From Elusimicrobiota bacterium (GTDB taxonomy: Bacteria > Elusimicrobiota > Elusimicrobia > UBA1565), in contig JACPXC010000007.1 of the NCBI GenBank assembly GCA_016196755.1, positions 186,001 through 250,000 on the forward strand: a stretch of DNA of 64,000 nucleotides, given 5' to 3'. Below, one piece after another: positions 1-64,000 of this stretch; positions within the stretch are counted from its first letter, which is position 1; each line of letters starts with the position of its first letter. Position numbers and translations under genes: made by a program. The notes beneath the pieces are model-generated. The model worked only from the letters and a program-made list of their open reading frames with translations, did no database searches and was not told where the DNA came from.

Positions 1-436
1 GGAGGTTCACGATCCCGGCCCACACGGCCGCGAAGCTGCCCGGGGCGCGGGTCAGGGCGTCGTGGACCTCGGGGGTCGAGCCGTGGATCGAGAGCGCGAA
101 CTCGTCGGCCCCGGCCGCGGCGATGAGGCGGCAGTAGGCGGGGTCGGAGAAGCGCCGGCCGTTGGACTGGACCTGCACGCGCCGGTAGCCTAAGAACCGA
201 GCCAGGCGGATGAGCTCGGGCAGATAGGGGTACAGCGTCGGCTCGCCCCCGGTCAGCACGACGGAATCGGCGCGCCGCCGTCCCGCGCGCAGCGCTCGGC
301 CCAACTCGACCGGGGTCACGGGAGCGGGGAAGCGCCGCCGCAGGTCTCCCTGCACGCAGAACCGGCACTGGCGCTCGCAAGCGTAGCCCAGCTTGAGGTC
401 GACCTTCGTCGGCGGGCGGCTAGGTGCCGCTGCCAT
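1..436 (-). CDS. Radical SAM protein, HxsC-like by context (3' part off the window edge)
   Basis: Reading the minus strand from the ATG at 436 gives a radical SAM N-terminus with the cluster motif C-E-R-Q-C-R-F-C (CxxxCxxC) at about residues 17-24, followed by a TGGEPTL segment typical of the SAM-binding strand. The remaining ~145 codons stay open to position 1, so the C-terminus is missing. The start overlaps the last 17 bases of the repeat-peptide gene, so the two are probably translationally coupled. This frame is absent from the ORF track because it is truncated. Hxs loci normally carry two radical SAM enzymes (HxsB and HxsC), and position suggests this is the second. It could also be a generic radical SAM modifying enzyme. 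Function on the HGS peptide is inferred. Confidence 0.75.
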   Translation of the reverse strand, partial: MAAAPSRPPTKVDLKLGYACERQCRFCVQGDLRRRFPAPVTPVELGRALRAGRRRADSVVLTGGEPTLYPYLPELIRLARFLGYRRVQVQSNGRRFSDPAYCRLIAAAGADEFALSIHGSTPEVHDALTRAPGSFAAVWAGIVNL

Positions 437-743
437 GCGAGCCGTGGGAGCCGTGCGAGCCGTGGGAGCCGTGCGAGCCGTGCGAGCCGTGCGAGCCGTG
501 GCTCGTGTGCCAACCCTTGCCTCCTGAGTTGTGGAAATAGTTGTTGTGCTGGGCCGGCGCCGGCTCCGCGATGGCCAGCGCGGCGCCCAGCAAGCCCAAT
601 CCCGCCGCCGTCTTCACCACGTCGATCGGCACCATGCTGCCCTGCTCGCTGGAAAGGAACACAGCCGCGTCGCGCGCGGCGCGGCGCGCCACCTCGACGA
701 AGGCTCCGCGTATCCCGGGACGGCGCGGCGGCTTGCGGGCCAT
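420..743 (-). CDS. His-Xaa-Ser repeat precursor peptide (HxsA-like)
   Basis: This 107-residue protein has an Arg-rich N-terminus, a hydrophobic stretch around residues 45-63 and a C-terminus of one HTS and eight HGS triplets ending GSGT. His-Xaa-Ser repeats are the hallmark of the HxsA substrate family, which is encoded with radical SAM maturases HxsB/HxsC and the small protein HxsD. Three of those partners are recognisable here. I chose the ATG at 743, seven bases after the upstream radical SAM stop. The track start at 803 would overlap that gene. The hydrophobic segment could be a leader or signal for export, with the repeats as the modified core. The modification itself is unknown. Confidence 0.75.
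   Translation of the reverse strand: MARKPPRRPGIRGAFVEVARRAARDAAVFLSSEQGSMVPIDVVKTAAGLGLLGAALAIAEPAPAQHNNYFHNSGGKGWHTSHGSHGSHGSHGSHGSHGSHGSHGSGT
439..501. repeat. 9-bp tandem repeat encoding the HGS core
   Basis: Seven consecutive copies of GAGCCGTGN (last base G or C) are visible. They lie in frame with the repeat peptide and encode its Ser-His-Gly triplets. The near-identity at DNA level, beyond what the peptide requires, suggests expansion and contraction by slippage. The start codon of the next radical SAM gene lies at the distal edge of the array. Confidence 0.85.
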
Positions 744-750
744 GGACTCT

Positions 751-2862
751 CTAGGATAGGCGCGCTGGAGCGCCCGCGCCACCGCCGCGGTCACCCTCGT
801 CACTGACGGCCGTCAGGACGAACCAGGCTCCCAGGGCGCGCGGCGCGCGCGGCATACGCCAGCCGGCGGCGCGCAGCTCGGCAGCGAGCCGCGCCGGCTC
901 GAACCGCACGGCGCCGCCCGAGTCGAAGAGCGTGAGCCGCGACCCGTGCCGCGCGCCGCGCCGCAGGTCGGCGAAGAGCTCCCGCCGCTGGCCCTCCGCG
1001 AGGCTCCGGCAGACCTGCGATAAGACGACCCCGCCGTGGCCGCGGGCCCGGAACTCCGCCGCGTCGAGGTCTTGGGCGCCGAAGTGGCGGGCGCCGCGGC
1101 AGGGCTCGTCGGGCTCGGGCCCCGGCGGAAGCCAGTGCCAGCGCCGCGCCTCGGGCCAGAACGGCGCCTCGGCGGCCGCGGCGCGCTCGCTGCCGATCCA
1201 GAGGCCGTCGGCGGCGCCGGCGCCGGCCAGCGTGCCGACGAGGCGGTGGAAGCCCGCGCTGGCCGTCAGTTCCCGCCAGAGCACGTCGCGGCGCTCCGCC
1301 TCCAGGTCGGCCGCGAAGGACGGCCAGAGCTCCGAAGCCGCGGCCTCCTCGAGGCGGCGGCGTACGTAGTCCGCGAGCAGGCGCAAAAGCGCCGCGTCGC
1401 GCGCGCCGGCCGGCATGCCGCCCCACGGCTCTTCCTCGAAGGTCAGAAACCCCAGCAGGTCCCGCCTCGCGCGCTCATGGATGGGCCCGAGCTCGAAGGG
1501 CGTCCCCGCCAGAAAGCGCGCGAACCCGGTGAAGGCGCCCAGGCGCGCGCCCGGCCCGCGCCCGGCAAGGGCCGCGCCCAGCCGCCGCAGGACCCGGTAG
1601 CAGGGGCCGTGGCGCTGGAACGTGAAGAGCTGGAACGCCAGTTGGTCGGCCTCGGCCAGCGCCGCGGCCGTGAAGCCGGGGGTCTCCAGCACGCGGTACG
1701 GCGGCTCCGGCGAGACGCTCAGGCCGAACGCGGACGGGTCGCGGCCCATCTCCGAGCCCGGCAGGGCCAGGGCCGGGAACAGCATCAACGTGTCGGGCTC
1801 GAGCGAGAGCGCGTACTCGAGCGAGCCGGCGAAGCCTTCCGGGTCGTCGCCCGGGAGGCCGTAGATGAGCTGGAGGTTGAGCCGCGCCCGCGGCGCCAGA
1901 CGCCGGAACGCCGCGGCCCGCTCGCTGATGCTCTCTCCGTCGAAGAAGCGCGAGACGGCGGCCAGGGCCTTGGGGTTCGACGACTGCAGGCCGACGCAGA
2001 CCGTGAACTGCGGCGCGTCGAGGGCGCGCAAGGCGTCGTCGTCGAGGCGCGGGAGGTAGGTATGCACCTCGAAGGCGCACGGGGAGTCCCCGGCCGCGCG
2101 CCGCCAGGCGCGCGCCAGGCGCGCCCCGCGCCGCGGCTCGAGGAAGAGGTCGGAGTCGGCGACGAATACCCGCGCGCCCGGCAGGCGCTCGAGGAGCAGG
2201 CGCATGTCGCGCTCGGCGCGCGCCTCGCTGAAGCGCCGAACGCGCTGCTTGTTCTGCCAGTCGCAGTACTTGCAGTCGAACGGGCAGCCTCGCGAGGCCT
2301 CGAAGCATACGTGGGGCCGCCCGGGCAGGGGCAAGAGTCCCGTCTCATAGGGGGACGGCAGAGCGTCGAGGTCGACGCGCGCCGGCCGGGCCGGCCCCAG
2401 GCGGCAGCCGCCGGCCTCCCGCCAGGCCAGGCCGGCGAGGCCCTCGGGGTCGCGTCCGTCGGCCAGCGCCTCGAGCAGCTCCGCGAAGGTCTCCTCGGCC
2501 TCCCCGACCGCCAGCCAATCGACCTCCGGCGCCCCGGCCAGCCACTCCAGCGGGCGGGCCGACGGCTCGGGCCCCCCGAAGACGACGCGCCCATCCGGGC
2601 GAGCCGCCTTGTACGCGGCGCTCAGGCGGCGCGCGAACGCGACGTTCCACAGGTAGCAGGAGACCCCCAGGAGCCCGGCCGAAGCGGCCAGCGTCCTCCC
2701 GGCGTCCTCCGGGTCGTCGCGCGTCGTCAGGGCGTGGAGCTCGATGCGGGCGCGATCGCGCAAGCCGGGCCGCGCGTCGGCCGCCGCCTTGAGCATCCCC
2801 GGCGCCAGGGTGGCCTCGTACTGACAGTGGCGGATGCCGACCAGGGCGACGCTCAGGGTCAA
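751..2862 (-). CDS. B12-binding-type radical SAM protein, ~703 aa
   Basis: The first ~180 residues look like the Rossmann-type cobalamin-binding half of B12 radical SAM enzymes (VALVGIRHCQY at the start, VVFGGPEPSA near residue 105), but I see no DxHxxG base-off motif. The radical SAM domain follows, with CPFDCKYC (CxxxCxxC) near residue 205. The C-terminal ~350 residues match nothing I recognise. The TTG start at 2862 is two bases past the upstream stop, and the coding sequence opens TLSVALVG. The track's longer 1078-aa frame is a read-through. It sits between the secreted protein and the HGS peptide and so may modify the peptide. Such an enzyme is not a standard Hxs member as far as I know. 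Confidence 0.75.
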   Translation of the reverse strand: MTLSVALVGIRHCQYEATLAPGMLKAAADARPGLRDRARIELHALTTRDDPEDAGRTLAASAGLLGVSCYLWNVAFARRLSAAYKAARPDGRVVFGGPEPSARPLEWLAGAPEVDWLAVGEAEETFAELLEALADGRDPEGLAGLAWREAGGCRLGPARPARVDLDALPSPYETGLLPLPGRPHVCFEASRGCPFDCKYCDWQNKQRVRRFSEARAERDMRLLLERLPGARVFVADSDLFLEPRRGARLARAWRRAAGDSPCAFEVHTYLPRLDDDALRALDAPQFTVCVGLQSSNPKALAAVSRFFDGESISERAAAFRRLAPRARLNLQLIYGLPGDDPEGFAGSLEYALSLEPDTLMLFPALALPGSEMGRDPSAFGLSVSPEPPYRVLETPGFTAAALAEADQLAFQLFTFQRHGPCYRVLRRLGAALAGRGPGARLGAFTGFARFLAGTPFELGPIHERARRDLLGFLTFEEEPWGGMPAGARDAALLRLLADYVRRRLEEAAASELWPSFAADLEAERRDVLWRELTASAGFHRLVGTLAGAGAADGLWIGSERAAAAEAPFWPEARRWHWLPPGPEPDEPCRGARHFGAQDLDAAEFRARGHGGVVLSQVCRSLAEGQRRELFADLRRGARHGSRLTLFDSGGAVRFEPARLAAELRAAGWRMPRAPRALGAWFVLTAVSDEGDRGGGAGAPARLS

Positions 2863-2864
2863 GG

Positions 2865-3686
2865 CTAGTCGCCGCCCTGTCCGGGGGCAAAGCGGCCGGC
2901 GCAGACCATGGCCTGCCAGTCGGCGCGGACCGCCTCGCAGGCGGAGGCGGGTTCCTTCGAGGCCAGCGCCCGGCACAGGCCGCCGTAGCGGTCGGAGCCG
3001 GGGCAGAGCTTGGGGTCGCGCGCCCGCATGGCCGCGGACAGGCGGCCGTAGGTCTCGCAGGCCTTGCGGCCCAGCGGGAGTCCCTTCTGGACGCAGGCGG
3101 CCTCGCCCGGAATCCCGACCGCGCGGCAGAGCGCCGCCGCCGCTTGGCGCTGGCGGGCCTCCTTGGCGGCGTCGCCGGCCTCCCGCTCGAGCCGCTCGCA
3201 GGGCGCCGGCGCTCCGTCGAGCAGGAGCGCCACCGCGCGCCGGCAGACCGCCGGCGCGTCGACGCCCTTGAGGGCGGCCGGGCGGCCGAGCTCGTGCCAG
3301 CGCGCGCAGGCCGCCTCGGCGCGCCCGGCGTCGCGCGCGCGCAGCGCGTCGTAGAGGGTCAGCAGCTGGTGCTCGAGGCGGCAGTCCGCGGCCAGGAGGC
3401 TCGCCGCGGGAAAGCGCGGGACCCCGGCCAGGGCGTCGCACTCCCGCTCGGAGCCGGCGGCGAACGCCCGGCATTGGACGGCGGCGGCGAGCAGGTCCAC
3501 CGAGCGCTGCGCCTCGCTCTCCGGGGTCCCCCAGCCGTCGGCTCCGGCGGCGAGCAGACGCTCGAAGGCCGCCGGGGCCAGGCAGTCCGAGCGCCGCTCG
3601 AGCCGCAGGCCCTTGCTCGGGCCGGGCTGAGACGGCGCGGCCGCGGCGCCGGAACCCAAGAGCAGAACGGCGAGCAGGGCGGCCAC
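2865..3686 (-). CDS. Secreted Cys-rich protein of unknown function in the Hxs locus
   Basis: About 273 residues with a hydrophobic N-terminal segment (ALLAVLLLGSGAAAA) that looks like a signal peptide. The mature part contains more than ten Cys residues spread through Ala/Arg-rich helical sequence, which would suit periplasmic disulfides. I recognise no family. A GTG at 3686 lies just past the HxsB stop and has a GGAG 11 bases upstream. The alternative TTG at 3740 adds a basic n-region (MGRLRRALRPG) and would overlap hxsB by 52 bases; it would make a more orthodox signal peptide, so the start is uncertain. Its place between two radical SAM genes suggests a role in the same pathway. Confidence 0.65.
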   Translation of the reverse strand: MAALLAVLLLGSGAAAAPSQPGPSKGLRLERRSDCLAPAAFERLLAAGADGWGTPESEAQRSVDLLAAAVQCRAFAAGSERECDALAGVPRFPAASLLAADCRLEHQLLTLYDALRARDAGRAEAACARWHELGRPAALKGVDAPAVCRRAVALLLDGAPAPCERLEREAGDAAKEARQRQAAAALCRAVGIPGEAACVQKGLPLGRKACETYGRLSAAMRARDPKLCPGSDRYGGLCRALASKEPASACEAVRADWQAMVCAGRFAPGQGGD

Positions 3687-3688
3687 GG

Positions 3689-5149
3689 CTACCCGCGCTC
3701 CGCGCAGGCCGGGCCGCAGGGCGCGGCGGAGTCGGCCCAACGCTCGAGCACCGGCCGGTCCCGCTCGTCCTGCAGGCGCTTAAACAGCAGGTCGAAGAGT
3801 CCTTTGAGGACGATGCAGCGTCCGTTGGTCCCCATGCGCCCCCAGATGGTGTCCTGCGCGGCATAGTTGTAGACCGGGCAGACGCCGCAGAAAGGCCGAT
3901 AGGCGCAGCCCGCGCAGACCGGCTGCTCCTCCAGGTTGGAGGCCACGGCGCAGGCCCGGACGGTGGGATGGCGCACCGCGTCCTCATAGGAGCCGCCGCG
4001 GACGTCGCCGATGCGAAACAGCGGGTCGCCTTCCTCGGCCAGCAGGCGGCCCTCGTCGCAGGTGTAGACGCCGCCGTCGTGGTCGTAGGCGAGCTGCCCG
4101 AAGGCCGCCCCGCAGGGCGAGCGCAGGTCGGTGAAGCCGGGGTCCGCGTTGCGCAGGACCTTGGTCAGGAGCATGGCGGCCATGCGCTCGCGCATCGGGC
4201 GGCCGGCGCGCTCGAGCTCGAGGCAGCGCGCCAAGAGCCGCGCGTAGAAGGCCAGATAGGCCTCCGGCTCGTAGCCCACCGCCGCCCAGGCCTTGCGCGC
4301 CGCCCCCAGCGGCGTGAGCGGCCGGGCGAAGATGCTGTCTAATCCCAATCGGGCGTATTCGTCGACCACCGCCTCGGGCTCGGCCAGCGAGGCCCGCGTA
4401 GCGGTCAGGATCGCGTTGGGGCGCGGGTAGCGCCGATCCGCGGCGTCCGGGTAGTCGCGCGCGATGCGCCCCAGCCAGCGCTCCACGAGCGCGTGGGAGC
4501 TGCCGCCCGAGAACGGACGGTTGCGGTCATGGAGCGCGGCCGGGCCGTCGAGCGAGGTGCACAGGCCGACCCCGTTTTCCATGAGGAACTCAAGCTTCGC
4601 GTCGTCGAGCAGCGTCATGTTCGTGACCACGGCCAGGCGCAGGGCGCGGCCGGCCGCCGCCGCCAGCTCCCGTCCGCGCCGCACGGCGAAGACCAGCGCC
4701 TCCCAGTTGAGCAGCGGCTCGCCGCCTTGGAACTCGAGGGTCAGCTCCTCCGCCGGGCCGCGAAAAGCGAACTCCACGACCTTGCCCGCGGTCTCCAAGC
4801 TCATGTCCCGCCCCGCGCCGCGGCGCGCGCCCGAGCCGGCCTGGCAGTAGCCGCAGGCCTGGTTGCAGCGCGAGGTGAGGACCATGACGTGCAGGCGCGG
4901 TCCGCTCCACAGGAAGGCGTTCTGACGCCGGTAGCGCTCGGCCAGGCCCGCGAAGTCAAGACGCTCGCGCAGGAAGCCCTTGGCCTCGAGCTCCGTCCAC
5001 CAGGCCGCGCCGCGCCGGGGCGCGCTCGACAAGAACGAGGCGTACTCGGAGCCGCGCAGGACGGCGTGGTGGCCCCAGTCGTTGGTCAGGAGCCAGCGGC
5101 GCCCTAGGCGGCGCGCGTAGCACGGACCGGCGTGCTCAGGGAGCTCCAC
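3689..5149 (-). CDS. hxsB: His-Xaa-Ser system radical SAM maturase HxsB
   Basis: This 486-residue radical SAM protein has CNQACGYC (CxxxCxxC) near residue 95, a GGEPLL strand, and a C-terminal Cys-rich SPASM-like region (CAGCAYRPFCGVCP) that would bind auxiliary Fe-S clusters. This domain order, and the CGVCPVYNY element near the end, fit HxsB. The GTG at 5149 is chosen because GGAGGAGC lies directly in front. It overlaps the end of hxsD by 14 bases, and the longer track start runs through hxsD out of frame. The likely role is peptide modification through SAM radical chemistry on the HGS-repeat peptide. The chemistry is not established by the sequence. Confidence 0.8.
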   Translation of the reverse strand: MELPEHAGPCYARRLGRRWLLTNDWGHHAVLRGSEYASFLSSAPRRGAAWWTELEAKGFLRERLDFAGLAERYRRQNAFLWSGPRLHVMVLTSRCNQACGYCQAGSGARRGAGRDMSLETAGKVVEFAFRGPAEELTLEFQGGEPLLNWEALVFAVRRGRELAAAAGRALRLAVVTNMTLLDDAKLEFLMENGVGLCTSLDGPAALHDRNRPFSGGSSHALVERWLGRIARDYPDAADRRYPRPNAILTATRASLAEPEAVVDEYARLGLDSIFARPLTPLGAARKAWAAVGYEPEAYLAFYARLLARCLELERAGRPMRERMAAMLLTKVLRNADPGFTDLRSPCGAAFGQLAYDHDGGVYTCDEGRLLAEEGDPLFRIGDVRGGSYEDAVRHPTVRACAVASNLEEQPVCAGCAYRPFCGVCPVYNYAAQDTIWGRMGTNGRCIVLKGLFDLLFKRLQDERDRPVLERWADSAAPCGPACAERG

Positions 5150-5579
5150 GCTCCTCCGTCTTGGAGCCGTCGGCGTCGAAGCCCGCGGCCTTCGCCGCCA
5201 ACTCGCCCTCCACCTCGGCGATGAGGCGGTCGACCTCGGCGTCCTCCTCGGGCGAGAGCGCCGGCGGCAGGTCGCGGCGCTCGCGTCCGGCCGACAGGAG
5301 CGCCTGCGTGACGATGTACTCGCGCAGGGCGCGATTGGCGGCGCCCGAGCGCCGCCGAAGCTCCTGGGCCGCCGCCTCATCGAGAAAGAGCGCTTCGAGC
5401 GTCGCGGCCTTGAGCCGCCCCCCCTCGGCGTTGGCCAGCCGCGCCTGCGTGCCGCCGCGGCCGTCAGGCCGCAGCCAGACGCGCATGCGCCGGGCCAGGA
5501 CGTGCGCGGCGCCGAGCACGGCGTCCGGATGGTAGATCTCGGAGTCGAGCGCGACGCGCACGCGCAGGGGCCTGGGCAT
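5136..5579 (-). CDS. hxsD: His-Xaa-Ser system protein HxsD
   Basis: A 147-residue soluble protein that opens with a beta-type segment (RVRVALDSEIYHPDAVLGAAHVLA) like that of HxsD proteins. It continues with a REYIVTQALL helix and a long acidic C-terminal helix. HxsD is a small conserved partner of the two radical SAM enzymes and may bind the substrate peptide; that role is a family-level guess. I start at the ATG at 5579, since the upstream GTG at 5588 adds only MCA. It is the first gene of the minus-strand locus and overlaps hxsB. A TATAGT box about 10 bases upstream could be its promoter. Confidence 0.65.
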   Translation of the reverse strand: MPRPLRVRVALDSEIYHPDAVLGAAHVLARRMRVWLRPDGRGGTQARLANAEGGRLKAATLEALFLDEAAAQELRRRSGAANRALREYIVTQALLSAGRERRDLPPALSPEEDAEVDRLIAEVEGELAAKAAGFDADGSKTEERGAP

Positions 5580-5620
5580 GGCGCACACTATAGATGCGTC
5601 CGGGCGCCTCGGAAAGGGAG

Positions 5621-5644
5621 CCCGTCATGGCGCGTCATGACGGG
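5621..5644 (-). terminator. Candidate hairpin terminator after the fibre-like gene
   Basis: CCCGTCAT and ATGACGGG form a perfect 8-bp inverted repeat around an 8-base loop, starting three bases past the stop of the gene ending at 5647. The following minus-strand sequence is only pyrimidine-rich (CTCCCTTTCC), not a T-tract, so intrinsic termination is plausible but unproven. Confidence 0.35.
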
Positions 5645-5646
5645 CG

Positions 5647-6411
5647 TCAGGGCGTCTCGATCTTGCAGCAGTGCATGTAGCCGCTAGTCGGGATAGCCCC
5701 CCCCGTGATGCGCCCGGGACCGGTGCCGAACCCGAGGACCGACCAGCCCTGGCCGGCGTTAGGGCAATAGGTGTTGGCGTTGCCGCCGACGACGTAGGCG
5801 TACCACACCGACCGGCACATCGAGCCCAGGTACTGGCTGTCGACGGTACCCACCAGGGTTCGCCCGCTCTGGGCGCCCACCACGAGGTCCCCGGCCTCGG
5901 AGTAGACTCCGTTGCGGTTCCAGGCGTCGCCGAGGCGCAGCCAGCCGCCCGTCTCGTTGCCCTGGACGTGGACGTTGGCCCCCGCCACCTTGACGCCGGT
6001 GGCGTAGATGCCGCTGGTGTCGGTGGTGCCGACGGCCATCATCCCGGCGGCCGGGTCGAAGACGATGTCGTTGCCGCCGCCCGCCAGATGCAGCTTGCGG
6101 ACCGGGCTGGCCGTGCCGATGCCGACGTTGCCCGAGGGGTTGATCACGACGTCCCCCGCTCCGGCCACGTGCAGCTTGGCCGTCGGCGCGCTGGTGCCGA
6201 TCCCGACATTGCCTCCGGAGTAGGCGAAGTAGGCGTCCTCGGTAGAGCGCAGCTGCTGGTAGACCCCGTAGGGGGACGGGTAGTAGGTGCTCAACGTCAG
6301 CTGCTCCGTCGACAGGATTCCCGGGGACAGGATGACGAGCAGAAGCGCCGCGGCGGCGACCGCCTCACGGCGGCCCAGGCGGATGTGGATCGTCAGCTCG
6401 CGACCGGCCAC
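5647..6411 (-). CDS. Secreted fibre/pilin-like surface protein with 'YYPSPYGVY' motif
   Basis: 254 residues. A basic N-terminus and one hydrophobic segment (residues 15-32) are followed by LTLSTYYPSPYGVYQQLR, a signature I associate with abundant surface proteins of Elusimicrobiota and relatives. Two repeats of the type GNVGIGT(S/A)xP..KLH(V/L)AG follow, as in phage tail fibres and adhesins. The C-terminal third has three Cys, two of them adjacent (HCCKIE). GTG start at 6411. It stands alone between the Hxs locus and the FNR-like gene, with hairpins on both sides. Cell-surface attachment is inferred from the repeats; no enzymatic domain is seen. Confidence 0.6.
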   Translation of the reverse strand: MAGRELTIHIRLGRREAVAAAALLLVILSPGILSTEQLTLSTYYPSPYGVYQQLRSTEDAYFAYSGGNVGIGTSAPTAKLHVAGAGDVVINPSGNVGIGTASPVRKLHLAGGGNDIVFDPAAGMMAVGTTDTSGIYATGVKVAGANVHVQGNETGGWLRLGDAWNRNGVYSEAGDLVVGAQSGRTLVGTVDSQYLGSMCRSVWYAYVVGGNANTYCPNAGQGWSVLGFGTGPGRITGGAIPTSGYMHCCKIETP

Positions 6412-6454
6412 ACCCCAGTGTAGGCCGGGGGCCGGAGCGGCCGCCAGGCGGCGC

Positions 6455-6472
6455 GTCAGGGACGCTCCTGAC
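6455..6472 (-). terminator. Inverted repeats between the FNR-like and fibre-like genes
   Basis: GTCAGG and CCTGAC pair around GACGCT just after the FNR-like stop. An adjoining 12-bp perfect palindrome, TGACCGCGGTCA (6469-6480), overlaps that stop. There is no T-tract. The pair could end transcription or be an operator for the fibre-like gene. Confidence 0.3.
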
Positions 6473-6477
6473 CGCGG

Positions 6478-7200
6478 TCAGGCCGCGCGGTCGTCGAGCT
6501 CGGCGCGCAGCCGGACCAGGTCGGGGATCTCGACGAAGCGCCCGCGCAGGCGGATGAGCTTGCGCTTGACGAGGCCCGCCAGGCCGCGGATGACGGTCTC
6601 CGGCGCTGCGCCGAGGTAGTCGGCCAACTCCTGGCGCGAGAACGGTAGCTCCACCCGCGCCGCGCCCTCGGCGGCGCCGGCCAGCCGCAGGAGGAACGCG
6701 CCGAGCCGCCCCCCCATGCGCTGCTGCGAGCGCTCGAGCAGGCGCCCCTCGAGCTCGGCCAGCTCGCCGGCCAGGCCGCGCAGGAGCGTGCGCAGGAGCG
6801 GAGGCGCCCCGGCTACCAGCGGGGTGAGCACCTCGGCCGGCAGGAAGCAGACCTCGACGTCGCTCATGGCCTCGGCGTCGTGGTCATGGACGCGCTCGCC
6901 GAGGAACGCGCGGTGTCCGAGCAGGTCGCCCGGCCCGGCCAGGCGCAGGATCTGCTCGCGCCCGCCGGCCCCGACCCGATAGAGCTTGACGAGGCCCGAG
7001 GACACGCAGTGCACGCCGAGGGCGCGGGCGCCGGCCTGGAACAGGATCTGCCCGCGCGGGTAGCGCCCGACCGATTTCGAGCGGTCGAGTCCGGCCAGCG
7101 CCTCCGGGCTCAGGCCGCAGAAGGGGCCGTGGCCGGCGGCCGCGCAGTCCTTGCAGGCCGGCTGAAAGCCCAGACGGGGGATCCGGATCCGCTTCTCCAT
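6478..7200 (-). CDS. Crp/Fnr-family regulator, probably Fe-S or redox sensing
   Basis: 240 residues with a cyclic-nucleotide-type beta barrel (about 35-145), a dimerisation helix and a C-terminal winged helix (FSRQELADYLGAAPETVIRGL near residue 195). The N-terminus has C-K-D-C-x8-C, resembling the cluster-binding Cys group of FNR, with further Cys at CVSS and EVCF as candidate fourth ligands. This suggests oxygen or NO sensing. Spacing differs from E. coli FNR, so cluster binding is inferred. The ATG at 7200 is preceded by GGATAGGGAG. The sigma-54-like element is only 15 bases upstream, and the gene follows directly behind the Nap/complex III operon, which it could regulate. Confidence 0.85.
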   Translation of the reverse strand: MEKRIRIPRLGFQPACKDCAAAGHGPFCGLSPEALAGLDRSKSVGRYPRGQILFQAGARALGVHCVSSGLVKLYRVGAGGREQILRLAGPGDLLGHRAFLGERVHDHDAEAMSDVEVCFLPAEVLTPLVAGAPPLLRTLLRGLAGELAELEGRLLERSQQRMGGRLGAFLLRLAGAAEGAARVELPFSRQELADYLGAAPETVIRGLAGLVKRKLIRLRGRFVEIPDLVRLRAELDDRAA

Positions 7201-7215
7201 CTCCCTATCCTTTAG

Positions 7216-7229
7216 GCAACGCTCTTGCC
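7216..7229 (-). promoter_or_regulatory. Sigma-54-type -24/-12 element upstream of the FNR-like gene
   Basis: Minus strand GGCAAGAGCGTTGC keeps GG-N10-GC. Predicted +1 would be about 7204, only four bases before the ATG, so the transcript would be nearly leaderless unless the element acts otherwise. Confidence 0.6.
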
Positions 7230-7240
7230 GCCGGCGCGGC

Positions 7241-8404
7241 TTAGCCGTGGCCCAGGCTCTCCTCGAGGTAGGGGTCGCGCCGCGCCACCGGGGGTGCCGC
7301 GCGGAAGACCCGGTCGAAGACCAAGACGAAGAGCGCCAACGCGCCAAACAGGACCAACGACTCGACTCCAGCCATCCCATGGGCGTGCCGCGCCACTCCC
7401 GGCATGACCGTCACGCACAGGTCGGCGGCGCGCCCCAGGAGGATGGCGGCGGCGGCGGCCGACAGGCGCGCCTCGGAACGCTTGGCCGCCGCGGGCAGGA
7501 GCAGCGCGAAGGGGACCACGAAGCTCAGCAGGAGAGAGGCCGCCAACAACCCCGTCCAGCCGCCCCGGCGCGCGACGAAGAAGGCGGTCTCCTCCGGGAT
7601 GTTGGAGTACCAGATCAGGAGGTACTGGCAGAACCACAGGTAGGCCCAGAACGCGCTCATCGCGAAGGTGAGCTTGCCCAGGTCGTGCAGGTGGGCGGGG
7701 CCGACCTCCGCCAGCACGCCGCGCCGCCGGAGTACTACGACCAGCACGCAGGCCGCCGCCAGCGCGCTCAAGAGCGCCCCGACGAACTGGTACCAGGGGA
7801 AAATCGTGCTAAACCAGTGCGGCTCGACCGACATCAGCCAGTCCACGCTGGCGAAGCTGAAGCTGACGCCGAAGAGGACCAGGAAGACCGCCGAGACGCC
7901 GCGCGCCTGCCGCGCCGCCGCGACGGGGTCGCCCGGCGACCCCTCGTCCTGGCGGCGCGAGAGCCGCCGCAAGAGGGCGTAGCCGCCATACCACAGCGCC
8001 AGGTAGGCCGCCGAGCGCAGCGCGAAGCCCGCGGCGTCCAGCCAGGGCGCCTTGGCCCGGAGCAGCGCGTCCTGGAGCATCGCCTCCTCGTGGCTCCAGT
8101 GATAGATCTGATGCGTCCCGGCGACGACGAGGGCGACCAGGCCCGCGCCCAAAGGCAGCGTGCCGGCCATCGCCTCGAGCGCGCGGCGCAGGACCGCGTG
8201 CCAACCGGCGGCGGCGGCATGCAGCATCGCCAAGAGGGCCAGCGCGCCGGCGGCCAGGCCGACGACGAAGGCCGCCGCGATCAGGAGCGCGCCCCAGGTC
8301 CGGGCCGGCGCGGCCTGCGTCCCCCGGATGAAGGCCGCGGCGCCGACGGCGGCCAGACACCACAAGGCCGCCCTTGCGCGCGCGTCCAAGAGCCCACGGT
8401 TCAT
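7241..8404 (-). CDS. actF: Alternative complex III membrane subunit ActF
   Basis: 387 residues, about ten transmembrane helices. It is the second, shorter NrfD/PsrC-like membrane subunit of alternative complex III. Features typical of ActF include the VDWLMSVEPHWFSTIFPWY stretch in the middle and FWAYLWFCQYLLIWYSNIPEE near residue 255. It starts by ATGA overlap with actE and ends the ~18 kb operon 12 bases before the FNR promoter element. It would help form the quinol-oxidising membrane part with ActC. Confidence 0.88.
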   Translation of the reverse strand: MNRGLLDARARAALWCLAAVGAAAFIRGTQAAPARTWGALLIAAAFVVGLAAGALALLAMLHAAAAGWHAVLRRALEAMAGTLPLGAGLVALVVAGTHQIYHWSHEEAMLQDALLRAKAPWLDAAGFALRSAAYLALWYGGYALLRRLSRRQDEGSPGDPVAAARQARGVSAVFLVLFGVSFSFASVDWLMSVEPHWFSTIFPWYQFVGALLSALAAACVLVVVLRRRGVLAEVGPAHLHDLGKLTFAMSAFWAYLWFCQYLLIWYSNIPEETAFFVARRGGWTGLLAASLLLSFVVPFALLLPAAAKRSEARLSAAAAAILLGRAADLCVTVMPGVARHAHGMAGVESLVLFGALALFVLVFDRVFRAAPPVARRDPYLEESLGHG

Positions 8405-10713
8405 TTCCCGGCCTCCCAGGAGCGGATGAAAGCGACGATGCGTCTGAGGTCGCCCGCCGAGAGCTCGGAGACGCCTCCGGCGGCCTTCGAGAACGGCCGC
8501 ATCGCCGTGTTCGGGCGCCCGAGGGCGATCGTCGCCAGCAGGAACCCGTCGTCGGCCGCGGCCAGGAACTCGGGGCTGTTCAAGGACGGCGCGTAGCCGC
8601 CCCGCGCGTCGCGCGCCCCCTTCCCGTCGGCGCCGTGGCAGGCCGCGCAGTTCTGCGCGTAGAGCGTCCGGCCCTCGGCTGCCGCGGCGGGGTTTCTCTC
8701 GACGCGCCGGCGCCGCGAGGTCGGCGCGTCCTCGAAGGTCCGCAGATACACCGAGACGTCCTTGACGTCCTGCTCCGTCAGGTCGACGTTGCCGCCCTTG
8801 TAGAACGAGCGCATCTCGGTCCCTTCGCGTCCCAAGACCATCGACGCGGCGATGAAGCCGTCGGAGGCGGCGCGCAGGAAGCCGGGGGTGGTGAGCGACG
8901 GGCCGCTGGCGCCCTCACCCTCGGCGCCGTGGCACTTGGCGCACCCGCCCTTGCCCTCGAAGACGAGCTTGCCGACCGCCGCCGACGCCCCGGCGAAGGT
9001 GCGCTTGAGCGGGTCGACCCGCGGCCGTTCGCCCAGGGAACGCAGGTACGCCACGACGTGCTCGATGTCGGAGGACTCCATCGGCATCAGCGACTCGGCC
9101 GGCAGGCCCTTGAGGAACCCGCGCATGGCCGAGCCCTGCTTGCCGTAGGCGACCGTCCGCCAGAGGAACTCGTCGGAAGCCGAGGCCAGGAAGACCGGGT
9201 TCGCAAGCTGGCCGCCCACCCCGCCTTGGCCCTCCGAGCCGTGGCAGGAGACGCAGCCCTTGTCGTAGAGGAACTTGCCGAACTCGGGGTTCCCGCGGCG
9301 GCGGCCCCCGGCGTCGGCCAGCGGGGGCGACTTCTGCCAGCCCCGCAGGTGCGCGAGGAGGTCGGCCACGTCCTCGGAGGAAAGCTGGCGCCAGGCAGGC
9401 ATCCCCGTGCCCGGCCGGCCCTCCGTGACGGCCTTATAGAGGAAACGGTCGTCAGCCATCGCGAGGAAGGAGTCGCTGGCCAGGACCGAGCCTAGGCCCC
9501 CCTCGCCGTCCTTGCCATGGCAGCCGGCACAGCGCCCGGCATAGAGCTTGGCGCCGGTGGCCTTGGAGGCCGACGGCAGGCGGGAGCGCACCTCGGAAAA
9601 CGAGCTCTTGAGCGGATGCAGGCCGCGCAAGAAAGCGATCAGATCGGCGACGTCCGCCGGCGAGAAGTCGTAGGCAGCCGGCATCGCCGTGTGCTTGCGG
9701 CCGGTCAGGATGGTGTCGCGCAGATACTGGTCCGAGGCGATGCCCAGAAACGAGGGGCGGTCGAGCGACACCCCGATGCCCCCTTCGGCGCGGACGCCAT
9801 GGCAGCCGGCACAGTGGCCGCGGAAGAGCGCCGCGCCGCGCTTGGCCTCTCCCCGCGAAGCCAGGACCAGCGAGCGGTCCACGCCCTTCTGCCAGGAGCG
9901 CATGTAAGCCAACAGGCTCCGGACCTGGGTGGGGGTGAGCGCGTCCTTCCAGGGCGGCATCTGGGTCCCCTTGCGGCCGTGCAGGATGATGTCGGCGTAG
10001 TACGCGTCGTCGGCCACCGCCAAGGTCGCCGGGCTGTTGAGCGTGGGAACGCCGGGCTTCTGCAGGCGGCCGTCGGCGCCGTGGCAGGTGGCGCAGTTCT
10101 CGACGAAGAGCTCCCGGCCGTAATCGGCCGAGACCAGCGAGAGCCGCCGCGGATCCTCGTGCAGCTCGAAGCCGGGCCCCAGGCGCGCCACTTCCCCGCG
10201 CTGCAGGTCGCGCAACGCGTGCACCAGCTTCCAGCGGTCCTCCTCCGAGATCCGGCGCGCGTGGGCGGGCATGTTGTTGCGCCCGTGGGAGATGATGCGG
10301 AACAGCTCCGCGTCGGAGAGCTCGAGCGCGGAGTTGGTGGCCACCGGGAACGCGAAGGCCGTCACGGCCTTCGCCACCGGGCCGTCGCCGCGCCCCTTGG
10401 GGCCGTGGCAATGCCGGCAGCTCGACTCGTACACCGCCCGGCCCCGGGCCAGCGCCTCGAAGGAGGGCGGGACGGGGTTCTTCAGCTCGCGGGCGGGCGC
10501 GCCCGCGCGGCTGACGGTCCCGGGCGGCGCCAAGCGGTAGGAGCGGCCGTCGGCGAACAGGGCGCTCGGGTCGTAGGTACGCGGGGCCTGCGAGGTCGCC
10601 ATCTCGGAGAAGAGCCGCCAGTGCGGCTCCTCGAGGTCGCGCCGCGTCGCCAGGACCATAGCCAGGGCCGCGGCCAAGAGGGCGGCGCCCGCCGCCCAGA
10701 GCGTGCTCCTCAT
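8401..10713 (-). CDS. actE: Heptahaem cytochrome c at the ActE position of alternative complex III
   Basis: 770 residues. An N-terminal membrane anchor or signal (residues 1-25) is followed by an ActE-like segment with YDPSALFADG and PVPPSFEALARGRAVYE. Seven cytochrome c domains follow in tandem, each with a CxxCH site: CRHCH, CATCH, CAGCH, CAGCH, CVSCH, CAKCH and CAACH. A distal Met candidate follows most of them (for example AMPAAYDF, GMPAWRQL, AMRPFSK). Known ActE subunits have a single haem, so this one is greatly expanded. The domains share the pattern KLxxxxCxxCHGxxGxG and F..AxxD..L, which indicates internal duplication. It could act as a wire from complex III to periplasmic NapA or NosZ. 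Starts by ATGA overlap with actD. Confidence 0.85.
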   Translation of the reverse strand: MRSTLWAAGAALLAAALAMVLATRRDLEEPHWRLFSEMATSQAPRTYDPSALFADGRSYRLAPPGTVSRAGAPARELKNPVPPSFEALARGRAVYESSCRHCHGPKGRGDGPVAKAVTAFAFPVATNSALELSDAELFRIISHGRNNMPAHARRISEEDRWKLVHALRDLQRGEVARLGPGFELHEDPRRLSLVSADYGRELFVENCATCHGADGRLQKPGVPTLNSPATLAVADDAYYADIILHGRKGTQMPPWKDALTPTQVRSLLAYMRSWQKGVDRSLVLASRGEAKRGAALFRGHCAGCHGVRAEGGIGVSLDRPSFLGIASDQYLRDTILTGRKHTAMPAAYDFSPADVADLIAFLRGLHPLKSSFSEVRSRLPSASKATGAKLYAGRCAGCHGKDGEGGLGSVLASDSFLAMADDRFLYKAVTEGRPGTGMPAWRQLSSEDVADLLAHLRGWQKSPPLADAGGRRRGNPEFGKFLYDKGCVSCHGSEGQGGVGGQLANPVFLASASDEFLWRTVAYGKQGSAMRGFLKGLPAESLMPMESSDIEHVVAYLRSLGERPRVDPLKRTFAGASAAVGKLVFEGKGGCAKCHGAEGEGASGPSLTTPGFLRAASDGFIAASMVLGREGTEMRSFYKGGNVDLTEQDVKDVSVYLRTFEDAPTSRRRRVERNPAAAAEGRTLYAQNCAACHGADGKGARDARGGYAPSLNSPEFLAAADDGFLLATIALGRPNTAMRPFSKAAGGVSELSAGDLRRIVAFIRSWEAGK

Positions 10714-11217
10714 CGCGGCGCCTCCAGCTCGCGGACGTCGCGCGCGCCGTGCTCGAGCAGGAACGCCTTGAGTCCCGCCTCCGCGCCCGCCTCGGGGGCG
10801 AACGCCAGCAGGAAGCGGTCGTCGGTCGCGCCCAGGCCCTCGAGCTCGGGGCGCCGCGCGGGCGAGAGCCCGCGGAAGACCAGGAAGGTCGCCACCGTCC
10901 CCAGCCCCGCACACAGCACCGTCAGCTCGAAGGCGACCGGGATCAGCGCCGGCGAGGCCGAGAAGGACTTGCCGCCCACGTTCATCGGCCAGTCGAAGAC
11001 CGACACCCAGAACTGGAAGCCCAACGCGCCCGTCAAGCCCGCGAGCGCGAAGCCCAGGCAGGCCTTCCCCAACCACGAGGGTTCGAGCCCCAGCGCCGCA
11101 TCCATCCCGTGCACCGGGAACGGCGTGTAGGCGTCGCGGCAGGAGTAGCCCGCCGCGCGCGCCGCGCGCGCGGCCGCCAGGACCGTATCCGGGCCGTCCC
11201 AGCGGCCGACGACGAGC

Positions 11218-11231
<14 letters not shown>
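10710..11231 (-). CDS. actD: Alternative complex III subunit ActD (DUF3341)
   Basis: 173 residues with two central transmembrane helices, the second leading into the ELTVLCAGLGTVATFL segment typical of DUF3341. The soluble N-terminal part has the GYSCRDAYTPFPVHGMD motif common to ActD proteins. A small C-terminal domain contains DDRFLLAF. It overlaps actC by 14 bases and actE by ATGA. Structural role in the membrane part of the complex. Confidence 0.9.
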
Positions 11232-12570
<1,339 letters not shown>

Positions 12571-12571
12571 A

Positions 12572-15472
12572 TCAGACCTTCTTGTTCCTGACTTTCGTCC
12601 GGTAGTGCACGCCGGGGCCCACGCCCAGCTCGGGCAGGACGCGGAAGGACCGCGCGTCGCCCAGCGCCTCAGCGAGCGGCGCGCCGGCCTCGTTGGCGTC
12701 GCCGAAGACGATCGCCTGCGCCGGACAGCTCTGCGCGCAGGCGGGGCGGACCTGGGAGCCCTTGAGCGCGCGCCCCTCGGACTTGGCCTCCGACGAGGCC
12801 GCGTAGATGCGCTGCACGCAGAACGAGCATTTCTCCATCACTCCGCGCGTGCGCACGGTGACGTCCGGGTTGAGCGCGAGGTTCTGCGTCTGGTCTTGGT
12901 GCGCGTAGTCGAACCAGTTGAAGCGCCGCACCTTGTAGGGACAGTTGTTGGCGCAGTAGCGCGTCCCCACGCAGCGGTTGTAGACCTGCATGTTGAGCCC
13001 TTCGGTCGAGTGGACCGTCGCAAGGACGGGGCAGACCGTCTCGCAGGGGGCGTTGTCGCAGTGCTGGCAGAGCATCGGCTGGAAGGCCGTCTCCACCTCT
13101 CCGGACTCCGACACCTCCTCCCCGGGCGTCCCCGAGTAATAGCGGTCGAGGCGCAGCCACGCCATGTCGCGCCCTTTGCGCACCTCGGCCTTGCCCACCA
13201 CGGGCACGTTGTTCTCGGCCTGGCAGGCGACGACGCAGGCCGAGCAGCCCGTGCACAAGGACAGGTCCACCGACATCGCCCACTTGCGGCCCTTGTACTC
13301 GTGCGCGGGCCACAGGGCCGCGGCCGTCGGTTCGGGCGGATTGCCCGCGCGGGGGTCGCTGAGCAGCTCCTGCAGGGTCGTCTCGCGCAGGTGCTCGCGG
13401 CGCTTCTTGGTCAGCGGGTCGGCCAGGTGGTCGTAAGTCTGCGACTTGGCCAGGAGGCTCATCCCGGGCAGGACCTCCACCGATACCGACCGCAGCCCGA
13501 CGAACGGGTAGAGGTCGGCGCCGCCCCCGGCCTCGCGTTCGATCGGGAGCAGTTTCTCGAGCGGGTAGTTCGCGGCCACCGGCCCGGCCGCGGGACGCCC
13601 GTAGCCCAGCGCGGCAACGACGCTGCCGGGGGCCTGTCCCGGCTGCACGTGCGCGGGGAGCACCGCCGACAGCGCGCCCGCGCGCAGGCGCACCAGGCGT
13701 CCTTCGATGACGCCGAGCCGCGCCGCGTCCTCGGGGGCCAGCGACGCCCAGTTCCCCCAGCAGGCCTTGGTCACGGGGTCGGGGAGCTCCTGCAGCCAGG
13801 GGTTGCCCGCCTGCCGGCCGTCATAGAGCATCGTCGACGCGTAGGGCACAGGCTCGAAGGCCGCGGCCTCGGGCGCCGCCGGCTCGGGGCTCAGACGCGT
13901 CAGCGCGCCGGCGTCGAAGCTCCCCTCGCCGCGTCCCGGCTCGGGCGACGTCACCGCGCCGCGGCGCAGGGCCTCGCTCCAGAAGGCTTCGAAATCCGCG
14001 GCCGCCTTCTGGCGCGCAAAGACCTCCGAGCGCCACAGCGCCCGGACATGGTCGTAGGCCGAGGCGGGACGCCCCGACCAGGCGAGCAAGGTTTCGGCGG
14101 CCGCGCGCGTGTCGTAGAGCGGCGCGACGGCCGGCTGGCGCAGCGAGCGCACGCCCAGGCCCGGCTCGGCGTCGCCCCAGGACTCCAGCGCGTGGTGGTC
14201 GGGCGCCGACCAGTGCGCCAGCGCGGAGGTCTCGTCGGGCAGACCGGAGAGCGTCACCACCAGGCCCGCCTTGCGCGCGGCGGCGCGAAACGCCTCGGCG
14301 TGCGGGTTGTCGTAGGCGGGATTGACACCGTGGACCACCAGGACCGCCACCTCGCCGCGTTCGAGTTCCGACACGAGCCGCGGGAGCGACGCGTCGTCGC
14401 CCTCCGCCTGGAACGACGGACGCGCGAGCTCCAGGGTCGCCCCGTAGGCGGCGAGCATGTGGTTGGTCCAGTTGACGAGGACCTGCACGGCGACGTCGGA
14501 GGACCCGCTGACGACGAGCGCTCGGCCCTTGGCGGCGGCCAAGAGGTCGGCCGCGTCGCGCAGGGCCTTGGCGGCCCGCGGCGGCGCATCGCCGCGCGCC
14601 GCGCGCGGCCCCGTCCAGCCGACCCGGTCCGCCACCAGGCCGGCCAAGAGCGCCGCGGCGCCGCGCTCCTCCGAAGGTTTGAGCGGCACGCGCAAGTCGG
14701 CGTTGGCGCCCGTCAGCGACATCATGGCTTCGAACTGGCCGTGCCAGCTCATCAGGTCCCACTCGTCGGCCGGACGGCGGTTGGCCGCCCAGTCGCGCGT
14801 GAACTCGACCGGCGACACCCAGGAGCCCAGGAAGTCGGCCGCGATGGAGACGATGACGCGGGCCTGCGCGAAGTGATAGCGCGGCAGCGCGCGGCGGCCG
14901 TGGGTCAAGGCGTGGGCTTCGAGGACGGCCGAGCGCGACACCGGGTCGTAGACGACGTGGCGGGCGCCGTGGCGCGCCGTGAAGGCGGCCGCGGCCGCCC
15001 GCTCGGCGGGCCCCGCGGGGGTGCCGGTGAGCAGCCGCACCGCCTTCCCGGAGCGGCCGGCCGCGCGGAGCGCGTCCATCACCGCCGCGTCGAGCTCGCC
15101 CCACGCCGCGGGCGCGTCGCCCTTGCGCGGGCCGCGCAGGCGGCGGGAGTCGTAGAGATCGAGCACCGAGGCCTGGCCGCGCGCGCACAGGCCGCCGCGC
15201 GAGAACGGATGGTCGGGATTGCCCTCGAGCTTGATCGGGCGGCCGTCGCGGACCTTGACGAGCGCGCCGCAGGCCGCCGTGCAGGCGCCGCACGTCGACG
15301 CGTACCAGTCGGCGCGGCCGGGCAGCGACCCCTCGGCGAGCGCCAGAGCGGGCACGACGGCCTCCTTGGGACGCCTCGGCGAACAGCCCGCCGCGGCGAA
15401 CGCCGCGCCCAGGAGCTCGAGGAACTCGCGGCGCTTGATGCCGTCTTCGCGGTCGGTCTGGGCTTCATTCAT
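12572..15472 (-). CDS. actB: Alternative complex III Fe-S subunit ActB
   Basis: 966 residues. The N-terminus combines a Tat motif (KRREFLELLG) with a lipobox-like AAGC. A molybdopterin-oxidoreductase-like domain fills about residues 40-690; in known complex III this domain carries no Mo cofactor. The C-terminal ferredoxin domain has four Cys groups: CTGCSACVVAC, CQHCDNAPCETVC, CVGTRYCANNC and CAQSC. They should hold three 4Fe-4S and one 3Fe-4S cluster by family analogy. The ATG at 15472 lies four bases after actA. The track's 1201-aa frame is an upstream extension over actA. Confidence 0.92.
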   Translation of the reverse strand: MNEAQTDREDGIKRREFLELLGAAFAAAGCSPRRPKEAVVPALALAEGSLPGRADWYASTCGACTAACGALVKVRDGRPIKLEGNPDHPFSRGGLCARGQASVLDLYDSRRLRGPRKGDAPAAWGELDAAVMDALRAAGRSGKAVRLLTGTPAGPAERAAAAAFTARHGARHVVYDPVSRSAVLEAHALTHGRRALPRYHFAQARVIVSIAADFLGSWVSPVEFTRDWAANRRPADEWDLMSWHGQFEAMMSLTGANADLRVPLKPSEERGAAALLAGLVADRVGWTGPRAARGDAPPRAAKALRDAADLLAAAKGRALVVSGSSDVAVQVLVNWTNHMLAAYGATLELARPSFQAEGDDASLPRLVSELERGEVAVLVVHGVNPAYDNPHAEAFRAAARKAGLVVTLSGLPDETSALAHWSAPDHHALESWGDAEPGLGVRSLRQPAVAPLYDTRAAAETLLAWSGRPASAYDHVRALWRSEVFARQKAAADFEAFWSEALRRGAVTSPEPGRGEGSFDAGALTRLSPEPAAPEAAAFEPVPYASTMLYDGRQAGNPWLQELPDPVTKACWGNWASLAPEDAARLGVIEGRLVRLRAGALSAVLPAHVQPGQAPGSVVAALGYGRPAAGPVAANYPLEKLLPIEREAGGGADLYPFVGLRSVSVEVLPGMSLLAKSQTYDHLADPLTKKRREHLRETTLQELLSDPRAGNPPEPTAAALWPAHEYKGRKWAMSVDLSLCTGCSACVVACQAENNVPVVGKAEVRKGRDMAWLRLDRYYSGTPGEEVSESGEVETAFQPMLCQHCDNAPCETVCPVLATVHSTEGLNMQVYNRCVGTRYCANNCPYKVRRFNWFDYAHQDQTQNLALNPDVTVRTRGVMEKCSFCVQRIYAASSEAKSEGRALKGSQVRPACAQSCPAQAIVFGDANEAGAPLAEALGDARSFRVLPELGVGPGVHYRTKVRNKKV

Positions 15473-15476
15473 GGGT

Positions 15477-16544
15477 TCACCAATGGCAGGCCGCGCAGTC
15501 GAGCGGCCCTCCGGACCTCTTCCAATGCGACGGCGCCTCGGCCGGCGGCCGGCGGTGGCAGTTGATGCACCAGCCCATCGACAAGGAGCCGGCCTGGCGC
15601 AGGGTCTGCATCGTCTCGACGGGGCCATGGCACTCCTGGCAGCGGATGCCGTCGGCGACGTGGGCGCGGTGGCTGAAGTGCGCGTAGCGAGGCAGCGAGT
15701 GGACGCGATTCCACGCGACCGCCCCGCGCGACTCCCAAGCCGCCGTGAGCTTCGCGATCTCGGGTGAGGGACCCTGCGCGCCCGCCGCCTTCTTGACCAC
15801 CCCGTGGCAGGACATGCAGACCTCCAGCGAAGGCACCCCGGCCACGTCGCTCCTCTCGGCCGCGTGATGGCAGTTGAGGCAGGCGATGCCCAGCTCGCCG
15901 GCGTGCTTCTTGTGCGAGAAGGCGATCGGCTGCGCGGGCGCGTACCCGCGCTGGTCTCCCAACAGGCGATGGTACGCGCGCCCGCCGAGAGACCAGTAGC
16001 CCGCGCCGGCCGCGAGCAGGGCCAGCATCGCCGCCGGCCCCGCCCCCGCCAGGCGCCAGGCCGCGAGCGCCGCCGCCAAGAGGACCAGCGCCCCGGCGGC
16101 GCCGGGCCACCAGACGCGCCGCCCTTCGTCGGGCAGGCGCACCTTGGCCTCCGGCGGGTCCTCGGCCAGCCCCGCATCCTCCTCGGGGCCGGAGGGCCCC
16201 GCCGAAACGGCCTCGAGGTACGCGACGAGCCCCGCCGTCTGCGCCGGCGAGAGCCCAGCGTCCGGCATCCGCACGCCGCTGAACCTCTCGAGGAGCTTCT
16301 TGGCCTCGGGGTCCGAGTCCAGCAGCGCGCCGGGTTTGGCGATGAAGGACGTCAGCCATTCGTTGGTGCGCCGCACCGTGACGCCCTTGAGGTCGGGGCC
16401 GACGCGGTCGCCCTTGCCCACCGTGTGGCACTTGGAGCACTTGCTCTGGAAGAGCGCGGCGTTGCGCTGGAACTCGGACGGCGCCTCAGCGGCGCGCACG
16501 GCGGCGGCGGCGAAGAGGGCCGCGGCGAGGATGGCGGGCTTCAT
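15477..16544 (-). CDS. actA: Alternative complex III multihaem cytochrome ActA, with an extra N-terminal cytochrome c
   Basis: 355 residues. Signal peptide, then a class I cytochrome c domain (CSKCH near residue 36; RMPDAGLS as likely Met ligand region). Two transmembrane segments follow around residues 145-195, then a pentahaem domain with CLNCH, CMSCH, CQECH, CINCH and CAACH. The pentahaem part matches ActA. The N-terminal monohaem domain resembles what is usually a separate subunit. The ATG at 16544 overlaps the previous ferredoxin gene by ATGA; the longer track start adds only an out-of-context basic leader. It would receive electrons from ActB clusters and pass them to ActE. Confidence 0.85.
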   Translation of the reverse strand: MKPAILAAALFAAAAVRAAEAPSEFQRNAALFQSKCSKCHTVGKGDRVGPDLKGVTVRRTNEWLTSFIAKPGALLDSDPEAKKLLERFSGVRMPDAGLSPAQTAGLVAYLEAVSAGPSGPEEDAGLAEDPPEAKVRLPDEGRRVWWPGAAGALVLLAAALAAWRLAGAGPAAMLALLAAGAGYWSLGGRAYHRLLGDQRGYAPAQPIAFSHKKHAGELGIACLNCHHAAERSDVAGVPSLEVCMSCHGVVKKAAGAQGPSPEIAKLTAAWESRGAVAWNRVHSLPRYAHFSHRAHVADGIRCQECHGPVETMQTLRQAGSLSMGWCINCHRRPPAEAPSHWKRSGGPLDCAACHW

Positions 16545-17146
16545 GACGCGGCCTCGAGAGAGACGGCTTCGGTGGGACATATCTGGACGCAGCGGCCGCA
16601 GCCGGTGCAGTCGTCGCGGACGACCTGCGCGGCGCGGCCGAGCCGGACGGCCATCGCCTTGGGCTTCTCGGGGCAGGCCGTGACGCAGTAGTCGCAGGGC
16701 TGCCCCTGGGCCGAGTAGCAGCGAGCCGTCGCCACGCGCGCCGCGCCCAGGCGCGGCATCTCATCCTGAGCGGGCTTGCGCAAGGCGCCCGTGCCGCAGG
16801 CCGCGGCGCAGGGGACTCCCTCGCAGAGCTGGCAGGGGTTCTCGCGCGGGAAGAGCACCGGCGTCTCCAGGAGCGCCGTCCCGCACTCGGGGCCGAGCTT
16901 GCGCAGCACGTAGTGCGGGCAGGCCGTGAGGCAGTCGCCGCATTTGGTGCAGGCGGAGAGGAAGTCGGCCTCGGGCAGGGCGTTCGGCGGACGCACCCAG
17001 CCGGTCGGCGGCGGCGGGATCCGCCGTTTGGGCTTGGCGAACGCGGCCGCGGCCGCGCCCCAGCCCTCGAGGAGCTCGAGCGCGAAGCGCCCCCCCTCGC
17101 GGGCGGCGGAACCGAAGAATTCCCGGCGGCTGATGGGTCCGCTCAT
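16541..17146 (-). CDS. NapG/NapF-type ferredoxin protein with Tat-like N-terminus
   Basis: 201 residues with SRREFFG at residue 6, but no clear hydrophobic core behind it, so export is uncertain. Four Cys groups are present: CTKCGDCLTACP, CQLCEGVPCAAAC, CDYCVTACP and CTGCGRCVQICP. That suggests up to four 4Fe-4S clusters, as in NapG/MauM. Start at 17146 by a one-base TGATG overlap with the polyferredoxin gene. It lies between the Nap-type and complex III genes, so it may carry electrons between the polyferredoxin protein and NapA. Confidence 0.8.
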   Translation of the reverse strand: MSGPISRREFFGSAAREGGRFALELLEGWGAAAAAFAKPKRRIPPPPTGWVRPPNALPEADFLSACTKCGDCLTACPHYVLRKLGPECGTALLETPVLFPRENPCQLCEGVPCAAACGTGALRKPAQDEMPRLGAARVATARCYSAQGQPCDYCVTACPEKPKAMAVRLGRAAQVVRDDCTGCGRCVQICPTEAVSLEAAS

Positions 17147-18894
17147 CACATCCCCGAGACCCGCATCTGCATGGGCTGGCGCAAGAGCCAGAGGCTGAAC
17201 ACGCTGAAGGCGACCGTCGAGGCCAGCATCGGCAACTGGGCCGAAAACGCGCCGGCGGGGGCGAGGCGCCGGGCCGCGCGGTCGGTGACCCAGAGACTGT
17301 AGACGTGCCCGACGATGACGAGCAGGAGCTGGATGGCCCACAGCCCTTCCAGCGTGATGAGCGGCGCCGGCCGCCACGCCGCCGTGCCCAACAAGTCCCA
17401 GCCCCAGCCCAGCGGGTCCGAGGCGAGGCGCACGAGCTTCGGCCCCTCCATCAGGAAATGCTCGGCGTTATGGGCCAGGTGATAGAAGAGCGCGATGGGC
17501 AAGAGCGCGTAGGCGTAGCGGACGAAGAGCTCGCCGTAGGGACGCCCCCCCGACCGCGCCTGCGCGGCTTTGACGAGGACGGCGTAGAGCGCCGCCGGCA
17601 GGCCGAGCATCAAGGTCATCAGGACGCTGAAGGCCGTCCGGTAGCCGACGCCCCATGCGCCCTCGAGGCCCGACACCCAGGCCGGCCAGGCGGGCGTCAT
17701 CGTCAGCCCGTGGAAACCCGTCATCGCCAGAAGCACGAGCGCCAGCCAGGCCTCGTCGGCCCGGGGCTTTCCTTCGACGGCGAGGTCCGCGCCCCAGGGC
17801 CGCAGGCGTAGGGCCATGTTGTCGTGCGGACAGGTCTTGAAGCACTCCGCGCAGAGCGTGCAGTAGGTGTTGAGCGTCATCGTCCGGGGGAACTCGAAGG
17901 TCGGGCAGCCGGCGCCCTTGTCGCTGCCCCTGTAGCAGTCCTGCGTCCGGCATGACGCGCAGACGGCGGCGTCCTTCGCCCGCGCCTCGACGCTCGAGAA
18001 CATCGCATAGAGCCCCGAGACCCGCCCGACCAGGCAGCCGTAACGGCAGAACGACTTCCTCTCGAAGAGGAAAGCGGAGCCGGCCGCCATCGCGAGCATG
18101 GCCAGCGCCACCCAGGCCGTCGCGCGCGGGATGAGCGTGACGCCCGCCCCGAGCTCCACCCAGGTCAGCGCCAAAAACAGCGCCACGGCCGGCCAGATGC
18201 TGCGCGCCCAGCGCGGCCAGGGGAGGTCCAAGCCCCGCCCCCCAGCCGCCCAACCGGCCAGCGCGTCCCAAGGGCAGACCGTGCACCAGGCCTTCCCGGC
18301 GAAGAGGATGAGGAAGATGAGGCCCGCCCACCACACGGTCCAGGTCAGGAGCGGGGCGATGTTCATCGCCGGGCTCTGGTCCCCGAAGAGCCCGGCGACG
18401 ATGATGCCGACGAAGGCACTCGCCATCAAGGCGCGGGAGGTTTCAAGGAGCACCCGGGACTTGAGGGCCGCGCGCACGCCGGGAAGCTCGGTGAGGTCGA
18501 AGCGAGAGGCGAGCGCCCCCCCTCCGCCCCGGCGGCCGGCCAGCTCGAAAAGGCCGAAGGAGAGCACGATGACGAAGGCCACCCCGGCCTGGAACATCCA
18601 GGTCGGCAGGCCGCGCATCGTGTGCTCCTCCGGGGCGGCGGGCGCCGCCGGCGCTAGCGCCGCGGGGTCCTTGTCGAACTCCGCCTTGCAGGACGACGAA
18701 CAGAAGTAGAACGTCCGGCCGCCGAACTCGGAGCGCGCCTCGACGCCGCGCCGCACCTCCATCGCGCACATGGGGTCGACCGCCGTGCCGGAGACTTCTC
18801 CGCCTTGGCGCGCCCAGTCGAGGGCGACGAGGGCCAGCAGGAGCGCTAGGGTGGCCCAAGGCAGCGCGAGCGCCCAGCGCGGCTTAAGCGACAC
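17146..18894 (-). CDS. YHS-domain/NapH-NosR-like membrane polyferredoxin
   Basis: 582 residues. One N-terminal membrane helix is followed by a YHS/TRASH-type metal site (DPMCAMEV, then FYFCSSSCKAEFDKDP) at about residues 40-80. A polytopic region with CxxxCP-type sites comes next (KAWCTVCPWDAL near 205, FCRYGCLVGRV near 290), then Cys groups near 315-360 (CASCRTQDC; CTLCAECFKTCPHDN). About six more helices complete it. The middle resembles NapH, NosR and CcoG-like electron-transfer proteins. The YHS domain suggests metal sensing or copper/iron handling on the same chain. GTG start at 18894, overlapping napH by 11 bases. Exact partner unknown. Confidence 0.75.
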   Translation of the reverse strand: MSLKPRWALALPWATLALLLALVALDWARQGGEVSGTAVDPMCAMEVRRGVEARSEFGGRTFYFCSSSCKAEFDKDPAALAPAAPAAPEEHTMRGLPTWMFQAGVAFVIVLSFGLFELAGRRGGGGALASRFDLTELPGVRAALKSRVLLETSRALMASAFVGIIVAGLFGDQSPAMNIAPLLTWTVWWAGLIFLILFAGKAWCTVCPWDALAGWAAGGRGLDLPWPRWARSIWPAVALFLALTWVELGAGVTLIPRATAWVALAMLAMAAGSAFLFERKSFCRYGCLVGRVSGLYAMFSSVEARAKDAAVCASCRTQDCYRGSDKGAGCPTFEFPRTMTLNTYCTLCAECFKTCPHDNMALRLRPWGADLAVEGKPRADEAWLALVLLAMTGFHGLTMTPAWPAWVSGLEGAWGVGYRTAFSVLMTLMLGLPAALYAVLVKAAQARSGGRPYGELFVRYAYALLPIALFYHLAHNAEHFLMEGPKLVRLASDPLGWGWDLLGTAAWRPAPLITLEGLWAIQLLLVIVGHVYSLWVTDRAARRLAPAGAFSAQLPMLASTVAFSVFSLWLLRQPMQMRVSGM

Positions 18895-20428
18895 CGCGGG
18901 CCTCCCGGCGCGCCTTCTTGATGCGGACCGCGCGGACCACGACGAAGAACAGGCCGAAGGCGCCGGCCCCGAGCCCCAAGCCCTTCCACGGGCTCGGCGG
19001 GTCGCCGACGACGATGGGAAAGCGCAGGGTGGAGGCGACCCCTCCCGCTCTCAGATGCAAGGTGAGCTCGTAGTTGCCGTCGCGCGGATAGACGAGGGCG
19101 AACTTCTGGAGGGTCCCGTTTGGGCGGCTCAGCTCCGGGCCGTAGAAGGTGCGCGGGCCCGCCAGCGCGCGGACCTCGGCGGCCTCGAGGCGCATCTCCC
19201 CTTCATAGACCCGCCCGCTCTCCGGCTCCCAGGCGTAGACCGTCACGTCGGCGCGCACGCCGGGCTTGGGACGTCCGGGATACCCGGTGAGCTGGATCTC
19301 CCATTCCCCGACCTTCTCGACGAGCTTGAGGACGGGGGCCTGGGGCCATTCCTTCTCGTAGGCGTAGTGCGGGATGCCCAGGATGTGGTGCGCGGCGGCG
19401 GGCGCGGCCATGAGGATGAGCGCCGCCAGCGGCGCGACGGCCTTCGCCGAGACGCGGACCTTGAGCGCATCGGTCGGGCAGGCGTCGAGACAGGCCAAGC
19501 AGTTGTCGCACTCCATGCCCGTCCGGTCGGTCATGGGACTCAGTCCCATCGGGCAGACCTTGTCGCAGAGCAGGCAGTCGATGCAGGCCGCCTTGACGCG
19601 CGCGACGCGCACCAGTCGGAAGCGCCCCAGGAGGGAGTAGAGCGCCCCGCCGGGGCAGAGCGCGCGGCACCAGAAACCCGGCGCCACGGCCGCTTCGAGG
19701 ATGACCAGGAGCCCCAGGAAAAGCGTCCCCGCCCCGAGCGCCTGCCAAGGGACCCCGAAGAGGTCGGCCTCGGCCCGGTCGAACCAGGCCTGGAAGAGCG
19801 CGTGCGACTCCCTGCCGACCAGGGCGGGCGGATAGAGGTGGTGCAGCAGCGGCAGCCCCGTGAGGAGCGCCGCCAGCAAGCCCATGGCCAGCACCGCGTA
19901 CTTGTCGGCCCGCGAGAGCTCCACCGACAGCGGCTTGAGCTCGAGGAAGACGAGGAGCTTCCTGAGCTGCCGCGCCAACGCCGACAGGAGGCCCATCGGG
20001 CAGACCCAGGCGCAGTAGACCCGCCCCAGCAGCAAGGTCGCCAGCAGCGGGACGGCCAGCCCGGTCAGGAGGGCCGTCCGCAGGCCGCGCGAGGAGGCCG
20101 CGCTCTCCGCCCCGGCGAGGAGGTCCGTCAGCGAGACGCCGAAGACACGCGCCGACCAGGCCGAGCCGTAGAGGTGGCGTGCGCGCGCGATGAGCCGTTT
20201 GCGGGGGCGGCGGCCTTCGACCCCGCCCTCCTCCCACCTAAGGCCCAGGCCTAGTCCCGCCTCGGCCGTCTTGAGCCAGCGCCCGACGGCCTTGCCCTCG
20301 AATGACTTCTCCATCTTCTCGTAGGAGCGCGCCGACATGTAATGCTCGTAGCGGGCCACGACGGGCGCCATCAAGATGGCGCCCAGGATCGCGAGCTGGA
20401 CGGCACGGCGCGCCCACCAATACTTCAC
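18884..20428 (-). CDS. napH: NapH-like membrane ferredoxin with extra C-terminal periplasmic domain
   Basis: 514 residues. Membrane helices carry the NapH-type CAWCPMG-like sites (VYCAWVCPMG near residue 115 and CRALCPGGALYSLL near 235). Two 4Fe-4S motifs follow (CIDCLLCDKVCP, CDNCLACLDACP at about 260-300). The C-terminal ~190 residues begin with a new hydrophobic segment, then AHHILGIPHYAYEKEWPQ and a beta-rich part. This resembles FixH/YtkA-type periplasmic domains and ends in a last helix. Quinol oxidation coupled to NapG and NapA is the family role. GTG start overlaps napG by GTGA; the longer track start covers napG out of frame. Confidence 0.8.
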   Translation of the reverse strand: MKYWWARRAVQLAILGAILMAPVVARYEHYMSARSYEKMEKSFEGKAVGRWLKTAEAGLGLGLRWEEGGVEGRRPRKRLIARARHLYGSAWSARVFGVSLTDLLAGAESAASSRGLRTALLTGLAVPLLATLLLGRVYCAWVCPMGLLSALARQLRKLLVFLELKPLSVELSRADKYAVLAMGLLAALLTGLPLLHHLYPPALVGRESHALFQAWFDRAEADLFGVPWQALGAGTLFLGLLVILEAAVAPGFWCRALCPGGALYSLLGRFRLVRVARVKAACIDCLLCDKVCPMGLSPMTDRTGMECDNCLACLDACPTDALKVRVSAKAVAPLAALILMAAPAAAHHILGIPHYAYEKEWPQAPVLKLVEKVGEWEIQLTGYPGRPKPGVRADVTVYAWEPESGRVYEGEMRLEAAEVRALAGPRTFYGPELSRPNGTLQKFALVYPRDGNYELTLHLRAGGVASTLRFPIVVGDPPSPWKGLGLGAGAFGLFFVVVRAVRIKKARREARGVA

Positions 20429-21054
20429 GCGGTCACTCTCCCCGCCTTGATGGTGATGGCCTGCGGATAGCGTACGCAGACCCGCTCGCAGAGCCCGCAG
20501 CCCACGCAGTACTCGGGGTCCACCATCGGTTGCTCGTGCATCCCGGCCTTGAGAGCCTTGCCAGGGAACGGGCAGGCGCGGATGCAGACGCCGCAGCAGG
20601 CCGTGGTGTAGGAGAAGCACAAGTTCTTGTCCACGACCGCCGTGCCCATGGCGACATGCTCTTGGACGGCCGCCGGCTCCTTCTTGATGAGCTTGAGCGC
20701 CCCCGTCGGGCAGGCCTCGCCGCAACGCAAGACGTCCCCGGGGTCGCTCTGGCACAGGTTGCAGGCCTGCAGGCGGGGGAAGATGACGGGGGTGCCCTCC
20801 TCCCCCCTCCCCGGGGTCATCGAGAAGCGACGCCCCGACTCCTTGGTGAAGGTCTGGATGGCCTGGTTGGGGCAGGCGTCGTTGCAGCGCGCGCAACGGA
20901 TGCACAAGGCCAGAAATTCGGCCTCGGCCCGCGCCCCCGGAGGCCGGACGGCCCGGGCGGGCGCGGCGGCCGGGCGCGCCATCACGCCCGCGCCGGCCAG
21001 GGCCGCCGCCGCGGCCGCCGCGTTGATGAGCAGGTCCCGCCGGCTGAGCTCCAT
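20425..21054 (-). CDS. napG: NapG-like periplasmic Fe-S protein
   Basis: 209 residues with a twin-arginine signal (LSRRDLLINAAAAAAALAG). Four Cys clusters follow: CIRCARCNDACP, CNLCQSDPGDVLRCGEACP, CFSYTTACCGVCIRACP and CVGCGLCERVC. This agrees with NapG, which passes quinol-derived electrons to the nitrate reductase. GGGAGAAC precedes the ATG. It directly follows napA with a 7-base gap and overlaps napH. Confidence 0.87.
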   Translation of the reverse strand: MELSRRDLLINAAAAAAALAGAGVMARPAAAPARAVRPPGARAEAEFLALCIRCARCNDACPNQAIQTFTKESGRRFSMTPGRGEEGTPVIFPRLQACNLCQSDPGDVLRCGEACPTGALKLIKKEPAAVQEHVAMGTAVVDKNLCFSYTTACCGVCIRACPFPGKALKAGMHEQPMVDPEYCVGCGLCERVCVRYPQAITIKAGRVTA

Positions 21055-21061
21055 GTTCTCC

Positions 21062-23812
21062 CTAGACGATCTTCTCGAGGCGCGCGGCGATCTTCTTGTA
21101 GTCGGCCTGTCCCGACACCGGGTCCCAGGCGCGGTGGCTGACCGCGTTGACGAGCCAGCGGTTCTTCTCCGGTTCCGCGCTGTCGGCGATCGAGAGGTTC
21201 CAGGGGCTGAACATGTACCCCGGCGGGACCTCGGTGCGGGCGGGCTTCACCATCGAGCCGGTGCCGATCGAGACGCGCGCCTCGTAGGAGCCGCGGCGCG
21301 TCACGATGCGCACCCGCTCGCCGTCCTCGAGCCCGTAGCGATGGGCGTCGACGTCGTTGACCTCGACGTACTGTTCGGGCACGAGGCGCTTGGTGGTCGC
21401 GCCCTGGATGGTCTTGGCGCTGTGAAAGTGCTCGTAGACGATTCCCAGCCCCAGCCACATCGGGTACTTGTTCTCGCGCGTCGCTTCCGCCAAGCCCTTC
21501 GTCGCATCGTCATAGAACTCCAGGTCCGGCAATTCCGGCATCAGCGCGTTGTCGCGCGCGGCAATCAGCAGGTCCATGTTGTCCATCATGAAGGTCTGTT
21601 CCTCGGCGGCGGCCAGGATCTCCTTGTTGGTCGCCCCCTCGCGCACCTTGAGGCCCACCCCCTCGCCGAAGCTCATGAGCTTGCCCGTGATCTCCTTGAG
21701 GCGCGCATAGTCCTGCTCGCAGAGCTTGAACCTGGCCCTCCCGCCCGGCAGGGCGAACTCCCCGTAGGGTTTTCCGGCCCACTTCTCCTGTCCCATATAG
21801 CGCCGCGGCGTGCCCCCGGCCTTGGCCGACTCATAGGTGCCGGCGGGCCACTGAAGGCCTCTCAGGCGGCGGAGCTGCTCGTAGAGCCCGATCCCGTCTC
21901 GTTTCTCCACCTCGAGCATGCCGGAGAGGTCGGCGTCGGAACCCTTGGAGGCCTTCACGATGTCCCGGAACACTTCCTCGGGGTCGTAGAACTTCTGGCC
22001 GTATTTGTTCTTGAGCTTCTTCTTGTAGGGGAAGATCTTCTCGACGTCGAGGCCGAGCAGCTTGCCCACCGACTTGGCCTTGTCGATGGCCAGGTCCATG
22101 TCGGGGAGGGCCTCGACGAGCGGCTGGCCCTTCTCGTTTCGCGCGACGCTGACGCCGTCGTTGACGTAGAGGCGGCGCTCGGACTGGATGTAGACCCCCC
22201 CCGTCCACTCCCCCCAGGTCATCGCCGGGAAGATGACGTCGGCGTAGAGGTTGTTGGGCGCGTGGCGGTAGATCTCCTGCACGACGACGAACATCTTTGT
22301 CAGCGCGGGGCGCACGAGGGTGTTCAAGTCCGGCATGTGGATGTGGGTGGTATAGATCCAGAACATCGCGTCCAGGTCGCCCTTCAAGGCCCGCTCCATG
22401 AGCGGGATGACCATCGTGGGCTTGTGCTTGAAGGTGAGGTCCAGGCGCCCCGCCGGCAGACGCCAGGCGTCGTTGATATGCTTGCGCCAGAGCTCGTGGT
22501 CGAGACCCTTATTGAAGGGGAGTCGCCCCGTCAGGCCGCCCATGAGCCGCTCCGACATCGCATTGGGCTGCCCGGTCTGGGAATGCGTGCCGCAGCCAGG
22601 CCGCCCGACGTTTCCGGTCAAGAGATGGAGGTTGATGATGCTGATGGTGTTGTGCTGCCCGTGGAGCATCTGGTTGTAGCCGATGCCCCAGAACGTGAGG
22701 ACGCCGCCCTTCCCCTTCTTGCGGCCCTTAAGCGAGGCCTCCGCCCAGGCCTTTCCGACGGCCTCGATCTGCTCTACGGTGACCCGGCTCCGGTCGACCA
22801 CCTTGAGACGCTCGATTACCTGCGCCGGCGAGTAGCGGGCCTTGACGCCCTCCACGTACTCGCGCCAGCCCGTCGTATACCGGTCGAGCCAGGCGTCGGG
22901 CATCACCGCCTCGGGGTGCTTGGTCAGCACGACGTACGCGATGGCGTTGAGATACGAGATGTCGCCGTTTAGCGTGGCGAAGTGGTGGGAGTCGCGCGGG
23001 TTGATGTCTTCTAAGCCCTGCACCGAGCCCGTGCGGCGCGGGTCGGAGACGAGGGTGGGGATGCCTTTCAGACGCTTGTGGTCGGCCACGCGCCAGTAAA
23101 GGATGGGATGCGCCTCTCGCGCGTTGTGGCCCCAGAAGGTGATGAAGTCCGCCAGTTCGATGTCGTCGTAGGAGGTGGGCGGGGTGTCCGAGCCGTAGGA
23201 GTGGAAATACCCCGTCGCGGCCGAGGTCATGCACATGCGCGCGTTGGCCTCGATCGAGTTCGAGCCGATGACGCCCTTCATCAGCACGTTTTCGATCCAC
23301 TGCGCTTCCATCGTGAGTTGGCCCGAGCCGTTCAAGGCCACGGCGTTGCCGCCCTTGGCCTTGATGATCTCGGCCGTGCGCTCGGCGACGATGTGCTCGG
23401 CCTCCTCGTAGGTGACCCGCCGGAATACCGAGTCGTCGAACCGGCCCTTGGTCTCCGAGACATGGCCGCGCAGGGGGTCCGACATGTCCTTGCGCACCAG
23501 ACAGTACTCCAGCCTGTCCTTATAGATGGGCTCGTTGGCGTTGAGCCCCTTGATGCACTGCACGCCCTTGTTGGTCGGATGTTCCTTGTCGGGCACCATC
23601 CCGACGATGGTGTCGCCCTCGACCTGGATGACAGTCCCGCAGCCCACGCCGCAGTAGGGGCACTGCGCCAGGAGCTCCCGGCGCAGGGGGCCGCCGCGCG
23701 GAAGGTCCTGCGCCGAGACGAACTCCCCGGGATAGAGCGCGTGGAAGCCCGCCGCGGCCGCCGCGGTCCCGGCGCCCTTTAGGAAATCCTTGCGCGAGAG
23801 CTTGTCGTCCAT
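21062..23812 (-). CDS. napA: Periplasmic nitrate reductase catalytic subunit NapA
   Basis: 916 residues. The N-terminal CPYCGVGC...C motif (about residues 49-83) binds the proximal 4Fe-4S cluster. NARMCMTSAA near residue 190 supplies a Cys Mo ligand as in NapA, not the Asp of NarG. The bis-MGD dinucleotide-binding segments and C-terminal cap are present. The signal reads SRKDFLKG, so the second Tat arginine is lysine. It is longer than E. coli NapA (828). Reduces nitrate to nitrite in the periplasm. No napB, napC, napD or napE is nearby; NapGH-type proteins and complex III cytochromes follow it instead. AGGAGAGG precedes the ATG. A related periplasmic Mo enzyme with another substrate is possible but less likely. 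Confidence 0.85.
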   Translation of the reverse strand: MDDKLSRKDFLKGAGTAAAAAGFHALYPGEFVSAQDLPRGGPLRRELLAQCPYCGVGCGTVIQVEGDTIVGMVPDKEHPTNKGVQCIKGLNANEPIYKDRLEYCLVRKDMSDPLRGHVSETKGRFDDSVFRRVTYEEAEHIVAERTAEIIKAKGGNAVALNGSGQLTMEAQWIENVLMKGVIGSNSIEANARMCMTSAATGYFHSYGSDTPPTSYDDIELADFITFWGHNAREAHPILYWRVADHKRLKGIPTLVSDPRRTGSVQGLEDINPRDSHHFATLNGDISYLNAIAYVVLTKHPEAVMPDAWLDRYTTGWREYVEGVKARYSPAQVIERLKVVDRSRVTVEQIEAVGKAWAEASLKGRKKGKGGVLTFWGIGYNQMLHGQHNTISIINLHLLTGNVGRPGCGTHSQTGQPNAMSERLMGGLTGRLPFNKGLDHELWRKHINDAWRLPAGRLDLTFKHKPTMVIPLMERALKGDLDAMFWIYTTHIHMPDLNTLVRPALTKMFVVVQEIYRHAPNNLYADVIFPAMTWGEWTGGVYIQSERRLYVNDGVSVARNEKGQPLVEALPDMDLAIDKAKSVGKLLGLDVEKIFPYKKKLKNKYGQKFYDPEEVFRDIVKASKGSDADLSGMLEVEKRDGIGLYEQLRRLRGLQWPAGTYESAKAGGTPRRYMGQEKWAGKPYGEFALPGGRARFKLCEQDYARLKEITGKLMSFGEGVGLKVREGATNKEILAAAEEQTFMMDNMDLLIAARDNALMPELPDLEFYDDATKGLAEATRENKYPMWLGLGIVYEHFHSAKTIQGATTKRLVPEQYVEVNDVDAHRYGLEDGERVRIVTRRGSYEARVSIGTGSMVKPARTEVPPGYMFSPWNLSIADSAEPEKNRWLVNAVSHRAWDPVSGQADYKKIAARLEKIV

Positions 23813-23827
23813 GGTCCTCTCCTTGCC

Positions 23828-25111
23828 CTAGAAGTCCAGCGTCGCCTGCAGGAACGCCCAGTCCCGGGCTTTCCCGCCCGCCTTCGCCCGCACGAAGCTC
23901 GAGGCGAAGAAGCGCGAGACCCCGAACCAGAGCTTGAGCGCGCCCCGCACCTGAGTCCTCATGTGGAGGTCCAACTCGTGGCCGACCTCGTTGCCCGAGA
24001 GGCCGGCGTTGTCGCGCGCGATGGCGGCCATGCCGGCGTTGTACCAGGCGTCCTTGGCCTGCGCGGTGCGGAAGTAGTGGTAGTCGAGCGCCAACGTCGT
24101 GCCCGGAGCCGGCGTCCCCGACACCGAGAGCTTGAGCGCGTGGCCGTTCTTCCACGAGAAGGCGTCCTGGTAGCCTTGCAGGGCGTGCCCGAACGGAAAC
24201 AGCGGGTCAAAGGTCTGGACCTTGTCGTCGGCGGGGTTCGTGTCGCCCGAGGCGTAGTCGTACTCCGCCCCGAGGCGGGGCTTCCAGCGGGCATCGAAGG
24301 TCCAACCGCCCGTCAGCGCCCCCGCCCAGGCCCGGACCGGCATCCCCGCCTTGCGGCCGAACTGCCACGCCGCCTCGGCCGAGTAGTCCGCCGCCCCGGC
24401 CTTGCCCTTGGCGCGGGCCCCCAACGTTCGGTCCGAGAGGTTCCCCTTGTCGGCCCGGACCTCCGAGACCTGGCCCTCGTTGCCGAAGTCGCGGCCGAGC
24501 AGATAGGCGTCGAGCTCGTGGTCGGCCACCGCCCTGCAGGACCCGTAGAGGCCCCAGAAGTTCTGGTCGCGCCGCGCGCTTGAGGCCTCCTTGACGTTCG
24601 TGAGGAACGCGTCCACCGTCGAGGACGGCAGGCGGACCCGCAGGAGCAGGCCGTCCCAGGACCGCCCCACGACCGACCAATCCAGGGGGCTTATGAGGCG
24701 CTGGTCGCCGTATTTGAGCTCCATGCGGCCCACCGTCAGGTCCACCGGCCGCCCGAACAGGTCCGCCACCGTGAGGTGGCCCTGGTGCAGGTCGGTCAGG
24801 TTGTCGTTGGCCGCGACGCTCGTCTCCTGACCGGCGACGCGCGAATCCTGGAGCTGGATGTAGGCCGTCATCCCCGCGGCGGGCTTCGCCTGCATCCACA
24901 GCCGCGTGCGCAAGGACAGCGAGTCCTTCCCCCGCCGCGTGGGAACGGAGGTGTAGGCCTCGAGATTCGTCGCCTCGTACTGCGAGCGCAGCTGGCCGCC
25001 GAACGACAGCTCTTTGGCCGGCCCTCCCTCGGCGCTCGCGCCGGCGGCCAGAGCCGCCGAAACCGCCGCCGCTAGAACCGCCCTCAGCGTCCCCTCAGCC
25101 GGGGTGCGCAT
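23828..25111 (-). CDS. Outer-membrane beta-barrel porin, alginate-export-like
   Basis: 427 residues. A signal peptide (cleavage probably after AAGASA, residue 27) is followed by alternating beta strands (LSFGGQLRSQYEATN, TRLWMQAKPAAGMTAYIQLQDS, DLTVGRMELKYGDQRL). It ends in Phe (ATLDF) as outer-membrane barrels do. The strand pattern is that of the alginate_exp/porin group. It overlaps the hemerythrin gene by 17 bases and precedes napA, so nitrate or nitrite passage is a reasonable guess. Confidence 0.75.
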   Translation of the reverse strand: MRTPAEGTLRAVLAAAVSAALAAGASAEGGPAKELSFGGQLRSQYEATNLEAYTSVPTRRGKDSLSLRTRLWMQAKPAAGMTAYIQLQDSRVAGQETSVAANDNLTDLHQGHLTVADLFGRPVDLTVGRMELKYGDQRLISPLDWSVVGRSWDGLLLRVRLPSSTVDAFLTNVKEASSARRDQNFWGLYGSCRAVADHELDAYLLGRDFGNEGQVSEVRADKGNLSDRTLGARAKGKAGAADYSAEAAWQFGRKAGMPVRAWAGALTGGWTFDARWKPRLGAEYDYASGDTNPADDKVQTFDPLFPFGHALQGYQDAFSWKNGHALKLSVSGTPAPGTTLALDYHYFRTAQAKDAWYNAGMAAIARDNAGLSGNEVGHELDLHMRTQVRGALKLWFGVSRFFASSFVRAKAGGKARDWAFLQATLDF

Positions 25112-25577
25112 GGCAGCAGCAGGCGTAGCGCTCCTCGGGGATGGCGGCCATCGCCTTCTCGACCTTCTCGAGCTCGCCGGCCTCGAGGCTCTGGTCGATG
25201 GCGGGATAGAGGATCTCCTCCTCCTTCATGTTGTGGTCCTTGAGGACGTGCAGCAGGGCGTTCTCCTCGTCGTCGCTCTCCGGGTCGGCGGCGCGCACCT
25301 TCTCGTGGAGGGCGTCGAGGTGCCCCTTGATGACGCGGTGCTCCTGGCGCATGACCGCGGTGGGACCCATCCCTTGCATCCCGGTCTTCTCCTCGAAGAG
25401 CGGGAAGAGCACGTCCTCCTCCCAGACGATGTGGCGCGTCAGGCCCTTGAGGAACAGCTTGAAGTTCTCCTTGGCGGCCGGGTAGTCCTTGCGCTTTAAG
25501 GTCTGAAACTCGATGAACAGCGCGTCTAGCCTGTCGTGGTCCGCCTCGAAGAAGTCGCGTACGCTCGCCATTCCCAT
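25095..25577 (-). CDS. Hemerythrin HHE-domain protein
   Basis: 160 residues of four-helix-bundle type with di-iron ligand motifs in order: DHDRLDALF (about residue 13), HIVWEEDVLFP (about 49), QEHRVIKGHLD (about 78) and KDHNMKEEEILYP (about 113). The C-terminus is unusual, with CCCHAHPG as a possible extra metal or thiol site. GGAGG five bases before the ATG at 25577 decides the start over the ATG at 25589. Hemerythrins bind O2 or NO, which would suit a nitrate-respiring operon. First gene of the Nap/complex III run. Confidence 0.88.
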   Translation of the reverse strand: MGMASVRDFFEADHDRLDALFIEFQTLKRKDYPAAKENFKLFLKGLTRHIVWEEDVLFPLFEEKTGMQGMGPTAVMRQEHRVIKGHLDALHEKVRAADPESDDEENALLHVLKDHNMKEEEILYPAIDQSLEAGELEKVEKAMAAIPEERYACCCHAHPG

Positions 25578-25619
25578 CGCATCCTCCATATCCGGATGAA
25601 ACTGTCGGGATTAAGAGTT

Positions 25620-25633
25620 GCAACACTCTTTCC
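25620..25633 (-). promoter_or_regulatory. Degenerate sigma-54-type element upstream of the Nap/complex III operon
   Basis: Minus strand GGAAAGAGTGTTGC retains GG-N10-GC but has GGAA where the other sites have GGCA. Predicted +1 near 25608 gives a ~30-base leader with GGAGG before the hemerythrin ATG, an orthodox arrangement. Confidence 0.5.
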
Positions 25634-25649
25634 TCCGGGCGGACCGCTC

Positions 25650-26591
25650 TCAGTAGGAGAATCGGTAGCCGAAGCCCGTGCGCAGGGCGTAGCCGGAGAC
25701 GATCTGGAAGCCATTGACGCGCTGATAGATCGGGAGCTGGACCGCCGCCGAGAACGTCCAGGAGCCGCGCGGCGCGAACTCGAGGCCCGGGGAGACCAAC
25801 AGCGCCTCGCCGCCGGTGTTGGCGGTCTCCTCGCGCGTCGCGCCCCCAAAATCTCGCGCGCGCAGGACGACGTTGGCCTGGAGCATGGCGCTCAGGCGGC
25901 GCGCCGGAGGGAGGCTCCCTCCCGCGTGGAGCATCGTCACGTCGCCCAGGCGATAGCCCTTCTCCCCGGGACCGTTGAAGCGCCGCGTCGCGCTGGCGAA
26001 CAGGCCCCCGCGCCCGACGGGACGCTGCCAGACGATGCTCAGAGTCGCGTCATAGGATCCGCTGCCGGGCAGCACCCCGGCCTCGGCCGGGGCCCCGGCC
26101 GCGTTGACGGCGCCGTCGCGGCCGGTCGGCAGCTCGGTCCCAGCGGCCAAAGACAGCGCCGCGCCCCGCGGCGAGCGCCAGAAGGCATAGCGCGCCTCCA
26201 ACAGCGCGTCGCCCAGCCCCGATACGGACCAGGCCTCGGGGACCCGGCCCCCGCGGTGGTTATGGATGTGGCCGTGCGCGCGGTCGATGAGCGGCAACTG
26301 CGCCGACACGCTCCAGTCCCGCGTCAGCCCCACCGCCGCGCTCAGCCGGTGGACCCGCGTCGTCGAGTAGACCTCGTCGTGGTGCCCCCCCTTCACGCCG
26401 GAGGGCGCCGCTCCCCGGCCGGCCCAGCGCCGGTCTTGGGGCGCGAACTCGAACTCGTAGCCCAGGCGCACCGACCGGGCCGCGCGCGGGACGGCGCCCG
26501 AGGCCTCCAGCTCGCAGGAGGAGGCGCCGCAGGAGGCCCGCGCCGGGGAGGCGGCCAGCGCCGCGATCAGGACTCCGAGAAGCGGGGCCAT
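25650..26591 (-). CDS. Outer-membrane beta-barrel protein of the nos operon
   Basis: 313 residues with a signal peptide (APLLGVLIAALAASPARA) and beta-barrel strands (LGYEFEFAPQDRR, WSVSAQLPLIDR, ATLSIVWQRPVG). The C-terminus is RFSY, with an aromatic last residue. Histidines are concentrated near GGHHDEVYSTTRVHR and HGHIHNH, which could bind metal, perhaps copper for NosZ. The pattern recalls MetA-type barrels. I start at the ATG at 26591, overlapping the preceding gene by 25 bases; the longer track frame is read-through. Last gene of the nos run. Confidence 0.7.
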   Translation of the reverse strand: MAPLLGVLIAALAASPARASCGASSCELEASGAVPRAARSVRLGYEFEFAPQDRRWAGRGAAPSGVKGGHHDEVYSTTRVHRLSAAVGLTRDWSVSAQLPLIDRAHGHIHNHRGGRVPEAWSVSGLGDALLEARYAFWRSPRGAALSLAAGTELPTGRDGAVNAAGAPAEAGVLPGSGSYDATLSIVWQRPVGRGGLFASATRRFNGPGEKGYRLGDVTMLHAGGSLPPARRLSAMLQANVVLRARDFGGATREETANTGGEALLVSPGLEFAPRGSWTFSAAVQLPIYQRVNGFQIVSGYALRTGFGYRFSY

Positions 26592-27835
26592 GGCAGGTGG
26601 GAGAGCCACAGGGCGCTCTGGAGGGCGTAGGCGGTGGCGCAGGCGAGGACCAACGACAGGCCGGCCGTGAGGGCGGGCTGGCACTCCCGAAGCAAGCCCG
26701 CGACGCACAACGGCCAGCCCAGGGCCAGCGTGGCGAGCGCCGTCCACGCCAAAGCCGGGCGCCCGAGCGCGTCGAAGGACGGCCCGTCGACGCTCTCGGC
26801 GTACACGGAGCGCCAGACGAGGAAGGGAAATATCTTATGCGCCTGGCCGAGCACCCACGGCGTCGCCCATCCCAGAAGCGCGCACAGGCCGTAGGCCGCG
26901 CGGGCCTCCCAGCGGTCTTCGAGGAGCCCGAACGCCAGCGCCAACCCGAGACCGGCCCAGACGATGCCTCCCAATATCCCGACGAGAGTGAACGCCATGG
27001 GGGGATCCAGCCTGAGCTTGGCCTTCGCCAGCGAACGCAACTGCGTCAGGTAGCATGCGTAGCCCGCCGCGAGCGTCAGCGCCCAGACGCGCGGCCAGCG
27101 GTTGCCCCCCAAAAGAGCGTCGGCCGCCAGACCCGCCGTCCCCGCGGCCAGGAGAGCGAACGCCGCCTGGCTCGGAAGCCTGTTGGCCCCGCGCGAGAGG
27201 GCGACAGGATGGAACAGGCGGTAGGAGGCGCCGATGATGGCGAGCGACACCCAGCCGACCAAGGCCAGGTGGACGTGCGCGATGAGCGCGTGGTCCGGCG
27301 CGGGGAGGAGCGCGCCGCGAGACCGGTCGACGGCCAGCAGGACGCCCACCCCGGCCAAGGAGACCAAAAACGCCAGCGCGGCGGCGAAGTGCTTCTCAGT
27401 GAACGGCAGCTCAGGGGAGGCGAGCAGCGTCGGGACGTAGGACGAAAGGTAGCAGGCCAGCGCCGCGGCGGCGAGCGCGGGGCCGCGCCAGTAGACGCGC
27501 GCGCCGAGCCAAAGCTCGGCGACGAAGACCGCCAGCCCGGCGGCGAGCAGCCACAGCCCTAGCGCCGGCGCCCAAGGCCGGCGCAGGGCCGCGCCGCCAT
27601 GCGCGGGGAGCATCTGCGACATGGCCCCGAGCATGGTGACCGAGAGAAATCCCAGGGTCAGCAGGTGCGTGGCTCCGAGCGCCCAGCGCGCGTCGAGCCC
27701 GAAGCCCATCAGCGCGTTCCGGCCGGCGAAGAGGGCCGCGGCGAAGGCCCAGAAGGAAGCCGCCGCCAACGCGAAATGCCGGAGCGGCGGCGAGAAGCGC
27801 GGCGCGGCCGCCGTGAGAGGGCAGGTGAAGCTCAT
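26567..27835 (-). CDS. NnrS/haem-copper-oxidase-like polytopic membrane protein
   Basis: 422 residues with about twelve hydrophobic helices. Conserved-looking His positions are ATHLLTLGFLSVTMLGAMSQMLP near residue 55, LIAHVHLALVGW near 185 and SYRLFHP near 205. Together they resemble NnrS and other haem/copper membrane proteins found with denitrification genes. It starts by ATGA overlap with nosL. A role in NO stress or copper handling is inferred from family and context only. Confidence 0.65.
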   Translation of the reverse strand: MSFTCPLTAAAPRFSPPLRHFALAAASFWAFAAALFAGRNALMGFGLDARWALGATHLLTLGFLSVTMLGAMSQMLPAHGGAALRRPWAPALGLWLLAAGLAVFVAELWLGARVYWRGPALAAAALACYLSSYVPTLLASPELPFTEKHFAAALAFLVSLAGVGVLLAVDRSRGALLPAPDHALIAHVHLALVGWVSLAIIGASYRLFHPVALSRGANRLPSQAAFALLAAGTAGLAADALLGGNRWPRVWALTLAAGYACYLTQLRSLAKAKLRLDPPMAFTLVGILGGIVWAGLGLALAFGLLEDRWEARAAYGLCALLGWATPWVLGQAHKIFPFLVWRSVYAESVDGPSFDALGRPALAWTALATLALGWPLCVAGLLRECQPALTAGLSLVLACATAYALQSALWLSHLPWPRFSES

Positions 27836-28218
27836 CGGCGCGCCCGCGCGGAGACGAAGGCGTCGGCCTGCTCCCTAGTCGCAAACGCGGCCCAGCCGGT
27901 CCCCATCGGGGTCGCCAGGGCGGGGACCTGGACGACGTCGGCCTCCGACAGGCGCAGCCAGCCGCGGCCGTTCAAATCCCGCGCCCAGGCGCGCGCCCGG
28001 AGGCCGGGCTCCGCATCGAGCAGCGCCAACAGCTCGCCCAAGTCGTCGAAGGCGACCGGCTCGCCGTCGTCTCCGACAAATCCCGCCGCATAGCGCTCCT
28101 CGCTGACGATCATCCCGCAGCGCGCGCATTCGTGGCGGCCGAAGACGATCTCCGGCGGCTGGCCGGGCTTCGGGCCGGCGCAGGCGACCAGCAAGAACAG
28201 AGCGAGCAGGCGCCTCAT
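27832..28218 (-). CDS. nosL: Copper chaperone lipoprotein NosL
   Basis: 128 residues. Lipobox LLVAC at residues 10-14, then HECARCGMIVSEERYAAGFV, the NosL Cu(I)-binding region. Then FDDLGELLALL and a C-terminal WAAFATREQADAF. Delivers copper for assembly of the NosZ CuZ site by family knowledge. Overlaps nosY by ATGA; the longer track frame runs through nosY. Confidence 0.92.
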   Translation of the reverse strand: MRRLLALFLLVACAGPKPGQPPEIVFGRHECARCGMIVSEERYAAGFVGDDGEPVAFDDLGELLALLDAEPGLRARAWARDLNGRGWLRLSEADVVQVPALATPMGTGWAAFATREQADAFVSARARR

Positions 28219-29048
28219 GCCCCCCTCCGGAGCGGGTCCCGCCGGAAGAGCGTCCACGCCGCGCCAAGCGAGCCCCCCAGCCAGGCGAAGAGGCCGGCCG
28301 CCGCCGCGGGCTTGAGCCACGCGCCCAGCGCGTCGCGCGCGCAGAGCCCCGCGGGCCCCAGCACGTCGAGGTCGCAGGCCAGCGCTTCGAGGGCGAGCAG
28401 GCGGTAGAGCGAGAGCGGGTTGAGCCAGGCCGCGGCCAACAACGCGGCCGGCGGCAGGCGCACCGCCAGCGCGGATCCCAGCAGGCCCAGGTCCCCCCCG
28501 AACACGAGCGCCAGCCAGGCGCCGAGCGCGGCGCCCAGGGCCCCGGCGACCCGCCGCGAACGCGCCGCCGCCAGCATGCCGACGGCCAGGCTGGTGAGTG
28601 CGAGCAGGAGCGTGACCAAGAAGAAGGCGCCGTAGACCCCGGCGTCCCGGAGGCCCCCGCGCAGCGCGAGGAATACGCCGAGGACGGCGAAGGCGCCGGC
28701 CAGGGCGACGAAGAGCGCCGCGGCGGCGCCGGCGAACTTCCCCCAAAAGACGTCGGCCGGCCGGAGCGGCAAGGAGAGCAGGAACTCGAGGGTGCGGCGC
28801 TCGCGCTCCAGCGCGAAGGCGAGGCCCCCGGCCACCAGCCCCATCAGGGGAACGATGAGCAGGACGAGGTTGAGGAGAGCCGCCGACGTGCGGCCGAAGC
28901 CCGCGCCGCCCAAGGGGCTCGTCCAGGAGCCCAGGACAGCGAGCAACGCGCCTAAGCCGCAGAACGCCGCCAGGAAGGAGAGCAGCCAGCGGCTGGAGGC
29001 CGCCTCGCGGAACTCCTTGGCCGCCAGGACCGTCGCCCCGCGGGTCAC
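28215..29048 (-). CDS. nosY: ABC transporter permease NosY
   Basis: 277 residues, six hydrophobic helices, with the NosY-type cytoplasmic segment ALERERRTLEFLLSLPLRPADVFWGKF around residue 80. Works with the NosF ATPase (fused into the upstream gene) and NosD in maturation of the NosZ copper centre. GTG start overlaps the preceding stop by GTGA. Confidence 0.92.
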   Translation of the reverse strand: MTRGATVLAAKEFREAASSRWLLSFLAAFCGLGALLAVLGSWTSPLGGAGFGRTSAALLNLVLLIVPLMGLVAGGLAFALERERRTLEFLLSLPLRPADVFWGKFAGAAAALFVALAGAFAVLGVFLALRGGLRDAGVYGAFFLVTLLLALTSLAVGMLAAARSRRVAGALGAALGAWLALVFGGDLGLLGSALAVRLPPAALLAAAWLNPLSLYRLLALEALACDLDVLGPAGLCARDALGAWLKPAAAAGLFAWLGGSLGAAWTLFRRDPLRRGA

Positions 29049-31672
29049 TGCGCCGCCTCGCGGCTCACGGCGGACAGGAAAGCCGCGGGCCGCATCATGC
29101 GAGCCGGCTGGTCCGCCTCCAGCCAGAGAACCCGGTCGGCCAGAGCCGAGACCTCGTCGAGATGGTGGCTGGTCATGATGATCGTCCGGGTGCCCTTGAG
29201 GAGGCTCAGGATGGCGGTCAGCTCACGCCGGCTCTTGAGGTCGAGGCTCGAGGTCGGCTCGTCTAACACCAAGATGGCGGGGTCGCCGACCAAGGCGAGC
29301 GCCAGCGCAAGCTTCTGCTTCATGCCGCCTGAGAGCGCGGGCGCGGCCTTCGCCTCCTCACCGGCGAGCCCGCAGCGGGCCAGCACGTCCGAGATACCTG
29401 CCGTCGGCACCCCCCGCACGTCGCAGACGAACTCCATCGCCTGACGCACCGTCCAGTCGTAGCCGGCGTATTCCTGGGATAGGTAGCCGACGCGCTCCCG
29501 AGCCTTGGCGGGGTCTGAGCTCACATCGACCCCGGCCACTCGCAGCGCCCCCGTGCACGATTCAAGCCCGAGCAGGCAGCGCAGGAGGGTGCTCTTGCCC
29601 GCGCCGTTGGAGCCCCACAGCACCAGGCATTCGCCGGGCAAGGCGGAGAAGGACAGCCCCGAAAAGAGCGTCCGGCCCCCGAAAGACTTGGCCAACTCCT
29701 CCCCCACGACCACGGGGCCGGCGGCGGCGGCGGACGCTCGGACCGGAGCCGCGAGGCGCCGCCGGCGGAGGCCGAGCGCCAGAGCCGCCGCGGAGGCCGG
29801 CAGGAGGCCCACGGGGAGCCAGAGCGCGGCCAGCACCAATGCCGGCCGCGGGCCGGCCGGCAGCCCGGCGCGCGCCGGCGCCTGCAGAAGCGGCGTCTCG
29901 TCGGTCATGAGCGGCTTGGGCTTGAAGAGCGGGAAGGTCCGTGCCGCAAGCTCCAGGGCCTGCGCCGCCGGCGTATAGAGGAAGAAGCGCAGCGCCGGGC
30001 GAGAGTCGGCCAGGCGTTCGACCAGACGTTCGGCCCGGTAAGGGACGGTGCCGCGCCCTTCCCGCCCGTAGCCCGCGTAGTCGCTCCAGTAGTTGCCCGC
30101 CCAGTCGTTGCCGGCGAGGGTCCCGCCCCCGCGGACCGATATCTGCTGGAGGTTTTCGATGAAGGAGTTGGCCGTGAACGCGTTCCCCCGAACCCCGGGC
30201 ATCAGCGCCACTCCGACGTCGTTGTAGGAGAACGCGTTCCCCTCGAAGAGGTTCCTGTTCGTCGCGACCAGAGGAGACTGGTCGACGAAGACGGCCTGAC
30301 GGTTGTCGCGGAAGGCGTTGTCGCGCACGGTCAGGGAGTCGGATTCCTTGAGGCCCAGGCCCACGCCGCTGGGGCCGCGGTGGCGCTCGAAGCGGTTGCG
30401 CTCGAGGACCAGGCCGCTGGAATACATCACGTAGAGCCCCACCGAGTTGTCGCGGAAGACGTTCTCCGTCACCCGCGCGCCGTTGGTGTACATGAAGTGC
30501 AGCCCGTAGCGGCCGCCGAAGGCCTCGTTGCGCTCCACGACCGAGCCGGTGGAGAACCACAGGACCATGTCCCGTCCGCCCTCGAGCCGGTTGCCTGACA
30601 GGCGCACCCGGTCGCTGTTCCAGACCCGGACGAGGTCGCCGCGCCGCCCGAGTTCCAGGGACTTACCCACGAGGACGGAGTCCTCCAAGACGAACCCCGC
30701 GGCGTTGGAGGCGAAGACGCCGAAGAGCACGTCCTCCAGGCGCAGCCGGCGCGCCGTCACTCCGGCCGTGGAGACCTTGAGGCCGCTGTCCTCGGCCAGC
30801 AGGCTTTCCCCCGAGCCGCGCAGGGTCAGGCCCTCGAGGACCACCCCGGGGGCGCTCACCGTCAGGACGGTGCCGCGCCCGCCGCCGTCGATGAGCGCGC
30901 CCGAGCCCTTGACGGTCAGCGCCTTGGCTATGACCGCGGGACCCGCGTAAGAGGCCGAACCGAGGTCGAGCGTCTCGCCGGGGACGGCCCGGTCGAGCAG
31001 GGGCTGGAGCGAAGGCCGGGCCGAGGCGGCCGGCGCGAGAGAGGCGAACGCCAGCGCGGCGGCGAGGCCGGCCCCGCCGCTCAGGCGCCGAGAGCGGATC
31101 AGCCACAAGCCGCCCAGCAGCAGGGCGGCGGCCGCAAGGGCCAGGTAGAAGCCCGGCATCGGGCCCATCTCGCTGCGGAACTGCCCGACCTTGCCGGTCC
31201 CGAGCAGAGGGATGACGAACGGTTTGAGCTTCAGGGGCGCCGTCGGGTCGAGGACGGTGCTGGCCTGGTGCATCCAGTACTTCATGTCGGCCAAGAAGAC
31301 GAGCGGGAACGACGCGACGGCGGCCACCTTGGCCCCGGACGGCACGGGACAGGCCCGGCGGAAAGCGGTCACGCACAGGAGCACGAGCGCCGCCAGCCCG
31401 GGCAGGGCCAGGCGCCGCTCCCAGCGCGCGAGCGAGCCGAGCTTGGCGACCCCCACGTAGTGGTTCAGGTTGTCGATCTCGTCCACGTCGCCCGCCACCC
31501 GGTGCAGGTACATAGTCGCCGTGAGGCCGTCCCGGTACTGGGGCGCGAAGAGCCGCGCCTGCCAGTACGGGAGGAAGGCCGAGACGGCCAGCAGGAGGCC
31601 GGCGAGGACGCCCAACGCCGCCGCTAGGCGGCGCCGCGAGTAGTCTTTCGCCGGCGCCCGCATGAGCGACAT
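29045..31672 (-). CDS. Fusion protein: membrane domain - NosD - NosF
   Basis: 875 residues in one open frame. Residues 1-210: four hydrophobic helices, with LNHYVGVAKLG and MKYWMHQ motifs between them. About 215-590: right-handed beta-helix repeats of NosD (periplasmic copper-site maturation factor), including NDWAGNYWSDY near its end. About 620-650: another membrane helix. About 665-875: a complete NosF ABC ATPase with GSNGAGKS (Walker A), LSGGMKQKLALA (signature) and ILVLDEPTSSLD (Walker B). The topology is consistent, since the helix moves the chain from periplasm to cytoplasm. NosD and NosF are normally separate proteins. No stop or frameshift separates the parts. One base follows nosZ; GTGA overlap with nosY. 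Confidence 0.88.
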   Translation of the reverse strand: MSLMRAPAKDYSRRRLAAALGVLAGLLLAVSAFLPYWQARLFAPQYRDGLTATMYLHRVAGDVDEIDNLNHYVGVAKLGSLARWERRLALPGLAALVLLCVTAFRRACPVPSGAKVAAVASFPLVFLADMKYWMHQASTVLDPTAPLKLKPFVIPLLGTGKVGQFRSEMGPMPGFYLALAAAALLLGGLWLIRSRRLSGGAGLAAALAFASLAPAASARPSLQPLLDRAVPGETLDLGSASYAGPAVIAKALTVKGSGALIDGGGRGTVLTVSAPGVVLEGLTLRGSGESLLAEDSGLKVSTAGVTARRLRLEDVLFGVFASNAAGFVLEDSVLVGKSLELGRRGDLVRVWNSDRVRLSGNRLEGGRDMVLWFSTGSVVERNEAFGGRYGLHFMYTNGARVTENVFRDNSVGLYVMYSSGLVLERNRFERHRGPSGVGLGLKESDSLTVRDNAFRDNRQAVFVDQSPLVATNRNLFEGNAFSYNDVGVALMPGVRGNAFTANSFIENLQQISVRGGGTLAGNDWAGNYWSDYAGYGREGRGTVPYRAERLVERLADSRPALRFFLYTPAAQALELAARTFPLFKPKPLMTDETPLLQAPARAGLPAGPRPALVLAALWLPVGLLPASAAALALGLRRRRLAAPVRASAAAAGPVVVGEELAKSFGGRTLFSGLSFSALPGECLVLWGSNGAGKSTLLRCLLGLESCTGALRVAGVDVSSDPAKARERVGYLSQEYAGYDWTVRQAMEFVCDVRGVPTAGISDVLARCGLAGEEAKAAPALSGGMKQKLALALALVGDPAILVLDEPTSSLDLKSRRELTAILSLLKGTRTIIMTSHHLDEVSALADRVLWLEADQPARMMRPAAFLSAVSREAAQ

Positions 31673-31673
31673 T

Positions 31674-33692
31674 TCAGCCCCCCGCCCCGGCGGCTTTGGC
31701 CTTGGCTACGGTCAAGTAGCCCATCATCTCCATGTGCAGCGCCGAGCAGAACTCGCTGCAGTAGAACGGGAACACGCCCGAACGGTCCGCCGTGAAGTCC
31801 ACGTCCACCGTCAGGCCCGGGTCCAACGACAGGTTGATGTTGTGCGCCGAGAGCGCGAAGCCGTGCGTCGCGTCCTGCGCCCGGTCCACGTTGGTGATGT
31901 GCAGGTGGACGCGGTCGCCCTCCCGGACGTCGATGCGGTCCGGGACGAAGCGGCTGCGGATCGCCGTCATGAAGACGTGCACGTCGCGGCCGTTGCGCAC
32001 GATGCGCTCACGGCCCGGTTCGGTCGCCGTGGGGCTCTTCTTGAGCGTCAAGCCGTTGAGGCCGACCTCGGGGTACACCTTCCAGGGCTTGAACAGCTTC
32101 GCCGGCGCCATCACGGCGTAGTGGGGCTCTCCCACCACCGGCGCGTCGGCCAAGAGCTTCATCGTCTCGCCGCTGATGTCGATGAGCTGCAGGTTCTGCG
32201 GATGCAGGGGCCCCACCGGCAGAGCCCGGTCGAGCGACCACTTGTTGAGGGTGACGAGGTACTTCCCGTACGGCTTGACCGTGTCCCCGCCCGCTACCGT
32301 CAGGTGGCCGGTGTTGTAATGCACCGGCAGCGACTCGACCATGGTCCAGGGCTTCTCCCCGCGCGGGCCCTTGTCGAGGGTCCACTTATTGACGGAGGAG
32401 TCCAGGAACATGCTGGTGTAGGCGTAGCCCTTGTCGTCGTACTCGGTATGCAGCGGCCCCAGCCCCAGCTCGACCTGCGCCTCGACGGCGGCGTCGAACT
32501 TGATGATGGGGATACCGAACTCGTCTTTCCCGTCGAAGGTCTTATCGGCGATGGCCTTCTGGATCTTCGCGAAGCTGAAGATCGTGACGTGCGGGTCCAG
32601 CTTGCCGCTGACGACCACGAAGCGCCCGTCGGGCGTGACGTCCGCGCCGTGCGGGCTCTTGGGCTCGGGGATGTTGTAGAGGATGCCGGCCTCGACCGCG
32701 GCCGCGATGGGGATGACCCGCATGCCCGAGATCACGTTCACCTTGAGCTTGCCGGCGGCCAAGAGCTCCTCCGCCTTCTTCCAGTGGATCACGTGCATGT
32801 AGTCCATCTCGCGCTGGGAGGCCTGGATCTCCATCGCGGGCTTGCCCTCGAGCGCCCCCGGGGTGGCCATCTCGGCGTTGTACGTGTTGATGAAGACCCA
32901 GCCGTGGCTGACCTTCTTGCCCATGCCGCCGAGGTCCTGGTAGTAGGGCGGAAGCTCGAGCGTGAACGTCTTGGTCTGGTCCAACTTCCCTTGCGCCCGG
33001 TTGAACGGCCAGAAGGTCACGGATCCGCGGTAGAGCTCTTTGTACTTGTCCATCGGCGCGTAGTTCGTGAAGGGCATCGGGTTGCCGAACTGGGCGCCCT
33101 CGACGTAGTACTCGCTGTTCTCGGTCAGCTTCGCGCCGCAATGGTTGGTCGCGATCAGCGGGTTCTTGACGATCTGGCGGGTCTTGAAGTCGCGCAGGTC
33201 GACGACCCCGATGCGCCCGTTGGCCTTGTCGTTGGCGAACAGGAACTGCCCGTCATACTGTCCGTTGGTCAGCGAGAGCGCCGGATGGTGGACGTCGCCC
33301 CATTCCTGGAGCTTGCCGGCCGCCATGCCCTGCTTGAAGAGGCGTTTGGAGTCGTCGTCGCCGATCCCATAGCCCTGCCAGGAGTCCTTGGAGAAGACCG
33401 CGATGTTCTTGATGAGGCGCATCGACGGCACGCCGAGCACCTCGATGTTGCCCGCCTGTCCGCCGGAGGCGAAAAGCAGGAACTCGTCGTAGCTGCCCGG
33501 CGGGACGTAGGTCTTGAGCGCCGCCTCGACGTCGTCGGGGCTGAGCTCCCGGGCCTTGATGACGGCCTCCAGTCCCGCGGGCAGGCCGCCGCCGAACTGG
33601 GCCAGCACTCCCTTGCCAGGAACCTGTGCCAGCGCGAAGACGGTCAGCGCCGCGGCCGCGGTCAGAGACAACGCCTTGGTGTTCTTGTTCAT
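31674..33692 (-). CDS. nosZ: Nitrous oxide reductase NosZ, Sec-exported type
   Basis: 672 residues. The N-terminal signal (NKNTKALSLTAAAALTVFAL) has no twin arginine, as in clade II NosZ. Seven-bladed propeller with CuZ ligand histidines in DVHHPALS, ATNHCGAKL, KSPHGADV and GPLHTEYD. The C-terminal cupredoxin has the CuA motif CSEFCSALHMEM. Reduces N2O to N2 in the periplasm. The ATG at 33692 overlaps the cytochrome stop by ATGA; the longer track start extends into that cytochrome. Followed by the maturation genes. Confidence 0.95.
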   Translation of the reverse strand: MNKNTKALSLTAAAALTVFALAQVPGKGVLAQFGGGLPAGLEAVIKARELSPDDVEAALKTYVPPGSYDEFLLFASGGQAGNIEVLGVPSMRLIKNIAVFSKDSWQGYGIGDDDSKRLFKQGMAAGKLQEWGDVHHPALSLTNGQYDGQFLFANDKANGRIGVVDLRDFKTRQIVKNPLIATNHCGAKLTENSEYYVEGAQFGNPMPFTNYAPMDKYKELYRGSVTFWPFNRAQGKLDQTKTFTLELPPYYQDLGGMGKKVSHGWVFINTYNAEMATPGALEGKPAMEIQASQREMDYMHVIHWKKAEELLAAGKLKVNVISGMRVIPIAAAVEAGILYNIPEPKSPHGADVTPDGRFVVVSGKLDPHVTIFSFAKIQKAIADKTFDGKDEFGIPIIKFDAAVEAQVELGLGPLHTEYDDKGYAYTSMFLDSSVNKWTLDKGPRGEKPWTMVESLPVHYNTGHLTVAGGDTVKPYGKYLVTLNKWSLDRALPVGPLHPQNLQLIDISGETMKLLADAPVVGEPHYAVMAPAKLFKPWKVYPEVGLNGLTLKKSPTATEPGRERIVRNGRDVHVFMTAIRSRFVPDRIDVREGDRVHLHITNVDRAQDATHGFALSAHNINLSLDPGLTVDVDFTADRSGVFPFYCSEFCSALHMEMMGYLTVAKAKAAGAGG

Positions 33693-34252
33693 CGCTTGAT
33701 CTCCTTGGGAGGCGCTTCGTCGCCGAAGAGCTTCTTGTAGCTGTCCGGGTTGTTCTTCTTGAAGTCGGTCAAGAGCTTCGTGCGGTGCCGTGCCCACTCT
33801 TTGGCGTTGGCGCCGGTCTTCCGGACCTTGGAATCATGGACCAGGAACTCCCAGATCTTCTTGCCGTCGTCGCCCTTGACCGGGCAGCCGGGCTTCGACA
33901 TCATCCGTTTCACGTAGCGGTTCCAGAGCTTGTCCTCGATGTGGACCAGGCGCTTGTCCTTGTGGATTTCGGGGTTGTCCTTCTTGAACTGGGCCTCCTC
34001 CGCGGCCGAAAGCTCGAGGAACTGGGAGTTGAGCGGCCGCGCCGGGGTGTGGCAGGCGCCGCACTTGAACACGGTGAGCTTGTAGCCCTCCCGGACAGGC
34101 TTGGGATACTCCGACACGTCGAGCTCCGCCGGCCCCATGTCGTTGGGGTAAAGGTCCGAGATCTTGGTCGACGACTCCGGGGCGCCCGCCGTCTCGGCCC
34201 GAGCCGGCGCCCAGACCAGCGCCGCCAACGCCACGACCCATAACTGTTTCAT
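33689..34252 (-). CDS. Monohaem cytochrome c of the nos operon
   Basis: 187 residues with a signal peptide (ending ARAETA) and one haem site, CGACHT, near residue 65. A long lysine-rich C-terminal part follows, with a second non-haem Cys in KPGCPVKGDD. It lies directly before nosZ and could donate electrons to its CuA site. Gap of 10 bases to the rrf2 gene upstream; AGGAGAGTGCT-type purine run before the ATG. Confidence 0.8.
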   Translation of the reverse strand: MKQLWVVALAALVWAPARAETAGAPESSTKISDLYPNDMGPAELDVSEYPKPVREGYKLTVFKCGACHTPARPLNSQFLELSAAEEAQFKKDNPEIHKDKRLVHIEDKLWNRYVKRMMSKPGCPVKGDDGKKIWEFLVHDSKVRKTGANAKEWARHRTKLLTDFKKNNPDSYKKLFGDEAPPKEIKR

Positions 34253-34262
34253 AGCACTCTCC

Positions 34263-34685
34263 TCACGTCCAGCCCTCGCTATCGGCGAGGTGCTCCAAAG
34301 TCAGGGCCTCGAAGCCCGCGATGACGATCCTGTCCGCCCGGATGATGACCTGGTGGACCGGGCAGAAGCCCTGCTTCCCGCAGAGGCGGTTGTTCAAAAG
34401 GCAGTGGTGCCCGCCCGGGACTATGTCCTGCACCGCACGGAGGATATCGGCGGCCGTGGTCTCCGCGGCCGGCTTGGCCAAGCTATAGCCGCCGCCGGGG
34501 CCGCGCTCGGCGCGGAGAAGCCCGCGGCGCGCCAGGCGCTGGAAGATCTTCGACAGCGTGTTGGCGGGCAGTCCGCCCTTGCGCGCCACTTCGTCGGCCG
34601 GCCGCGGACGTCCCGCCGCCAAAGCCAGGACGCGCAGCCCCAGCAAGGCGTAGCGCGAGGCGGGGCTCAGGAAGAGGAAGCGCAT
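34263..34685 (-). CDS. Rrf2-family Fe-S regulator at the head of the nos operon
   Basis: 140 residues. N-terminal winged helix (SPASRYALLGLRVLALAAG, then PANTLSKIFQRLARRGLL and RGPGGGYSL). Three Cys as C-x6-C-x5-C (CLLNNRLCGKQGFC) in the position that binds a cluster in IscR/NsrR. Probably senses NO or redox and controls the nos genes. The ATG at 34685 is preferred over 34724, since the sigma-54-like element predicts +1 near 34725. The earlier ATG would be leaderless but has AGAAGAG before it, so the start is open. The 268-aa track frame is an extension. Confidence 0.85.
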   Translation of the reverse strand: MRFLFLSPASRYALLGLRVLALAAGRPRPADEVARKGGLPANTLSKIFQRLARRGLLRAERGPGGGYSLAKPAAETTAADILRAVQDIVPGGHHCLLNNRLCGKQGFCPVHQVIIRADRIVIAGFEALTLEHLADSEGWT

Positions 34686-34735
34686 ATCCGCATCTGGATT
34701 TCCGTATTTCGGTGAAAGCTTCATGATCTCTTCTA

Positions 34736-34750
34736 GGCAACGAAGTTGCC
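34736..34750. promoter_or_regulatory. Palindromic sigma-54-type element between rrf2/nos and the permease
   Basis: GGCAACGAAGTTGCC is a perfect inverted repeat (GGCAAC-GAA-GTTGCC) and reads as GG-N10-GC on both strands. It could fire both ways: +1 near 34725 toward the nos operon and near 34761 toward the permease. It could equally be a dimeric operator. Confidence 0.55.
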
Positions 34751-34872
34751 ACTCTGGACGCTTCCCGGCCGCTCGCGTTGGCGCGATTGTTGCACAAACT
34801 TCTCGACCGCCCCGGAGGCCCTTGAAACCATCGTGCCGGTCTTCTGACGGCGAAGCGGGCGCTCCGCCGCGC

Positions 34873-36210
34873 GTGGCGCGCGCGCTGGGCCGCTTCGACC
34901 TCATCCTCCTCAACATCGTCGCCGTCGTCAACATAAACGGCGTCCCGCCCACGGCGGTGTACGGGCAGGTCTCGGTCCTGCTCTGGGTGCTGGCCTTCCT
35001 CACCTTCTTCGTCCCCGAGGCTGTGGCCGTCTTGGCTCTGAGCAAGAAGCACCCCGGCACGGGCGGCATCTACCTGTGGACCCGCCGCGAGTTCGGCGAC
35101 GGCCACGGGTTTCTCGCCGGTTGGTGCTATTGGACGAACAACCTCTTCTATGTGCCCGTCCTGCTCCTCTATATGGCCGGCATCGTCGCCTACGGCGGCG
35201 GTCCCGCCTCGGCGGGCCTGGTGGATTCGCGCCTCTTCGTGGGCGGCGTGGCCTTCGGCTGGCTCATCTTCATGGCGCTCTTGAACATCAGGGGCCTGGC
35301 CTTCGGCAAGTGGATCCAGAACATCGGCGGCCTCAGCGCGGCGCTGAGCGGCGGCCTGGTCCTGCTCGCGGCCGCGGTCGCCTGGTGGAAGGGCTCCATC
35401 CAGCATGCGCCCCTCTTCGCCGGCGCCAGCTGGGAGATGGCCACGAGCTTCAGCGTGATGTGCAACGCCTTCATCGGCATCGAGCTGGCCTCGGCGATGG
35501 GCGACGAGATCCAGAACCCCGCGCGCGACATGAAGCCCGCCATCTTCACGGCCGGCATAGTCAGCCTCGTCTCCTACGCCCTGGTCACCTGGGCCATCCT
35601 GGCCTTGGTCCCCATCGGGAAGATCGGCGTCATCCAGGGCATCATGCAGGCCTTGAGCGTGGGCGCCGCGGACGCCGGGGTGGGCTGGCTGGTCGCTCCC
35701 ATCGCGGTGGTGATGGGCGTGGCCATCGGGGGCTCGGCCAGCGCCTGGTTCGCCGGCTCCTCGCGCATCCCCTTCGCGGCCGGCCTCGATTCGGCCCTGC
35801 CGCCGGCCTTGGGGAAAGTCCATCCGGTCTGGCAGACCCCTCACGTGGCGCTAGGCTTGTGCGCCGTCCTGTGCGGCCTTTTCACGGCCGTCTCGATGAC
35901 CGGCTCGTCGGTGGCCGAGGCCTATCAGGTGCTGCTCAAGGCCTCGGTGGTCCTCCAGATGATCCCCTTCCTTTATATGTTCCTGGCCCTGGCCCGCCTC
36001 GACGAGGCCGGGGCTCTGGCCCGGGCCGCCGGCTGGCTGGGCCTGACGGCCTCGACGGCCACCATCGTGCTGGCCTTCATCCCCACCGCGGACGTCGCCA
36101 ACCCGCTGGTCTTCGAGGCCAAGATGGCGGTGGGCGTGCTGGCTCCCACCGCGGCCGGGGCGTTCCTCTTTTGGCGCGCGAAGCGCGCCGTCCTTGTCCG
36201 CGCGGCATAA
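34873..36210 (+). CDS. APC-superfamily amino acid permease
   Basis: 445 residues from the GTG at 34873, with about twelve transmembrane helices. The first helix contains LGRFDLILLNIVAVV, then KKHPGTGGIYLWTRREFGDGHGFLAGWCYW, the substrate-binding and half-helix region typical of glutamate/GABA-type APC transporters. The track start at 34723 lies upstream of the promoter element and adds non-homologous residues. The substrate is not determinable; tyrosine, glutamate or a polyamine would suit the nearby catabolic genes. A weak purine run precedes the GTG. Confidence 0.85.
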   Translation: MARALGRFDLILLNIVAVVNINGVPPTAVYGQVSVLLWVLAFLTFFVPEAVAVLALSKKHPGTGGIYLWTRREFGDGHGFLAGWCYWTNNLFYVPVLLLYMAGIVAYGGGPASAGLVDSRLFVGGVAFGWLIFMALLNIRGLAFGKWIQNIGGLSAALSGGLVLLAAAVAWWKGSIQHAPLFAGASWEMATSFSVMCNAFIGIELASAMGDEIQNPARDMKPAIFTAGIVSLVSYALVTWAILALVPIGKIGVIQGIMQALSVGAADAGVGWLVAPIAVVMGVAIGGSASAWFAGSSRIPFAAGLDSALPPALGKVHPVWQTPHVALGLCAVLCGLFTAVSMTGSSVAEAYQVLLKASVVLQMIPFLYMFLALARLDEAGALARAAGWLGLTASTATIVLAFIPTADVANPLVFEAKMAVGVLAPTAAGAFLFWRAKRAVLVRAA

Positions 36211-36338
36211 ACGCGATAGACCGCGCCCGCCTTGCCAAACGATTCCGCAGACAACGCATGCCCAATTCTTGAGGACGAATCGGGAATCGATGGAACCAAA
36301 TGAGGGGGTCAATCGTATTAGTGGGAGAGGGTCCCATA

Positions 36339-36367
36339 TTGACATGGGTAGCTACGCCGTATATACT
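36339..36367 (+). promoter_or_regulatory. Strong sigma-70 promoter and operator palindromes of the toxin-antitoxin module
   Basis: TTGACA (36339-36344) and TATACT (36362-36367) are separated by 17 bases. Two 8-bp palindromes, GTAGCTAC (36348-36355) and GTATATAC (36359-36366), lie in the spacer and -10 box, where an autoregulating antitoxin could bind. The preceding 36211-36338 has no gene that I can see. Confidence 0.75.
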
Positions 36368-36384
36368 ACTAATGGCGGGGCGTC

Positions 36385-36657
36385 GTGAGGCTCCAGGAGA
36401 TCGTCTGGACTCCGGAAATCGAGGACAAAGTCCGGACCAAACACGGCCTCCAGCCTGAGGAAGTGGGTCAGGTCTGCCTCGACCGAAGTTCGCACTTTCG
36501 CAAGGCGAGGGACGGCCGCTACGCGGTCCTTGGACGCACGGAGGCGGGGCGGTACGTGCTGGTAATCGGGGCGCATGCGGGCAAGGGAACCATGAGGATC
36601 ATCACGGCTCGGGACATGACGGACAGCGAACGCGACCTCTACGAGAGGCACGCATGA
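36385..36657 (+). CDS. BrnT-like toxin
   Basis: 90 residues: EIVWTPEIEDKVRTKHGLQPEEV at the start, GRYAVLGRTEAGRYVLVI in the middle and RIITARDMTDSERDLYERH at the end. This is the BrnT/RelE-fold ribonuclease toxin pattern (cf. R(I/A)I(S/T)AR near the C-terminus). GTG start; ATGA overlap with the antitoxin. Base composition is closer to balanced than in neighbouring genes, which suggests acquisition. Confidence 0.7.
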   Translation: MRLQEIVWTPEIEDKVRTKHGLQPEEVGQVCLDRSSHFRKARDGRYAVLGRTEAGRYVLVIGAHAGKGTMRIITARDMTDSERDLYERHA

Positions 36658-36986
36658 CCATGAAAAAGAAATCTAAGAGCGTACCGAAGTTCAGCACAGT
36701 GGCCGAAGAATCGACCTACTGGGATAGCCATTCCTTGACCGAACACCTAGACGAGTTCAAGGCAGTCAAGACGAAGCTCAAAGGACCGGTCAAGCAGCTG
36801 CTGTCGATCCGCATCGACATGGACTTGGTGCGGAAGATCCGGCGAATCGCCGACCATCGCGGAGTGCCCTACCAGACCTTGATGCAGCAATGGCTCCTGG
36901 AGCGGGCCGAGGAAGAAGCGCCGACCGTACAGCCCGGCTCGGTGTACGCGTCGGGCTTCGCCCTGGGGCTGGTGAGGGACCGATGA
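36654..36986 (+). CDS. BrnA/CopG-type antitoxin
   Basis: 110 residues. The N-terminus has the toxin-binding style FSTVAEESTYWDSHSLTEH, followed by KQLLSIRIDMDLVRKIRRIADHRGVPYQTLMQQWL, a ribbon-helix-helix DNA-binding domain. It would neutralise the upstream toxin and bind the palindromes in its promoter. Overlaps both neighbours by 4 bases. Confidence 0.75.
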   Translation: MTMKKKSKSVPKFSTVAEESTYWDSHSLTEHLDEFKAVKTKLKGPVKQLLSIRIDMDLVRKIRRIADHRGVPYQTLMQQWLLERAEEEAPTVQPGSVYASGFALGLVRDR

Positions 36987-37393
36987 AGCCCACCAACGTA
37001 CGCATCTACAATCTCATCCCGTTCCTGTCCGGGCGGGCCGACGGCATCAAGCGGATGGAGGGCCGGCCCGAGAAGGTCCTGGCCCTAGTGCGAGAAACCT
37101 GCGAGGAGAAGGAGCGCAGTCTCGCGGCGTGGGCTGAAGGCATCGAAGGCCATTGCCCGATCCCGTTCGGCCATCCATACCGGCGCTACTCGGACCGCTT
37201 GCCGGAAGGCGATCCGCTCAAGGCCCTCGGCTGCTGGGCCTTCGGCGCGGGCAACTCGTGGATCACCATCGAAGAGATCACCTGGGATGACGGGTCAGTG
37301 AGCCATCCTCAGCAGGACCATCGAGAATGGCTCAAGCGACAGTCGGCCGCGCTCTTTGCGAGCGGGATGGGCAGGCCCCGACAGCGCTTATAG
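36983..37393 (+). CDS. Hypothetical protein, third gene of the toxin-antitoxin operon
   Basis: 136 residues from the ATG at 36983, overlapping the antitoxin by ATGA. The sequence (MKPTNVRIYNLIPFLSG, then CPIPFGHPYRRYSDRL and GAGNSWITIEEITWDDG) is soluble and aromatic-rich. I do not recognise a family. The longer track start reads through the antitoxin. Its 3' end overlaps the convergent aminotransferase by six bases. Confidence 0.6.
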   Translation: MKPTNVRIYNLIPFLSGRADGIKRMEGRPEKVLALVRETCEEKERSLAAWAEGIEGHCPIPFGHPYRRYSDRLPEGDPLKALGCWAFGAGNSWITIEEITWDDGSVSHPQQDHREWLKRQSAALFASGMGRPRQRL

Positions 37394-38737
37394 CCTGAAC
37401 TTCTTCGACACGGCCTTGAGCGCGCCGTCCAGCGCCGCGAGGAACCGGTCGAGCTCCGGATACGAAATGGTCAGCGCCGGCTCGAGCCGCAAAGTCCGCG
37501 CGTTGATGTAGGTCCCGCTGATGAGGATCTGACGCCCAAAGAGCTCCTTGGCCACCGCGTAGCCCACCTCGTGGCTGACGAACTCCATGCCGAGCATGAG
37601 ACCTCGCCCGCGCGCCACAAGCATCGCCTTCGGCCAGCGCTTGATGGCGCGCCTGAGGCCCTTGAGCAGATAGGCGCCCTTCTCGCCGGCCTGTTTAGGC
37701 AGCCCCTCCTCCAGCAGCACGTTGATGGTAGCGATGGCCGCCGCGCAGCAGACCGGATTGCCGCCGAAGGTCGTGGTGTGGAGGAAGGGGTTATCGATGT
37801 AGCGCTCCCAGGTCTTCTTCGTCCCCACGCAGGCGCCGATGGGCATCACGCCGCCGCCCAGGCCCTTGCCGAGCGCCATGAGGTCGGGCGCCACCCCGTC
37901 GTGCTCGCAGGCGAACATCTTCCCCGAGCGGCCCATCCCGGATTGGATCTCGTCGAACACCAGCATCGCCCCGTACTTGTCGCAGAGCTCGCGGGCCGCG
38001 GCCAGATAGCCGGGCGGGGCCACGTTGATGCCGCCCTCGCCTTGGATGGGTTCTAGGACCACGGCCGCCACGCGGTCGCCGGAGAAGTCGGCCGACTCCA
38101 TCAGCGTCTTCAAGGCGTCCTTGTCGCCGAAGGGCACGTGAGACCAGTTGAGCAGCGGCAAGAACGGCTCGCGGAACACGGCCTTCGAGGTCCCGCCCAA
38201 CGAGCCCAGGCTCTTGCCGTGGAAGCCCCCGATGGCGCCGATGAAGCGCCGTCGCCCGGTGGTCAGCATCGCCATCTTGAGACAGCCCTCCACCGACTCG
38301 GTGCCGGAGTTGGTCAGAAAGGCGAACTGCAGGTCCCCGGGGGTGATGGCGGCCAGGAGGCGGGCCAGATAGGTGCGCAGGGGGTCGATGAGCTCCTGGG
38401 AGTGGATGGCCTGGCGCGAGAGTTGGTCGGTGACGGCCTTGAGCACTTTCGGGTGACGGTGGCCGGTGACGTAGATCCCGAAGCCCCCCAGCATGTCGAG
38501 GAACTCCTTGCCGTTGATGTCCTTAAACGATGCGCCGCCGTCCGACCACTCGACCGCCGTGTAGTCGGTGCTGACCGACTTGCGGTACTTGAGGAAGCCC
38601 GCGTTGACGTGCTCCTTCCAGTAGCCGATAGCCTCCCGCGTGACCCTGCGGCGCTCGGGCTCGCCGAGCGTCTTCTTGGCGATGAGCTCCAGCACGCGCG
38701 CCGAGGTCCGGCGCGCCTCCTCAAGGTCCTGTCGCAT
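37388..38737 (-). CDS. patA: Putrescine aminotransferase (PatA/YgjG type)
   Basis: 449 residues, class III PLP aminotransferase. The N-terminus (TREAIGYWKEHVNAGFLKYRKSV) and internal blocks (GGFGIYVTGHRHP, NSGTESVEG, EPIQGEGGI, DEIQSGMGRSGKMFACEH, GKGLGGGVMPIGA with the PLP Lys, NPFLHTTTFGGNP) closely track E. coli YgjG. Transfers the amino group of putrescine to 2-oxoglutarate. Last gene of the tyrosine phenol-lyase run, 12 bases after moeA. Another diamine or ornithine substrate cannot be excluded. Confidence 0.88.
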   Translation of the reverse strand: MRQDLEEARRTSARVLELIAKKTLGEPERRRVTREAIGYWKEHVNAGFLKYRKSVSTDYTAVEWSDGGASFKDINGKEFLDMLGGFGIYVTGHRHPKVLKAVTDQLSRQAIHSQELIDPLRTYLARLLAAITPGDLQFAFLTNSGTESVEGCLKMAMLTTGRRRFIGAIGGFHGKSLGSLGGTSKAVFREPFLPLLNWSHVPFGDKDALKTLMESADFSGDRVAAVVLEPIQGEGGINVAPPGYLAAARELCDKYGAMLVFDEIQSGMGRSGKMFACEHDGVAPDLMALGKGLGGGVMPIGACVGTKKTWERYIDNPFLHTTTFGGNPVCCAAAIATINVLLEEGLPKQAGEKGAYLLKGLRRAIKRWPKAMLVARGRGLMLGMEFVSHEVGYAVAKELFGRQILISGTYINARTLRLEPALTISYPELDRFLAALDGALKAVSKKFRL

Positions 38738-38749
38738 GCGGCCTCCGGT

Positions 38750-39934
38750 TTACTTCAGCCAGCGGAACTCGAGCTCCCGGCCCGCCTCGAGGCTTTCGCC
38801 CTCCGGCGAGACCGCCAGGGCCTGGGCCCGGCAGGCCATCCCCAGCATCGCCGCCCCCTGCGGACGGATCGGCGTCAGCAGGAAGCGCCCTTCCTCCCGG
38901 CGGCAGGAGCAGAAGACGTAGTGGCGGCGCCCCTTCGTCCCGGGATACGGCTCGGCCAGGACCCCGCGCATATGATAGCTCGGCGGGCCGCCGCGGCGTC
39001 CCTGCAGGCCCTCGAGGGCCGGACGCACGAACTCCTCGGCGCAGAGCAGGGCCGCCACGGGGTTGCCGGGCAGGCCGAAGACGAGCGTGCGGCCGCGCGC
39101 GCCGAAGAGCAGCGGCTTTCCGGGCTTGATCGCCACGCCGTGGAAGAGCGTCGAGAACCCCAGCGACTCGAGCGCCGGCCGGGTCAGGTCGAAGTCCCCG
39201 GCCGACACGCCGCCGGTGACGACGAGGAGGTCGGTCCCCGACAGCGCCTTCTTCAGCGCGCGGCTCAGCGCCGCCGCGTCGTCGCGGGCGGCGGGCAGGG
39301 CGCGCACGCGCGCTCCCCAGCGCCCGAGCAGGCCCGAGAGCGCCGGACCGTTGGAGTCGCGCAGCGAGGTCCCCAGCTCGCTGCCGGTGGGCAGGACGGC
39401 GGCGCGCGGCCGCCGCACCACGCGGACGAACGGGAACCCCTGCGCGCAGAGCAGGGCGACCTCGTAGGCGCGCAGCGCAGCACCCGCGGACAGGAGCGGC
39501 GCGCCGCGCTTGACGTCCTCGCCCGCGTGGCGCACGTGCGTGCCGGGGCAGGCCTCGACGAAGACGCGGACCTCGCCGTTGACGCGGCGCGCGCACTCGT
39601 TCATGACGACGGTGTCCGCGCCGGGGGGCAGCGGCGCCCCCGTCATGATGGGGACGGCGGTGCCGCGGCGGACCTTCTCCTCCGCCAGCCCGCCGGCCGC
39701 CACGCGCCCGAGCACCCGCAGGACCGCCGGGCTCCCGGGCCCCGCGCCGCTCAGGTCGGCGGACCGGACCGCATAGCCGTCCATCGCCGAGTTGTCGAAG
39801 GCCGGCAGGTCCTCGCGCGCCCGCAGGTCCTCGGCCAGGACCCGGCCTAGGGCCCGCGCCGGCAGGACGGGCTCGGCATCCAGGGGCCGGGCGGCCCGCG
39901 CCACGGCGGCCTGCGCCTCGGCGAAGGGGATCAC
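38750..39934 (-). CDS. moeA: Molybdopterin molybdenumtransferase MoeA
   Basis: 394 residues with [16 protein letters not shown] near residue 48, the MoeA PTGSELG block, [12 protein letters not shown] and [12 protein letters not shown]. Inserts molybdate into the pterin, here presumably for NapA. GTG start overlaps tatA by GTGA. Shine-Dalgarno GGACGACGC is weak. Confidence 0.94.
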
Positions 39935-40077
39935 GGCGCGTCGTCCTTGAGCCCGGCCTTGAACGCGTTGAGCGAACGCCCCAACGCGCGCGCGGCCTCG
40001 GGGATGCGCTTGGCCCCGAAGAGCAGCAGCGCGACGGCTGCGATGATGAGCAGCTCCCCCATCCCAAGATTAGGCAT
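39931..40077 (-). CDS. tatA: Twin-arginine translocase subunit TatA
   Basis: Not in the ORF track. 48 residues: [21 protein letters not shown], then [21 protein letters not shown]. This is the TatA pattern of one membrane helix, FGxxxxP hinge and amphipathic helix. Overlaps the rrf2 end by 8 bases and moeA by 4. No tatC is in view, so it would serve with a TatC encoded elsewhere, for exported Mo and Fe-S proteins such as NapG and ActB. Confidence 0.88.
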
Positions 40078-40516
40078 GACGGCCTCCCGGCCGCATCAGC
40101 GCGGCCTGCGCCAAACTGACGCGCGCCAGGGCGGCCGCGATGCGCCGCTCGGCCTCCACCACGTCGTCGTGGATCGCGCAAAGCCCTCTCCCCTCGCAGC
40201 CGCGCGGCTCGAGCAGGCAGGGGCGCCGCTCCAGCTCGGCGTCCTGCATCGCCGCCGCTACATCGGCCAGCGAGATCTCCTCGGGCGGCCGGGCCAGGGC
40301 GTAGCCGCCGCCCGGCCCGCGTGCCGAGCGCAGGAGACCTCGGCGCGTCAAGCGCTGGAACAGCTTGGCCAGGAAGCTCGGCGGCAGGCCCAAGTCGCGC
40401 GCGGCGGTCTCGACGAGGACCAGGCCCGAGCCGTGGCGGCCGGCGAGGTGGACGAGGCCGAGCATGGCGTAGCGCGCCGACTTCGGCAGACGGAGCATGC
40501 GGGCGAGCCGGTTCAT
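40070..40516 (-). CDS. Second Rrf2-family Fe-S regulator
   Basis: 148 residues from the internal ATG at 40516 (ATGA overlap with the upstream gene). Winged helix: [38 protein letters not shown] and RGPGGGYAL. Cys ligands [14 protein letters not shown] have the same x6/x5 spacing as the Rrf2 at 34263, so the two are probably paralogues. The track's 318-aa frame is an extension across the preceding gene. Located with iron uptake and Mo genes; Fe-S or redox sensing is likely. Confidence 0.85.
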
Positions 40517-41097
40517 GCGCCCAGCCGCACGATGATCCCGCCGGCCACCGCCGCCTCCATCGCCACGGTGTTCGCCCCTGCCCGCACCACGAAGGCGGGC
40601 CGGCGCTGCTCGAGGATCAGCGCCGCCCCCGGCACCAGGCCCAGGCTCAAGAGGCGCTGGGCGTCCGGCGAGTCGGGCGCGCTCAGATAGGCTACGCGCC
40701 CGCCCTCGCCCTCGCGCAGGGCGTCGAGCGGCTTGAGGAGGGCCTCGCAGCGCTCGCGTCCCGAGGCGCAGCAGGCCCCGCCGGGGATCGCATGCCCGTG
40801 CGGGCATGAGCGCGGGTGGCCGAGCAAAGTGCAGATGGCGTCGGCCGTGCCGGCGCTTAGGACGTGCTCGAGGCGGCAGGCGTCTTCCTCGACGCCGGCC
40901 GGGCCCAGGGCCAGGACGTCGGTGAGCAGGCGCTCGGCCAGGCGCAGGCGGCGGATGACGTCGCCGGCGCGCTCCCGGTCGGCGGGGCTCAGCGCGCAGG
41001 ACAGACCCTCCTCCTCCTTGATCCACAGATGGGCCAGCGCCTCGTCGCGGGCTTCCTCCTCGGCGCTCGGCAGACGGAAGACCTTGGTTTCGCTCAT
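40513..41097 (-). CDS. DtxR-type metal-binding domain fused to FeoA/SH3-like domain, HTH not evident
   Basis: 194 residues. About 45-115 match the DtxR dimerisation/metal-binding part (RLRLAERLLTDVLALG, DACRLEHVLS, LLGHPRSCPHGHAIP). About 140-194 form an FeoA/SH3-like barrel (LSLGLVPGAALILEQRRPAFVVRAGANTVAM). The first ~40 residues are acidic and too short for the usual winged helix. So it may sense Fe2+ and act on FeoB, not as a repressor. ATG at 41097 is chosen, one base after the feoB stop; the track's start at 41109 overlaps it. Confidence 0.75.
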   Translation of the reverse strand: MSETKVFRLPSAEEEARDEALAHLWIKEEEGLSCALSPADRERAGDVIRRLRLAERLLTDVLALGPAGVEEDACRLEHVLSAGTADAICTLLGHPRSCPHGHAIPGGACCASGRERCEALLKPLDALREGEGGRVAYLSAPDSPDAQRLLSLGLVPGAALILEQRRPAFVVRAGANTVAMEAAVAGGIIVRLGA

Positions 41098-41098
41098 C

Positions 41099-43021
41099 TC
41101 AGCCCCCAAAAGCGCGCCAGAGCGCGTTAACGGCGCCCGCCGCGCCCAGGGCGTAGGCCGTCACGAGCCCCGTGGTCCACGCCGACACCCTCCAGCCGTG
41201 CTCGCGCAGCGTCATCAGCCACTGCGCGAAGCAGGGCATAAATAGCGTGATCGTCACCAGGCTCACCGCCGTCTGCCGCGGATCGAGGTTGCCGGCGCGC
41301 TGCAGGTCGAAGAGGCCGGCGGCGCCGTAGTCGCGGCGCAAGAAACCCGTCAGGAGCGCTCCGGTGGCCTCGCGCGGCAGGCCCAGCCAGCCGGAGACCA
41401 GCGGCGAGGCGGCGCGCTCGAGGAAAGTCAGCCCGCCGGTCTTGTCGAGGACAAATAGCGCGAAGGTGGCCAGCACGAACATCGGGACGATCTCGGCCAG
41501 GTACCAGCGCAGGCGCGAGGCCACCTTGCGCGCCACGTTCCCCGCCTGGGGCAGGCGCATCGGCGGGATGTCGACGACAAAGCGCGGCGCCGCGCCGGGC
41601 ATGACCCGGGCCGCGGCCCAGCCCACGCCGAGTACTGTCGCCGCCATGACCGCCAGCCAGCAGAGCGGCACCGCCGTCCCCGAAGCGCCGGCCATGCCGA
41701 GGATGACGCCGAGCTGGGCCGAACAGGGGACCATCAAGGTCAGCAGGAACGAGACCAGCACGCGCTCACGGCGGGTCTCGAGGATGCGGGTCGTGACGAT
41801 GGCCATCGTGCCGCAGCCCAGCCCGAGGAGCACGGGGAGCACGGCCTTCCCGTTAAGGCCCATGGCGCGGAAGAGCCGGTCGGTGACCACCGAGAAGCGC
41901 GGCAGGTAGCCGGAGTCCTCCAGGACGCTGAAGGCGATGAAGAACGTGGCGACGATCGGCAGGATCAGGGCGAAGGCGTAGGTCAGCGCCATCGAGACCG
42001 CGCCGTAGGGGCCGACCAGGACCTCGCGCGCCAGCGGCCACGGCACCGCGGCCGAGACCAGCCGGCCGGCGGCGGGCGTCAGCCAGGCGCCGAAGACCCC
42101 CTCCTCGAGCGCCGACACCAAGGTCTGGGCTCCGAGCACGCCGACGAACCAATAGAGGGCGGCCAGGACCGCCAACGCCGCGACGGGGCCGGCGACGGGG
42201 TGCAGGCTCCAGCGCCCGGCCGCCTCGAGCCAGCCGCCCGTCGCCGCGCCGGGCGGCGCCCGGCGCACGCAGGCCGCCGCCAGCTCCGCGGCGCGCTCGC
42301 GGGCCGCCTGGAGGTACAAGAACGCCGGGCGGCGGGAGAACCGCGCGCGCTCGCGCTCCAGCGCGTCCAGGGCCGAGGGACCGAGCGCCGCGCCGCCCAG
42401 CGCGCGCCGCGCATCTCCCTCGGCGAGCAGAAGGGCCAGCGCGCGCGGGCGCAGAGCGGCCGGCAGCGCGTCGGCCACCCGCGCGGCGGCGGCGCCCAGC
42501 TCGGGCGGCAGCGGCGGCAGGGCGGCCGGCGCGGCGCGCTCGAGCGCCGCGCGCAGCGCGGCCAGGCCGCGGCCCTGGGTGGCCGCGGCGAGCAGCACCG
42601 GGATCCCCAAGGCCGCCGACAACGCCTCCACGTCGCTGGCCACCCCGCGCGCCTCGGCCTCGTCGGCGAGGTTGAGGACCAGGACCCCCGGCAGGGCCAG
42701 GCGCGCCAGGTCCAGGGCCAGGACCAGCGCGCCCTCGGGGTCGCAAGCGTCGGCCACCTGCACGAGGACGTCGGCACCGCCCCCAGCGAGCAGGTCGCGC
42801 GTCACCGCCTCGTCGTCGGTGCGCGCTTCCAGCGAGAACAGGCCGGGCGTGTCGATGACCTCGAGGCCTTCCGGCCCGGGGGCCGAACGCAGGTCGAGGG
42901 TCGTCCCCGAATAATTGGACACCGCCGCGTAGCGCCCGGTCAGCGCGTGGAACAGCACGGACTTGCCCACGTTGGGACGGCCCACCAGCGCGACGCGGAG
43001 AACCGGCGAAGCCACGGTCAT
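41099..43021 (-). CDS. feoB: Ferrous iron transporter FeoB
   Basis: 640 residues. Cytosolic G domain with GRPNVGKS (G1), SNYSGTT (G2), DTPGLF (G3) and NLADEAE (G4), then a helical domain to ~residue 270. The membrane part has two Gate-type repeats (LPRFSVVTDRLFRAMGLNGKAVLPVLLGLGCG; FLRRDYGAAGLFDL). Imports Fe2+ for the many Fe-S and haem proteins around it. Shorter than E. coli FeoB (773). ATGA overlap with the tyrosine phenol-lyase gene. Confidence 0.95.
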   Translation of the reverse strand: MTVASPVLRVALVGRPNVGKSVLFHALTGRYAAVSNYSGTTLDLRSAPGPEGLEVIDTPGLFSLEARTDDEAVTRDLLAGGGADVLVQVADACDPEGALVLALDLARLALPGVLVLNLADEAEARGVASDVEALSAALGIPVLLAAATQGRGLAALRAALERAAPAALPPLPPELGAAAARVADALPAALRPRALALLLAEGDARRALGGAALGPSALDALERERARFSRRPAFLYLQAARERAAELAAACVRRAPPGAATGGWLEAAGRWSLHPVAGPVAALAVLAALYWFVGVLGAQTLVSALEEGVFGAWLTPAAGRLVSAAVPWPLAREVLVGPYGAVSMALTYAFALILPIVATFFIAFSVLEDSGYLPRFSVVTDRLFRAMGLNGKAVLPVLLGLGCGTMAIVTTRILETRRERVLVSFLLTLMVPCSAQLGVILGMAGASGTAVPLCWLAVMAATVLGVGWAAARVMPGAAPRFVVDIPPMRLPQAGNVARKVASRLRWYLAEIVPMFVLATFALFVLDKTGGLTFLERAASPLVSGWLGLPREATGALLTGFLRRDYGAAGLFDLQRAGNLDPRQTAVSLVTITLFMPCFAQWLMTLREHGWRVSAWTTGLVTAYALGAAGAVNALWRAFGG

Positions 43022-44409
43022 ATCCCCGCCGGCACCGGGGCGGGCTCAAAGCGCGCCTGGAAGAAGCGCAGCAGCTTCGGCTCGTGGGCGAAGCGCAGGC
43101 CCGGCAGGGAGGCGCGCCGCGCCCAGGTCTTGGCCACCCCGTCGGCGACGAAGTCGAGGTGGGTCTGGGTATAGACCCGGCGCGGCAGGGTCAGCCGGAC
43201 GAGCTCGAGGCTTACCGCGCGGTTGCGCCCTTCCTCGTCGCGCCCCGCCGAGACCACCCCGCGCTCCATCCCGCGCACGCCGCAGTCCTCGTAGATCCAC
43301 GCCGCCAAGGCCTGGGCCGGGAGGTCCTCGGGACCCAGGTGGGGCAGGAAGGCGTTGGCGTCGAGGAACACCCCGTGGCCGCCCACCGGCCGCACAAACG
43401 GGATGCCCGCCTCCTCGAGCCGGGCCGCCAGGTAGCGCACCTGGGCCACGCGGTGGGCGATCCACTCGTCCTGGACCATCTCCACGGCGCCCACCGCCAT
43501 CGCCTCGAGGTCGCGGCCGGCCAGGCCGCCGTAGGTGTGCAGTCCCTCGTAGACGACGCAGAGCTCGGCGGCCTTCTCGTAGAGCGCGGCGTCGCGCGTG
43601 GCGAGGAAGCCCCCGATGTTGACGTAGAGGTCCTTCTTGGCGCTGACGCAGACGGTGTCGGCGCTCGCGCACATCTCGCGCAGGATCCGGCGCACGCTCC
43701 AGCCCCGACAGGCCGCCTCGCGCTCCGAGATGAAGAAGGCGTTCTCGACGGCGCGCGCGCCGTCGATGACCACCATGATCTTCCGCGGCCGGCAGAACCC
43801 GGCGACCGCGCGCAGGTTCTCGAGCGACACGGGCTGGCCGCCGGCCAGGTTGACCGGGCAGCCGACCGTCACGTAGGGGACCTTCGCGGCGCCTACCCGC
43901 TCCACCAGCGCCGCGAGCTTGGCCAGGTCCACGTTTCCCTTAAACGGCGCCGTCGAGACGGGGTCATGGGCCTCGTCGACGATCACGTCCTCGAAGCGCG
44001 CCCCCGCCAGCTCCTGATGGACGCGCGTGGTCGTGAAGTACATGTTTCCCGGCACCGTGTCGCCGGGAGTGATCAGCGCCTTGGAGAGGAGGTTCTCGGC
44101 CCCGCGGCCCTGATGGGTGGGGACGACGAAAGGGTAGCCATAGACCTCGGAGACGGCGCCGGCGAAGCGCTCGAAGGAGCGGCTGCCCGCGTAGGCCTCG
44201 TCGCCCATCATGAGGGCGGCCCACTGGCGGTCGGTCATGGCGTTGGTGCCGCTGTCGGTGAGCAGGTCGATGTAGACGTCATCGGAGCGCAGCAGGAAGG
44301 TGTTGTAGCCGGCCGCGGCCAGGCGCCGGCAGCGTTCGCCGCGCTCGAGGAGGCGGATGGGTTCGACGGACTTGATGCGGTAGGGCTCCGGGATCAGGGA
44401 AGCTGTCAT
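43018..44409 (-). CDS. tpl: Tyrosine phenol-lyase (beta-tyrosinase)
   Basis: 463 residues, PLP beta-eliminating lyase. SAKKDLYVNIGG carries the PLP Lys. Residues that separate tyrosine phenol-lyase from tryptophanase all read as the former: NMYFTTTRVHQE (Thr where tryptophanase has Asp), VRGMERGVVSAGR (Arg of MERG, where tryptophanase has a hydrophobic residue) and LLRFFQARF (Phe where tryptophanase has His). Splits tyrosine to phenol, pyruvate and ammonia; the pyruvate could feed the nearby ferredoxin oxidoreductase. First gene of a seven-gene overlapping run. AGGGAAGC precedes the ATG. Confidence 0.9.
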   Translation of the reverse strand: MTASLIPEPYRIKSVEPIRLLERGERCRRLAAAGYNTFLLRSDDVYIDLLTDSGTNAMTDRQWAALMMGDEAYAGSRSFERFAGAVSEVYGYPFVVPTHQGRGAENLLSKALITPGDTVPGNMYFTTTRVHQELAGARFEDVIVDEAHDPVSTAPFKGNVDLAKLAALVERVGAAKVPYVTVGCPVNLAGGQPVSLENLRAVAGFCRPRKIMVVIDGARAVENAFFISEREAACRGWSVRRILREMCASADTVCVSAKKDLYVNIGGFLATRDAALYEKAAELCVVYEGLHTYGGLAGRDLEAMAVGAVEMVQDEWIAHRVAQVRYLAARLEEAGIPFVRPVGGHGVFLDANAFLPHLGPEDLPAQALAAWIYEDCGVRGMERGVVSAGRDEEGRNRAVSLELVRLTLPRRVYTQTHLDFVADGVAKTWARRASLPGLRFAHEPKLLRFFQARFEPAPVPAGI

Positions 44410-44422
44410 GCTTCCCTAGTAA

Positions 44423-44436
44423 GCAACGTTCTTGCC
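44423..44436 (-). promoter_or_regulatory. Sigma-54-type element upstream of tpl
   Basis: Minus strand GGCAAGAACGTTGC. The start codon is only 13 bases beyond, so a conventional +1 would leave a two-base leader. Confidence 0.6.
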
Positions 44437-44439
44437 GGA

Positions 44440-46329
44440 CTACGCGCCGGGGAATGCGGCCGGCTCTTCATCGCGCGCTCCCGTGGGGCTGCCGCTCCCG
44501 CGGCGGTCCTTAAACAGCATGACGGCCGTGCACTGGCCGGCTTGACGGGTCAGCGCGACCCGCGCGAAGCGCCGCTCGAAGACGCCGCGCATGCGGTCAT
44601 TGGAGGCGAGCATCTCGGCCGAGAAGCCTTCGAGCCCCTTTCGCTCGGCGATCCAGGCCAGGTAGTCGACCAGGAAGGAGCCCATTCCCCGGCCTTGGAA
44701 CTCGTCGTGGACGGTGAAGGCGGCCTCGGCCAGCCGGGAGCCGGGGATCGCGAAGTAGCGCGCCACCGCCACCAGCCGCTGGCGCGGGCGTTCCCCGACG
44801 AAGACGCCGACGGCGAAGGAGGTCGTGTTGTCGATCGCCACCAAGGCCTGGAACTCCTTCTCGGAGAGGCGCTTGAGGGGGACCCCGAAGCGCAGCCAGG
44901 TCGTCTCAGGGGACTGCGAGTAGAACAGCTCCTTGAGGCGCCGCTCATCGGTGGGCTTGAGCGGCCGGATAAAGGCCGGCGTCCCGCCGAAGTCCCGGCG
45001 CGTCTCCCACTGCACTTCGTAGCGCTCCCCCGCGGCGAGCACGTGCCCCGCGTCGAGCAAGCCCCAGCGCTTGGCGGCCGCGGCCAGCTCCGCCCGGAAG
45101 CCGGGATGCGCCACCCCGATGAGGGCCAGCGCGCGCTCGCGGATCGTCCGCCCCTTGAGCGCCGCGATGCCGTACTCGGTGACGACGAAGTCGACGTCGG
45201 CGCGCGTCGTGACGACGCCGGTCCCGGGCTCCAGCGCCGCGACGATCCGCGACACGGCGCCGCCCTTGGCGGTGGCCGGCAGGGCGATGATGGCCCGGCC
45301 GCCCTTGGCGCGCGCGGCCCCGCGCATGAAGTCGACCTGCCCGCCCACACCGCTATAGAAGCGATGCCCGAGCGAGTCGGCGGCCACCTGGCCGGTAAGG
45401 TCCACCTGGAGCGCCGAGTTGACGGCCGTCATGCGCTCGTTCTGGGCGATGACGAAGGGGTCGTTGGTGTGGTCGGTCGGGTGGAAGGCGAAGCGCGGGT
45501 CGCGGCCGACGGCCTCGTAGAGCCGCCGCGAGCCCAGGCAGAACGAGGTCACGACCTTGCCCGGGTGCAGGGTCTTGCGGCGGCCGTTCAACACGCCGGC
45601 CTCGAGCAGGGCCAGGACCCCGTCGGAGACCATCTCCGAGTGGATCCCGAGGTCCTTCTTGCCGCCCAGCCGCGCCAGGACGGCATCGGGGATGGCCCCG
45701 ATGCCGAGCTGGAGCGTGGCGCCGTCCTCGATGAGGCTGGCGGCGTAGCGCCCGATCCACAGCGCCGCCGCGGTGGGCGGGGCGGCAGGCAGCTCGCAGA
45801 GCGCCTCCTCCTTCTCGACGAAGGCGTCGAACGCGGACAGCGGCAAAGACGAGTCGCCCCCGGTCCAGGGCATGCGCGAGTTGACCTGGGCGACGACGTA
45901 GGGGGCCGTCTCCGCCGCCGCCTTGACGACGTCGACGGCCACCCCCAGGGAGACCCTCCCCCGGCGCGGCGGCGAGGTCATGACCAGCGCCGCGTCCAGA
46001 GGCATGCGCCCGGAGCGGAACATCCCCGGCACCTCCGAGAGGAAGCAGGGGGTATAGTCCGCCAGCCCCGCCCCCACCGCCTGGCGCACGTTGGCGCCGA
46101 TAAACAACGCGTTGTGGCGCAACCCGCCCTGGCGGCCCGCCTCCGCGTAGGGTGCCGCGCCGAGGGTCATGAGGTGCACGACCTCGGTATCGGAGAGCCC
46201 CGCGGCCCGCTCCGCCAGCGCCGACACGAGGTGCTGGGGCTCCCCCGCCCCCGAGCCGACGAACACCCGCTGGCCGGAGCCGACGGGCGCCAGCGCGACT
46301 CCTGCCGCTACGCCGCGCAAAGGCGCCAC
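44440..46329 (-). CDS. Acetyl-CoA hydrolase/CoA-transferase family protein fused to a GNAT domain
   Basis: 629 residues. Residues 1-~440 are a class I CoA-transferase of the acetate/4-hydroxybutyrate type, with LQLGIGAIPDAVLARL, HSEMVSDGV, YSGVGGQVDFMRGA and the catalytic Glu in VVTEYGIAALKG. About 455-610 form an acetyltransferase fold with the acetyl-CoA loop EFQGRGMGSFLVDYL. Such fusions suggest acetylation-linked control or a second acyl transfer. Would exchange CoA between acyl groups in fermentation. GTG start with GAGG nearby; four bases after the CBS gene. Confidence 0.85.
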   Translation of the reverse strand: MAPLRGVAAGVALAPVGSGQRVFVGSGAGEPQHLVSALAERAAGLSDTEVVHLMTLGAAPYAEAGRQGGLRHNALFIGANVRQAVGAGLADYTPCFLSEVPGMFRSGRMPLDAALVMTSPPRRGRVSLGVAVDVVKAAAETAPYVVAQVNSRMPWTGGDSSLPLSAFDAFVEKEEALCELPAAPPTAAALWIGRYAASLIEDGATLQLGIGAIPDAVLARLGGKKDLGIHSEMVSDGVLALLEAGVLNGRRKTLHPGKVVTSFCLGSRRLYEAVGRDPRFAFHPTDHTNDPFVIAQNERMTAVNSALQVDLTGQVAADSLGHRFYSGVGGQVDFMRGAARAKGGRAIIALPATAKGGAVSRIVAALEPGTGVVTTRADVDFVVTEYGIAALKGRTIRERALALIGVAHPGFRAELAAAAKRWGLLDAGHVLAAGERYEVQWETRRDFGGTPAFIRPLKPTDERRLKELFYSQSPETTWLRFGVPLKRLSEKEFQALVAIDNTTSFAVGVFVGERPRQRLVAVARYFAIPGSRLAEAAFTVHDEFQGRGMGSFLVDYLAWIAERKGLEGFSAEMLASNDRMRGVFERRFARVALTRQAGQCTAVMLFKDRRGSGSPTGARDEEPAAFPGA

Positions 46330-46333
46330 GGCC

Positions 46334-46774
46334 TCAGCTCCCGGTCTCGAGGACCTTGAGGAGGTCGAGGGTCGTCACGATGCCCAGGAGCTTGCGGCCC
46401 TTGGTGATGAAGACGCGGTGGATGCGCCGGCGGCGCATGAGCCGGGCGAGCTCGGGCACCGGCGCGTCGGCGGAGGCCTCGATCGCCCCCGGCGTCATGA
46501 TGTCGGAGACCGTGGTGCGGTCGGGAGACTCCACATGGAAGCCCTCGGGCAGGCGCGCGACCGGCGCGATGAAGGACTCGCCGCCCTCCAGCTCATGGTG
46601 CACGAGGTCGCTCTTGGAGACCACGCCGACCAAGGCGCCCCCGCCGTCGACGACGGCCGCCCCGGAGATGCGCTTCTCGTCGAGCAGTCTTGCCAGCTCG
46701 CGCACCAGCATGTTGGGCCGTACCGTCACCACCTTCTTCTGCATGACGTCTCGCGCCGTCGCCGTCGTCTTCAT
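46334..46774 (-). CDS. Tandem CBS-domain protein
   Basis: 146 residues: two CBS motifs (ARDVMQKKVVTVRPN...AVVDGGGALVGVVSKSDL; VSDIMTPGAIEASADAP...VFITKGRKLLGIVTTLDLL) and nothing else. Binds adenine nucleotides by family and may sense energy state for the adjacent CoA-transferase. AGGGAGG precedes the ATG. Confidence 0.92.
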   Translation of the reverse strand: MKTTATARDVMQKKVVTVRPNMLVRELARLLDEKRISGAAVVDGGGALVGVVSKSDLVHHELEGGESFIAPVARLPEGFHVESPDRTTVSDIMTPGAIEASADAPVPELARLMRRRRIHRVFITKGRKLLGIVTTLDLLKVLETGS

Positions 46775-46837
46775 GGGACCTCCCTGGACGGATCGTTCCC
46801 CGGCCCCTGATGGATCCCCCAGGCGCCGCGGGGGCGC

Positions 46838-47620
46838 CTACCTTGAGAAATGCAACATGACCGCCAAAAAGAGGGCGGTCCAGCCCACCTCCTGCCAGCC
46901 GACCTTCTTGAGCTCGAGACCGGGACCCTGGCGGGCCGCCCACCACGCCGACTTCGCGGCCGAGGCGCCGAAGGGGAGCAGGGCGCCCGCCGGCACGGCG
47001 CCGCCGGCGGCGGCGGCGGCGACCGCGGCGGCCGCGGCCCCGTGGTAGGCGAGGCTCAGGCGGCGGGCGCCGTCGGCGCGCCGGGCGGCCTCGACGGGGG
47101 CGCCGCGGGCCGAGGCCGCGCGCCGGCTCACGAGCATCTTCACGTGGAAGACCGGGCCCGAGAAGAACAGCGCGCAGAGCGCCCACAGCCAGGCCGCGCC
47201 GGGCTCCCAGGCGCCCGAGGCCGCGTACCAGGCGGCCGGCGCTCCCAGCGAGAGGCCGGCGATGCCAACCAGTTCGTTGGCCTCGGACATCGCCCGGCGC
47301 CGACGCTGGTTCCGGAGCGCGACGGCGAGTGCGCCGCCGTCCGGCGGGACCATGAGGAGCAGGCCCCAGCGTCCGTAGAGCGCGGCCAGCCCGCCGAAGC
47401 CCGCGGCGGCCGCGGCGGCGCAGCTCAGCACCCACCGCCGCGCCGCGGGATGGCCCGGCGACTCGAGCAGGACGCCGAGCGGCGTGCGCAAGAGGAACGC
47501 CCCCGCCGTCCCGAGGGCGAAGAGCGCGGCGGCGCCGGCCGGGCCGCCGCCCGCCGCGGCCCAGCCCAAGACGGGCGGGACGAGCAGCATCACCCAACTG
47601 CCGTGTTCACGCGGCAGCAT
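46838..47620 (-). CDS. YwiC-like membrane protein
   Basis: 260 residues with about seven hydrophobic helices. The N-terminus LPREHGSWVMLLVPPVLG is the hallmark of the YwiC-like family. In Bacillus ywiC sits with anaerobic respiration genes; its role is unknown. Overlaps the sigma-54 gene by 14 bases. Confidence 0.82.
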   Translation of the reverse strand: MLPREHGSWVMLLVPPVLGWAAAGGGPAGAAALFALGTAGAFLLRTPLGVLLESPGHPAARRWVLSCAAAAAAGFGGLAALYGRWGLLLMVPPDGGALAVALRNQRRRRAMSEANELVGIAGLSLGAPAAWYAASGAWEPGAAWLWALCALFFSGPVFHVKMLVSRRAASARGAPVEAARRADGARRLSLAYHGAAAAAVAAAAAGGAVPAGALLPFGASAAKSAWWAARQGPGLELKKVGWQEVGWTALFLAVMLHFSR

Positions 47621-48710
47621 GGACCGCCGTCAGCTTGCGGCGCACCTCGTTGACGGTGCGCCGCGACACGTTGATGCCGGCCTCGTCGGCCAGCCGCCGC
47701 ATGAGCGTCTCATCGGTGATGCCGCCGCCGACCGCGCCCTTCTCCATCCAGTCCGCGAGGATCGACATCAGCACGAAGCGCTGTCCGGTCAAGAGACTCT
47801 TGAGCGGGACCTCCTTGCCCCAGGGCAGCGCCACCGAGCGGTTGGAGACCGCGCGGCTGACCGTGCTGGGGGCCACGCCGATGCGCCGGGCCAGCTCGCG
47901 CAGGGAGAGCGGCCTCAGGCGCGTGCCGTCGCGGCTGCTGAGGTAGGAGGTCTGCTCGGTGGTGACCCGGGCGAGGATCTGGAAGAGGGTGTCCTGGCGC
48001 ATGTTGAGCAGCTCGACGCGCTTGAGCACCTCGCGCAGGCGGCGCTTCTCCTCGCCGCTCATGCCCCGGCGGCGCTTCCAGTCCTCGAGCTTGTCGTAGA
48101 GGACGACGTAGCGGCCGCGGGCCCATTGCGGCGACATGAAGCGGAAGCTCAGCTGGCCCGGGTCGCGGCGGTCCTGGTCTATGGCGGCGATGCAGTGGAA
48201 GCGCGTCCCGGCCGAGGCCGGCTCGACGGCCGGTCGGAAGAACTCCGAGCGCGTTCCCACCTCGATGACGAGCTCCAGGATGCGGCGCCCCTCGGCCTCG
48301 GTGAGGCCCAGCTCGAGGCAGGCCTGGGGCAGGGGCTTGGCGTCGTCGCCGTAGAGGAAGTAGCGCTCGAAGGCCGACACCCCGATGCGGCGGATGAGAT
48401 GGAGCATGTCGGCGCGCTTCTCGAGGATGTCGCTGACGTCGCCGCTGGAGGCGCCCGCCGCGGCGGCCTCGTTGAACTCGTAGAAGCCGCCGTGCAGGCT
48501 CGATGCCGGCCAGCGCTTGCGGCGCATGAGCGGCGAGGCGTGGCTCGACCCGTACATGAGCTCGTGGAAGATCGGCTCGGACTCCAGGGAGCGGATCTCC
48601 CGGGCTACCTCGGGCTCGCTGAGCGCCAGCCATTTCGCGGCGGCCAAGCGGCCCTGCAGGAGCTGTCGGTTCTGGAGCTTCTGCTCGACGCGCATCTCGG
48701 GTTTGGACAT
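47607..48710 (-). CDS. rpoN: Divergent, short RNA polymerase sigma-54 factor
   Basis: 367 residues, against the usual ~450-500. Residues 8-45 (QKLQNRQLLQGRLAAAKWLALSE) have the layout of region I, which meets the activator. The core-binding part holds GYxEF-like helices. About 265-300 (LSLRELARRIGVAPSTVSRAVSNR) is the HTH. SRRTVNEVRRKL near residue 350 is a changed form of the RpoN box (ARRTVxKYRE). It recognises -24/-12 promoters, and one stands 24 bases before its own ATG, which has GAGG in a 13-base leader, so it looks autoregulated. Divergent from an NtrB/NtrC-type pair. Confidence 0.82.
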   Translation of the reverse strand: MSKPEMRVEQKLQNRQLLQGRLAAAKWLALSEPEVAREIRSLESEPIFHELMYGSSHASPLMRRKRWPASSLHGGFYEFNEAAAAGASSGDVSDILEKRADMLHLIRRIGVSAFERYFLYGDDAKPLPQACLELGLTEAEGRRILELVIEVGTRSEFFRPAVEPASAGTRFHCIAAIDQDRRDPGQLSFRFMSPQWARGRYVVLYDKLEDWKRRRGMSGEEKRRLREVLKRVELLNMRQDTLFQILARVTTEQTSYLSSRDGTRLRPLSLRELARRIGVAPSTVSRAVSNRSVALPWGKEVPLKSLLTGQRFVLMSILADWMEKGAVGGGITDETLMRRLADEAGINVSRRTVNEVRRKLTAVHAAA

Positions 48711-48734
48711 TGGGGGGCCTCAGACGATTATTAT

Positions 48735-48748
48735 GCAACAGGATTGCC
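48735..48748 (-). promoter_or_regulatory. Sigma-54-type promoter of the sigma-54 operon
   Basis: Minus strand GGCAATCCTGTTGC preceded by T. Predicted +1 at about 48723 leaves a 13-base leader carrying TGAGG before the ATG at 48710, a fully orthodox layout. Confidence 0.7.
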
Positions 48749-48767
48749 AAAACGTCAAAGCACCGCG

Positions 48768-48795
48768 TTCCCAAGTGGGACAGGCTTTGTATGAT
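48768..48795 (+). promoter_or_regulatory. Sigma-70-type promoter of the two-component pair
   Basis: TTCCCA, 16 bases, TATGAT. +1 would fall about two bases before the kinase ATG at 48804. The -10 is good, the -35 poor. It suggests that the activator pair is made independently of sigma-54. Confidence 0.45.
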
Positions 48796-48803
48796 ATTGG
48801 AAC

Positions 48804-50257
48804 ATGGCTGCTGTCCCCCACAAGGCTGGCTCGAGCGAGGTCGAGGAGAAGTACCGCCAGCTCTTCGACTCCGCCACCGACATGATCTTCCTGCGCGACC
48901 CCGAGTCGGGCAAGCTCATGGACGTCAACCGAGCCGCCTGCGGCAACCTCGGCTACTCCCGCGACGAGCTCTTGTGGACCGATTACTTCGCGCTGATCCC
49001 GGCCGGGGCCGAGCGCGACGGCGCGCGGCGGAACTTCGAGGAGGCGCTGAGTGCGGGCAGCTCCACCAGGGTGGTGGTGTTCAAGCGCAAGGACGGGTCG
49101 TCCTTGGAGGCCGAGATCCGCAACACCCCGACGACCATCGCCGGCAAGGTCTGGATGCTCGGGATCGCGCGCGACCTCACCGCCCAGCGCCAGCTCGAGC
49201 GCCGGGCCCTGGCTTTCTATCAGGCGTTCCGCAACTCCAACGACTCGATGTTCTACACCGACCACAACGGGATCATCCAGGACGTCAACGACGCCTTCGT
49301 GCGCCGCTTCGGCTTCGCGCGCGAGGAGGCCGTGGGCCGGAGCCCGCGCATCGTGCGCTCCCGCCACACCTCCGACGAGCTCTACAAGCGGCTATGGACC
49401 GAGATCCTCGACCCCTCCAAGGGCTACTGGCGCGGCCGCGTCATCAACCGGACCAAGGCCGGCGAGGAGATCCCGGTCCTGCTCGCGATCACCTCGGTCC
49501 GCGACGGCCTCGACGGCATCGTCGGCTTCGTCTCGAGCGCGTTCGACCTCTCCGAGATCGAGACCCTGCACCGCCGCCTGGCCAAGAGCGAGTCGCTGGC
49601 GGCGGTGGGCACGATGGCGGCCGTGCTGGCCCACGAGATCCGCAACCCGCTGGGCTCGATCGTCACCGCCGCCGCCAGCATCGCGCGGGGCGAGCTTTCC
49701 GCCGAGGACAAGACGACTTTGTCCTCGGTCGTGCGCCAGGAGAGCCGGCGCCTCTCGGACACCCTGACGCAGTTTCTGCAGTACGCGCGGCCGCGCGACC
49801 CCGTCCTCGCGACGGCAGACCTCAACGCCCTGGTTACCGAGCTGGCCGCCCTGCTGCGCTCCGACGCCGCTACGCTGGGCAAGGTCAAGCTCACGGTCCA
49901 CGCCGCCAAGGAGCTCCCGCGCTTTCCCTTCGACGCGGGCCAGGTGCGCCAGGCCCTGCTCAACCTTGCCCTCAACTCCCTGCAGGCCCTCGAGGGCAAG
50001 GGGCGCCTGAGCTTGACGGTCGAACGCCGCGACCCGCACGCCGTCGTCATCGTCTCCGACGACGGCCCCGGGATCCCGGCCGCGACCCAGAAGCGCCTCT
50101 TCGAGCCGTTCCACACCACCAAGGAGAAGGGCACCGGCCTCGGGCTGGCGGTGGCCGACCGCATCGCGGCGGCCCACGGCGGCGCCATCCTAGTCGAGAG
50201 CGACGTGGGCCAGGGCGCCTCCTTCACGTTCCTGCTGCCGCTGCGCAAGGAGACGAC

Positions 50258-50261
<4 letters not shown>
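48804..50261 (+). CDS. NtrB-type PAS-PAS sensor histidine kinase
   Basis: 485 residues, no membrane helices. PAS 1 about 17-125 (YRQLFDSATDMIFLRDPESGKL), PAS 2 about 135-250 (YQAFRNSNDSMFYTDHNGIIQ). Phospho-acceptor His in VLAHEIRNPLGSI near residue 277; ATPase boxes LLNLALNSLQALEG, DDGPGIP and GTGLGLAVADRI. Cytosolic signal sensing through PAS, perhaps redox or a metabolite. ATGA overlap with the response regulator, which it should phosphorylate. Confidence 0.92.
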
Positions 50262-51607
<1,346 letters not shown>

Positions 51608-51608
51608 C

Positions 51609-51622
51609 GGCAGAAGCGTTGC
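51609..51622 (+). promoter_or_regulatory. Sigma-54-type element after the NtrC-like gene
   Basis: GGCAGAAGCGTTGC begins two bases past the regulator stop. The nearest ATG (51635) is 12 bases downstream. Confidence 0.5.
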
Positions 51623-51634
51623 GGCACGGCAAGC

Positions 51635-51908
51635 ATGGCCGTCCCGGCTTGCTCGGGCTTCTGGCGTCTGGGCCGGCGAGGTCGCCAAGAACGCCTCCGG
51701 CGAGGTCTTCGACTACGACAGCGGCGCCGACCTGGCCGTCGCCCCCGCCGACCGCAGCCCGTTCTCAGGCGGCAAGCGCGTCCTCGTCGACGGGCTCTTG
51801 AGCCGGAGGCGGACCTTCGCCATCGCGGCGGCTGGTTATGCCCTCGGAGCGGGAATCTTCTTCGCGCTGCTGGCCGCGGGGATGGGCGTGGGCCTGCTGG
51901 CCGGCTGA
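51635..51908 (+). pseudogene. Possible small membrane protein with broken or unusual start
   Basis: The frame ending at the TGA at 51906-51908 reads GEVAKNASGEVFDYDSG, then a C-terminal membrane helix (TFAIAAAGYALGAGIFFALL) and has protein-like composition. Yet it contains no ATG, GTG or TTG upstream within this interval. An ATG at 51635 stands just behind the promoter element but in another frame. Either a one-base shift joins them, by mutation or sequencing error, or the real start is non-canonical. No family is recognised. The tracked frames at 51619 and 51635 look like shadows. Confidence 0.35.
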
Positions 51909-51910
51909 GG

Positions 51911-51924
51911 GGCAAGAGCGTTGC
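51911..51924 (+). promoter_or_regulatory. Sigma-54-type promoter of the small beta protein
   Basis: GGCAAGAGCGTTGC, identical to the element before the FNR-like gene. +1 near 51936; the ATG at 51982 then has a 46-base leader containing GAGG. Confidence 0.65.
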
Positions 51925-51981
51925 TCGCCTATCGACGCAATGAACAAGGAGATGAAGTTCCGCGCGCTCAACGAGGTTCCC

Positions 51982-52272
51982 ATGAGCCATACGATGAAGA
52001 CCGGCGTCGACGTCGACTGTCCCCGCGAAGGCGAGGTCGTCGCCGCGCCCGAGTGCCGCATCCGCGTCCGCGCCCCCGCGGAGGCGACCGAGGTCGAGGT
52101 GTCGATCAGCCAGTGTCCCTGGGAGCCCTGCCGGCGCGAGGCCGGCTCCTGGAGCTACGATTGGTCCTCCTACGACGACGGAGATTACCAACTGGCGGCC
52201 CGGGCCCGGATCGGCGCGGACTTCGAGGAGGCGGGCGAGGAGCGCCTCTTCAGCGTGCGGCTGCGGCGCTGA
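51982..52272 (+). CDS. Small beta-sandwich-like protein of unknown function
   Basis: 96 residues: DVDCPREGEVVAAPECRIRVRAP, then VEVSISQCPWEPCRREAGSWSYDWSSYDDGDYQL. This looks like an Ig-like or carbohydrate-binding small beta domain with four Cys. No signal peptide. GAGG five bases before the ATG at 51982 decides the start; upstream in-frame ATGs at 51940 and 51952 lack proper spacing. Monocistronic behind its own sigma-54-type element. Function unknown. Confidence 0.6.
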   Translation: MSHTMKTGVDVDCPREGEVVAAPECRIRVRAPAEATEVEVSISQCPWEPCRREAGSWSYDWSSYDDGDYQLAARARIGADFEEAGEERLFSVRLRR

Positions 52273-52293
52273 AGCCTCATAAGGGGAAGCGCG

Positions 52294-52307
52294 GGCAACA
52301 GCGTTGC
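52294..52307 (+). promoter_or_regulatory. Sigma-54-type element, first of a tandem pair
   Basis: GGCAACAGCGTTGC. +1 would be near 52319, within the second, degenerate copy 10 bases further on. Confidence 0.55.
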
Positions 52308-52317
52308 TCTACACATA

Positions 52318-52331
52318 GGCAAGAGCGTTTC
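52318..52331 (+). promoter_or_regulatory. Degenerate sigma-54-type element, second of the pair
   Basis: GGCAAGAGCGTTTC differs from the common form only in the -12 box (TTTC for TTGC), which would remove the critical G. It may be a decayed promoter or a competing binding site. Confidence 0.4.
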
Positions 52332-52370
52332 CTAGTCCGGCCCAGCGCCGGGCGCCGAGGGAAGGGGCCT

Positions 52371-52544
52371 ATGCCGCCGCATAGCAGCGCCACTGCGCAT
52401 CCGCCGGGCCGGACGCGGACCGTCCGGCATAAGCGGCCGGAGCATGACCTAGCCGGTTCGACCGGGCGGCCGGCCCCGCCCGCCGACGCCTATATCTTCA
52501 ATTTCGAGCGCTACTCCATCCGCCGCGGCCGTTTTTCCCATTAG
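52371..52544 (+). CDS. Possible 57-residue basic protein
   Basis: The frame opens MPPHSSATAHPPGRTR and ends DAYIFNFERYSIRRGRFSH. GAGGGAAGGGG stands just before the ATG and the tandem promoter elements lie 40-65 bases upstream, which supports expression. The protein is rich in His, Arg and Pro with an aromatic C-terminus and matches nothing I know. The rest of the 308-base gap (52273-52580) holds only promoter elements. It could instead be an untranslated leader or small RNA. Confidence 0.4.
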   Translation: MPPHSSATAHPPGRTRTVRHKRPEHDLAGSTGRPAPPADAYIFNFERYSIRRGRFSH

Positions 52545-52550
52545 CGCTCC

Positions 52551-52564
52551 GGCAGGACCGTTGC
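52551..52564 (+). promoter_or_regulatory. Sigma-54-type element upstream of the pyruvate oxidoreductase operon
   Basis: GGCAGGACCGTTGC; the ATG of the first gene is 16 bases further, leaving a predicted leader of about five bases. Confidence 0.6.
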
Positions 52565-52580
52565 CATAGAACGGACTGCC

Positions 52581-53141
52581 ATGCTAGAGATCCGATTCCA
52601 CGGGCGCGGTGGGCAGGGCACCGTGCTGGCCGCCAAGATGCTGGCCGACGCCGTCCTGCGCTCGGGCTGGGGCGAGTGCATGGCGATCCCGGAGTTCGGC
52701 GTCGAGCGGCGCGGCGCGCCGGTGCTGGCCTACGCGCGGATCTCCAAGGAGACGATCCGCGTACGCGCCCGGGTCTACGCCCCCGACGCCGTCGTCGTCC
52801 TCGACCCGGTGCTCGCGGCCTCCCCCGCCGTGCTGGCGGGGCTCAAACCCGGCGGCATCGTGATCGTCAACTCCGAGAAGACGCCTTCGGCGGGCCGGCG
52901 CTGGCGCTGGCTGGCGATCCCGGCCAAGGCCATCGCCCGCAGCCACGGCCTGGGGCCGCGGACCGCGCCGATGGTAAACACCGCGATGTGCGGCGCGCTG
53001 GTGGCCGCGCTCGAGGTCGCCTGCCTGCCCTCTCTTGAAGCGGCCGTCCGCGACGCCGTGCCGGCCAAGCCCGAGGAGAACGTCGCCGCCGCGCGCGAGG
53101 CTTACTCGCTGGCCCGCCGGAGGCTCCATGCCGCGGCTTGA
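52581..53141 (+). CDS. porG: 2-oxoacid:ferredoxin oxidoreductase gamma subunit (PorG)
   Basis: 186 residues beginning LEIRFHGRGGQGTVLAAKML, the conserved gamma-subunit glycine-rich start, with ERRGAPVLAYARIS and TAPMVNTAMCGALV further on. Part of the four-subunit enzyme converting pyruvate, CoA and ferredoxin to acetyl-CoA, CO2 and reduced ferredoxin. First gene of a tightly overlapping operon. Confidence 0.93.
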   Translation: MLEIRFHGRGGQGTVLAAKMLADAVLRSGWGECMAIPEFGVERRGAPVLAYARISKETIRVRARVYAPDAVVVLDPVLAASPAVLAGLKPGGIVIVNSEKTPSAGRRWRWLAIPAKAIARSHGLGPRTAPMVNTAMCGALVAALEVACLPSLEAAVRDAVPAKPEENVAAAREAYSLARRRLHAAA

Positions 53142-53409
53142 CGAGGACCCCTTCCTGACGCCGCCCATACTCACCGGAGGCCGGCCCATGTCGGCCAACA
53201 AGACCCGGGACTGGCGCAGCGTCCGTCCCGTCCTCCATGCCGAGAAATGCACCGGCTGCATGCTGTGCTGGAAGTTCTGCCCGGAAGCCTGCGTCAGCGT
53301 GCAAGGCGAGCGCCCGCTCATCCACCTCGACTGGTGCAAGGGCTGCGCGATCTGCGTGGCGGAATGCCCCGCCGGCGCGCTGACCCTGGCCGAAGAGGAG
53401 GCCCCGTGA
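53128..53409 (+). CDS. porD: 2-oxoacid:ferredoxin oxidoreductase delta subunit (PorD)
   Basis: 93 residues with two 4Fe-4S motifs, CTGCMLCWKFCP and CKGCAICVAECP, and the PorD-like ALxLDWCKG spacing. GGAGG seven bases before the ATG at 53128 sets the start; it overlaps porG by 14 bases. The longer track start is in the porG region. Carries electrons from the TPP site to ferredoxin. Confidence 0.93.
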   Translation: MPRLDEDPFLTPPILTGGRPMSANKTRDWRSVRPVLHAEKCTGCMLCWKFCPEACVSVQGERPLIHLDWCKGCAICVAECPAGALTLAEEEAP

Positions 53410-54560
53410 GAAAAGCGCTCATGGGAAACAACGCCGCCGCCGCCGCCGTCAAGCTCGCGCGGGTCGAGGTGGTCTCGGCCTACCCCATCACCCCGCAGAC
53501 CCAGGTCGTCGAGGCCTTGGCCGACATGAAGGCCTCCGGCGAGTTCCCCGGGCGCTTCGTGCGCGTCGAGTCCGAGCACTCGGCGATGGCCTGCCTGGTC
53601 GGCGCCGCCCAGGCCGGGGCGCGCACCTTCACGGCCACCTCCTCGCAGGGCCTGGCCTACATGCACGAGATGCTGCATTGGGCCTCCGGCGCGCGCCTGC
53701 CCATCGTCATGGCCGATGTCAACCGCGCGCTGGGCGCGCCGTGGATCCTCTGGACCGATCAGACCGACTCCCTGTCCCAGCGCGACACCGGCTGGCTGCA
53801 GTTCTATTGCTCGACCAACCAGGAGATCCTCGACTCCCTCCTCATCGCCTATCGGGCCGCCGAGGCCCTGCTCCTGCCGGTCATGGTGAACTACGACGGC
53901 TTCACCCTCTCGCACACCTACGAGCCCGTCGACGTCCCCGCCCAGGAGGCGGTCGACCGCTTCCTGCCGCCCCTGAACTATCAGTACGCGCTCGACCTCG
54001 CCAACCCGCGCGCCTTCTCGGCCCTGCCCAAGCCCAAGGAATACATGCGCCTGCGCCGGCGCATGGCCGCCGACATGGACCGCGCCACGGTGACGGTGGC
54101 CGCGATCGAGGACGAGTTCGCGCGCGCCTTCGGGCGCCGCTACGCGGCGGTCGAGCCCTACCGCACCGACGACGCCGAAACGCTCCTGGTGGTAAGCGGC
54201 GCGCCCGCCTCCACAGCCCTGGAGGCGGTCGACCGCCTGCGCGCCGAGGGCCTCCGGGCCGGCAGCCTGCGCATCCGGCAGTTCCGGCCCTTCCCGGCGG
54301 CGGTCCTGCGCGCCTACGCCGGCCGCGAGCGGCGCTTCGTGGTCGTCGACCGCAACTTCTCCATGGGGCATCACGGCATCTTTTGCGAGGAGCTCAAGTC
54401 CGCGCTCTACGGCGTCAAGGGACGGCCCAAGGTGTTCGGCACGGTAGCCGGCCTGGGCGGGGGCGACATCACCGTCGAACTCCTCGAGGAGATCTGGCGC
54501 GACGCGGACGCGGGCCGGCTCGACGAGCGCGAGCCGCTCTGGATGGAGGACGCGCGGTGA
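53406..54560 (+). CDS. porA: 2-oxoacid:ferredoxin oxidoreductase alpha subunit (PorA)
   Basis: 384 residues with VVSAYPITPQTQVVEAL near residue 22, VESEHSAMACLVGAAQAGARTFTATSSQGLAYM, and the C-terminal domain VVDRNFSMGHHGI. GTG start overlaps porD by GTGA. Pyruvate is the most likely substrate; other 2-oxoacids are possible. Confidence 0.92.
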   Translation: MRKALMGNNAAAAAVKLARVEVVSAYPITPQTQVVEALADMKASGEFPGRFVRVESEHSAMACLVGAAQAGARTFTATSSQGLAYMHEMLHWASGARLPIVMADVNRALGAPWILWTDQTDSLSQRDTGWLQFYCSTNQEILDSLLIAYRAAEALLLPVMVNYDGFTLSHTYEPVDVPAQEAVDRFLPPLNYQYALDLANPRAFSALPKPKEYMRLRRRMAADMDRATVTVAAIEDEFARAFGRRYAAVEPYRTDDAETLLVVSGAPASTALEAVDRLRAEGLRAGSLRIRQFRPFPAAVLRAYAGRERRFVVVDRNFSMGHHGIFCEELKSALYGVKGRPKVFGTVAGLGGGDITVELLEEIWRDADAGRLDEREPLWMEDAR

Positions 54561-55426
54561 AGGTCCGGCTGAGCATCCCCGAGCCCGAGGGCCTCTCCGC
54601 CGGCCACCTGGCCTGCCAGGGCTGCGGCGCCACGCTGGCCATGCGCTACGCGCTCAAGGGCCTGGGTCCCGACACCGTGCTCGTCATCCCGGCCTGCTGC
54701 TGGACCATCCTCGCCGGGCCGGCGCCGCTGCTCTCGACGGGCGTCAACGTCGTGCACTCCCCGTTCCCTTGCGCGGCCGCGGTGGCGGCGGGCGTGCGCC
54801 ACGGCCTTCTGGCGCGCGGCAAGGCCTCCACCTGCGTGGTGGCCTGGGCCGGCGACGGCGGCACCTTCGATATAGGCCTTCAGGCGCTCTCCGGGGCGGC
54901 CGAGCGCGGCGAGGACATCCTCTACGTCTGCTACGACAACGAGGCCTACATGAACACCGGGATCCAGCGCTCGGGCGGCACGCCCGCCGGGGCCTGGACC
55001 ATGACGACACCGGAGGGCTCCGCGCTGCCCAAGAAGGACCTCGACGCCATCGTGGAGGCCCATCACCCGGCCTATCTCGCCACGGCCACGCCGGCCTATG
55101 CCGAGGACATGGTGCGCAAGTTCAAGAAGGCGCGCGGACTCACGGGCTTCCGCTTCATCCGCGTCTTGGCGCCCTGCCCCCCGGGCTGGAAGTACGAGCC
55201 GGAGGAGACCGTGCGGCTCTCGCGCCTGGCCGTGCAGACCGGGCTGTTCCCGCTCTACGAGCGCGAGGGCGGCGCCTTCCGGCTCAACGTGCCGGTCGCC
55301 AAGCGCAGGCCGGTGACCGAGTTCCTGAGCCGCCAGGGCCGCTTCCGGCGGCTCGGCGCCGACGGCGAGACCGCGCTGCAGGCGCGCGTCGACGCGGCCT
55401 GGGCCGCGCTACCAGGCCGGACATGA
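54557..55426 (+). CDS. porB: 2-oxoacid:ferredoxin oxidoreductase beta subunit (PorB)
   Basis: 289 residues. CQGCGATLAMRYALK near residue 20 supplies cluster Cys; the TPP site is GDGGTFDIGLQALSGAAERGEDILYVCYDNEAYMNTG. These are standard for pyruvate oxidoreductases. GTG start overlaps porA by GTGA. Confidence 0.93.
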   Translation: MKVRLSIPEPEGLSAGHLACQGCGATLAMRYALKGLGPDTVLVIPACCWTILAGPAPLLSTGVNVVHSPFPCAAAVAAGVRHGLLARGKASTCVVAWAGDGGTFDIGLQALSGAAERGEDILYVCYDNEAYMNTGIQRSGGTPAGAWTMTTPEGSALPKKDLDAIVEAHHPAYLATATPAYAEDMVRKFKKARGLTGFRFIRVLAPCPPGWKYEPEETVRLSRLAVQTGLFPLYEREGGAFRLNVPVAKRRPVTEFLSRQGRFRRLGADGETALQARVDAAWAALPGRT

Positions 55427-56565
55427 CGGAGGAGACCGTGGCCAAGCACACCTGTCCGGACTGCCGCTGGCTCGAGGAGCGTGTCGACCTCGACGAGGGC
55501 CTCAATTTCGCCTGCGCGAAGGGAAGGCTGGGCTCGGGCAGCGCGCTGCTGACGCGGACGCCGTGCCGCGACTTCGCGGCGCCGGCGCGGCCGCCGGCCC
55601 GCCGGCACCGCGCGGCCCCAGCCCGCCCTTGGAGCCCGTTCCTCCAGACGCCCGACCCCGACGGCCTGCGGGCCTGGAACCGCGACCGCAAGGAGCTCCT
55701 GCCGCGCCCCAAGATCATGACCGAGCACGACGCGGTCCGCCGCTTCGTCAAAGACGGCGACTACGTGGGCTTCGAGCTCTACGGCACGGTGCGCTGTCCG
55801 CTTTCGATCGTGCGCGAGGTCATACGACAGGGGCGCCGCCGCCTGCGCCTCCTTGGCCAGGGGCTCATGGACGTCGACCTCCTGATCGCGGCCGGCGCGG
55901 TGGCGGCCCTCGACCTGGCCTACGTAGGCTACGAGTCCCACGGCCTCTCCCCGGTGCTGCGCCGCGCTGTGGAGAAGGACGGGCTTCCCGCCAAGGAGTG
56001 GTCCAACGGGGCCCTGGCCTGGCGGCTCAAGGCCGCGGCGATGGGCCTGCCGTTTCTGCCCACCCGGTCGATGCTGGGCTCGGACACCCTGCGCTCGAGC
56101 GGGGTCAGCACGATGCGCGATCCTTACACGGGCGTCGCGGTGGCGCTTTTGCCCGCCCTCTCGCCCGACTGCGCCGTCGTCCACGTCCAGCGCTGCGACG
56201 TCTTCGGCAACAGCCAGATCGACGGGGTCCTGGGCTTTGCGCCGGAGATCGCCCGGGCCGCCAAGCGCCTCATCGTCACCACCGAGGAGATCGTCCGCCC
56301 GGAGTTCATCCAGAGCGCCCCGGAGCGCACCGTCATCCCGTTCTACCTGGTCGACGCCGTGGTCTACGCCCCCTTCGGGGCCCACCCCGGCGAGACCTGC
56401 GGGATCTACCGCCGCGACGAGGAGCACGTCGCGGCCTACCTGGCCGCCATCGCCACCGCGGACGGGACGCGCGCCTACCTCGACGAGTGGGTCCACGGCC
56501 TGCCCGACCATTGGGCCTACCGGCGCAAGGTCGGCTTCGAGCGCCTGGCGGGGCTGGCGCCGTGA
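55423..56565 (+). CDS. CoA-transferase subunit A (glutaconate type) with N-terminal Cys4 extension
   Basis: 380 residues. The first ~50 hold four Cys (CPDCRW, FACAKG, TPCRDF) that could form a zinc ribbon or Fe-S site, followed by a Pro/Arg linker. The rest is a class I CoA-transferase alpha subunit similar to GctA (AVRRFVKDGDYVGFELYG, LRRLxGQG-like DLLIAAGAV, VHVQRCDVFGNSQIDG). ATGA overlap with porB, so it is co-made with the acetyl-CoA producing enzyme. The acyl substrate is unknown. Confidence 0.8.
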   Translation: MTEETVAKHTCPDCRWLEERVDLDEGLNFACAKGRLGSGSALLTRTPCRDFAAPARPPARRHRAAPARPWSPFLQTPDPDGLRAWNRDRKELLPRPKIMTEHDAVRRFVKDGDYVGFELYGTVRCPLSIVREVIRQGRRRLRLLGQGLMDVDLLIAAGAVAALDLAYVGYESHGLSPVLRRAVEKDGLPAKEWSNGALAWRLKAAAMGLPFLPTRSMLGSDTLRSSGVSTMRDPYTGVAVALLPALSPDCAVVHVQRCDVFGNSQIDGVLGFAPEIARAAKRLIVTTEEIVRPEFIQSAPERTVIPFYLVDAVVYAPFGAHPGETCGIYRRDEEHVAAYLAAIATADGTRAYLDEWVHGLPDHWAYRRKVGFERLAGLAP

Positions 56566-57317
56566 GCGCGCAGGCAGAGGAGCTCCTGGTCGCCGCCGCC
56601 GCGCGGCTCATGACCGGCCGCTCGACGGTGTTCATCGGCACCGGCCTGCCGATGCTGGCAGCCGCCCTCGCCAAGCGCACCTGCGCGCCGGAGCTCGTCT
56701 GCGTGTTCGAGTTCGGGGGCATCGGGCCGGCGCTCGAGCGCCTGCCGCGCGCGGTGGGCGAATCGCGCAGTTTCGAGCGCGCCTGGGCCGCCGAGGGCCT
56801 GGCCGGCGTCATGGAGACCGCCCAGCGCGGGCTCATCATGGACGGCTTCCTGGGCGGGGCCCAGGTCGACCCCTACGGCAACCTCAACACCACGGTCATC
56901 GGCCCCCACGACGCCCCCCGCGCGCGCCTGCCCGGCGCCGGAGGGGCCAACGACGTGGGCTCGCTGGTCTGGCGCACGGTCATCATGATGCGCCACGAGC
57001 GGCGGCGCTTCGTCGAGAAGGTCGACTTCGTGACGACCCCGGGCTACCTGGACGGGCCCGGCGCGCGCGAGCGCGCGGGGCTCTGCCCCGGCACCGGCCC
57101 CTACCGCCTGCTGACCGACCTGGCCCTTTTCGACTTTCCCGCCGAGACCCGGCGCGCGCGCCTGATCGCGCTGCAGCCGGGAGCCACGCTGGAGGGCGTG
57201 CGCGCCGAGACCGGATTCGCCTTCGAGGCCGTGCCCGAGCCGGAGACGCTCCCGCCCCCCACCCCCGAGGAGCTGGCCGTCCTGCGCGCGGCCGCGGGCA
57301 TGGAGGCCGCGGCGTGA
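56562..57317 (+). CDS. CoA-transferase subunit B (glutaconate type)
   Basis: 251 residues with VFIGTGLPMLAAALAKR near the start, the likely catalytic Glu in VCVFEFGGIGP, then DGFLGGAQVDPYGNLNTTVIG and GAGGANDVGSL. This is the beta-subunit pattern of glutaconate/3-oxoacid CoA-transferases. GTG start overlaps subunit A by GTGA. Confidence 0.85.
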   Translation: MSAQAEELLVAAAARLMTGRSTVFIGTGLPMLAAALAKRTCAPELVCVFEFGGIGPALERLPRAVGESRSFERAWAAEGLAGVMETAQRGLIMDGFLGGAQVDPYGNLNTTVIGPHDAPRARLPGAGGANDVGSLVWRTVIMMRHERRRFVEKVDFVTTPGYLDGPGARERAGLCPGTGPYRLLTDLALFDFPAETRRARLIALQPGATLEGVRAETGFAFEAVPEPETLPPPTPEELAVLRAAAGMEAAA

Positions 57318-57568
57318 GGGGGGCCTGGGTCGGCTACGTGGGCTTGGTCGCCTTCGCGCTGGCCTGGATCCCTCAGTCGCTCGACACCATCCGCGCGGGG
57401 CGCTGCGAGGTCAACCGGACCTTCCTCGCCCTGGCCGGCGTAGGCAGTCTTTCGCTGACCATCTACGCCCTCCAGCAGGGTGACCCCGTGTTTGCGACGC
57501 TCAACGCCCTGACGACGCTGGGTGCCTTCATCAACCTCTGCTACAGCCTCTTCCCGCGACGCGTCTAG
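57314..57568 (+). CDS. SemiSWEET/PQ-loop small transporter
   Basis: 84 residues, three helices, with FALAWIPQSLDTIRAGRCEVNRT (the PQ-loop) and a C-terminal LGAFINLCYSLF. SemiSWEETs move sugars as dimers. GTG start by GTGA overlap with the CoA-transferase; the ORF track shows it only as the tail of a longer shadow frame. Confidence 0.85.
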   Translation: MRGAWVGYVGLVAFALAWIPQSLDTIRAGRCEVNRTFLALAGVGSLSLTIYALQQGDPVFATLNALTTLGAFINLCYSLFPRRV

Positions 57569-57571
57569 CGC

Positions 57572-57585
57572 GGCAGGAACGTTGC
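57572..57585 (+). promoter_or_regulatory. Sigma-54-type promoter of the malic enzyme gene
   Basis: GGCAGGAACGTTGC just past the SemiSWEET stop. +1 near 57597 gives a 15-base leader with TAGGAGG before the ATG at 57612, the clearest functional layout of the set. Confidence 0.75.
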
Positions 57586-57611
57586 CAGGCTTCCTCATAG
57601 TAGGAGGCGCC

Positions 57612-59247
<1,636 letters not shown>

Positions 59248-59249
<2 letters not shown>

Positions 59250-59266
59250 CGGGGCGGAGCCCCGCT
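59248..59266 (+). terminator. Hairpin at the malic enzyme stop
   Basis: AGCGGGGC and GCCCCGCT form a perfect 8-bp stem with a GGA loop beginning within the stop codon. No T-tract follows, so it is only a candidate terminator. Confidence 0.4.
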
Positions 59267-59334
59267 GGTGGGGCTAGCGCCCGGCCTGAGACGCCGACCC
59301 GCTCCGGCGGCAATTGATAGAATCGCGGCGTCCC

Positions 59335-61014
59335 GTGGAAGACACCGAGCCCTCGCGCCCGTCCGCCGCGCGCTACACCCTGCTGGCCCTGGCCGCCGCG
59401 GTCCCGTTGGCGGCGCTGGGTCTGGCGTCCTACCGCTTCGCCGCCGTGCGTCTGCGCGAGGCCGGCGAAGCCGCCAACATGGACCGCGTACGCCTGACCG
59501 CCGAGCTCGTCGAGGCGGAGCTGGCCGCGCGCCTGCAGGCCGTGGCCGGCGACGCCGCCGACCTAGCCCTGGCCGAGCCGGCGGGGCGCCGCGACGCGGC
59601 CGCGGTCCGTCGCCGCCTCGAGGCCATGCGGGCCGGCACGCGCGGGGTCGACCGCGCTTTCGTGGTCGACGCCGCCGGCGTCCTCTGGGCCGACGCCCCC
59701 CCCGCCCCCGAGTCCCAGGACAAGTCCTTCGCGCACCGGCCGTGGTTCGCCGAGCTGGCCCGCGCCTCGGCGCCGGTCATCTCCGAGGCGTATCTACGCC
59801 ACGCCCGCCCCCAGGTGCCGGTCGTGGCGCTGGCCGCGCCGATCGCCCGGGACGGCCGGCGCGCGGGGATCCTCGTCCACCAGTACCGCGTAAGCGAGCT
59901 CGCCGGCCAGCTGGGCGTGCGCGTCTTCGGGCGCGAGGGCCGGACCCTCATCATCGACCACGCCGGCCGCGCCCTCGCCCCGCGCGAGGACGCCGAGACC
60001 CGAGCCCTCTCGGGCGCGCTGCCGGTGCGCGGGGCCCTGGCCGGACGGTCGGGCTCCGTCGAGTACGACGACCCCGCCTCGCGCCGGCGCATGTCGGCGG
60101 CCTTCGCCCCCGTGCGCGCCGGAACGCGCACCTGGGCCGCGCTCGCGCGCGTGCCGGCCGGCGAGGCCGAGGCGGCGCTGGCCGGCCTGCGCCTTCAGCT
60201 GGCGCTGGCGACCTTGGCCGCCGGGGCGCTGGCAGCCGCCGCCGCCCTGGGCCTGGCCCGGGCCCGCGAGCGCGAGCGCCGGCTGGCGGCCGAGGTCGCC
60301 GAGCACGGCCGCCGGCTCGAGGCGCGCGGCCGGGAGCTCGCCCGCTCCAACGCCGACCTCGAGCAGTTCGCGTATCTGGCCTCACACGACCTCCAGGCGC
60401 CGCTGCGCAGCCTCAAGAACTATTGGGACATGTTCGATGCGCGCTGCGGAGCGGCGCTCGACGACGAGGGCCGGCGGCTCATGGGCCTCTCCCAGCAGTC
60501 GGTGGCCCGGATGCAGGCGCTGGTCGGCGACCTGCTGGCCTTCTCGCGCCTCGGGCGGGAGAAGGAGGCGTTCCAGCCGGTGGCCCTGGACGCCTGCCTC
60601 GACGAGGCGCTGGCCGACCTTGCCGCCGAGCTGGCCCGGCGCCGGGCGGCCGTGGAGCGCTCCCCGCTGCCGACCGTCCCCGGCCGGGCCGCGCAGCTGG
60701 CGCGGCTGTTCCAGAACCTGCTCTCCAACGCCCTCAAGTACTGCGAGGACGAGCCCCGGATATCCGTCTCCGCCGCCCTCGACGGCGGGACCTGGACGGT
60801 CTCCGTCGTCGATAACGGCATCGGCGTGCCCGAGGCCAAGCGCGAGGCGGTCTTCGGGCTCTTCGAGCGGCTCCATCCCTGGGAGCGCTACGAGGGCTCG
60901 GGCATCGGCCTGGCGGCCTGCCGGAAGATCGTCGAGCACCACGGCGGCCGGATCTGGATCGACCCGGCTGTCGGGAAAGGCACCGCCGTGCGCTTCACTA
61001 TGCCCGCGGCCTGA
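59335..61014 (+). CDS. Membrane sensor histidine kinase with periplasmic Cache-like domain
   Basis: 559 residues. Helix about 15-35, a Cache-type sensor about 40-280 (DRAFVVDAAGVLWADAP, KSFAHRPWFAEL, VVALAAPIARDGRRAGILV), second helix about 290-312, coiled coil. Then the HisKA His in LASHDLQAPLRSLK and an ATPase domain (LFQNLLSNALKY, DNGIGVP, GSGIGLAACRKIVEHHGG). The GTG at 59335 is preferred because a TAGAAT box lies at 59318-59323; the TTG at 59314 is the track start. No response regulator adjoins it. Confidence 0.85.
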   Translation: MEDTEPSRPSAARYTLLALAAAVPLAALGLASYRFAAVRLREAGEAANMDRVRLTAELVEAELAARLQAVAGDAADLALAEPAGRRDAAAVRRRLEAMRAGTRGVDRAFVVDAAGVLWADAPPAPESQDKSFAHRPWFAELARASAPVISEAYLRHARPQVPVVALAAPIARDGRRAGILVHQYRVSELAGQLGVRVFGREGRTLIIDHAGRALAPREDAETRALSGALPVRGALAGRSGSVEYDDPASRRRMSAAFAPVRAGTRTWAALARVPAGEAEAALAGLRLQLALATLAAGALAAAAALGLARARERERRLAAEVAEHGRRLEARGRELARSNADLEQFAYLASHDLQAPLRSLKNYWDMFDARCGAALDDEGRRLMGLSQQSVARMQALVGDLLAFSRLGREKEAFQPVALDACLDEALADLAAELARRRAAVERSPLPTVPGRAAQLARLFQNLLSNALKYCEDEPRISVSAALDGGTWTVSVVDNGIGVPEAKREAVFGLFERLHPWERYEGSGIGLAACRKIVEHHGGRIWIDPAVGKGTAVRFTMPAA

Positions 61015-61023
61015 GCGCCCGGC

Positions 61024-62238
61024 CTAGTCCTTTTCTTCTAGCTCGCGGACCTTGAGGTAGACCGCGCCGGCCAGGAATGCGATGACGAAGGTCGAGAGCC
61101 CAAGGCCGAGACGGCGGTTTCGGAAGTCCTTGACCGCCTCGCGGGCCGCCAGCGAGGCCTTGTCGGCAGAGCCTTTGCCTTCCTCAGAGATCTTGGCCAC
61201 CGCTTCGGCGCTGAAGGCATGGACGGCCGTCCGGGCTTGGAACATCGACATCCGCGCGCCGTCTAGCGCATCCCGCGCCTCGGCCATGTCCATGCCCTTC
61301 TCCTCGGCCTGCCGGACGGAGCCCTCGGCGCCGTCGTAGGCCGCCTTCAGCCCATCGAGGCCGCCCTTCATGGAGGCGGCCACGGCCAGCGGCTTGGAGC
61401 CGGGCTTGTGGCAGCGCGCGCACAGGGCGCCGGACCCCGCGAGCAGGGCGCTGGTCGGCTTTTGCACGCCGTGCGCGGTATGGCAGGTGGCGCAGGCGTG
61501 AAAACCCCTGCGCTCCCAAGGCCCGGCCATGGGGCTGGCCTTGAAGAACTCCATATTGCCGACGTGGCATGAGCCGCAGACCATCCCGATGCTGGCCACA
61601 CCCGGCGGGACCGCGCCGTGGTTGCCATGGCAGGTGTTGCAGGTCGGCGCCGAGGTGTCCCCTCTTTCCAAGAGGGCTTTCCCATGGACGCTGGCCCTAT
61701 AGTCGGCCGCCTGGGTGACGGCGATCCCGTAGGGCGCCATTTTCTTGGTGTCCGCATGGCAGCGCGCGCAGGTCTCGGCGACGTTCTTCACATAGACCGA
61801 CGAGGTGGGGTCTTTGGCCGGCCTGATGGAATGCGCCGGGTGACAGCTGGCACAGGTGGCCACCACCTCGTCTCCGGCCTGCAGCCGGATGCCGTGGGTG
61901 CTGGTGCGGTACTTGGCCTGCTGGTCGGTGGGCAAAGACGGGTTGAAGCGCCGCATATAGGCGGGGGAGGAGTGGCATTTCCCGCAGAACTCAGGCACCT
62001 GGGCGGGAGAGGGAACGCCGACGTATCCCTTCTCGGGGTCCATGGCCTCGGACATGTCCTCCTTCGCGGAGTCCCCGCCGTGACAGGACACGCAGGTCAG
62101 CCCCTTCTCTTTGTGGATGTCGCGCGAGAAGGAGCGCAGGATGAGCGCGTGCTTATCCTCCAAGGTCGAGTGGCACTTGACGCAGGTATCGGCGCCGGCG
62201 GGCGCGGCGAGGAGGGCCAGCGCCAGGAGCAGGCTCAC
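61024..62238 (-). CDS. Nonahaem cytochrome c with C-terminal membrane anchor
   Basis: 404 residues. Signal peptide, then nine CxxCH sites in order: CVKCH, CVSCH, CGKCH, CASCH, CARCH, CNTCH, CGSCH, CATCH, CARCH. Many STHG/SVHG His-rich spacers offer distal ligands (TSTHGIRL, ASVHGKAL). A helical stretch and a membrane helix (LGLSTFVIAFLAGAVYL) end it. GTG start by GTGA overlap with the cytochrome b gene. Likely electron acceptor of the Rieske/cytochrome b complex. Confidence 0.88.
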   Translation of the reverse strand: MSLLLALALLAAPAGADTCVKCHSTLEDKHALILRSFSRDIHKEKGLTCVSCHGGDSAKEDMSEAMDPEKGYVGVPSPAQVPEFCGKCHSSPAYMRRFNPSLPTDQQAKYRTSTHGIRLQAGDEVVATCASCHPAHSIRPAKDPTSSVYVKNVAETCARCHADTKKMAPYGIAVTQAADYRASVHGKALLERGDTSAPTCNTCHGNHGAVPPGVASIGMVCGSCHVGNMEFFKASPMAGPWERRGFHACATCHTAHGVQKPTSALLAGSGALCARCHKPGSKPLAVAASMKGGLDGLKAAYDGAEGSVRQAEEKGMDMAEARDALDGARMSMFQARTAVHAFSAEAVAKISEEGKGSADKASLAAREAVKDFRNRRLGLGLSTFVIAFLAGAVYLKVRELEEKD

Positions 62239-63293
62239 GAGAGGTATCCCCAGGCTGTCATGGCGCCCAGCACCGCCAGCGAGACCCACCCGAAGAGTTC
62301 GACGGCCCGGTCTCGCCGGCCCTCCGGGACCAGACGTTCCCAGAACGGGACCAGCGCGAAGACCAGGCCGGCCGCTCCGATGACGGCGATGCCGACGAGC
62401 TCCCCCGCTACGGGGCCGATCCTGCCGGGCAGGACCTTGAGGAACTGATACTGGGAGAGGAAATACCACTCCGGCTTGATGCCCGTCGGCGCGGAGGCCA
62501 GGGCGTCGGCCTTCTTGCCCAGCTCCCAAGGGAAGAAGACCGCCAGCGCGCAGACCGCGTTTAGGACCACGAGCCAGAAGATGGCGTCGCGCAGGAGAAA
62601 GTTCGGGAAGAACGCCATGGTCTTCTTGGCCCTATCGGCCCCCGCCATGCCCTGCGTCTGCACGAAGAGGAGGTGGACGCCCATGAGGCTGGTCAACAGG
62701 GCGGGCAGGATGGCTACATGCAGGCCGAAGAAGCGCGAGAGCGTGGCCCCCGTCACCTCGTCTCCGCCGCGCACCAGCCGCAGGAGCCAATGCCCGACGA
62801 GGGGGACCTGGCCGACGATGTCGGTGCCGACCTTGGTGGCGAAGTAGGCCAGCTCGTTCCAGGGCAGGAGGTAGCCGCTGAAGCCGAAGGCCATGGACAG
62901 GCCGAGGAGGGCGCAGCCGGTCAGCCAGGTCAACTCGCGGGGCTTGCGGTAGGCCTTCATGAACAGCACGCTGAGCATGTGCAGGAGGACGAAGAGGACC
63001 ATCAGGTTGGCGCCCCAGGAGTGGACCGAGCGCATCAGCCAGCCGAACGGGACTTTGGTGGTGATGTAGCGCACGCTCTCGTAGGAGGCGTCGGTGCCGA
63101 CCCGGTAGTACATGAGCAGCAGGATCCCCGTCCCGACCTGGAGCAGGAACAGGAAGGCGGTCACGCCGCCGGCGTAATAGAAGACGCTGCCCCGGTGCAC
63201 GGGGACGCGCTTGTGGCGGGCGAACTCGACGAGGGCGCCCAAGTCGAAACGCTCGTCGAGCCATGCGTATGCCGCGGCCAGCGAGCCCCTCAT
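62235..63293 (-). CDS. Cytochrome b (b6 plus subunit IV-type)
   Basis: 352 residues, about eight helices. Haem-binding His pairs lie in VHSWGANLMVLFVLLHMLSV and GLHVAILPALLTSLMGVHLL. The quinol site reads PEWYFLSQYQFLK in place of PEWY-FLP. Full-length b6 and IV-like parts are fused, but it is short compared with mitochondrial cytochrome b. ATGA overlap with the Rieske gene. Confidence 0.93.
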   Translation of the reverse strand: MRGSLAAAYAWLDERFDLGALVEFARHKRVPVHRGSVFYYAGGVTAFLFLLQVGTGILLLMYYRVGTDASYESVRYITTKVPFGWLMRSVHSWGANLMVLFVLLHMLSVLFMKAYRKPRELTWLTGCALLGLSMAFGFSGYLLPWNELAYFATKVGTDIVGQVPLVGHWLLRLVRGGDEVTGATLSRFFGLHVAILPALLTSLMGVHLLFVQTQGMAGADRAKKTMAFFPNFLLRDAIFWLVVLNAVCALAVFFPWELGKKADALASAPTGIKPEWYFLSQYQFLKVLPGRIGPVAGELVGIAVIGAAGLVFALVPFWERLVPEGRRDRAVELFGWVSLAVLGAMTAWGYLS

Positions 63294-63718
63294 GCCGGCT
63301 TCCTGAACACCAGGACGTCGGTGCCCTGGACTTTCACCTCGTAGCGCTCGAGCGGCCGGGGCGGCGGCCCGGAGATGTTCTTGCCGCTCAGGTCGTATTT
63401 CCCGTTATGGCAGGCGCACAGGATCAGGTCCTCGTCCTTCTTGTACTGCACGATGCAGTCTAAGTGGGTGCAGGTGGCGTTGAGGGCGTGGAAGCCCCCT
63501 TTTAGGTCACGGATGACGATGACGGGCGAGCGTCCGAACTTAAGGATCTTGCTGAAGCCGTCCGCGAAATCCGCCACCGAGCCCACTTTGAGAATGTCCG
63601 GTTCGGCCTCGGTCTGTTCGGCCGGCAATAGGAAGCGCAGGACCGGGTAGAACATCGAGCCCATGAAGCCCGCCGCGCCGGCCCCCATAGCCAGATTCAA
63701 GAATGCCTTGCGATTCAT
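63290..63718 (-). CDS. Rieske 2Fe-2S protein
   Basis: 142 residues with the cluster motifs CTHLDC (about residue 82) and CACHNGKYD (about 100). The N-terminal signal-anchor reads NRKAFLNLAMGAG, an Arg-Lys variant of the Tat pair. The ATG at 63718 has AAGGTGA nine bases ahead and fits the promoter-predicted +1; the track start at 63754 would not. Oxidises quinol with cytochrome b. Confidence 0.93.
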   Translation of the reverse strand: MNRKAFLNLAMGAGAAGFMGSMFYPVLRFLLPAEQTEAEPDILKVGSVADFADGFSKILKFGRSPVIVIRDLKGGFHALNATCTHLDCIVQYKKDEDLILCACHNGKYDLSGKNISGPPPRPLERYEVKVQGTDVLVFRKPA

Positions 63719-63763
63719 GCGATTGGTCACCTTAGGGCATGACGAGTATCGCACTCATCTGAT

Positions 63764-63777
63764 GCAACGTTATTGCC
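63764..63777 (-). promoter_or_regulatory. Sigma-54-type promoter of the Rieske/cytochrome b operon
   Basis: Minus strand GGCAATAACGTTGC overlaps the stop of the preceding gene. +1 near 63752, giving a ~33-base leader with AAGGTGA. Confidence 0.7.
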
Positions 63778-64000
63778 GCGGTCGCAGGTCTCCAGTGAGG
63801 ACGGGGATGGTCATCTTGAGGAAGAGGGTATAGAGGAGCATCCCGAAAGCCCATATGCCGGCGCAGATGAGCCACTCGTTAAGGGTCGGGAAGTATTCCA
63901 CAATCTCGCCCAACTGGGTGGGGATGAAGGCCGGGACGACCAGGCCCATCCCTTTCTCGATCCAGATGCCGGCGATGGCCAACAGACAGGCTAGGTCCAG
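63770..64000 (-). CDS. NrfD/DsrP-like membrane subunit, C-terminal part only
   Basis: The open frame enters from the right edge and ends at 63770. Visible are IWIEKGMGLVVPAFIPTQLGEIVEY and two hydrophobic helices, the C-terminal pattern of NrfD/PsrC-type subunits of the DsrP or HmeB group. The track's TTG start at 63982 is internal. It probably belongs to a larger redox complex encoded beyond the window. Confidence 0.75.
   Translation of the reverse strand: MDLACLLAIAGIWIEKGMGLVVPAFIPTQLGEIVEYFPTLNEWLICAGIWAFGMLLYTLFLKMTIPVLTGDLRPRQ

What the first reader, a model, noticed from the sequence alone, without database searches (positions are those of the whole stretch)
47607..48748. Short divergent sigma-54 that appears to drive its own operon
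At 367 residues, with RpoN box SRRTVNEVRRKL in place of ARRTVxKYRE, it may read a modified -24 box, fitting the GGCA(A/G) preference of the local sites over the usual GGCAC. Its own -24/-12 site and leader are orthodox, so feedback is likely.
Basis: partly seen in the sequence, partly recalled or inferred. Interest (0 to 1): 0.68.

Follow-up and report, generated by a model that had tools for sequence, protein, structure and literature searches.

The report
Shortened sigma-54 with clustered private promoters
Bacteria of the phylum Elusimicrobiota appear to have replaced the usual sigma-54 transcription factor with short, strongly altered versions; the one in this window seems to switch on its own operon and about twenty energy-metabolism operons, most of them packed around its own gene, through a slightly altered promoter sequence.

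Summary
ORF 47607-48710(-), 367 aa, is a real, divergent sigma-54: its DNA-binding half, -12 helix-turn-helix and RpoN box are recognisable, but Pfam finds no core-binding or activator-interacting domain; the best PDB matches of its structure model are all sigma-54. A second short paralogue (family B) lies elsewhere in the genome, and no canonical rpoN was found (1 of 295 phylum genomes has one). Family A, ours, sits head-to-head with its own PAS kinase and NtrC-type activator; this trio is conserved in the family. Its promoter TTGGCAATCCTGTTGCA (48734-48750) is one of 22 GGCAR-N3-YGTTGC sites in 4.59 Mb, 17 of them within 95 kb around the gene (0.18 expected in 98 kb). Sites recur ahead of orthologous genes in sister species (ResB, PFOR, malic enzyme, cytochrome c, sigma itself). 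Position -21 is almost never C. In two more distant genomes, A-linked sites are TGGCAA and other intergenic sites TGGCAY. A modified -24 preference and self-feedback are well supported in this genus. Blaming RpoN-box residues is not: a box close to a family A box goes with the other base, and feedback is absent in many relatives. Predictions only; no experiment.

The parts
47607..48710 (-). Divergent 367-aa sigma-54 (family A)
   Evidence: Pfam Sigma54_DBD 60.4 bits, no CBD/AID; best PDB profile hits and Foldseek top rows are sigma-54
47631..47666 (-). RpoN box SRRTVNEVRRKL (residues 349-360)
   Evidence: alignment with canonical sigma-54: R455, R456, R462 kept; A459->N, K460->E, Y461->V
47826..47915 (-). 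-12 helix-turn-helix; canonical Glu378 position is Pro (P281), Arg383 kept (R286)
48734..48749 (-). -24/-12 promoter TGGCAATCCTGTTGCA of the sigma gene
   Evidence: site also ahead of orthologues in G224, G273, G089, L068
48766..48782 (.). Inverted repeat CGTTCCCAAGTGGGACA, candidate operator between sigma and kinase genes
   Evidence: TGTYC-N7-GRACA best site 30-34 nt upstream of -24 in G000, G224, L065; weaker in G089; not at the other promoters
48804..50261 (+). PAS-PAS histidine kinase, divergent from sigma
   Evidence: Pfam; synteny
50258..51607 (+). NtrC-type response regulator / sigma-54 activator, L1 loop GSFTGA
   Evidence: Pfam Sigma54_activat 240 bits, Response_reg, HTH_8; loop; synteny
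46838..47620 (-). YwiC-like protein, overlaps the sigma stop by 14 nt (likely same operon)
46334..46774 (-). CBS-domain protein, likely same operon
   Evidence: kept next to sigma in several relatives
44440..46329 (-). CoA-transferase/hydrolase fused to GNAT acetyltransferase, likely same operon
   Evidence: kept near sigma in several relatives
44423..44436 (-). GGCAAGAACGTTGC site 27 nt before tyrosine phenol-lyase-like gene (then FeoB-like)
52551..52564 (+). GGCAGGACCGTTGC site 30 nt before 2-oxoacid:ferredoxin oxidoreductase gamma-like gene
51911..51924 (+). GGCAAGAGCGTTGC site before a 110-aa ORF
57572..57585 (+). GGCAGGAACGTTGC site 40 nt before malic enzyme; a site also precedes it in G224 and G273
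63764..63777 (-). GGCAATAACGTTGC site before Rieske protein
34737..34750 (-). GGCAACTTCGTTGC site before Rrf2-family regulator
7216..7229 (-). GGCAAGAGCGTTGC site 29 nt before Crp/Fnr-family regulator

Best explanation
The gene encodes a lineage-specific, reduced sigma-54. It directs RNA polymerase to -24/-12 promoters of the form YGGCAR-N3-YG-TTGC, where -21 is a purine and not the canonical C. It is probably activated by the NtrC-type regulator encoded head-to-head with it, under control of the adjacent PAS kinase. In this genus its regulon is about 20 operons, many of energy metabolism (cytochrome c biogenesis, PFOR and a related oxidoreductase, malic enzyme, multihaem cytochrome, Crp/Fnr and Rrf2 regulators), mostly within 95 kb around the gene, and it includes the sigma operon itself, giving positive feedback. 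Shown by sequence: sigma-54 homology, promoter-like sites, their clustering and cross-species recurrence, gene order. Inferred: that this sigma and not its paralogue reads the sites, that the neighbouring activator is the cognate one, and the sign of the feedback.
For: Homology and structure. Site clustering: 17 of 22 genome sites in 95 kb, binomial P 6e-25; 17 against 0.175 expected. Spacing: GGCA-N6-TTGC 21 hits against 7 or fewer at every other spacing, and GGCA-N5-GTTGC 18 against at most 2. Direction: most sites point at a plausible start codon 18-60 nt downstream. Recurrence: sites ahead of orthologous ResB, PFOR, malic enzyme and sigma in three species, of cytochrome c and ferredoxin reductase in two, and of the 161675 gene in two. 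The relative G283, in which no family A gene was found, shows no enrichment, 6 against 5 reversed control. Linked trio. Two site classes in G053/G103: nine A-linked intergenic sites TGGCAA, nine others TGGCAY.
Against: No upstream activator motif shared by the promoters was found. G262 and G228 carry family A but show little or no site enrichment, so the regulon sites are not clear beyond the genus and G089. No site was seen at the Rieske and Rrf2 homologues of G224 in the stretches read. The -21 letter is T at the two G089 sites near its sigma gene. The 18 G053/G103 sites come from two sister genomes and are not independent, and their intergenic status was judged by ORF inspection. Family B could in principle read the same sites.
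Confidence: 0.75

Rival explanations
1. The repeated GGCAR-N3-YGTTGC motif is an operator for a dimeric regulator (Crp/Fnr or Rrf2, both encoded in the region), not a sigma-54 promoter; its likeness to -24/-12 reflects the partial dyad GGCAA-N5-TTGCC.
For: Several sites are near-perfect inverted repeats (34737-34750; 7216-7229); both regulators lie in the region behind such sites.
Against: The site is directional: with the flanking letters left free, G precedes in 17 of 18 but the dyad partner C follows in only 6 of 18. Sites mostly lie 18-60 nt ahead of start codons in one orientation. Spacing matches sigma-54 exactly, and a site lies ahead of the sigma gene itself in five genomes.
Confidence: 0.12
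2. An ordinary sigma-54: the phylum's normal single RpoN reading standard TGGCAC promoters.
For: Core RpoN-box arginines, -12 HTH arginine and GG/GC spacing are canonical.
Against: No canonical rpoN found in the genome; a second short paralogue; CBD above the Pfam cut-off in only 1 of 295 phylum genomes; score 71 bits against a 277-bit NCBIfam cut-off; C almost absent at -21.
Confidence: 0.05
3. Both paralogues read the same promoters, and the R/Y split at -21 reflects activator or base-composition differences, not sigma specificity.
For: RpoN-box residues do not sort with the -21 base (SRRTVNLYR with A, SRRTINQYR with Y in G103). Few family B sites are known. In the AT-rich G053/G103 an A is fairly likely by composition.
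Against: In the GC-rich genus a C at -21 would be common by composition, yet it appears in 2 of 56 sites; nine against nine complete split in G053/G103.
Confidence: 0.2

Closest known systems
Canonical sigma-54 (RpoN), e.g. Klebsiella pneumoniae
   Same: DNA-binding domain, -12 HTH arginine, RpoN-box RRT..R, GG-N10-GC promoters, NtrC-type activator
   Different: 367 aa; no Pfam-detectable AID or CBD; Glu378 position is Pro; box A459N, K460E, Y461V; purine at -21
Cereibacter sphaeroides RpoN1-RpoN4 (PMC11999139)
   Same: Several sigma-54 paralogues with private activators and separate promoter sets
   Different: There the -11 position is reported as relevant for discriminating RpoN1 from RpoN2 promoters; here the candidate is -21 and the proteins are reduced
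Short sigma-54 family B of the same phylum (own copy at C59:26036-26410)
   Same: Same reduced architecture, PF04552 only
   Different: Separate clade with SRRSxxQYR box; two family B genes with a clear upstream site (L037, L039) have T and C at -21

Membership tests
Sigma-54 (RpoN) | Sigma54_DBD (PF04552) | tested here: met
   60.4 bits, cut-off 22.8
Sigma-54 (RpoN) | Core-binding domain (PF04963) | tested here: not met
   no match in the protein or genome; Foldseek still aligns the model to sigma-54 over up to about 440 columns at low TM, so a reduced CBD is possible
Sigma-54 (RpoN) | Activator-interacting region I (PF00309) | tested here: not met
   no Pfam match; global profile alignment places the N-terminus on region I but with weak support
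Sigma-54 (RpoN) | RpoN box ARRTVxKYRE | tested here: not met
   SRRTVNEVRR; invariant arginines kept, K460 and Y461 changed
Sigma-54 (RpoN) | -12 HTH residues Glu378 and Arg383 | tested here: not met
   Arg kept, Glu is Pro in family A and many of the phylum's copies
Sigma-54 (RpoN) | -24/-12 promoters with GG-N10-GC | tested here: met
   (sequence evidence only)
Sigma-54 (RpoN) | Cognate AAA+ activator with GAFTGA loop | tested here: met
   adjacent activator with the variant GSFTGA; cognate status inferred
Sigma-54 (RpoN) | Binds core RNA polymerase; transcription dependent on activator and ATP | not testable with these tools
   needs biochemistry
NCBIfam rpoN_sigma (TIGR02395) | Equivalog score of 277 bits | tested here: not met
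   71.4 bits

The most novel reading that the evidence does not exclude
Elusimicrobiota replaced canonical sigma-54 with a family of mini sigma-54 paralogues, each with its own kinase/activator pair and its own -21 letter in the -24 box, giving insulated regulons; the activator L1 loop drifts (GSFTGA, GSYTGA, GAFTDA) alongside the altered region I. In this genus the A paralogue acts as a regional sigma factor for a 95-kb energy-metabolism cluster.
Probability: 0.4. Interest if true: 0.78.

Novelty: new variant of a known kind. Interest (0 to 1): 0.62.

Why it matters
A 2011 survey listed Elusimicrobium minutum among species lacking sigma-54 (PMC3162934), and no paper found in the library searched describes these short forms in the phylum. 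They suggest how much of sigma-54 may be dispensable and offer a natural test of how paralogous sigma-54s avoid cross-talk at the -24 box. They also give a promoter motif and candidate regulon for a poorly cultured phylum.

Tried and rejected
A first whole-collection scan with the single protein found nothing, and the broad alignment had no usable pattern; the family A alignment worked. A search for a shared upstream activator motif gave nothing general. A rule linking one RpoN-box residue to the -21 base failed. An asymmetry test on pattern-selected sites was biased by the pattern and replaced. A first scan of upstream regions of the more distant loci used an uncertain start estimate and was replaced by a whole-locus scan. 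The 13614-13627, 51609-51622 and 52294-52307 matches have no convincing gene start and are not counted as promoters with confidence.

Full report
Observation. The ORF at 47607-48710(-) encodes 367 aa. The only sigma-54 domain Pfam finds is Sigma54_DBD (residues 227-361, 60.4 bits). A profile of 30 relatives retrieves sigma-54 chains as the best PDB sequences (5ui5, E 2e-32), and the AlphaFold model (mean pLDDT 83) returns sigma-54 in all 26 best Foldseek rows, at low TM-scores. The low TM is probably a matter of domain arrangement (inference). The N-terminal half is strongly diverged: no CBD or AID by Pfam, and only a weak global alignment to canonical region I and CBD. The -12 HTH carries Pro where canonical sigma-54 has the invariant Glu378, and the RpoN box reads SRRTVNEVRRKL.

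Copies. The window's genome (4.59 Mb) holds two such genes, ours and C59:26036-26410, and no CBD match. In 295 genomes of the phylum 115 have the DBD and one has a canonical CBD above cut-off. Named relatives are nearly all titled Elusimicrobia MAGs. A tree separates family A (20 rows, support 96/95) from family B. The other genomes of the same family carry both, except G283, where only B-like scores were found.

Neighbourhood. A PAS kinase and an NtrC-type activator (loop GSFTGA) are divergently encoded next to the sigma gene, and this order is kept in G224, G089, G262, G228 and L065; more distant relatives often keep a kinase or activator nearby. Downstream genes in the apparent operon are YwiC-like, CBS and CoA-transferase/GNAT.

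Promoters. The sigma gene has TTGGCAATCCTGTTGCA at 48734-48750. The pattern GGCARNNNYGTTGC has 22 matches in the genome against 2 for the reversed control, 17 of them in C37:161.7-256.7 kb (binomial P 6e-25). In 98 kb, 17 are seen against 0.175 expected, and the spacing is strict. Downstream genes include ResB (recognised by sequence, not run through Pfam), PFOR, radical SAM, Crp/Fnr, Rrf2, tyrosine phenol-lyase-like, POR gamma, malic enzyme, Rieske and multihaem cytochrome c. In G224 and G273 sites stand ahead of the orthologues of ResB, PFOR, malic enzyme and sigma, and in one of the two ahead of cytochrome c, ferredoxin reductase or the 161675 gene. This is the strongest evidence that the sites are functional. 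Enrichment over the reversed control is clear in the genus (24 vs 3, 20 vs 5, 12 vs 3), moderate in G089 (20 vs 11), and weak or absent in G262, G228 and in G283, where no family A gene was found.

Specificity. At -21 the region has A15 G5 T1 C0 with the letter left free; in the genus 2 of 56 are C. In G053 and G103, the intergenic TGGCAR sites lie near the family A gene and the intergenic TGGCAY sites lie elsewhere (9 against 9, Fisher 4e-5, but two sister genomes, so not independent). RpoN-box residues do not explain this: G103's A copy is SRRTVNLYR and its paralogue SRRTINQYR. That C is the consensus letter at -21 of canonical promoters is from general knowledge of sigma-54, not tested here.

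Feedback. The sigma promoter is present in G000, G224, G273, G089 and L068, but no exact GGCA-N6-TTGC precedes the gene in 22 further family A-like loci. Feedback is therefore a feature of this lineage, and its positive sign is inferred.

Rivals. A dimeric-regulator operator is less likely because the motif is directional, and spaced and placed like a promoter. Literature: in C. sphaeroides the -11 position and private activators separate RpoN paralogues (PMC11999139); the 2011 survey lists E. minutum as lacking sigma-54 (PMC3162934); crosslinkable substitutions at Glu378 and Arg383 crosslink to promoter DNA (PMC5505868). Nothing on sigma-54 in Elusimicrobiota beyond that survey was recognised among the hits; the library lacks most subscription papers.

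Noticed in passing
44409, 52581 and L046:10620, L260:3951, L272:6317: Start codons of phenol-lyase, POR gamma, PFOR and ResB lie 24-31 nt after the first G of the -24 box, implying leaders of about 0-6 nt if transcription starts are canonical.
   Followed up: partly
48766-48782: Inverted repeat CGTTCCCAAGTGGGACA between the sigma and kinase genes, with a matching TGTYC-N7-GRACA in G224 and L065.
   Followed up: partly
L073, L081, L107, L135: Activators in relatives with loop GAFTDA instead of GAFTGA.
   Followed up: no
52294-52331: Two site-like sequences 24 bp apart in tandem ahead of the POR gamma gene, one with a mismatch.
   Followed up: no
L152, L154, L149, L151: In G053/G103 the A-type sites precede MoaA-like, AmtB-like and two Rrf2-like genes (names by sequence look only).
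   Followed up: no
L119 9451-12704: The second sigma-54 of G103 also has an activator and kinase beside it, and a tRNA-Leu-like sequence precedes it (tRNA by eye only).
   Followed up: no
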